Below, piece after piece: positions 1 to 34,820 of a stretch of DNA of 34,820 nt. Source of the stretch: an uncultured Acidimicrobiaceae bacterium (GTDB lineage: Bacteria > Actinomycetota > Acidimicrobiia > Acidimicrobiales > Ilumatobacteraceae); contig CAIXHI010000501.1 in NCBI GenBank assembly GCA_903919215.1, positions 1-34,820 on the forward strand, read 5' to 3'. Positions within the stretch are counted from its first letter, which is position 1; the number at the start of each line of letters is the position of its first letter. The translations under genes and the position numbers were made by a program. The notes beneath the pieces were generated by a model. The model worked only from the letters and a program-made list of their open reading frames with translations. It made no database searches and had not been told where the DNA came from.

Positions 1-1168
1 CCCCCGCCGGATACTCCCCCATCACCTCGGGCAGACCGCGCACCACCGTGGCTCCACGACCGGTGGAGAAACCCTTGCCAGATCCGCGTGGCCCTCGAGT
101 GTTGGCGCTGCCAGCGACCGGGGTGGGGAACATCGCTCCGCCGGGCCGGTCGAGGTTGCCGGTGACGATGTTCATCACATCGATCAGCCACGACGTCGCC
201 GTCCCGAAGGCGGCGCCCGCCACCCCTGCCGTCGTGGTTCCGATACGTCCGTAGATCGAGCCACTCGCCGCGGCTGCCAGATCGCGTGCCAGGCGGCGAG
301 TGTCGTCAGCGTCGATCCCCGTCGCGACTGCCACCGACTCGGGGGTGAACGGCGCGCAGGCCGCCACCACATCGGCGACGCCGGTGAGGTACTGCTCGAC
401 GTGCTCACCCGGCTCGATCAACCCGTCCTGAGCGAGTGCGGTCACCATCGCCGCCAGGAGCAACGGATCGGTACCTGGTCGAATCGCCAGCCACCGATCG
501 GCACCCTCGGCGGTGCGCGTCCGTCGCGGATCGATGACCACCACGGTGCCGCCGCGTGCGCGGATCGCCTCCAGGCGACCGGGGAAGTCGGGTGCGGTGC
601 ACAGGCTGCCATTCGAGGCATACGGGTTGGCACCCATCAACACCAGGAAGTCGGTGCGATCAAGGTCGGGGACGGGCACCGTTGCGGGACTGCCGAACAC
701 GTAGCCGGCCGCAACCTGACGAGGCATTTGGTCGACTGTCGACGCACTGAATCGACGGCGCGTGCCGAGTGCCTGCAGCAGCGATCGGTTGTAGAGCATC
801 GGCGAAAGGTTGTGAGCACAGGGATTCCCCATGTACACCCCGACCGACTCGCGGCCATGCTCACGGAACACCGCAGGAAGGCGGTCGGCAACCACTGCCC
901 AGGCCTCATCCCAGTCGACCTCGACGTGCACGCCGTCACGTTTCACCAGTGGCCGCCGCAGCCGGTCCGGGTCATCGTGCAGTTGGCGCAGCGTGCTGCC
1001 CTTCGGACAGAGAAAGCCCTTGCTGAACACATCGTCGCGGTCGCCGCGGATGCGCACCACGACGTCACCCTTCACAGTGATCTCCAGGCCGCAGCCTGCT
1101 TCGCACAGCGGACACGTGCGGTGTGCGACACGTGTGTCGCCGTCAACATGGTAAGGATCGGTGCCCAT
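1..1168 (-). CDS. molybdopterin-dependent oxidoreductase (formate dehydrogenase/nitrate reductase-like), 3' end truncated by the window edge
   Basis: Not in the ORF track because it runs off the window. My translation from the ATG at 1168 gives MGTDPYHVDGDTRVAHRTCPLCEAGCGLEITVKGDVVVRIRGDRDDVFSKGFLCPKGSTLRQLHDDPDRLRRPLVKRDGVHVEVDWDEAW, i.e. the CxxCxxxC...C [4Fe-4S] motif and LCPKG of the Mo-bisMGD oxidoreductase family. Confidence 0.88.
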   Translation of the reverse strand, partial: MGTDPYHVDGDTRVAHRTCPLCEAGCGLEITVKGDVVVRIRGDRDDVFSKGFLCPKGSTLRQLHDDPDRLRRPLVKRDGVHVEVDWDEAWAVVADRLPAVFREHGRESVGVYMGNPCAHNLSPMLYNRSLLQALGTRRRFSASTVDQMPRQVAAGYVFGSPATVPVPDLDRTDFLVLMGANPYASNGSLCTAPDFPGRLEAIRARGGTVVVIDPRRTRTAEGADRWLAIRPGTDPLLLAAMVTALAQDGLIEPGEHVEQYLTGVADVVAACAPFTPESVAVATGIDADDTRRLARDLAAAASGSIYGRIGTTTAGVAGAAFGTATSWLIDVMNIVTGNLDRPGGAMFPTPVAGSANTRGPRGSGKGFSTGRGATVVRGLPEVMGEYPAG

Positions 1169-1188
1169 GAGGTGGCATCCTCTCATCA

Positions 1189-1860
1189 ATGCAGCGCCTG
1201 TTCCCCCACCCAGCTGACGACATCACATTACTCGAGGCCTATTCCGCCGAACGTCCGGGGAGCGCCGAACGCCCGTGGGTGTCGCTCTGCATGGTGTCCA
1301 GCCTCGACGGTTCCACGGTGGTGGATCACACCTCACGGGGATTGTCGAACCCCACCGATCAGGCACTGTTGCTCGTGCTGCGCTCGTTCGCCGACACGAT
1401 TCTGGTGGGCGCCGCCACCGTCCGCCACGAGAATTACGGACCTCCGAAAGCGGCGCACCAGCGCATCGCCGTCGTCAGCCGCAACGGGGACTTCGATTTC
1501 GACCTGCCGCTGTTCACCTCCGGCAAGGCGATCATCGTGTTGCCCGAGAACGCGCCGGCCGTTCCGGTGCCCTCGGTGCGCGCCGGCACCGACACGGTCG
1601 ACCTCGCGCTCGCCCTCAGCGCACTCGCCCGCGACTTCGGTAGCCGAATCATCCAGGCCGAGGGCGGCGCCACGTTGAACGGCATGCTCGTAGCCGCCGA
1701 CCTTGTCGACGAACTCAACCTCACCATCTCGCCACAGCTCAGCGGCGGCAACGGGTCACGGCTCACTGTTGGCGCACCGGCCTCCGCACAGCGCATGCGA
1801 CTCGCACACGTACTGGAAGACGACGGGTTCCTGTTCACCCGTTATCTGCGGGCACGCTGA
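1189..1860 (+). CDS. pyrimidine reductase family protein (RibD C-terminal / DHFR-like domain)
   Basis: ORF MQRLFPHPADD...VSLCMVSSLDGSTVVDHTSRGLSNPTDQALLLVLRSFADTILVGAATVRHENYGP; SLDG and GAxTVRxExYG motifs of the RibD_C family. Confidence 0.85.
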   Translation: MQRLFPHPADDITLLEAYSAERPGSAERPWVSLCMVSSLDGSTVVDHTSRGLSNPTDQALLLVLRSFADTILVGAATVRHENYGPPKAAHQRIAVVSRNGDFDFDLPLFTSGKAIIVLPENAPAVPVPSVRAGTDTVDLALALSALARDFGSRIIQAEGGATLNGMLVAADLVDELNLTISPQLSGGNGSRLTVGAPASAQRMRLAHVLEDDGFLFTRYLRAR

Positions 1861-1885
1861 GCGTCGCTGCCAAGCGCGTTCTGGG

Positions 1886-2734
1886 TCAGACGTTGGGGAT
1901 CATCTGCATGATCTCCACGACCGCGTCAGCATGCACTCTGGCCTGCTCCGCAGTCAGCGTCGCACCCAGTTCGATGATGAACGACATCGCCTCGGGCACC
2001 TTCTTGCGCACCCACGTGGCCGCCACACCCGTGTACTTCCCGCCGGTGACCGACACGTAATCCAGCCCCGTGAGTTGCGCGTACCGTTGACGCAGCGGCC
2101 CATCGCGCCCGGTGGTTGGACCCACCGTGTGCGCATCCTGGTGATACCAGAGTGTGAGCGTTGGATGGATCTGCAAAGCAAATGCCATGAAGGCCTGCGT
2201 CTCGGGTTCGCTCGCCGGACCACTCCCGCTGTACTGCCATTCACCAGGCCGTGCGATAGCCGTCCAGTCATGCGGAAAGTTGCGGTTCAGATCGACCTGG
2301 TTGCCGTTGCCGCGCACGTCGTTGGCCAGGCCATCCGGGTTGATCGCTGGCAGCAGCCACAGGTCGTAACCGTCCGGCAACGCCATGGTGCGCAGGTCAT
2401 CGAGGATCGCCAGCCCATCGTGCTCATTACCGTGGATGACGCCGACCACCAACACCACGATGCCTCCCGGAGTGCCCCGGTGGTACGCGGTGATCGGTCG
2501 CCCTTGGGCCGACGTACCGATCGTCGCTTCGCCGAGTACTCCCGGAATCGTGCTGGTCGTCGTCGCTGCACTCGTGGTCGCGGCCACGGTGGAGGTCGTC
2601 GATGTCGATGTCGTCGATGTCGATGTCGATGTCGTCGAAGTCGATGTCGGCGTCGCCGCGACGCCTCCCGACGTGGTGGTGCTGCACCCAGCGACCAACG
2701 CCACGACCAGCATGACGGAGGCTGCGCGCGTCAC
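1886..2734 (-). CDS. secreted M14-type zinc carboxypeptidase (lipoprotein-like N terminus, Thr/Ser-rich linker)
   Basis: VVALVAGCS lipobox-like signal, TSTSTTSTSTTS linker, then GRPITAYHRG...VVGVIHGNEHDG (HxxE), LLPAINPDGLANDVRGNGNQVDLNRNFP, consistent with M14 carboxypeptidases. Confidence 0.85.
   Translation of the reverse strand: MTRAASVMLVVALVAGCSTTTSGGVAATPTSTSTTSTSTSTTSTSTTSTVAATTSAATTTSTIPGVLGEATIGTSAQGRPITAYHRGTPGGIVVLVVGVIHGNEHDGLAILDDLRTMALPDGYDLWLLPAINPDGLANDVRGNGNQVDLNRNFPHDWTAIARPGEWQYSGSGPASEPETQAFMAFALQIHPTLTLWYHQDAHTVGPTTGRDGPLRQRYAQLTGLDYVSVTGGKYTGVAATWVRKKVPEAMSFIIELGATLTAEQARVHADAVVEIMQMIPNV
2595..2656. repeat. GTCGAT/GTC short-period repeat in the M14 carboxypeptidase linker
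   Basis: gtcgtcgatgtcgatgtcgtcgatgtcgatgtcgatgtcgtcgaagtcgatgtcggcgtcg; encodes the TSTSTTSTSTSTTS linker on the minus strand. Confidence 0.9.
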
Positions 2735-3189
2735 GATTCCTGCAGCTTCTTGAGCAACACCAGCTCCCGCTGGAAGTCGGCGGCAGCGTCGAAGCCTTTG
2801 TACACACTGGCAAAGCGCAGATAGGCGACCTCGTCGAGCCGCCGCAGACGATCGAGCACCTCGACGCCAATCAGTTGTGCCGGAACTTCCGGACCCTGCA
2901 GGCGCACTTCGTCCTCGACGGCCTCTCCGAGGTGATCGATCTGCTCCGTCGTCACCGGGCGGCCCTTACACGCGGCAGTCACCCCGGCGACGAGTTTGCT
3001 GCGGTCGAACGGCTCGCGCTGCCCGTTGCTCTTCACGACAGTGAGCGGCACCTCTTCGGCGCGTTCGTAGGTGGTGAAGCGATGGGTGCAGGCCACGCAC
3101 GACCGTCGCCGACGAATGGTGGTTCCCTCTTCGGCCTCGCGCGAATCGATCACTTTTGTGTCGTCCGCCAAACATTTCGGGCACCGCAT
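2731..3189 (-). CDS. nrdR: transcriptional repressor NrdR
   Basis: MRCPKCLADDTKVIDSREAEEGTTIRRRRSCVACTHRFTTYERAEEVPLTVVKSNGQREPFDRSKL: NrdR zinc ribbon and ATP-cone; overlaps the next gene by 4 bp. Confidence 0.97.
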   Translation of the reverse strand: MRCPKCLADDTKVIDSREAEEGTTIRRRRSCVACTHRFTTYERAEEVPLTVVKSNGQREPFDRSKLVAGVTAACKGRPVTTEQIDHLGEAVEDEVRLQGPEVPAQLIGVEVLDRLRRLDEVAYLRFASVYKGFDAAADFQRELVLLKKLQES

Positions 3190-3234
3190 GGCCAGTCACG
3201 CTACAGCGCGAGCGGCGCAGCATCCCGTCGAGCA

Positions 3235-3624
3235 TCACGGCAACGTGATCGCTTGGCCGATCTGAACGGAGGAACCGTGGTTGACCGACATGAGCGCATC
3301 GAGGTAATCGGCCTGGGAGTACTGATCGTGGAACCGCTGCGCAATGGACCACAGCGTGTCGCCGGACTGCGCCACGTACACGTGCGCGGCGTGTGCCGGG
3401 CGAACCGTGGAGGCGGAGGCAGGATCGCCCCCACGGTTCGCCAGGACGCTGCCGGCGCCGAGCCATACGACGACGACGATGGTGACGAGCACCAACGACA
3501 CCAGGAGGCGTCGGCGCACGAAGAGCTCCACGCTCGGGCGGCCGGCGGCCATCCGCGGCGGAACGACCACCGTGTACGGAACGACCACCGTGTACGGAGC
3601 GAGATTTGCTGCCGTGGTTGCCAT
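3235..3624 (-). CDS. membrane-anchored LysM-domain protein divergent from lexA (candidate SOS-induced cell-division regulator)
   Basis: 129 aa; TM segment LLVSLVLVTIVVVVWLGAG followed by YVAQSGDTLWSIAQRFH (LysM). Position next to lexA matches mycobacterial Rv2719c and Bacillus yneA. Confidence 0.85.
   Translation of the reverse strand: MATTAANLAPYTVVVPYTVVVPPRMAAGRPSVELFVRRRLLVSLVLVTIVVVVWLGAGSVLANRGGDPASASTVRPAHAAHVYVAQSGDTLWSIAQRFHDQYSQADYLDALMSVNHGSSVQIGQAITLP
3560..3595. repeat. perfect 2 x 18-bp tandem duplication in the LysM gene 5' region
   Basis: GGAACGACCACCGTGTAC twice in a row, encoding YTVVVPYTVVVP on the minus strand. Confidence 0.95.
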
Positions 3625-3681
3625 GGTGTCGATGTCCTTCCGGTGCCTGAGGGCCCAAGTGTGGGTGGAGCGCCGTCCGAC

Positions 3682-3801
3682 CGAACAGGTGTTGGTCGAA
3701 CAACTGTTCGCAGTCTGGCCGAACAGCCGTTCGATGTCAACCTCTGGGCGAACATTTGTTGCACGAACGGGTGTTTGACCGATTCCCCGAACGCGTGTAC
3801 G
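3682..3801. promoter_or_regulatory. cluster of six LexA (SOS) box-like operators between the LysM gene and lexA
   Basis: Consensus CGAAC-N4-GTTCG: 3682 CGAACAGGTGTTGG (9/10), 3697 CGAACAACTGTTCG (10/10), 3720 CGAACAGCCGTTCG (10/10), 3749 CGAACATTTGTTGC (8/10), 3764 CGAACGGGTGTTTG (9/10), 3788 CGAACGCGTGTACG (9/10). Confidence 0.85.
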
Positions 3802-3809
3802 CTGCGCCC

Positions 3810-4439
3810 ATGGCCGAAAAGCTCACCGACCGCCAACGCGGCATCCTCGACATGATCGAAACCAGCATGCGCGAGCGGGGCTATCCCCCCAGCGTGCGTG
3901 AAATCGGTGAGGCCGTTGGCCTCACCTCCCCCTCCACAGTGCACAGCCACCTGGCCACACTGCAGCGGCTCGGTTATCTCAAGCGCGACCCAACCAAGCC
4001 GCGTGCCATCGAGGTGCGCTTCGACCCGTCATCGGGTGCCGCCATCGAGCGCCGCCCGGTGCGCCATGTGCCCCTCGTTGGCGATGTTGCCGCTGGCACC
4101 GACGTGCTGGCACAAGAGAACGTCGAGGAGTTGTTCCCCCTGCCGGAGGACTTCACCGGTACCGGCGACTTGTTCATGCTGCGTGTCCGCGGCGACTCGA
4201 TGATCGAGGTCGGCATCATGGACGGCGACTTCGTGGTTGCCCGCGCACAGACCACCGCGGAGAACGGCGAGATCGTCATCGCCGGCATCCCCGGTGAAGA
4301 GGCGACGGTGAAGACCTATCAGCGCAAGGGCCACACGGTCACGCTGATCCCGTCCAACTCGCGGCTCCAGCCGATGGTGTTCACCGACGGCGAAGTGCAG
4401 ATCTTCGGTCGTGTCGTCACCGTGATGCGCCGCCTCTGA
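3810..4439 (+). CDS. lexA: SOS transcriptional repressor LexA
   Basis: MAEKLTDRQRGILDMIETSMRERGYPPSVREIGEAVGLTSPSTVHSHLATLQRLGYLKRDPTKPRAIEV and C-terminal GDSM peptidase motif. The ORF track begins at an upstream TTG (3756); the ATG at 3810 matches the family start. Confidence 0.97.
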   Translation: MAEKLTDRQRGILDMIETSMRERGYPPSVREIGEAVGLTSPSTVHSHLATLQRLGYLKRDPTKPRAIEVRFDPSSGAAIERRPVRHVPLVGDVAAGTDVLAQENVEELFPLPEDFTGTGDLFMLRVRGDSMIEVGIMDGDFVVARAQTTAENGEIVIAGIPGEEATVKTYQRKGHTVTLIPSNSRLQPMVFTDGEVQIFGRVVTVMRRL

Positions 4440-4459
4440 ACCAGAGCGTTCACCACCTG

Positions 4460-5248
4460 CTACTGCTGCGGTGCTCCCCAACCCGGCCCACTGGGTGGGG
4501 CGGGGGGCGCCGACGGCGGTGACGGAGGCGGAGGAGCTGGCGCGAAACCAGGTACCGGCTGGTACCGCGGCACACCAGGCTGTGCGGGCCACGACCCTGC
4601 GGGCGCGGCTGGCTGCCATGCGGGTGCTGGCGCGGCTGTTCCACCGCCAGCGCGACGGCCCAGCAGCAACACCAACAGGCCGAGCACCACACCGGCTGCT
4701 GCGGCGATGATGCCACCGGTCTTCATCATGTTGCTGTCGGCTTGCGGATCGCCACCAACGGCGATGGCAAAGTCAGATGACTCGCTGGCCACCGTCAGTC
4801 GGTACGTACCCGTGCTGTCGATGCGCGCCGTCTGGTAGGCCTCGCCGGCGAAGTCGCCGGCGCTGTACGTCGTGCTGCCGGCATCGGACAGACTGACGTC
4901 GTTCCCGTCCGGATCGGTGAGCGTCAACGCGACCGTCGGCATGTCGCTGCGGTTGTAACTCGAGCCGTTCCCGGCGCAGTCGCCACCGACGTCGCCGACG
5001 TGCCCTTTCGTCTCGATGTAGAACGTGAACTCGGTCGACTTGTCGAACTCGAGCGTGGTGGTGCATCCGGCTGGAGCGCGGGCGAACTTCTTCACCGTCT
5101 CCTCCTCCGTCGACCCACTGAGCCCAATCAGCGCTACGCCGACACCGCCACCGACGACGATCAGCGCGAGGCCGATCATCAGCGAACGCTTGCCCTTGCT
5201 GGGTGGCGGCGCCACGGCGCCCATCGGTGGTTGCGGTTGGTAGGACAT
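4460..5248 (-). CDS. membrane protein of unknown function with Pro/Ala-rich C terminus
   Basis: 262 aa; two TM segments (SLMIGLALIVVGGGVGVALIGL; GGIIAAAAGVVLGLLVLLLG) and a PAPAPPPPSPPSAPPAPPSGPG tail. Start overlaps the upstream aminotransferase stop (ATGA). Confidence 0.75.
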   Translation of the reverse strand: MSYQPQPPMGAVAPPPSKGKRSLMIGLALIVVGGGVGVALIGLSGSTEEETVKKFARAPAGCTTTLEFDKSTEFTFYIETKGHVGDVGGDCAGNGSSYNRSDMPTVALTLTDPDGNDVSLSDAGSTTYSAGDFAGEAYQTARIDSTGTYRLTVASESSDFAIAVGGDPQADSNMMKTGGIIAAAAGVVLGLLVLLLGRRAGGGTAAPAPAWQPAAPAGSWPAQPGVPRYQPVPGFAPAPPPPSPPSAPPAPPSGPGWGAPQQ

Positions 5249-6414
5249 CAGCGCACCCCCAGTCGCGTCGCGACGAGTTCGATTCGGTCGTCAGGTTGTA
5301 CCACGGCGGCGCGCACGTTGTGTGAACCGCCTGCTCCATAGAAGTCGCCGGGGCTGACGATCGCCCCACCGTCACGAGCCAGACGCTCCGCGAATTCCCA
5401 TCCGTCATGGGCGTCGAACCACAAATAGAAGCCGCCAGCGGGAAGCTCGATAGGGAGCCCGGACCACGCCGACAACACGTGCGCCAACCGCTCGAGGCGG
5501 TGGCGATACCGGGCGCGCTGCGCCACCACGTGCTCCTCGTCGCCGAGCGCCACCACACCGGCGGCCTGCGCCGGGCCAGGCACCATCATCCCAACGTGCT
5601 TGCGCACTTCCTTCAAGTAGTGCACCAACTCTGCGTCGCCGGCATAGAACCCAACTCTCACACCGGCCAGGTTGGAGCGTTTCGATAACGAATGCACAGC
5701 AACCACGCCGTCGAGGCCGGAGTGCAGGATGGTGCTCGGCGGAGCGTCCCAGGTGAAGTCGATGTAGCACTCATCGCTGAACACCGGCACGTCACGCGCC
5801 CGACCCCATGCGGCCGCAGCCGCGAGGTCGGTGAGTGCCCCGGTGGGATTCGACGGACTGTTGACCCACAGCATCAGCGCGCGAGCGGCGTCGGACGGGT
5901 CGATTGCGGACAGATCGAGGCCGCCATCGGCAGCCGCTGGCACCGGCACAGCGCGGCACCCGGCGAGGGTTGCCCCCATCTCGTAGGTCGGGTAGGCAAC
6001 TGCCGGGTAGAGCACCGTGTCGCGCGACGGAGTGCGCAGTTTCAAGAACTGCGGTGTCGTCGCCACGAACTCCTTGGTACCGACGCAGGCGGCCACTTGG
6101 GCCAACGGGACGTCCACCCCAAGACGTCGCTGGAACCACCCGCGGATGGCAGCGCGCAGTGGTTCTCCGCCGATGCTGGCGGGGTACCCACGCTCCGCAT
6201 TGCTGTGTGACAGTGCTTCCACCACTGCCGCCAGCGGAGGATCGCACGGGGTGCCGATGGACAAGTCGACAACACCACCGGGCAGCGCCGCAGCGAGCGG
6301 AATCAGGCGGTCGAGACGGTCGTAGGGGTACGGCGGCGGGACGAAGCCCTGTGGATCCTTCATACGTCCCCCATCCTGCCCGATCAACGAACCCAGCGCC
6401 GACTGCAGCGTCAC
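5248..6414 (-). CDS. dapC: class I/II aminotransferase, probable succinyldiaminopimelate transaminase
   Basis: PYDRLDRLIPLAAALPGGVVDLSIGTPCDPP, NSPSNPTGALTDL, SLSKRSNLAGVRVGFYAGD (PLP-Lys region); DapC-like. Starts at a GTG overlapping the hflX stop. Confidence 0.85.
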   Translation of the reverse strand: MTLQSALGSLIGQDGGRMKDPQGFVPPPYPYDRLDRLIPLAAALPGGVVDLSIGTPCDPPLAAVVEALSHSNAERGYPASIGGEPLRAAIRGWFQRRLGVDVPLAQVAACVGTKEFVATTPQFLKLRTPSRDTVLYPAVAYPTYEMGATLAGCRAVPVPAAADGGLDLSAIDPSDAARALMLWVNSPSNPTGALTDLAAAAAWGRARDVPVFSDECYIDFTWDAPPSTILHSGLDGVVAVHSLSKRSNLAGVRVGFYAGDAELVHYLKEVRKHVGMMVPGPAQAAGVVALGDEEHVVAQRARYRHRLERLAHVLSAWSGLPIELPAGGFYLWFDAHDGWEFAERLARDGGAIVSPGDFYGAGGSHNVRAAVVQPDDRIELVATRLGVR

Positions 6415-7715
6415 TCAGGTAGGACGCGGAACTCCGCCAGACGACCAGCGGAGGCGTCCGAGAGGCGGGCGCGCACGCGCACGCCGTCGGTGTCGTGGAA
6501 CGTGCTGACCACCTCACCCTCACGATGGATCGCGGCCAGCACGTCACCACGTTCGTAGGGCACCACGAGTTCCACTACCGCCGTGATCGCCCGCAGACGG
6601 TCGGCGAGCACCCTCATGAACATGTCGATGTGTTCACCGGTGCGGGCGCTGACGGCGACCGACCCAGGGTGCCGCGCCACGAGGTCGGCGGCGACCTCAG
6701 GAGCCACATCGGCCTTGTTGAACACCAACAGGTCGGGCACCTGGATCGCATCGATCTCGACGAGGACCTCCCGGACCGCAGCAATCTGCCCTTCCGGATC
6801 TGGGGCTGCGCAGTCGACGACATGCACGAGGAAGTCGGCGTTGCTGGCGACCTCAAGAGTGCTCTTGAAGGCCTCGACAAGACCATGCGGCAGGCGGCGC
6901 ACGAACCCCACCGTGTCGGTGAGGAGCACCGGCTCGCCACCGGGCAGCGCAAGTCGGCGGGTGGTCGGGTCGAGTGTGGCGAACAGACGGTCTTCGACCA
7001 GGACGCCGGCCTGCGTCAGTTGGTTCAGCAATGTGGACTTTCCGGCGTTCGTGTAGCCGACGATGGTGACCGCCGCCAGCCCGCTTCGACTTCGGCTCTT
7101 GCGCTGAAGATCGCGAGTGTGCTGCAGCTCGCGCAGGTCGGACTCCAGTTTGCTGATCCGCCGCATGATGCGCCGACGGTCGACTTCCAACTTCGTCTCG
7201 CCGCTACCGAAGCGACTGCCCACACCACCGCGTTGCTGCGACAGCTTGGCGTTTGCTCCGCGGCGCAGACGTGGCAGTCGGTAGCGCAGCAGGGCCAGTT
7301 CGACCTGCGCCTTACCCTCCAACGTGTGTGCGTTCTGCGCGAAGATGTCGAGAATCACGGCCGTGCGGTCGAGCGCTGTGCGACCGAGCAACTTCTCCAG
7401 GTTGTACTGCTGAGCCGGCGCCAGCTCATTGTCGAACACCACTGTGTCGGCGTCGACAGCCAGACACAGGTCGCGTAGCTCCTCGGCCTTGCCCTTGCCG
7501 ATGTACCAGGTGTGGTCGGGCGAATCTCGCCGCTGCATCATCCGGCCGGCCTCATCTGCCCCGGCGGTGTCGATCAGCAACGCCAGTTCGTCCAGGCCCA
7601 TTTCGGTGTCGTTGTCGTTGCGACCCGGCAACGTGACTCCCACGATGACGATTCGCTCGCGCTTGGTGCGCTCGATGAGCGTCGCACCGAGTGCTTCGTT
7701 GTAGGGAGAGTTCAT
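6411..7715 (-). CDS. hflX: GTPase HflX
   Basis: [15 protein letters not shown] G1 motif, [41 protein letters not shown]-like, and N-terminal [56 protein letters not shown] typical of HflX. Confidence 0.97.
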   Translation of the reverse strand: [434 protein letters not shown]

Positions 7716-7736
7716 CGAGTGCGCCTTTGCACCGGG

Positions 7737-8543
7737 TCAGCCGCCAGCCGAACGTGCGACCTCGATGGAGGCGACGAACTGTGCCGGCCCGACGAGTGTC
7801 ACCCGTCCGGCGCTCGGGTGGTGCATCCGCACCTTTGCATCCCCGCCGTCCATGTGCACGAGGATCTCGGGAGTGCCCGCCGGGACCAAACCCCATGTGC
7901 TGGCCGCCCAGGCGCTGGCGCATGCACCCGTACCGCATGCTTCAGTGATCCCAGCGCCACGCTCATGCACCCGCATGGTGATCGCCTCGGGCTCGGGACC
8001 GGCTTCCACGATCTCGAGGTTCACGTAGGGCACTTTGCGGCCGAGCGACTGCAGATCCACTTCGGCAACCGAGTCGACACCGACCACCGAGTGAGGGTTT
8101 CCGAGGCTGAGGTGCTGGACGGGCCGCAGCGGATCGCAACCAAGTTGCTGCCAGTCGGCAGGTTCGTCGATCCCCGTGACCTCGCCCATATCGACGGCAG
8201 CGAAGATGATCGACGGCTCCGCTGTGGCCTCCAGGGTGACGGTGCGCTCACCGGCATCGGTGAGGATTCGCTGCGGGTGCAGATCGCCCCGACGCGATGC
8301 CAGAGCCTGAGCGAAGCAGCGAATGCCGTTGCCACTCATCTCGGCGCGAGACCCGTCGGCGTTGTACAGCACCATCCGGGCGTCGTACCCCTCGTGGGTG
8401 GTGCCCACCAGTAAGCCATCAGCCCCGACTCCGCGCCGGCGATCGCAGAGACGGCGAGCCAGCGCTGGCAGATCTTCGACAGCGGGGTGCCAGACGACAA
8501 GGAAATCGTTACCGAGGCCGTGGTGCTTGGTGAGCGTGAGCAT
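7737..8543 (-). CDS. dapF: diaminopimelate epimerase
   Basis: LTKHHGLGNDFLVV, NADGSRAEMSGNGIRCFA, ERGAGITEACGTGACASA active-site motifs. Confidence 0.97.
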   Translation of the reverse strand: MLTLTKHHGLGNDFLVVWHPAVEDLPALARRLCDRRRGVGADGLLVGTTHEGYDARMVLYNADGSRAEMSGNGIRCFAQALASRRGDLHPQRILTDAGERTVTLEATAEPSIIFAAVDMGEVTGIDEPADWQQLGCDPLRPVQHLSLGNPHSVVGVDSVAEVDLQSLGRKVPYVNLEIVEAGPEPEAITMRVHERGAGITEACGTGACASAWAASTWGLVPAGTPEILVHMDGGDAKVRMHHPSAGRVTLVGPAQFVASIEVARSAGG

Positions 8544-8547
8544 GAGT

Positions 8548-9453
8548 TCATTCCTCGAGCACCGGCAGCGCTTCGGCCACCGGATCGGTCGTCACATCCA
8601 CCCAGCGTATGCGAGGGTCGCGCCGGAACCATCGCTCCTGGCGGACTGCGAACTGACGCGTGCGCAGGATCACCGTGGCGATGGCTGCGTCGAGCGAACT
8701 ACGCCCCTCGAGGTGATCGATGATCTCTTTGTAGCCAAGCGCTTGGCGCGCAGTGCGTGACAGTTCGCCCGGTTCGGCGAGGAGGGACTCCACCTCCGCG
8801 ACCAAACCGCGCTCGATCATGCGGTGCACCCGCTCGCCGATACGCAGCGTCAACCGGTCGCGCTGCCAGCGCAGGCCGACCTGCACGATCCCGATTGGCG
8901 GATACATCTCCATTCCGGGACCGAAGGAACTGAACGGACGACCGCTGCCGAGCACCACTTCCAGGGCCCGCACGACACGGCGGGCATTCGTCGGTTCCAT
9001 CCTGCTCGCGGCCAACGGATCGAGCCGTGCCAGCTCTGCGTGGAGCACTGCGCTGCCAGTGGCCTCCACCCGGGCCTCGAGCGCCGCCCGCACTTCAGGC
9101 CACCGCCCCGGCATCTCCATCGGGTCGGTGAGCGAGCGCAGATAAAGGCCGGTGCCCCCCACGAGCAGCGCCCGACCGCCTCGCTCGGCAATATCTGCCA
9201 GCGCTGCGCCTGCGCTGCGCGCGAACTCGCCAACGGAATAGTCCGCGGTGGGTTCGGTGAGATCGATGCCGTGATGACGCACCCGTGTCTGATCGGCGCG
9301 TGTCGGCTTGGCGGTGCCGATGTCCATCCGGCGGTACACCTGCATCGCATCGGCAGCGACGATCTCGACCCCAGGATGTCGCTCGGCGAAGGCCATCGCG
9401 ACATCGCTCTTGCCCGAGGCGGTCGGCCCCAGCACCACCAGCACCGTGTTCAC
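8548..9453 (-). CDS. miaA: tRNA dimethylallyltransferase
   Basis: VVLGPTASGKSDVAMAFAER, VAADAMQVYRRMDIGTAKPT, ALLVGGTGLYLRSL; MiaA family. Confidence 0.97.
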   Translation of the reverse strand: MNTVLVVLGPTASGKSDVAMAFAERHPGVEIVAADAMQVYRRMDIGTAKPTRADQTRVRHHGIDLTEPTADYSVGEFARSAGAALADIAERGGRALLVGGTGLYLRSLTDPMEMPGRWPEVRAALEARVEATGSAVLHAELARLDPLAASRMEPTNARRVVRALEVVLGSGRPFSSFGPGMEMYPPIGIVQVGLRWQRDRLTLRIGERVHRMIERGLVAEVESLLAEPGELSRTARQALGYKEIIDHLEGRSSLDAAIATVILRTRQFAVRQERWFRRDPRIRWVDVTTDPVAEALPVLEE

Positions 9454-10868
9454 CCGGCGTGCACGGGGATACGACGCTTGTGCGTGGGTTCGGCGATCAA
9501 CTCCACGAAGCGACCCATGAGATGGTGAGGCGCGCCGGCGGTGACCTCCACCGTGGCATACGAACCGATCCGCACGGGCTGCGTCGGCGTGAAGTGAACC
9601 AGTTTGTTCTGCCGTGTACGACCCGACATCACCGACGGATCCTTCTTGCTGGGACCTTCGACGATGACTTCCTCGATGCGACCGATGCGATCACGGTGCT
9701 TCTGCAATGCGCTGTGCTCCACCACCACTCGCAACCGCTGGAACCGCTCAGCAACCACGGCTGGATCGACGAACTGATCAACCATGCCAGCCGCCTCGGT
9801 GCCATCGCGCGGAGAGAACATGAAGGTATACGCGTAGTCGTACTCGGCGGCAGCGGCCACTTCGAGCGTGCGTTGGTGATCGGCCTCGGTCTCACCCGGA
9901 AAGCCGACGATGATGTCGGTGCTGACTGCCAGGTCGGGTACGGCAGCGCGAGCTTCCGCGAGACGCTGCAGGTAGCGCTCCGCCGTGTAGCCGCGGTGCA
10001 TCAGCGACAACACCCGGTCGCTCCCCGACTGCAACGGGTAATGCAGGTGTTCGCAGAGTGCCGGTGTCGCCGCCATCGCGGCGAACGTCTCCGGACGCAT
10101 GTCCTTCGGGTGCGGGCTGGTGAAGCGCAGTCGGCGCAGCCCAGGGACGCTGCCGACGGCGGTGATCAGGTCGGCGAACAACGGACGCAGACGAGCATCC
10201 ATATCGCCGGCCTGACGTGCGGTCAACTGCAGGTCGCGTCCATAGCTGTTGACGTTCTGGCCGAGCAGGGTCACCTCACTGACCCCTTCGGCCACGAGCG
10301 CGCGTACTTCGCCAACGATCTCGTCGAAGGGCCGACTGAACTCGGCGCCCCGCACGGACGGGACGATGCAGAAAGCGCAATGGTTGTCGCACCCGATCTG
10401 GATCGTCACCCACGCGGCGTAACTCGTCTCCCGGCGGGCCGGTAGCGCGCTGGGAAACAACGCATGATCCTCGATCACTGCTGCGTCGAGAATTTCAGTG
10501 ATCTGCCCGTGCTGCTGTGCGTGCTGGACGAGTTCGGCTGCTCGGTGCACGTTGTGCGTGCCCATCACGACATCAACCCAGGGCGCCTTGAGCGCCACCG
10601 TGTCGCGATCCTTCTGCGCCAGGCAGCCAGACACCACGATCTGGCGACCGGGGCGCTCGTCTTTCCAGCTTCGCAGCCACCCCAAACTGCCGTACAGCTT
10701 GTTGTCGGCGTTCTCGCGAATGCAGCAGGTGTTCAACACCACGACATCTGCGTCGTCCTGGTGCCCGACGGCCGTCATTCCGTCGGCATCGAGCAAGCCA
10801 GCAATGCGCTCGGAATCGTGTTCGTTCATCTGACACCCGAACGTGTGAACGACGTAACTACGGGCCAT
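9450..10868 (-). CDS. miaB: tRNA-2-methylthio-N6-dimethylallyladenosine synthase
   Basis: RSYVVHTFGCQMNEHDSERIAGLL, IQIGCDNHCAFCIVPSVRGAEFSRP (radical SAM CxxxCxxC), TRAM tail. ATG at 10868 chosen over the TTG at 10877 in the ORF track. Confidence 0.96.
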   Translation of the reverse strand: MARSYVVHTFGCQMNEHDSERIAGLLDADGMTAVGHQDDADVVVLNTCCIRENADNKLYGSLGWLRSWKDERPGRQIVVSGCLAQKDRDTVALKAPWVDVVMGTHNVHRAAELVQHAQQHGQITEILDAAVIEDHALFPSALPARRETSYAAWVTIQIGCDNHCAFCIVPSVRGAEFSRPFDEIVGEVRALVAEGVSEVTLLGQNVNSYGRDLQLTARQAGDMDARLRPLFADLITAVGSVPGLRRLRFTSPHPKDMRPETFAAMAATPALCEHLHYPLQSGSDRVLSLMHRGYTAERYLQRLAEARAAVPDLAVSTDIIVGFPGETEADHQRTLEVAAAAEYDYAYTFMFSPRDGTEAAGMVDQFVDPAVVAERFQRLRVVVEHSALQKHRDRIGRIEEVIVEGPSKKDPSVMSGRTRQNKLVHFTPTQPVRIGSYATVEVTAGAPHHLMGRFVELIAEPTHKRRIPVHAG

Positions 10869-10894
10869 GAGGCGCAACGCTACCGGGGGTGCAT

Positions 10895-10927
10895 CGGCTG
10901 CCTGCGGCGTGTCGTCGCAGGCAGCCG
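10895..10927. terminator. strong 12-bp stem / 9-nt loop hairpin downstream of recA
   Basis: CGGCTGCCTGCG-gcgtgtcgt-CGCAGGCAGCCG, perfect inverted repeat 9 nt past the recA stop; no U-tract. Confidence 0.75.
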
Positions 10928-10936
10928 ACCAACCGG

Positions 10937-11995
10937 TCAGATTTCGATGGGTTCCTCGTCGGCGGGGGTGAACGCCGGAACTGCCGCGTCGACGCCGATA
11001 CCAGCCTGCACTCGCACCTTCTCGGAGACCTCGACCATGATCTCGGGATTGGCGGCGAGGAACCCCTTGGCGTTCTCGCGACCTTGTCCGAGTTGTTCAC
11101 CGTCGTAGGTGAACCACGCCCCGGATTTCTTGATGATCCCCATGTCGACCGCCATGTCGAGCAGGGAGCCCTCACGGCTGATGCCCTTGCCGTACATGAT
11201 GTCGAACTCGGCCTGGCGGAAGGGCGGTGCCACCTTGTTCTTGACGACCTTCACCCGCGTGCGGTTACCGACGATTTCCGCCCCGTCCTTGATGGACTCG
11301 ATACGGCGGATGTCGAGGCGCACCGAGGCGTAGAACTTCAGCGCACGACCGCCGGGGGTGGTTTCGGGCGAGCCGAACATCACGCCGATCTTCTCGCGCA
11401 ACTGGTTGATGAAGATCATGATCGTGTTGGTGCGGTTGAGGTTGGCGGTGAGCTTGCGCAGCGCCTGACTCATCAGACGGGCTTGGAGACCGACATGGGT
11501 GTCGCCCATCTCGCCCTCGATCTCAGCGCGCGGGGTGAGCGCAGCCACCGAGTCGATGACCACGACATCGAGCGCACCGGAGCGCACCAGCATGTCGGCA
11601 ATCTCCAGCGCCTGCTCACCCGTATCGGGCTGGCTGATCAGGAGCTGATCGATGTCGACACCGATGGCTCGGGCGTACACCGGATCCATCGCGTGCTCAG
11701 CGTCGATGTAGGCGCAGATACCGCCGTTGCGCTGTGCCTCGGCCACGACGTGCATGGCGAGCGTGGACTTACCCGAGGACTCGGGACCGAAGATCTCGAC
11801 GACGCGACCACGGGGCAGACCGCCCACACCGAGTGCGACGTCGAGTGCGAGGGCGCCGGTCTGGATGGCCTCGATGGCCATCGACCCCTTCTCGCCCATC
11901 CGCATAATGGAACCCTTGCCGAACTGCTTGTCGATTGCCGCCAAGGCCACATCGAGTGCCTTGTCCCGGTCGTTACTGCTGCGATCGTTGCTCAC
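10937..11995 (-). CDS. recA: recombinase RecA
   Basis: [96 protein letters not shown] start. Confidence 0.98.
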
Positions 11996-12181
11996 AACCT
12001 GTCTCCGTTCCTGCCATGTTTCGTGCTGCGTGTTCGGCCGGCAGAAGTGCCGACCGAGTGGAATCCGGCAGGTGTGCCTGCCGTGGGGTGCACCGTACGA
12101 AAGGGGTGTGACAGGGTTCCCGAGCGGGAGTCCTGCTACCCGAACCGGGGTGCAGTTGTTCGAACGACACGAGTGTAACTA

Positions 12182-12195
12182 CGAACAGCCGTTCG
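12182..12195. promoter_or_regulatory. LexA/SOS box upstream of recA
   Basis: CGAACAGCCGTTCG, 10/10 to CGAAC-N4-GTTCG and identical to the lexA box at 3720. Confidence 0.85.
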
Positions 12196-12196
12196 A

Positions 12197-12622
12197 TCAA
12201 GCATCACTGCAGGATTTCTGAAGGCTCTCGCGCGCCTCGGCAATTTCTGGCTCGGTGGGCGGGTGAGACTGCAAATCGAAGGCCTGCCACAGCATGTAGG
12301 TGAACGGGTAGGCGACCAACGGAATCACGATCGCGCCCGCCACCATGCTGGCGGTGAGCGTCGCCACAGGGAAATCGGGAGCCGTGGCGACAAAGGCAAC
12401 GACCATGCTGACAGCCAGCGTGAAGAACGTGATGACCACATTGAGCGCGATCGGCCCGAGCTCGAACCCATGTTCACGGTGCCAGCGAATGCCACACGAG
12501 CGACAGCGTTCGTGATGCCCGAGCCACCGACGCATCGTCGACGGTCTGCGTCCACACATCGGACATTTGAGGGCGATCGCTCGCCGAAACATCTGGAATG
12601 GCGAGGGTAACGTCGGGTTCAT
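12197..12622 (-). CDS. DUF983 family membrane protein
   Basis: LKCPMCGRRP...HHERCRSCGIRWHREHGFELG zinc ribbon followed by two TM helices. ORF extends to 12646; ATG at 12622 preferred. Confidence 0.8.
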   Translation of the reverse strand: MNPTLPSPFQMFRRAIALKCPMCGRRPSTMRRWLGHHERCRSCGIRWHREHGFELGPIALNVVITFFTLAVSMVVAFVATAPDFPVATLTASMVAGAIVIPLVAYPFTYMLWQAFDLQSHPPTEPEIAEARESLQKSCSDA

Positions 12623-12644
12623 ACCCCCTATGGTATAGACCTCC

Positions 12645-13502
12645 ATGTCGCCATCAGCGAGACTCTCCGACGTGCGTCGAACCCTTGCCGGGCTGCTGTT
12701 CGGTCTTGCCTATGCCTGTGCAACTCTGGCGATCAGCGGATTCCTATTGCAGCGCACGGCGTTCAACCCAGATAACTCCAGCGCCGCTGCAGGTGTGATC
12801 CTCGGCGACAACGCGATCCGGGCACAACTCGTGAGCGCCATCATCGATAACTCGTCGACACCGGTCATCCCCGACGATGTGGCAAACCGGCCACTGGAGA
12901 TCGAACGTCTGCGACGCCTCATCGCGAAGGTCGCTCAGCACCCTGACGGTCAGCCGTACTTCGCACAGATCGTCCACGACGCGCATTCGCGGCTGATCGG
13001 CGACCACCCTGGTCCGGTAGAGATCACGGGTGAGGAACTGGTGAGCATCACCCGTACCCAACGGGCGGCGACGACGACGACGTTCGTACTGTCGGTTCCG
13101 GAGGTCACGGCGCTGGCCATCACCAACCATGTGACCGACTGGCTGGTGCCCATCTTGGCGATCGCCGCCGTGGTTCTCCTCCTGGCCGGCCTCAGTACCC
13201 ACCCGGAGAAGGAGTCGATGCTGAAGACGTTGGCGGTCGGGATGGTCGTGCTGGCGCTGACGTCGCTGATCATGGGCTATCTCGTGCCGAAGTTCGCCAT
13301 CCCGGCGCTCAGCAAGAGCGTATGGGCACACATCCCGGCGCGGTTGGCAGACGAGCAACTCCCACTGGTCATCGGAATGATGGTGGTGCTGATCCTGGGC
13401 GCATTCCTGGCAGTCGCGGGGAGCGGCATGATGCGCCGCCAACGCCGCTGGAGCCAGCCGATCAGCACCTACCGCTACAGCGAGGAACGTCGCTGGAGTT
13501 GA
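12645..13502 (+). CDS. multi-pass membrane protein of unknown function
   Basis: 285 aa with hydrophobic segments LLFGLAYACATLAISGFLL, WLVPILAIAAVVLLLAGL, LAVGMVVLALTSLIMGYLV, LVIGMMVVLILGAFLAVAG. Confidence 0.75.
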   Translation: MSPSARLSDVRRTLAGLLFGLAYACATLAISGFLLQRTAFNPDNSSAAAGVILGDNAIRAQLVSAIIDNSSTPVIPDDVANRPLEIERLRRLIAKVAQHPDGQPYFAQIVHDAHSRLIGDHPGPVEITGEELVSITRTQRAATTTTFVLSVPEVTALAITNHVTDWLVPILAIAAVVLLLAGLSTHPEKESMLKTLAVGMVVLALTSLIMGYLVPKFAIPALSKSVWAHIPARLADEQLPLVIGMMVVLILGAFLAVAGSGMMRRQRRWSQPISTYRYSEERRWS

Positions 13503-13519
13503 CCGGCGCAAGGGTTCGG

Positions 13520-14893
13520 TCAGGCGAGCAACTCGTCGACGAACTCGCCGAAGACAGCCGCATACCGCAAGGCGTCGGCATCGGTGTGGAGCACCGAGAT
13601 CAGCCATTGCTCGTCGAGGCCCGGCGGCAGCAACACACCACGGTTGATGCCATGCATCCACTGAGCGAAGGCAAGGTCGAAGTCGGTGGCCTTGTAGTCG
13701 CGATAGTTGGTGATCGGCTCCGCTGCCCAGGTGACGCATCCCTTGGCACCGAACTGCACGGTGTGCGCCGGCAATCCAGCCCGAGCAATGATCGTGTCGC
13801 ACGCATCGAGTAACAGACGATTGCGCTGGATTGCGGAGTCGGTTGCTTCGGGTGTGCAGATCTCCGTGAGCACGGCCGTGGCGGCAGCCATGCACAACGG
13901 GTTGCCGTTGTACGTTCCCAAGTGCAGGACCTTGCCACTGGAGATCTGATCCATGCACTCGTAGGTGCCACCGAAGGCACCCAGCGGCAGACCGCCCCCG
14001 ATGCTCTTGGCCAACGCCACGAGGTCGGGCTGCACACCGACGGCGCCACTGGCGCCACCCCAACCGGCGGTGATGCCGGTCTTCACCTCGTCAAAAATCA
14101 GCATCGTGCCGTACTTGCGAGTGATGTCGCGCACACCCTGCAAGTACCCCGGCAGCGGTTTGCAGATGCCGATGTTCTCCATCACCGGTTCGACGATGAA
14201 GCAGGCGACATCGCCGCCCTGCAGCGCCCGCTCGAGTGCTTCGAGGTTGTTGAACGGCACCACGATCGTGTCGCGCAACACTGCGCGGGTGATACCCGCC
14301 GTCGACGGGATGGCGCGCGGCGAATCTGCAGGACCCGCTTCGCTGACCGGCGGCTTCATCGAGATCATGACCTCGTCGTGGTGACCGTGGTAGCCGCCCT
14401 CGACCTTGACGATCTTCTCCCGACCAGTGACACCGCGGGCGACGCGAATGGCATCCATCGTGGCCTCGGTTCCGGAGTTGGTGAAGCGCCACATCGGGAG
14501 GCCGTAGCGGTCGCGCAGCAACTCGGCGACATCAGCGTTGGCCTCACACGGTGTGACGAACAAGGTGCCGTTGTCGAGCTGAGTCTCGACGGCGCGACGC
14601 ACGGCCGGATGGCAGTGACCCGAGAACAGCGCCCCGTACCCCATGTCGAAGTCGACATAGCGGTTCCCGTCGACATCTTCCATCCAGGCCTCCTGCGCCC
14701 GGCGCACCACGATCGGGTGCGGGTCGTACGCCTGGAAGCTGCTCGGGACGCCCATCGGCAATACCTTGCGGGCACGTTGAGTGGCGGCCTGAGACCCGCG
14801 CGTTCGGTCCATGTACACGCCGAGTTCACGAGTGGTGATCAGCTTGGCCCGTTCGGCGAGTTCACGCGTGGGAATGCTTTCCGTCGCGCTCAT
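13520..14893 (-). CDS. class III aminotransferase, glutamate-1-semialdehyde 2,1-aminomutase-like
   Basis: AQEAWMEDVDGNRYVDFDMGYGALFSGHCHPAV, FTNSGTEATMDAIRVARGVTGREKIVKVEGGYHGHHD, LIFDEVKTG, LVALAKSIGGGLPLGAFGG; HemL-like. SD GGAGG upstream of the ATG. Not proven to be the haem-pathway HemL. Confidence 0.85.
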   Translation of the reverse strand: MSATESIPTRELAERAKLITTRELGVYMDRTRGSQAATQRARKVLPMGVPSSFQAYDPHPIVVRRAQEAWMEDVDGNRYVDFDMGYGALFSGHCHPAVRRAVETQLDNGTLFVTPCEANADVAELLRDRYGLPMWRFTNSGTEATMDAIRVARGVTGREKIVKVEGGYHGHHDEVMISMKPPVSEAGPADSPRAIPSTAGITRAVLRDTIVVPFNNLEALERALQGGDVACFIVEPVMENIGICKPLPGYLQGVRDITRKYGTMLIFDEVKTGITAGWGGASGAVGVQPDLVALAKSIGGGLPLGAFGGTYECMDQISSGKVLHLGTYNGNPLCMAAATAVLTEICTPEATDSAIQRNRLLLDACDTIIARAGLPAHTVQFGAKGCVTWAAEPITNYRDYKATDFDLAFAQWMHGINRGVLLPPGLDEQWLISVLHTDADALRYAAVFGEFVDELLA

Positions 14894-15065
14894 GACGTAG
14901 TCCTCCGGATTCCGTTCTCTGGAGCCTACCTCACGATGGAATCCGTCGTGAACACGTGGTGCCGCGAGTGGTGCAGGTCCCCTCCGGCTGAACGCCCAAC
15001 CGACGCCCGACCTGGAATCTCATGGTGGAATTCGTCCCAGGATGTGGCACACTGCTGGCCTTCAT

Positions 15066-15142
15066 GGTGGCCGTAGCTCAGCTGGTAGAGCATCAGTTTG
15101 TGGTACTGAGGGTCGCGGGTTCGAAACCCGTCGGTCACCCCA
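15066..15142 (+). tRNA. tRNA-His (GTG), with encoded G-1 and CCA
   Basis: GTGGCCGTAGCTCAGCTGGTAGAGCATCAGTTTGTGGTACTGAGGGTCGCGGGTTCGAAACCCGTCGGTCACCCCA folds as a cloverleaf; anticodon loop TTGTGGT. Confidence 0.96.
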
Positions 15143-15191
15143 AGGCGTCAGATACAGGACACACGGTGTGCCCCGTACACTGCTCGCCATT

Positions 15192-15263
15192 GCGCCTCTA
15201 GCTCAACGGCAGAGCAACGGACTCTTAATCCGCAGGTTCTGGGTTCGAAACCCAGGGGGCGCA
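15192..15263 (+). tRNA. tRNA-Lys (CTT), no encoded CCA
   Basis: GCGCCTCTAGCTCAACGGCAGAGCAACGGACTCTTAATCCGCAGGTTCTGGGTTCGAAACCCAGGGGGCGCA; anticodon loop CTCTTAA. Confidence 0.96.
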
Positions 15264-15271
15264 CGCAGCGA

Positions 15272-15295
15272 AACGGCACCCGAAAGGGTGCCGTT
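15272..15295. terminator. hairpin downstream of tRNA-Lys, possibly bidirectional
   Basis: AACGGCACCC-GAAA-GGGTGCCGTT, perfect 10-bp stem with a GNRA loop, between the tRNA and the convergent oxidoreductase stop. Confidence 0.8.
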
Positions 15296-15310
15296 CGGCG
15301 TTGTGCACCG

Positions 15311-16282
15311 TTACAGGATCAGCGCACTCTTGCCGGCGACGCGGCGCTGCACCTGATCGTCGAGCGCCCGTGCTGCATCGGCAAACGCATACTCGGTCGG
15401 CGCCACCGGATGAAGATCGCCACGTTCGACGGCGGCCACCATGTCGGCCAGCAGTGCCGCATGCTCCAGCAGATGACCTCGGAACCAGCCGCCCCAGTTG
15501 ACGCCAACGATGCGCCGGTTGCCCAGCAGCACGAGGTTCAACGGCAGGCGCGGAATTTCTCCGGCGGCGAACCCGACGACGAGGTACTGCCCGTCGTCGG
15601 CAAGTGCACGGACGGCCGGCTCGGCCAATGACCCGCCAACGGGGTCGTACACCAGGTCGACACCGCCACCGCTGAGCTCACGTGCCCGCGTCTTGAGATC
15701 CTCGGAGGAAGTGTCGATCACCGATTCGGCGCCGAACTGCACCGCAACGTCACGCTTCTTCGCGCTCGATGCTGCAGCGATGACACGCAGACCGAGCATC
15801 CGGCCGATGTCGACCGCTGCCAGTCCGACTCCCCCACCGGCGCCCAGCACCAACAGTGATTGCCCTGCCTGTGCCTGCACTCGGTGACGGAGGGCAAACC
15901 ACGATGTGCCGTAGCTCTGTACGAACGTGGCCGCCTGCGCATCGGTGAGCGTCGATGGTGACGGCATCGCCATCTGCCACGGCACCACCACCTCGTCGGC
16001 GAAGCAGCCCCACGGCAGGATCGCGCACACTCGGTCACCAACGGCGTGCGAGGTGACGCCCTCACCCAACTCGGCGATGACACCTGCCAGTTCCCCACCT
16101 GGTACGAACGGCAGCTTCGGCTTGGCCTGATAGAGCCCCTGCACCATCAGCCCGTCGACGAAGTTCACCCCCGCCGCACGGACGGCGATGCGGACGCTGC
16201 CGGCGGGCACCGCCGGCGATGGGCGCTCCTCGACAACAAGGTCGGTGACGGGACCGAAGGCATGGCAGGAAACAACACGCAT
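15311..16282 (-). CDS. zinc-binding-type NADPH:quinone oxidoreductase (MDR family)
   Basis: [83 protein letters not shown]-type MDR. Confidence 0.92.
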
Positions 16283-16314
16283 GGCTGTTGACGGTAATGC
16301 GAAGCTGGGTATCT

Positions 16315-16929
16315 ATGCGGCTTGAAGCGTTCACCCTCGGCGGAACCCACGTGCGGTTGGTGCCGCTCACCCGGGCACTCGCGCCCGCCCTCTTGGTCGC
16401 AGCCAACCGTGACCGGTCGACATTCGGGTTCACCGCCGTGCCCGACGACCTGACGTCGATGGAGGCCTACATCGACGGACTGCTCGCCGACGCCCAGCGC
16501 GACGCTGCGGTGCCGTTCGCCCAGGTGCGCGTCGCCGACGGCGCCCCGGTCGGGTGCACCCGGTTCATGAACATCCTGTGGTGGCCCGATCGCTCCACGC
16601 CGATCGAGGTCGAGATCGGTGGCACCTGGCTGGCTACCGACGCACAGCGCTCACCGATCAACACCGAGGCCAAGTTGCTGTTGCTGCGCCACGCGTTCGA
16701 GCAGTGGCACGTCGCGCGTGTGGCGATCTGCACCGATGCCCGCAACGAACGCAGCCGCGCCGCCATCGAACGCCTCGGCGGACGCCTCGAAGGCATCCTG
16801 CGCAACCACCGGCCGTCGGCGGGGCACTCCACCTCCCCCGGCACCCCGCGCGACACCGCCGCCTACTCGATCATCGACACCGAATGGCCCGCTGTCCGCG
16901 ATCGGCTCGAGGCCCGGCTACATGGCTGA
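16315..16929 (+). CDS. GNAT family N-acetyltransferase
   Basis: [26 protein letters not shown]...[62 protein letters not shown]; RimJ/RimL-like. Confidence 0.9.
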
Positions 16930-16963
16930 CCGTCCCGTCCTGCTGGTCACCGGCGGTCGCTGA
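16922..16963 (+). pseudogene. N-terminal remnant of a short-chain dehydrogenase/reductase
   Basis: ATG overlapping the GNAT stop encodes [13 protein letters not shown], matching SDR N termini up to the TGxxxGxG loop, where it stops. Confidence 0.5.
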
Positions 16964-17048
16964 GCCAACCGTCGAATTGTGAACAGCGTGTGTACGTCGC
17001 ACACACGATGTTCAGCGGTCCCGCCCTCATGGTTAACGTCACCATTGC

Positions 17049-17633
17049 ATGGAGGTTCTGCTGGTACTCGCTCATCCCAACCCGGACAGCTTCAGCCATG
17101 CCATTGCTGATCGCGGACGGCGGGCGGCGGAGTCGGCCGGACACACGGTGCACCTGCTCGATCTCTACGCGCTCGGCAGTTCTGCAGCGATGAGCGCTGC
17201 TGAACACGCGGCGTACCACACGGACGACCCGATCGTGTCGCCAATGGTCGCCGAGCACGCAGCGCTGGTGAAGTCCTGTCAGGCGATGGTGTTCGTCTAC
17301 CCCACGTGGTGGAGCAGCCATCCGGCCATCCTCAAAGGCTGGCTCGAGCGAGTGCTGGTGCCCGGCGTCGGCTTCGTCTTCAACAGCCGCGGCAACGTGC
17401 GGCCGGGTCTGGGCAATATCTCCAAGATCGTCGGCGTCACCACCTACGGGTCGCCTCGCACCTATGTGCGGCTGATCAACGACAACGGTCGCCGCGCACT
17501 GATGCGAACGCTGCGCCTGAATGCGGCGAGCGCTCGTTCGAAGTGGCTCGGGCTGTACGCCTTGGACACGACCACCGAGGCAGTCCGAGAGAAGTTCCTC
17601 CGTCGCGTCGAGAAGACAATGAGATCGCTGTGA
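17049..17633 (+). CDS. NAD(P)H dehydrogenase (quinone)/flavodoxin-fold family protein (paralog 1)
   Basis: MEVLLVLAHPNPDSFSHAIADRGRRAAESAGHTVHLLDLYA...VFVYPTWWSSHPAILKGWLERVLVPGVGF. Confidence 0.88.
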   Translation: MEVLLVLAHPNPDSFSHAIADRGRRAAESAGHTVHLLDLYALGSSAAMSAAEHAAYHTDDPIVSPMVAEHAALVKSCQAMVFVYPTWWSSHPAILKGWLERVLVPGVGFVFNSRGNVRPGLGNISKIVGVTTYGSPRTYVRLINDNGRRALMRTLRLNAASARSKWLGLYALDTTTEAVREKFLRRVEKTMRSL

Positions 17634-18220
17634 AGGTGCTCGTCGTCTATTGCCACCCCGTCGAGGGGTCCTTCACCTCGGCGCTACGCGACCGGGTCCT
17701 TGCCGGACTGCACGCAGGCGGACACGAGACGCGCCTCACTGATCTGTACGCAGATGGCTTCCGACCGGAGTTGTCGGCGTGGGAACTCGCCAACCACCTG
17801 GCACCACCGGAGCAGAAGCCAGAGATCGGGCCGTACGCAACCGACCTGATGTGGTGCGATGCGCTGGTGCTGGTGTACCCCACGTGGTGGAGTGGGCAAC
17901 CGGGGATGCTGAAGGGCTGGATCGACCGGGTGTGGGTCGCCGGCGTCGCCTACGACCTGCCGGAGGGAGCGAACCGCATTCGCCCGCAGTTGAAGAACGT
18001 CCGCCGCATCGTCACCGTCACCACGCACGGCTCGTCGAAGTTCGTCAACGCACTGCAGGGCGAGGGTGGCAAACGTGTCGTCAACCGTTCGCTCCGGGTG
18101 CTGTGCAACACGTTCGCCCGCACGACGTGGGTGGCCCTCTACGGCATCGACCGTTGCTCCGCCGAACAGCGTGAGGCCTTCCTGGCCAAGGCCGAACGCA
18201 CGATGCGACGTCTGCGCTGA
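17630..18220 (+). CDS. NAD(P)H dehydrogenase (quinone)/flavodoxin-fold family protein (paralog 2)
   Basis: GTG at 17630 overlaps the previous stop (GTGA); VKVLVVYCHPVEGSFTSALRDRVLAGLHAGGHETRLTDLYADGF...VLVYPTWWSGQPGMLKGWIDRVWVAGVAYDLP. The ORF track began further upstream. Confidence 0.88.
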   Translation: MKVLVVYCHPVEGSFTSALRDRVLAGLHAGGHETRLTDLYADGFRPELSAWELANHLAPPEQKPEIGPYATDLMWCDALVLVYPTWWSGQPGMLKGWIDRVWVAGVAYDLPEGANRIRPQLKNVRRIVTVTTHGSSKFVNALQGEGGKRVVNRSLRVLCNTFARTTWVALYGIDRCSAEQREAFLAKAERTMRRLR

Positions 18221-18238
18221 CCACGTCCCGCCGCGCAC

Positions 18239-19429
18239 TCAGCGGTCGAAGACGGTGACCACTTCGATGTGGGGTGTGTGCGGGAACAGGTCGAGCACCG
18301 TGGAGCCCCGATGGCGGTAGCCGTGTTCTGCCAACAGCGTCGTGTCGCGGGCGAGCGACACCGGATCGCAGCTGACCAGCACCACGCGTGCGGCGCCCGT
18401 CGCTGACAGCACCTCCACGGCTGAACGACCCAGACCGGCGCGAGCCGGATCGGCGACGGCCAGATTGACAGGAGTCGGTGCCCAGCGTTCGAACATCGAC
18501 TCGACGACGACGGCCTCAGGCGCATTCACCCGTGCGTCGGCGCACGCGGAGACGGAACTCTCGACGATCACCGCGTGACTCGCGCCGAGGCCAGCAGTGA
18601 ACAGACCACACCCGCCATATGCATCCAGCAACGGCGAGCTAGGCGACACCGACCCAAGGGAGTCGCCGCACGCCTCGCGCACTGCAGCCACCAGCATTTC
18701 GGCGGCCGCCGGGCCGGACTGGAAGAACGACGCAGCGCTGACACGCAGCGAACGACCGGCGACCGTCTCGTGCAACACCGCTGCCGGGCCGACGCCGACG
18801 TGCGCCGGCAGACCGGCCAGTTGCGCGCTACCAGCGTGCGCGAACGCCGTCGCTTCGCCCGAGGCGATACCCACGCGTAGCGCCACCTCGTCGGCACCAT
18901 GGACGCGCACACCCGACAACAGCGCGGCGAGGTCGGGCGACGCGACCGGGCATGTCTCGAGCGTCACGATGCGATGGCTCGCCGCGGCGCGCAGGCCGAC
19001 ACGCCCATCGGCCGCAACTGCCAACCGCATCCCGCTGCGATAGCCCCATGGCCCGACAGCTCCACCGGCGCGCACCGTCGCGTCCGGCAACTTCGCTGTC
19101 CTCCGCAACGCGTCGGCCACGATGTCGACCTTCCACGCGAGCTGCGCCTCGGGCGAGATGTGCTGCCAACCACACCCGCCGCAACCGTTGGCGACCTCAG
19201 GGCACGGCGGAGCCACGCGATGTGGCGATGCGTCGCGGACTTCCGCCACAACAGCGCGGGCGAAGTCGCGCTTGGACATGACGATGCGCGCCTCCACGAT
19301 CTCGCCCGGCAGAGCACCGTCCACAAACACCACACGACCGTCGGGCAGGTGGCCAATTCCGTCGCCACCAGCAGCCATCTTCTCGATCCTCACCAGCGCA
19401 AGGTCGGGCGGAGGGGTCGAGTGGCTCAC
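18239..19429 (-). CDS. class I SAM-dependent RNA methyltransferase (RumA/TrmA-like, TRAM domain)
   Basis: LALVRIEKMAAGGDGIGHLPDGRVVFVDGALPGEIVEARI (TRAM), PCPEVANGCGGCGWQHISPEAQLAWK, VADPARAGLG, RVVLVSCDPVSLARDTTLL. GTG start at 19429 inferred. Confidence 0.9.
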   Translation of the reverse strand: MSHSTPPPDLALVRIEKMAAGGDGIGHLPDGRVVFVDGALPGEIVEARIVMSKRDFARAVVAEVRDASPHRVAPPCPEVANGCGGCGWQHISPEAQLAWKVDIVADALRRTAKLPDATVRAGGAVGPWGYRSGMRLAVAADGRVGLRAAASHRIVTLETCPVASPDLAALLSGVRVHGADEVALRVGIASGEATAFAHAGSAQLAGLPAHVGVGPAAVLHETVAGRSLRVSAASFFQSGPAAAEMLVAAVREACGDSLGSVSPSSPLLDAYGGCGLFTAGLGASHAVIVESSVSACADARVNAPEAVVVESMFERWAPTPVNLAVADPARAGLGRSAVEVLSATGAARVVLVSCDPVSLARDTTLLAEHGYRHRGSTVLDLFPHTPHIEVVTVFDR

Positions 19430-19483
19430 GCCGTGAGCATACGGACGCAGCGACGAGCCACATCGCGCACTACCCTCGCACCG

Positions 19484-20167
19484 ATGCCGAGGATCGAGAT
19501 CGCCCCTAGTGTCCTGCCCGCTGACTTCGCCCGTCTGGGTGAAGAGGTCGCTGCGCTCGAGGCAGCCGGCGTGGATCGCATCCACTGGGACGTCATGGAC
19601 GGCCAGTTCGTACCGAACCTCACGTTCGGGCCCGCCGTGATCGCCGCCGCCCGCGCGCACACCACGTTGCCGTTCGAGGCCCACCTGATGGTGCTCACCC
19701 CCGACAACATGGCTGCCCAGTACATCGAGGCTGGCTGCCAACGGCTCACCGTCCACGCCGAGGCCTGTACTCATCTGCATCGCACACTCGGGCTGATCGA
19801 GTCGCTCGGGGCGAAGGCCTCAGTGTCGCTGAACCCGGCCACGCCGGTGTCGGCGGTCGCTCACGTGCTCGAGCTGGTCGACATGGTCCTGATCATGACC
19901 GTCAACCCCGGCTTCGGCGGCCAGCGCTACATCACGGCGATGGAACCAAAGATTCGCGAACTGCGGGCGATGATCGCCGCACAAGGGCTCACCGATCGGG
20001 TCGACATCGAGGTCGACGGCGGTATCGGGCCGACTACCGTCGCCGCTGCTGTCGGCGCGGGCGCCAACATCCTCGTGGCCGGCAGCGCCCTGTTCCGCGA
20101 CCCCGAAGGGTTGGCACACGCCGTCGCCGAACTGCGTGCGGGCGCCGAAGCAGCCCTCACCCTCTGA
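19484..20167 (+). CDS. rpe: ribulose-phosphate 3-epimerase
   Basis: MPRIEIAPSVLPADFARLGEEVAALEAAGVDRIHWDVMDGQFVPNLTFGP, VLIMTVNPGFGGQRYI, IEVDGGIGP. Confidence 0.97.
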   Translation: MPRIEIAPSVLPADFARLGEEVAALEAAGVDRIHWDVMDGQFVPNLTFGPAVIAAARAHTTLPFEAHLMVLTPDNMAAQYIEAGCQRLTVHAEACTHLHRTLGLIESLGAKASVSLNPATPVSAVAHVLELVDMVLIMTVNPGFGGQRYITAMEPKIRELRAMIAAQGLTDRVDIEVDGGIGPTTVAAAVGAGANILVAGSALFRDPEGLAHAVAELRAGAEAALTL

Positions 20168-20816
20168 TGTCGCGCAGCGAACGAGCGAAGGCGAACAACG
20201 CCTGTTTGATCAGCACCAGCACGATCAGCCCGGCAAGCGCGTAGAGCAACGGCTTCAGGAACGACCAGACGATCGCGCTCCCCTGACCATGCAGCGGAGA
20301 GAGCAGACCCGAGTCCACTGACGTTCCGTCCGCGAACAGCGTTCGCACGGGATCCTCTACTCGCGGGCATGCGGTGTCACTGTCGTTGAGGCCGATCACG
20401 GCGTCACCACCGAACAAGGCAGCCGGTTCTCGGACTGCGCTCACCAATCGGCCGGTCGTCTCGTCGGCGCGTACACCGACGATGTACTGCCCGCCGACCG
20501 ACAAGAAACGCGCCTCTGGTCCGTACCGCACGTCGGTCTCGCCGGCGATGAGATACGCGCCAAGGTCGCCAGAGAGCTGGCGGTCGATACTGAGACGCGC
20601 AGTCGTGGGGTGCACCGGATCGTCGAGTGCCGTGATCGTGCCGGTGAACACCGCCAAGGCCGGCGCAGGAGCCAGGCAACCGGCAGGAACGACAATCAGC
20701 GGCCCCATCGGTGCGACCGTGCCCGGAGGAGCGGTCTCGGCGAAGGCACGGCCAGCGCCAAGAACGGTGCCGATCGTGGCCATCAGGCCGAGGCACGCCC
20801 AGAGCATCCGTCGCAT
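20157..20816 (-). CDS. secreted/membrane protein of unknown function
   Basis: 219 aa; signal peptide MLWACLGLMATIGTVLGAGRAFA and C-terminal TM LLYALAGLIVLVLIKQALFAFA; overlaps the rpe 3' end convergently by 11 bp. Confidence 0.7.
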   Translation of the reverse strand: MRRMLWACLGLMATIGTVLGAGRAFAETAPPGTVAPMGPLIVVPAGCLAPAPALAVFTGTITALDDPVHPTTARLSIDRQLSGDLGAYLIAGETDVRYGPEARFLSVGGQYIVGVRADETTGRLVSAVREPAALFGGDAVIGLNDSDTACPRVEDPVRTLFADGTSVDSGLLSPLHGQGSAIVWSFLKPLLYALAGLIVLVLIKQALFAFARSLRDIRG

Positions 20817-20834
20817 GCGCTCACGCTAGTGACC

Positions 20835-20981
20835 ATGGGCGCAGATGCGATGGCAGGCCATACTGGGAAGATGGGCTTTGACTCGACTCGTCCGAAGGTG
20901 GTCAAACGGGGCGATTACGTGGTGATGATCGCCGCATCCGTAGTGACGGTGGCGTTGCTGCTGTGGGCCTTTCTCGGCTGA
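20835..20981 (+). CDS. small single-pass membrane protein (48 aa, or 36 aa from an internal ATG)
   Basis: MGADAMAGHTGKMGFDSTRPKVVKRGDYVVMIAASVVTVALLLWAFLG: basic segment followed by one TM helix. Confidence 0.6.
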   Translation: MGADAMAGHTGKMGFDSTRPKVVKRGDYVVMIAASVVTVALLLWAFLG

Positions 20982-20994
20982 TCACCCAGCAGAT

Positions 20995-21348
20995 TCAGAA
21001 GGCGCACTCGATCACGTGCACCTTCGCGCCGACGACTGCGGCGACATCGAAGCGCACCTCGAACTGTCCGTGGGGACGTTCGGTTGCCAGCCAGGCCGCG
21101 GCCAGTCGCCGTAGCCGCCGTTGCTTGGCCCAGTGCACGGCGCCCTCAGGTCCGCCGTACTCGGCAGTGGCCCGCGCCTTCACTTCACAGAAGACGATCA
21201 CGCCGTCGAGCGCGAGTACGAGGTCGAGTTCGCCGAACGAGCAGCGCCAGTTCCGCGCCAGCACCTCGTAACCGCGCCGTCGGTACCAGCGCGCCGCCTC
21301 GTCCTCGCCGAAGCGCCCTCGGGCCTGTGCAGCCAGCGAGGGCGTCAG
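20995..21348 (-). CDS. YraN/UPF0102 family endonuclease-like protein
   Basis: ARGRFGEDEAARWYRRRGYEVLARNWRCSFGELDLVLALDGVIVFCEVKARATAEYGGP, UPF0102 signature. Homology begins near 21348; ORF open to 21447; start codon uncertain. Confidence 0.9.
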   Translation of the reverse strand: MTPSLAAQARGRFGEDEAARWYRRRGYEVLARNWRCSFGELDLVLALDGVIVFCEVKARATAEYGGPEGAVHWAKQRRLRRLAAAWLATERPHGQFEVRFDVAAVVGAKVHVIECAF

Positions 21349-21638
21349 ATGTCGGTCGAGGGCAGCTCTTCCACGTTGACGTCCTTGAACGTCAGCACCC
21401 TGACCTTCGGGACGAAGCGGGTCCGACGGTACATGTCCCACACCCATGCGTCACTCAACTCCACCTCGATCACCGGACGCGACGCGTCGCCACCAACGGT
21501 GAGCTTCACGTCGTTCGCCAGGTAGAAACGGCGCTCGGTCTCCACGGCGTAGCGAAACATGGCCGCGACGTCTTGGTATTCCTGAGCGAGTTGGAGCTCG
21601 CGCTCGGCCTCGAAGCTTTCGAGATCGTCAGAGCTCAA
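21345..21638 (-). CDS. DUF2469 family protein
   Basis: MSSDDLESFEAERELQLAQEYQDVAAMFRYAVETERRFYLANDV, highly conserved actinobacterial DUF2469. Confidence 0.92.
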   Translation of the reverse strand: MSSDDLESFEAERELQLAQEYQDVAAMFRYAVETERRFYLANDVKLTVGGDASRPVIEVELSDAWVWDMYRRTRFVPKVRVLTFKDVNVEELPSTDI

Positions 21639-21666
21639 AGTGGGTGCTACTCACCGATACGGCGCC

Positions 21667-22014
21667 TCAGGCGTCGCGCTTTTCCTTGATCTTGGCGGAC
21701 TTGCCAACGCGATCACGCAGGTAGTACAGCTTGGCACGACGCACGTCGCCACGCTTGATGACTTCGATCTTCTGCACCGTGGGGGTGTGCACCGGGAAGG
21801 TGCGCTCCACGCCGACGCCGTAGCTGACCTTGCGGACGGTGTAGGTCTCCTGCACGCCACTGCCATGACGGCCGATGACGTTGCCCTGGAAGACCTGGAC
21901 GCGCTCCTTGTTACCTTCGACAACCTTCACGTGCACCTTGAGCTCGTCACCGGGCCCGAACTTCGGGATGTCAGTGCGAAGGTACTGGCTGTCGACAAAA
22001 TCGGTGGACTTCAT
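21667..22014 (-). CDS. rplS: 50S ribosomal protein L19
   Basis: [81 protein letters not shown] track extends upstream to 22233. Confidence 0.97.
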
Positions 22015-22052
22015 GGCGAGGGCTACTTTGCAGAGAGTCGTACAGGGAACGC

Positions 22053-22820
22053 TCAAGGATAGGTGAGAGAAGGGAACTCTTCCAACAATCGGCGGTCTGT
22101 TTCCGCGAGCGCTTCGAGACCACCAGGCAGTAGGTCTGGCCGATAGCGCAGCGTGCGATGGAGCGCCTGAGCTCGCCGCCAACGCTGAATCCGAGCATGG
22201 TTGCCGCTGAGCACGACCTCGGGCACCGACCACCCGCGGTACTCGGCAGGGCGCGTGTACTGCGGTTCCTCCAACAGACCCGAGGCGCCGAAGCTCTCGT
22301 TGACCGGGCTGGCAGCGTTCCCCATCGCCCCTGGCAGCAGCCGCACCACCGCCTCGATCACCAAGCAGGCCGCCACCTCGCCGCCGTTCAACACGACGTC
22401 GCCGACGCTCAGCTCACCGTCCACGAGATGCTCGCGCACACGGTGGTCGATCCCTTCGTAGCGACCACACAGCAGCGAAAAGCCCCCTGCCGGCCCGGCG
22501 CTGCCGGACCCGTCGTGCAGCGCAGCGAGTTCGTGGGCCATGGCCTGGTCGAAACGACGCCCACCAGGTCCGAGCAGGTAGAGCGGCCGCGGCGGCTGAG
22601 CGGCTTCGACGGCCGCGAACAACGGCTCAGCCTTCATCACCATGCCCGCTCCCCCACCAAAGGGTGCGTCGTCGACAGTGCGATGCACATCGGAGGTCTG
22701 TTCGCGAGGGTCGTGCAGCCGCAGATCGAGCAGACCGGTGCCGCGGGCCTTGCCCAGCAGCGACTCCGCGCAGAACGTGTCGACAAGTCCCGGGAAGATG
22801 GTGAAGACGTCGATGCGCAT
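22053..22820 (-). CDS. trmD: tRNA (guanine-N1)-methyltransferase
   Basis: [101 protein letters not shown]. Confidence 0.97.
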
Positions 22821-22842
22821 CGCGTCTGCAAGCCTACGGGTG

Positions 22843-23151
22843 ATGATCTTCCACCTCACAGACCCTGCCACCTGGACCATCTCGCTCGCCGCCGGTGAAC
22901 ACACCAGTTCCACGACCGGGCGCAGCCTCGCCGAGGAGGGTTTCATCCACTGCAGCACGGCGGCACAGTGGCCGGCCACGGTGGAACGTTTCTACGCCAG
23001 CGCCACGGAACTGCTGCTGCTGCACATCGACGAAGCGCAGCTCACCTCACCGTTGGTGTACGAGCAGCTCGACGGCGCGCCCGAACCGTTCCCGCACATC
23101 TACGGCCCCATCCCCCTCGCGGCAGTCGTCGAGGTACAGCGCCTGCGCTGA
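22843..23151 (+). CDS. DUF952 domain-containing protein
   Basis: [78 protein letters not shown]...[24 protein letters not shown] motif of DUF952. Confidence 0.88.
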
Positions 23152-23167
23152 CCCGACCCGCGCTACG

Positions 23168-23641
23168 TCAGAGGTCGAAGAGGCCTTCGGGCGGGTTAAT
23201 CACGATGCGTCGCGAATCGCCGAGGCCTTCCACCGACTCGATGAACACGACCGGCACCAGAGCACCGCCATCGAGTTCGAGGATGTCGTGAGCCGGGTTG
23301 GCCAACACCGAGACGCAGCGGCCGTACTCGGTGCCGTCAATGCCGACAACTGAAGCGCCGACAAGTTCATGGACGTACAGACCTTCGTGATCTGACTCCG
23401 GCAACGCTTCCGCCGACAGACGCATACCCGATCGGGCTTCGGCGACAGTGCGGTCGGGGATCTCCTCGAAGCGCACCAGCCATCGACCACCGGCCGGCCG
23501 AGCGGCCTGCACGGTGAGCCAGATGTCGCCGGCCTTCAGACGCGCACCCACCGCCAGACGTTCGGTGCGGTCAGTGAGCAGATCGACATAGATCTCGCCA
23601 CGCACTCCATGCGCGCGGCCGAGGCGGCCCACCTCAAGCAT
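23168..23641 (-). CDS. rimM: ribosome maturation factor RimM
   Basis: MLEVGRLGRAHGVRGEIYVDLLTDRTERLAVGARL...GLYVHELVGASVVGIDGTEYGRCVSVLANPAHDILELDGG. Confidence 0.96.
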   Translation of the reverse strand: MLEVGRLGRAHGVRGEIYVDLLTDRTERLAVGARLKAGDIWLTVQAARPAGGRWLVRFEEIPDRTVAEARSGMRLSAEALPESDHEGLYVHELVGASVVGIDGTEYGRCVSVLANPAHDILELDGGALVPVVFIESVEGLGDSRRIVINPPEGLFDL

Positions 23642-23665
23642 CGTGGGCTTCCAACATTGCGTTGG

Positions 23666-23959
23666 TCAGTCGGCGAAATCGACGTCGACTTCGACGTCGT
23701 CACGGGTGGCCGCAGCGCGCACCACGGTGCGGATGCTCTGCGCCGTACGGCCACGACGGCCGATGACGCGGCCGAGATCGCCGGGGCCGACTCGCACTTC
23801 GAGACGGACCTTGCCACGGTTGATGGAGGAATCCACCAACACGGCTTCGGGATCGTCGACGATGGAACGGACGATGTGCGTGAGCACAGCGACAGCCGTA
23901 GGTGCGGAAGCTTCGTTCGACTCGGGGGTCGACTCGGGGGTCGACTCAGTGTCGGTCAC
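23666..23959 (-). CDS. KH-domain RNA-binding protein (KhpA/YlqC-like)
   Basis: LTHIVRSIVDDPEAVLVDSSINRGKVRLEVRVGPGDLGRVIGRRGRTAQSIRTVVRAAA; between rpsP and rimM as usual. N-terminal TESTPESTPES extension. Confidence 0.95.
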   Translation of the reverse strand: MTDTESTPESTPESNEASAPTAVAVLTHIVRSIVDDPEAVLVDSSINRGKVRLEVRVGPGDLGRVIGRRGRTAQSIRTVVRAAATRDDVEVDVDFAD

Positions 23960-23972
23960 AGTGGCGACCGAG

Positions 23973-24245
23973 TTACTTCGCCGCGCGAGCGGTGCCGAAC
24001 TCGGCCCACGCGCCCGAGATCTCGAGCAACTTCTTCACGCGCTCGGTGGGCTGGGCGCCGTCGAGCAGCCACTTCACAGCCTTGGAGTTGTCGACGTTGA
24101 GGGTCGACGGCTCGGTGCGCGGGTTGTAGGTGCCCACGATCTGGATGAAGCGACCGTCACGCGGCGCACGGCTGTCTGCCGCGACGATGCGATACTGCGG
24201 CTGCTTGGTCTTGCCGACTCGAGTGAGGCGCAGCTTTACTGCCAT
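23973..24245 (-). CDS. rpsP: 30S ribosomal protein S16
   Basis: [75 protein letters not shown]. Confidence 0.98.
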
Positions 24246-24307
24246 GCGACTTCAGTGCTCCCTGCAAATGACGTGGTACACGTCGAAATAGAATCCATGT
24301 AACGCTA

Positions 24308-25753
24308 TCAATTGAACGGGCCGAAGCCACCCGGCATCCCGGGGAGACCTTGGCCGGGTAGGCCAGGGCCGCCGGGCATGCCCGGGAACCCGCCGGGCAG
24401 GCCGGGCATTCCGCCCATCGGGGGCATCACGCGACCGCCCTTCTTCCCCTTCTTACCCCGCTGCTGCTTGGCCATCCCGCCGAAGCGCTTCATCATCTTC
24501 TGCATCTCGGCGAACTGCTTCACCAGCCGGTTCACATCGCCCACCGTGGTGCCGCTGCCGTTGGCGATGCGGGTTCGGCGGCTGCCGTTGATCAGCTCAG
24601 GCTTGCGCCGCTCGAGCGGGGTCATGCTGTGGATGATGGCTTCGATCGGCTTGAGCTGGTCGTCGCCGATCTGGGCGTCCTTCATCTCCTTGGGGATCCC
24701 GGGCATCATCCCCATGAGACCACTGAGCGGGCCCATCTTCTTGAGCGCCTGCATCTGCTCGAGGAAGTCCTCCAGCGTGAACTCGCCCTCCATCAGCTTC
24801 TCGGCGGCCTGTTCGGCCTGATCCTTGTCGAAGGCCTGTTCGGCCTGCTCGATGAGGGTGAGCATGTCGCCCATGCCGAGGATGCGACCGGCCATACGGT
24901 CGGGGTGGAACTGCTCGAACTCGCTGAGTTTCTCGCCGGTGGAGGCGAACGCAATCGGGCGGCCGATCACTTCCTTGACGCTGAGTGCCGCACCACCGCG
25001 GGCGTCACCGTCGAGTTTGGTGAGGATGACACCGTCGATCGCCAACGTCGCGTGGAACGCCTCAGCAACGCCGACAGCGTCCTGACCGGTCATTGCATCG
25101 ACGACGAGGAACGTGTAGTTGGGCTGCAGCACGCTGGAGATCTGGCGCACCTGCTCCATCATCTCCGCGTCGATCGACAGACGACCGGCGGTGTCGACGA
25201 TCAGCACGTCGCGGCCCAGACGGCGAGCCTCTTCCAGACCGCGCCTGGCGGTCTCCACAGGGTCGCCCGGCTGGCTGAACACCGGCACATCGATCTGACG
25301 GCCCAGCGTGCGCAACTGTTCGACGGCGGCAGGGCGCTGGAGATCGACCCCGACCAGGAGCGGCTGACGGCCCTGGCTCTTGAACCAGCGGGCCAACTTG
25401 GCCGAGTTGGTGGTCTTACCCGAACCCTGCAGACCGGCCATGAGCACCACCGTCGGCGGACGGCTGGCGTAATGGATCTTCAGCGTCTCGCCACCGAGCA
25501 TCGCGGTGAGTTCCGAGTTGACGATCTTGATGACCTGCTGGCCAGGATCGAGTGCCTCGCTGAGGCGGGCGCCGACGGCCTGCTCGCGGATGCGAGCAAC
25601 GACGTTGCGGACGACACCGACGTTGACGTCGGCTTCCAGCAACGCCGTGCGGATCTCCTTCAACATCTCGTCGACGTCGTCCTCGGTGAGGCGACCCTTG
25701 CCGCGCAAACGTTTGACAATGCCTTCGAGACGGGATGACAGGGAATCGAACAT
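24308..25753 (-). CDS. ffh: signal recognition particle protein Ffh
   Basis: MFDSLSSRLEGIVKRLRGKGRLTEDDVDEMLKEIRTALLEADVN, VLMAGLQGSGKTTNSAKLA, DTAGRLSID, and a Gly/Met/Pro-rich C terminus. Confidence 0.98.
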   Translation of the reverse strand: MFDSLSSRLEGIVKRLRGKGRLTEDDVDEMLKEIRTALLEADVNVGVVRNVVARIREQAVGARLSEALDPGQQVIKIVNSELTAMLGGETLKIHYASRPPTVVLMAGLQGSGKTTNSAKLARWFKSQGRQPLLVGVDLQRPAAVEQLRTLGRQIDVPVFSQPGDPVETARRGLEEARRLGRDVLIVDTAGRLSIDAEMMEQVRQISSVLQPNYTFLVVDAMTGQDAVGVAEAFHATLAIDGVILTKLDGDARGGAALSVKEVIGRPIAFASTGEKLSEFEQFHPDRMAGRILGMGDMLTLIEQAEQAFDKDQAEQAAEKLMEGEFTLEDFLEQMQALKKMGPLSGLMGMMPGIPKEMKDAQIGDDQLKPIEAIIHSMTPLERRKPELINGSRRTRIANGSGTTVGDVNRLVKQFAEMQKMMKRFGGMAKQQRGKKGKKGGRVMPPMGGMPGLPGGFPGMPGGPGLPGQGLPGMPGGFGPFN

Positions 25754-25811
25754 GCGGGGACGAACGCTACCGTCCGTCCCCGCTGCTCACCTGCTCAATG
25801 CCGTTGCGGGC

Positions 25812-27368
25812 TCAGCCGATCGACTCGACGGAGGTCACCACGCCGGCCTCGACGGCCACGTTCACCCGTGAGGTGCTGTAGTCCTCGGTGACCATCAGCG
25901 ACTCGCCGTCACGCTTCACCACGCGCACCGTCCAGCCGAACTCGGAGGCGACCTTCGCGGCCTCGTCCTCGGCGACACCGGTGAGCACCTTCGTGGCCTC
26001 GGCCTGATCGACCGGCGCCGGCAGCGTCACCGCTGTGTCCGGGGTGGCACCGGTACTGGTGTCGACCGGAACCGGCTCGGTGGTGACACCCGTATCGGGC
26101 AGCTCGACGTACTGGTCGTCGACTGCGATCACCGTGTACACGCCACCGTCAGTGGACAGGAACGTGTACGCCGGCAGCAGCCACACGGTGCCGTCGACAT
26201 CCCACACCATCGTCAGGTCGACGCGTGCGTCGTTCAGGTGCACCGTGATCGGTTCCGGCGGCAGGTAGGTCTCGGGCACACAGTCGGCAGCAGGATCACA
26301 CACCGGGGAGTCGAGCGGCGGCGGAGCGATGACCGTCGGAGCGCCGCCGGTCGAACCGCTGGAGTCCGAGGACACGGCAGTGGTCTCGGGCGTGGCGGTC
26401 ACCGAGCGGGTGGAAGCGCCGCCGACCATGTCAGCGGCCATCCCCTTGGCCATCACGCCCGGGGCGCCGTAGTAGCCCATCCAGGCGCCGTCCTGCAGGC
26501 GAGTCAGCCCAGCGGCGGTTCCGACCAGCGGGTACTCGCCGGCCGGTTCGGGGGTTGCCAGCGAACCGGATGCCCAGGTGACTGCGCCTTCGGCACCGAA
26601 GCCGATGGAGATGCTGATCGGGCTGCGGTGCCCATCGAGCATCAAGAAGCCGGTGACGTTGGCACCCCACTCGTCGGCGTAGGTCTCGAACTCGTAGTCC
26701 GCAGCGTTGTAGCCGAGGTCGGCGAACAGCGCCTTGGCCTTCGCCAATGCGGCGGCCTTGGTGGGCACGCCGACCGGCGGCGCGGGCGTTTCACACGGCG
26801 CAGGTGTGATGACGATGGTGGATTCGGTGACCGAAGAATCGCTGCCGCTGCTGACCGGAGCATCGGGAACTGCGATCGGCTCTGCGGAGGTGCCACACCC
26901 GGCGCTGATGCTGCCGCCGGTGGTCGACGGATCCGGGTTGAACCACCAACTGACCATGCCGTCGACGCCGACGGTGATGCTGGCGCCGGTGTAGTCGGCC
27001 GAGCCGACCTGCCAGCCGCCACCCTGATCGGCCGGAACGGTGCGGACGTCACCCTTCACGCCCAGCACCTCGGCCATCGTGGCCACGCGGGCGGTGTCCA
27101 CCGACTGGCCAGCCGACAGCTTCCAGGCATTGCCGGTTGCGGCGAGGTCGGGCAAGGTGCCATCGACCACGAAGTTGAACGAGGTGAACGGCATCATCAT
27201 CTTGTCGGCGGCGGGAGCCCCAGCAGATTGTGTGCTGGAGCCAGCAGCGCCGATGTGGATGATGGCTGGCGCCGAGCCAGATGTGGTGGTGCGGGCGGCA
27301 TCACCGCAGCCGGACAGTCCAATGACGACTGCTGCGGCGACGAAGGCGAGGCGACGTGAGCGAAGCAT
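25812..27368 (-). CDS. large secreted lipoprotein of unknown function with a possible I78-inhibitor-like C-terminal region
   Basis: 518 aa; VVIGLSGCGDAA lipobox; repeated Ser/Thr/Val/Pro-rich spacers; C terminus EDEAAKVASEFGWTVRVVKRDGESLMVTEDYSTSRVNVAVEAGVVTSVESIG. Confidence 0.75.
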   Translation of the reverse strand: MLRSRRLAFVAAAVVIGLSGCGDAARTTTSGSAPAIIHIGAAGSSTQSAGAPAADKMMMPFTSFNFVVDGTLPDLAATGNAWKLSAGQSVDTARVATMAEVLGVKGDVRTVPADQGGGWQVGSADYTGASITVGVDGMVSWWFNPDPSTTGGSISAGCGTSAEPIAVPDAPVSSGSDSSVTESTIVITPAPCETPAPPVGVPTKAAALAKAKALFADLGYNAADYEFETYADEWGANVTGFLMLDGHRSPISISIGFGAEGAVTWASGSLATPEPAGEYPLVGTAAGLTRLQDGAWMGYYGAPGVMAKGMAADMVGGASTRSVTATPETTAVSSDSSGSTGGAPTVIAPPPLDSPVCDPAADCVPETYLPPEPITVHLNDARVDLTMVWDVDGTVWLLPAYTFLSTDGGVYTVIAVDDQYVELPDTGVTTEPVPVDTSTGATPDTAVTLPAPVDQAEATKVLTGVAEDEAAKVASEFGWTVRVVKRDGESLMVTEDYSTSRVNVAVEAGVVTSVESIG

Positions 27369-27484
27369 GGCGATCCTTTCGGGTCGGGGTGGTGGCGATC
27401 ACCACTCGGGCCATAGACGACCGCCGTGGTCCGCCCGGTTCCGAGAAATCTGAAATCTTTCGGGAATCGGCGCAGCGTTGTCGC

Positions 27485-28381
27485 TCAGGGACCACCGGCG
27501 ATGTCGGCGGCGTTGGCCAACCACGTGGCAATCGACGCTCGGGTCGACACGACCACAGCGGCATGCTCACGCTTCCAATCGTCGAACTTCACTCCGAGAA
27601 TCTGTGTCATTCGCGCGCTGTAGCCGAGGTCAGACCTGCACTCCAGATCGGCGGCCCGCATCGCGACTTCCCCGGCTGCCGGGGAGTCGCCAGGCCAAGT
27701 CGATCGCCACGGCTCAGTCGGGTCGGCGGCGGAGAATCCTGTGGCCTTCATGCACGCCGACCACTGCGAGTCGAGGGCGATGGCATCCGGATTCTCGGCG
27801 ACCGCGTTGATCCAACCATTGCGGGCGAGGTTGAAGTCGGCCAGACCGTCCAACAGACCAGTCGGCGAGCCGTAGACCGCTGTCGCTGCTTCGGCGAGAC
27901 AGCCCGTCGAGACGCCATCACCGCCCCACGCGTTCGCCGCACCCTTGGTCTGCTGCAGCCACTTGTCGACCACCGACGTTTGTTCGCCCACAGGGTTGGC
28001 TTGCCCGACGTGGTATCCCTCAGACGCAGGGCGACTTGCCGCGTTGTACACCTCGGACGGCGTGTAGACCTCGATCGGGAAGCTGTCAAACCCTGCTCGA
28101 TGCATGCACTCGACTCCAACCTTTGAATCTGCGTCGAAGAGCACCGAATAGTCCCCAGGCGAAATGCGCACCACCGCACCTACACCGGCCGGATCGTCCA
28201 CGATCATGCCGTAGACCAGATGCTCAAGCGGCATCGAGTGATCCACCGCCGCTCCAACGTCGACAGAGTGCGGAGCACTCTCCGCTGTCACAGCGGAGGT
28301 GACGGGCGACGCGGCGATCTGGTGATCGTCGCCGCACGACACGGCAAGGACGACCAACGCAACGAGGGGTGCGGTTCGCAT
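27485..28381 (-). CDS. secreted lipoprotein of unknown function
   Basis: MRTAPLVALVVLAVSCGDDHQ lipobox, SD AAAGGAG upstream. An in-frame ATG at 28426 (MTKELATTR...) also has a GGAGG upstream, so the start is uncertain. Confidence 0.75.
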   Translation of the reverse strand: MRTAPLVALVVLAVSCGDDHQIAASPVTSAVTAESAPHSVDVGAAVDHSMPLEHLVYGMIVDDPAGVGAVVRISPGDYSVLFDADSKVGVECMHRAGFDSFPIEVYTPSEVYNAASRPASEGYHVGQANPVGEQTSVVDKWLQQTKGAANAWGGDGVSTGCLAEAATAVYGSPTGLLDGLADFNLARNGWINAVAENPDAIALDSQWSACMKATGFSAADPTEPWRSTWPGDSPAAGEVAMRAADLECRSDLGYSARMTQILGVKFDDWKREHAAVVVSTRASIATWLANAADIAGGP

Positions 28382-28446
28382 CGATCTGCTCCTTTCAACT
28401 CTGGTAGTGGCGAGCTCTTTTGTCATGTGGTGTCGCCTCCGGATCA

Positions 28447-28782
28447 CGCGATGTACACCGGCGGACAACCGCCGTAGGCAGCGATGTCGGACCCTCTCAC
28501 CACTTGCTCCGCACGGACCCGCGACACGGCACCGTTCGGGGTGTAGACCCAGTTGGTGCTGTATTAGTCGAGCCACATCGACGCCCCGGACCACCACGTG
28601 CCCGAGTAGACACACATGTACCGGTAGGTGCTGCTGAGGTGACGATTTCGCGCCATGACGAGTGGGTAAGGGCTCTCATACATCGCCGGATACGTCACCC
28701 GGTAGTACATGTTGCCCTCCCAGTAGGCGGGGTCGGAGACGATCGGACCCTGCTCCGCATAGACGTCTCGCCTCCTCCGCAC
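28447..28782 (-). pseudogene. small Tyr/Trp-rich gene apparently interrupted by an in-frame TAA
   Basis: GTG(28782) reads MRRRRDVYAEQGPIVSDPAYWEGNMYYRVTYPAMYESPYPLVMARNRHLSSTYRYMCVYSGTWWSGASMWLD*(28564-28566), then continues in frame as YSTNWVYTPNGAVSRVRAEQVVRGSDIAAYGGCPPVYIA*. Third codon positions are GC-rich on both sides of the TAA. Confidence 0.4.
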
Positions 28783-28802
28783 TTCTGAACCTTCGTTCAG
28801 AA
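28783..28802. promoter_or_regulatory. perfect 8-4-8 palindrome at the 5' end of the small ORF (operator candidate)
   Basis: TTCTGAAC-CTTC-GTTCAGAA. Confidence 0.55.
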
Positions 28803-28904
28803 TACACCCCCCAAGATTGAAGTCAACCCACGTCCTGCGGAGGTGACACGACGACGGCGTTCAAGGGCGCGGCAACCCGATCTGTTTTGCGCGATCGGCA
28901 TATC

Positions 28905-30098
28905 TCAGTCGAGCGTGACGAGTGCGTCGACGAACTCGGTCGGGTCGAAGGCGACGAGATCGTGAATCGTCTCACCCAGGCCGACGAGCTTCACCGGCAA
29001 GCCAAGCTCGGTTTCGATCGCGAACACGATGCCGCCCTTGGCCGAGCCGTCGAGCTTGGTGAGCACCACACCGGTGACACCCGAGCCATCCGTGCCCACG
29101 TTCGTGGCAGCACCGAATTCGCGGGCCTGCGCGAGACCGTTCTGGCCGGTGGTGGCATCGATGACCAGCAGCACCTCGGTGACCCGACCGCGGCCCTTCT
29201 CGGCGACGCGGCGCACCTTGCGCAGTTCGTCCATCAGGTTCGTCTTGGTGTGTAGGCGCCCGGCTGTGTCGGCCAGCACCAGTTGGATACCCTTCGCTGC
29301 GGCGCGCTCGATGCCGTCGAAGATGACCGAGCTGGGGTCGCCACCTTCCTTGCCGCGCACGATTTCGGCGCCGCTGCGTTCGGCCCACGTGGTGAGCTGC
29401 TCGGCGGCCGCGGCGCGGAATGTGTCGCCTGCCGCCATCAGCACGCTGACACCGGACTGTGCCTGCAGCGCAGCAACTTTGCCGATGGTGGTGGTCTTGC
29501 CCACGCCGTTGACGCCCACGAACAACCACACATTGGGCTCGTCGGCCGCACCCGGTACGAGGTGCAACGAGCGGTCGGCACCATCGAGGCGCGACACCAT
29601 CTCCGCCTGCAGCGCATCGAGCAGCTGACCAGGCTCGGTGATCTCCTTGGCCTTCACCCGGGTACGCAGCCCGTTCAACAGTTCGTCGGTGACGCGCACG
29701 CCGACATCGGCGCGCAGCAGTGCTTCTTCGAGGTCGTCCCACGTGTCGCTGGTGATACCGGTGCGGGCACGGATGCCGAGCAGCGTGCCAGTGAGTGCCG
29801 AGCGGGCCTTCGCCATACGCGAACGGAACGTCGGCCGCTCGCCGCCAAGGTCGACCGCTTCGGGGTGGTGCTCGCCATCCAGGTGCACCACCTCGGCCTC
29901 GGCCACCACCTGCAGGACCGCCTCGCGCACCGACTCGGCGATCGCGGCGACATCGGGAGCAACCGGCGCGGCCGGAGCAACGGGCGCGGCCGCGGTTCGC
30001 TGCTGCGCGGGGCGTGCGCCGCGACGTCGGTTCCAGAGCACCACGCCGACACCGAACACGAGCACTGCGGCAATGAGGACGAGATAGATGAACGTCAT
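28905..30098 (-). CDS. ftsY: signal recognition particle receptor FtsY
   Basis: N-terminal TM anchor; VWLFVGVNGVGKTTTIGKVAALQ, LVLADTAGRLHTKTNLMDELRKV, LTKLDGSAKGGIVFAIETELGLPVKLVGLGE. Confidence 0.98.
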   Translation of the reverse strand: MTFIYLVLIAAVLVFGVGVVLWNRRRGARPAQQRTAAAPVAPAAPVAPDVAAIAESVREAVLQVVAEAEVVHLDGEHHPEAVDLGGERPTFRSRMAKARSALTGTLLGIRARTGITSDTWDDLEEALLRADVGVRVTDELLNGLRTRVKAKEITEPGQLLDALQAEMVSRLDGADRSLHLVPGAADEPNVWLFVGVNGVGKTTTIGKVAALQAQSGVSVLMAAGDTFRAAAAEQLTTWAERSGAEIVRGKEGGDPSSVIFDGIERAAAKGIQLVLADTAGRLHTKTNLMDELRKVRRVAEKGRGRVTEVLLVIDATTGQNGLAQAREFGAATNVGTDGSGVTGVVLTKLDGSAKGGIVFAIETELGLPVKLVGLGETIHDLVAFDPTEFVDALVTLD

Positions 30099-30124
30099 TG
30101 GGGCGAGAGGCTATCTGTCGCCGG

Positions 30125-33100
30125 TCAGGCGTTGGAGGAGACGCGCTCGACGACGACCTTCGACGAGCCGCCCGGCTGCATCGTGACGCCCAGCAGGCTG
30201 TCGCCGGCTTCCATCGTGCGCTTCTGGTGGCTGACGATCAGCAGCTGCGCCTCGCGGCGGAACTCGTGGATCAGGCCCAGGAAGCGGTGCAGGTTCACGT
30301 CGTCGAGGGCGGCCTCGACTTCGTCCATCACGTAGAACGGCGACGGGCGGCTGCGGAACACGGCGAACAGGAACGCCAGCGCCGTGAGGCTGCGCTCGCC
30401 ACCGGACAGCAGCGACAGCTTCTTCACGTTCTTACCGCTGGGCTTGGCCTCGACCTCGATACCCGTGTTCAACAGGTCGTCGGGGTTGGTGAGGATCAGC
30501 CGGCCGACACCACCGGGGAACAACGTGGCGAACAGGCTGGTGAAGTGGGTGGACACATCGGCGAAGGCCGAGGAGAACACCGTCTGGATCTCGAGATCGA
30601 CGGCCTTGATGACGCGCATCAGGTCGCGGCGAGTGTTGCGCACGTCCTCGAGCTGCTCTTCCAGGAACTTGTGACGCTCCTGCAGTTCGTTGAACTCCTC
30701 CAGCGCCAGCGGGTTGATGGCACCCATCAGCCGCAGCTCACGCTCGAGGTCGCGCACCCGAGCGGCCGGGTTGGTGCCCTCGGGCACTTCCGGCAACTGC
30801 GCCTGCTCGGCGTACTCGGGTTCCAGGTCGTGGTCGCGACGCAGCGCCTCGACGGCACCCTCCAGGCGCATGCGCACCTCGGCCTCGTCGATCTCCACGC
30901 GGCGGCTGCGCTCGCGGTTCTCGTCCAGTTCCTTCTCCGCCGCCGCACGGCGCCGACGCAGACCTTCGAGCCGCTGGGCGACCGCGCGCACCTCATCGCT
31001 CTGCCGGCGACGGATCTCGAGCAGTTCGTTGTGGCGCACTTCCACGGAATGGCGGTGCACATCGACCAGCGCGGCGAGGCGTTCCACCGCCTGCAGACTG
31101 CGCTCAACGGCTTCTCGGCGCTGTGCTGCCTCCGCACGGGCGGCAGTGTCGGCTTCCAGGCGTCGCTCGGTCTCGACCAAGCGACGCTCGAGGAATGCCT
31201 GGCGCTCATGGAGGCCGGCGTTGCGCACCTCGAGATCCTTGCGGCGACCGTTGAGGATCGCCGTCTGCGCGTCGAGGCGAGCGCGAGCCTCGCCGCGAGC
31301 CTTGGCGGCCTCGGCCTCGGCGGCCTCGTCGGCCTCCAATGCGGGCACCAGCGACTCGAGTTCGACGATGCGGGCACGCTCGCGCTCGGCACGCTCCTCG
31401 GCGTCGCCCAGACCACGCTGGAGGGTCTCGGTCTCGGCCTGTACATCGCGACGCTCGGACTGCGAACGGGCCAGCGCCTCGCTGTTGGCGGTGAAGCCAG
31501 CATCGTGAGCGTCGAGCTTGCGGGTCAGTTCGTTCTCGTGCTGACGGGCCGCCTGCAGTTCTGCCTTCGCTCCGGCGAGCGCCGTATCGCGCTGGGCGAG
31601 TTCGGCCGCAGCGGCTGCAGAACGTTCCTGCGCCTCTTCCAGGGCAGCGGCCGTCGCGCCGCCACCGATGGCACCGATGCGCCAGCCAGAGGGGCCGAAG
31701 CGGCCACCGTCTGAGGTGACCACGACCGCGGCCGGGTTGGCCAGCGCGACGTCGAGCGCGGCTTCCCAGCCGGCGACGCGCACGGCGCTGCCGAGCACCG
31801 CGTCGAGCAGCGCCGGCACGCCGTCGTGGCGGCTGCGTACGTGCGGGCGAACGGCCTCGCCGCCCGACGGCGCACTGTTCGCTACACCGCCACGTGAACC
31901 GAGCGCGAGCACAGCACCGTGCACATTGCTGGCCTGCAGCGACTGCAGCGCACGTCGACCGGTGTCGGGGCTGGCGACGACGACGGCCTGCAACGCTTCA
32001 CCGAGTGCAGCCTCAACGGCAGACTCCCAGCCTTCGTCGATTTCGATCAGGTCGAGCAGCGTGCCCAGCACACCGTCGACGCCCGACAGGTGCTCTGCAC
32101 CAGCGCGAGCGCGGGCGCCTTCCAGCGCCTGGTTCAGCGCCTCGGCACGGGCCTTCCACCGCGACGCCTCCTCGGCGGTCACCTGGCGGGAAGCGACCAT
32201 CGAGTCGTGCGCCGCGTCAGCAGCGATACGCCGCGCCTCGGCGGCCTCGACATCGGCAACCAGCGCTGCCTCGGCGGCCTGAGCAGACTCGCACTCGGCA
32301 CGCAGCCGTTCGCACTCACCCTCCAGCCGTTCGGCCTTCTGTTGCAGCGCTTCGACGCGGGCGCGCTGCCGACGCAGATCGCCATCGGCCCGTTCGAGGC
32401 TGGTGCGCATGCTGCGCAACTCGCCACGCACCTCCGCTGCCGCGCTGGCAGCAGACGTGCTGTTGGAGATGCCTTCGATCGACGCCATCGTCTCGCGTCG
32501 TTGTTCGGCGAAGGTGCCCTCTTCGGCAGCGAGTGTCTCTGCCTCGGGACCGACCGCAGCGAGGTCGGCTTCCACGGACGTGAGTTCGTCGCGCAGGCGC
32601 TGCGCCTCACCTTCGAGGTTGGCGACGACACCCGAGTCCATCAGTTGGCCACGGTCGCGCTCCATCGAGCGGCGCCGCTCGACCAGCACGGCGGCAATGC
32701 CGCGGGCACGTTCACGCAACTGCTCGACACGCACCATCTCATCGCTGAGGTCGGTGTCGCCGCGCGCAGTGAGTTCCGCCTCGGCAGCCAGCACGCCGGT
32801 GTCGAGAACGGCGAGTTCGGTGCGCAGTTCCTGCTCGCTGGCAGTGAGTGTGATCCGCTCGCCAGCGAGTGCTGTGAGACGCGCTCGTTGCGACGAGATC
32901 TCGCGTCCAGAGAGGAAGATCTTCAGCGCGTTCAGTTCGGCAACGAGGTCGCCGTGGCGCCGGGCCGCATCGGCCTGCCGCTCGAGCGGACGCAACTGGC
33001 GGCGAACTTCACGAAGCAGATCCTGGACACGCAGCAGGCTGGCCTCGGTGGCGTCGAGTCGGCGTTCGGCCTTCTCCTTGCGGCGGCGGTACTTCAGCAC

Positions 33101-33598
33101 GCCGGCGGCTTCCTCGATGATGCCGCGACGGTCTTCGGGGCGGGCGTTCAGCACCGCATCGATCTGCCCCTGGCTGACGATGACGTGCTGCTGACGGCCG
33201 ACACCGGCATCACTGAGCAGTTCCTGCACATCGAGCAGGCGGCAGTTGACGCCGTTGATCGCGTACTCGCTCTCGCCGGTGCGGAACAGGGTGCGCGAGA
33301 CGGTGACCTCGGTGAACTCGATCGGCAGCAGACCCGCCGAGTTGTCGAGCGTCAGCGTGACCTCGGCGCGACCGAGCGCCGGGCGCTTGGCCGTACCAGC
33401 GAAAATCACATCGTCCATCTTCTGGCTGCGCACCGCACTGGGCGCCTGGGCACCCAGCACCCAGGCAATGGCGTCGACCACGTTCGACTTGCCCGACCCG
33501 TTCGGACCGACGACAACAGTGACGCCCGGCTCCAACTGGAGCGTGGTGGCGTCGGCGAACGACTTGAAACCTTTGAGGGTGAGCGACTTCAGAAACAC
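30125..33598 (-). CDS. smc: chromosome segregation protein SMC
   Basis: MFLKSLTLKGFKSFADATTLQLEPGVTVVVGPNGSGKSNVVDAIAWVLG, coiled coils with hinge, KKLSLLSGGERSLTALAFLFAVFRSRPSPFYVMDEVEAALDDVN; GTG start. Confidence 0.98.
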   Translation of the reverse strand: MFLKSLTLKGFKSFADATTLQLEPGVTVVVGPNGSGKSNVVDAIAWVLGAQAPSAVRSQKMDDVIFAGTAKRPALGRAEVTLTLDNSAGLLPIEFTEVTVSRTLFRTGESEYAINGVNCRLLDVQELLSDAGVGRQQHVIVSQGQIDAVLNARPEDRRGIIEEAAGVLKYRRRKEKAERRLDATEASLLRVQDLLREVRRQLRPLERQADAARRHGDLVAELNALKIFLSGREISSQRARLTALAGERITLTASEQELRTELAVLDTGVLAAEAELTARGDTDLSDEMVRVEQLRERARGIAAVLVERRRSMERDRGQLMDSGVVANLEGEAQRLRDELTSVEADLAAVGPEAETLAAEEGTFAEQRRETMASIEGISNSTSAASAAAEVRGELRSMRTSLERADGDLRRQRARVEALQQKAERLEGECERLRAECESAQAAEAALVADVEAAEARRIAADAAHDSMVASRQVTAEEASRWKARAEALNQALEGARARAGAEHLSGVDGVLGTLLDLIEIDEGWESAVEAALGEALQAVVVASPDTGRRALQSLQASNVHGAVLALGSRGGVANSAPSGGEAVRPHVRSRHDGVPALLDAVLGSAVRVAGWEAALDVALANPAAVVVTSDGGRFGPSGWRIGAIGGGATAAALEEAQERSAAAAAELAQRDTALAGAKAELQAARQHENELTRKLDAHDAGFTANSEALARSQSERRDVQAETETLQRGLGDAEERAERERARIVELESLVPALEADEAAEAEAAKARGEARARLDAQTAILNGRRKDLEVRNAGLHERQAFLERRLVETERRLEADTAARAEAAQRREAVERSLQAVERLAALVDVHRHSVEVRHNELLEIRRRQSDEVRAVAQRLEGLRRRRAAAEKELDENRERSRRVEIDEAEVRMRLEGAVEALRRDHDLEPEYAEQAQLPEVPEGTNPAARVRDLERELRLMGAINPLALEEFNELQERHKFLEEQLEDVRNTRRDLMRVIKAVDLEIQTVFSSAFADVSTHFTSLFATLFPGGVGRLILTNPDDLLNTGIEVEAKPSGKNVKKLSLLSGGERSLTALAFLFAVFRSRPSPFYVMDEVEAALDDVNLHRFLGLIHEFRREAQLLIVSHQKRTMEAGDSLLGVTMQPGGSSKVVVERVSSNA

Positions 33599-33647
33599 GG
33601 TGCGCCGACCCTACTGGCCGCGACCCGAGGCTCCCAACAGGCAGCGA

Positions 33648-34490
33648 CTACTGCTGGCAGCGGGGGCAGAAATGGGTGCCGCGACCGCCGAACGTCACCT
33701 TGCGGATGTCGGCCTTGCCGCAGGTGATGCACCGCTGACCAGCGCGGTCGTAGACCCGGTGTGACAGCTGGAACCAACCGGCCACACCGTCGACGCCGAC
33801 GTACTGAGTGTCGGCCAGCGTGCTGCCTCCAGCCTCGATCGCGTCGCCCAGCACCTGCAGAATCGCGGCGTGCAGCTTGGTGACCTCGCGAGGTGTCACG
33901 CGATCCGACGGCCGGTCGTGACGCACACCGGCCAGATGCAGGCTCTCGTCACAGTAAATATTGCCGATGCCGGCGATCACGTGCTGATCCAGCAGCAGGG
34001 CCTTGATCTGGCGCGACCGACTGCGCAGCAGCGCAGCAAACTGGGCACGGGACAACCCGTCGGCGATCGGATCGACACCCATCTTCGCCAACTCAGGCAT
34101 CTGCTGCGCCACATGGGTCGGGTCGAACACCACGACCTCACCGAACGTGCGCGGGTCGATGAACCACAGTTCCTGGGCAGGCTCGCCCGACAGGTGCATC
34201 ACGACGTGCGTGTGCGGCGGGCGCTCCTCCCCCGCTGCGGCCACCAGCAGACGGCCGCTCATCCGCAGGTGCATCATCAGCTCGTCACCCGTGTCGAGCG
34301 GGCACAGCAGGTACTTCCCGCGCCGCTCGACCGACAGAACCGTCGCCCCGGTGAGTCCGTCGATCAGTGCCTGTTTCGAGGTGCGGCGCACGGTGCGCTC
34401 ACGGCCAACTTCGACGCGCTCGATGCGCCGCCCAGCGACCTGCGCCTGCAGACCGCGACGCACGGTCTCCACCTCGGGAAGTTCGGGCAT
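33648..34490 (-). CDS. mutM: formamidopyrimidine-DNA glycosylase
   Basis: MPELPEVETVRRGLQAQVAGRRIERVEV, IAGIGNIYCDESLHLAGVRHDRPS, C-terminal CITCGKADIRKVTFGGRGTHFCPRCQQ zinc finger. Confidence 0.97.
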   Translation of the reverse strand: MPELPEVETVRRGLQAQVAGRRIERVEVGRERTVRRTSKQALIDGLTGATVLSVERRGKYLLCPLDTGDELMMHLRMSGRLLVAAAGEERPPHTHVVMHLSGEPAQELWFIDPRTFGEVVVFDPTHVAQQMPELAKMGVDPIADGLSRAQFAALLRSRSRQIKALLLDQHVIAGIGNIYCDESLHLAGVRHDRPSDRVTPREVTKLHAAILQVLGDAIEAGGSTLADTQYVGVDGVAGWFQLSHRVYDRAGQRCITCGKADIRKVTFGGRGTHFCPRCQQ

Positions 34491-34502
34491 GTGGCCGGGC
34501 CG

Positions 34503-34820
34503 TCAGCTTGCCGGCGTGTTCGACAGCGCCATCCAGGCCTGCTCGGCGGCAGCCTGCTCAGCGATCTTCTTCGAGCGCCCCTCGCCCTTGCCGAGTGTCT
34601 CGCCGGCAACGATCACCGTGGCGAAGAACTGCTTCTGGTGATCGGGGCCCGACTCGCTGAGCACGTAGACCGGTGCACTGTCGTGGATCCGAGCAGTCAG
34701 TTCCTGCAGCACGGTCTTGTAGTCGAGCCGGTCGAGACGCAGCGCAGCGCTCGTCATGCGGTGGGCGACCAACCGCTCGACCAGTGCGAATGCTGCCGCA
34801 GTGCCACCGTCGAGATACAC
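34503..34820 (-). CDS. rnc: ribonuclease III, C-terminal portion (5' end outside window)
   Basis: DYKTVLQELTARIHDSAPVYVLSESGPDHQKQFFATVIVAGETLGKGEGRSKKIAEQAAAEQAWMAL: dsRBD of RNase III, adjacent to mutM/smc. The frame is open to the window edge; the MYLDGG 'start' is probably internal. Confidence 0.9.
   Translation of the reverse strand: MYLDGGTAAAFALVERLVAHRMTSAALRLDRLDYKTVLQELTARIHDSAPVYVLSESGPDHQKQFFATVIVAGETLGKGEGRSKKIAEQAAAEQAWMALSNTPAS

Follow-up and report, generated by a model that had tools for sequence, protein, structure and literature searches.

The window analysed here, by which we mean the whole stretch of 34,820 nucleotides, carries a lexA gene at 3810..4439 on the plus strand (start used, ATG 3810), whose 209-residue product has an HTH and an S24 peptidase domain and matches TIGR00498 with 233.7 bits. 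The VAAG cleavage site, the GDSM serine and the TVK lysine are all retained, as read in the translation, and by its HTH, S24 domain and self-cleavage residues the cognate LexA is canonical. A divergent gene at 3235..3624 on the minus strand (ATG at 3624) encodes a protein of 129 residues with a hydrophobic segment followed by a C-terminal LysM domain (PF01476); the N-terminal hydrophobic stretch, picked out by eye in the translation, is LLVSLVLVTIVVVVWLGAG. This LysM gene adjoins both lexA and nrdR (2731..3189, minus strand; TIGR00244), and the order nrdR-LysM-lexA is also that of M. tuberculosis. Near the start of the LysM gene, at about 3560-3600, GGAACGACCACCGTGTAC occurs twice in tandem and encodes PYTVVV twice, and the nearest relative (L002) apparently has one copy of the PYTVVV-coding repeat.

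A profile search with the YneA model NF010723 gave a partial match to the LysM protein (E 8.4e-7) at 28.9 bits, below the cut-off of 60, and an equivalog-level match was not reached. In a single comparison, the protein was 31% identical to its counterpart in a probable mycobacterial relative (E 1e-5). ChiZ (Rv2719c) is a LysM protein that acts as a negative regulator of division (PMC3989709), and in YneA the membrane segment and the LysM domain are both required (PMC13396833). The LysM protein of the window probably inhibits division as part of the SOS response, in the manner of ChiZ/YneA.

The intergenic region between lexA and the LysM gene is 185 bp long. We scored it for CGAACNNNNGTTCG (CGAAC-N4-GTTCG), the SOS box of the B. 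subtilis/actinobacterial type, and found box A at 3682..3695 (CGAACAGGTGTTGG, one mismatch), box B at 3697..3710 (CGAACAACTGTTCG, perfect), box C at 3720..3733 (CGAACAGCCGTTCG, perfect), box D at 3749..3762 (CGAACATTTGTTGC, two mismatches), box E at 3764..3777 (CGAACGGGTGTTTG, one mismatch) and box F at 3788..3801 (CGAACGCGTGTACG, one mismatch). The left half CGAAC is perfect in all six boxes, the mismatches being confined to the right halves. Start-to-start distances are 15, 23, 29, 15 and 24 bp. All six motifs of the original prediction were re-found at its coordinates, and the two triplets it had described, spaced 15/23 and 15/24 with an offset of 67 bp, were measured as 15/23 and 15/24 with offsets of 67 (A-D), 67 (B-E) and 68 bp (C-F).

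The genome is rich in G+C and in CG, which lifts the background for such a motif; 55 matches with up to two mismatches were found in the window, as against 28 expected by chance. Chance or compositional clustering of CGAAC was considered as a source of the array. When the 185-bp region was shuffled 20,000 times with its dinucleotides preserved, the maximum was four boxes with up to two mismatches (reached once) and two boxes with up to one mismatch, compared to six and five, respectively, in the actual sequence. No shuffle reached five boxes, and the boxes are kept across genera, so that we regard chance clustering as refuted. The excess of the motif over the shuffles and the retention of the array in relatives also bear out the identification of these motifs as SOS boxes.

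No other place in the window had more than two such boxes inside 120 bp. The genome-wide frequency check proposed along with the prediction was run, and it returned 20 perfect sites in 3.59 Mb (512 contigs), two of them in the lexA/LysM intergenic region. Chained boxes, sought by a pattern search, occurred at few places: the lexA locus, one three-box cluster (contig C32), a pair near recA, and isolated pairs on two further contigs (C66 and C229). Clustering as at the lexA locus is nearly unique in the genome. The same motif is present at recA, at uvrB, at an imuA/imuB-like locus and at a DEDDh/GIY-YIG nuclease gene, and thus appears to mark the SOS regulon. Upstream of recA (10937-11995, minus strand), the window has a perfect box at 12182-12195 with a weaker neighbour at 12141. 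The three boxes on contig C32 (13860-13926; L218 2361-2427) lie between the gene for a DEDDh exonuclease/GIY-YIG protein and that for a divergent NYN (YacP-like) protein, and make up the second multi-box SOS promoter of the genome. Another perfect box (contig C75, 12167; L219 2168) is found where a DUF222-HNH gene starts.

The lexA promoter was recognised as a -35 hexamer TTGACC (3775..3780, plus strand), kept across 24 genera, and, 17 bp away, a -10 hexamer TACGCT (3798..3803, plus strand); after a further 6 bp comes the ATG. The pattern of a TTGAC-like hexamer, N17, TANNNT, N6/7 and ATG is present in 48 of 50 family members, and the consensus over 24 genera reads cGaACaG.TGTTTGAC........CgaaC...cGTACg.T. 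Since only 6 bp separate the -10 from the ATG, the lexA mRNA is probably leaderless. A strict sigma-70 consensus scan called neither this promoter nor that of the LysM gene; thus both promoter calls rest on conservation.

Boxes E and F are built into these hexamers. The right half of box E enters the -35: it reads GTTTG in 48/48 anchored family members and supplies TTTGAC (TTTGACC in the window), the box as such being present with up to two mismatches in 44 of the 48. The right half of box F holds the TACG of the -10; box F is present in 42/48 family members, with GTACG in all 42, and supplies TACGNT. The six genomes without box F (genera g12, g16 and g17) have a different TANNNT at the same position, which argues that the GTACG mismatch follows the promoter. 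Promoter bases kept across genera are thus the best account of the mismatches in these two boxes. Box D lies between both promoters, upstream of the lexA -35; it was found with up to two mismatches in 30/48 anchored family members and, having more than two, was counted as absent in the other 18. If 3810 is taken as +1, the three boxes D, E and F would be located at about -61/-48, -46/-33 and -22/-9 of lexA, where bound LexA would be in competition with RNA polymerase for the two hexamers, -35 and -10. Transcription of lexA would then begin at its own ATG, and LexA would repress its own gene.

On the minus strand, the LysM gene has a -35 hexamer TTGACA (3735..3740) and, after a 17-bp spacer, a -10 hexamer CAGACT (3712..3717); the pattern TTGAC-N17/18-CANNCT is conserved in 21/50 family members. 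Box C lies within the spacer, box B spans the predicted transcription start at about 3705, and box A falls within the predicted transcript, which would place C, B and A at about -28/-15, -5/+9 and +11/+24. LexA bound to these boxes may block both polymerase binding and early elongation on the LysM gene. Judged by position, each promoter has three boxes that overlap or adjoin it, in agreement with the proposal that the array is placed to control lexA as well as the LysM gene. Control of the LysM promoter by the RecA-independent PafBC was also considered, without a hit: the PafBC-type motif TGTCRG-N8/12-TANNNT was absent from positions 3601-3820 of the window. The same pattern was present in two probable mycobacterial relatives (L195 and L206), which have four boxes along with it, like the description of M. 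tuberculosis.

The near-identical spacings of the two triplets (15/23 and 15/24) and their offsets of 67, 67 and 68 bp would suit a 67-bp tandem duplication, and the triplet had originally been taken as duplicated as a unit. That part of the prediction was not supported, as no match was found outside the box cores. Neither the linkers (9 bp and 10 bp) nor the N4 centres agree between the triplets, the flanks of B-E and C-F are no closer than those of unrelated pairs, and the likeness of the A-D flanks is inflated by the box that follows. The triplets are also seated differently, that of lexA beginning ahead of the -35 and reaching the -10, and that of the LysM gene beginning in the -35/-10 spacer and ending beyond the start. 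In relatives the spacing of the LysM triplet drifts (14-15 / 23-27), the B-C distance ranging from 23 to 27 in close relatives, whereas E-F is mostly 24, as would be expected if the 17-bp spacer between -35 and -10 holds it there. Tandem duplication is thus very improbable, and we rejected it.

Among the 25 closest named relatives, six boxes within 200 bp are present in 20, mostly with D-E at 15 and E-F at 24. Allowing two mismatches, box A occurs in all three genomes of the genus with a lexA match, as well as in genera g14, g18 and g21. Boxes A, D, E and F, whose conservation in close relatives had been set beforehand as a refutation test, were kept by most of these. Over seven distinct sequences of equal spacing, which are mutually related, conservation was 96% in box cores, 87% at promoter-only positions and 72% elsewhere. 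Counting boxes with up to two mismatches over 330 bp, we found at least six in 22/50 and at least four in 47/50 genomes of the Ilumatobacteraceae. Six boxes were present in one of 76 genomes from the rest of the class Acidimicrobiia, which usually have three to five, most commonly four, and in none of 54 sampled from the rest of the phylum (range 1-5). The LexA tree is weakly supported at its base; hence gains and losses were not counted and the tree does not decide if the family ancestor had six boxes. The largest array, in a genome of genus g19 (G019, locus L020), comprises eight non-overlapping boxes from 153 to 9 bp upstream of lexA (about 145 bp) at spacings of 15-14-30-15-18-15-24, while shuffles gave a maximum of four. 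Elsewhere in the class, family f17 (genus g50) has small genomes of about 1 Mb with a distant LexA (34-39% identity), most of them with a second S24-like match.

Not all six boxes need be operators in their own right. Possibly, though we hold it unlikely, only B, C, E and F act, with A and D being weak or alternative registers that raise the local concentration of LexA, or sites in decay. A and D do carry more mismatches than B and C; A is missing in genera g2, g25, g22, g6 and g4, and D in g2 and g22; and four boxes are what other genomes of the class most often have. Most close relatives, however, keep D and A at fixed offsets of 14-15 bp while the linkers diverge.

These offsets raise the question of cooperativity. 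LexA dimers on the 15-bp pairs (A/B and D/E) might stabilise each other and assemble in a ladder-like manner, so that the response would be steep or proceed in steps. Pairs 14-15 bp apart are found in both triplets and again across many genera, the family has hardly any spacings of 16-22 bp, and the eight-box relative of genus g19 has several such close pairs. A distance of 15 bp corresponds to 1.43 turns, or about 154 degrees, which would put paired dimers on nearly opposite faces of the DNA. Recurrence of the pair is, however, partly explained by shared descent, and the close pair elsewhere in the class is usually 17 bp. Bacillus LexA filled each of two adjacent sites independently of the other, and no doubly bound form appeared (PMC4551915); in E. 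coli, the Hill coefficient of the lexA promoter fell from 1.5 to 1.2 when three boxes were added (PMC5152588). With Bacillus LexA, a footprint of 18-20 bp is expected per dimer (PMC4551915), and since the 15-bp spacing is shorter, A and B, or D and E, might not be occupied together. Cooperative assembly is thus rather doubtful. Its fullest form, in which all six boxes are filled together and the 15-bp pairs act as cooperative units on opposite faces, unlike Bacillus LexA, appears improbable; if true, lexA and the division brake of the Ilumatobacteraceae would be switched sharply, or in a set order, by a multi-dimer LexA complex.

Taken together, the data favour, with a probability of roughly 0.85, a bidirectional promoter under LexA repression, in which each gene has a three-box operator of its own, D/E/F on lexA and C/B/A on the LysM gene. 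Against this model speak the strict sigma-70 scan, which made no call, the 15-bp pairs, which are tighter than the expected Bacillus footprint, and box D, with its two mismatches and its absence from 18 of 48 relatives. LexA control of both genes, the core of this model, is likely; that three boxes each provide tight, box-by-box repression without strong cooperativity is our best guess and much less certain. Upon DNA damage, RecA would trigger self-cleavage of LexA and both promoters would open, the membrane LysM protein delaying septation while fresh LexA resets the switch. The boxes with their conservation, the conserved hexamers and their spacing, the gene order and the retained cleavage and catalytic residues of LexA are direct observations; from these we infer LexA binding, the transcription starts, the order of derepression and the inhibition of division. 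Box mismatches that coincide with -35 and -10 elements, and a box number that varies widely in one family, make this operator series suited to testing how number and spacing of LexA sites shape the SOS response in strength and order.

We found no earlier description of a six-box or tandem-box array, or of an SOS switch in Acidimicrobiia, in the open-licence literature. The closest known system is lexA-Rv2719c (chiZ) of M. tuberculosis, which likewise has a divergent promoter with several LexA boxes common to lexA and a LysM division regulator; the original prediction had overlooked this precedent. In the account of it in PMC8151990 (citing Dullaghan, Brooks and Davis 2002), four SOS boxes lie upstream of lexA, one acting on lexA and three on the Rv2719c side, whereas the window has six, three per promoter by position. 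The Rv2719c promoter also takes PafBC, a type of motif that the intergenic region of the window lacks. The lexA-yneA region of Bacillus subtilis has the same CGAACN4GTTCG boxes and, also near lexA, an SOS-induced transmembrane-LysM division inhibitor, to which the LysM protein of the window is similar only in part and below the YneA cut-off. In Corynebacterium glutamicum, the SOS-induced division suppressor gene divS adjoins lexA in parallel to the arrangement in the window, although DivS reportedly shows no significant homology to YneA (PMC3989709). The lexA promoter of E. coli is likewise under negative autoregulation by more than a single SOS box; its boxes, unlike those of the window, number two and are of another sequence type. 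With the four-box precedent of M. tuberculosis and the LysM proteins ChiZ and YneA, the locus can be placed as a variant of a known arrangement. The host is a freshwater-type actinobacterium. The lexA-LysM-nrdR arrangement, best known from mycobacteria, is extended to another class of the phylum. The six-box array is a real, conserved and more elaborate version of the four-site arrangement of M. tuberculosis.
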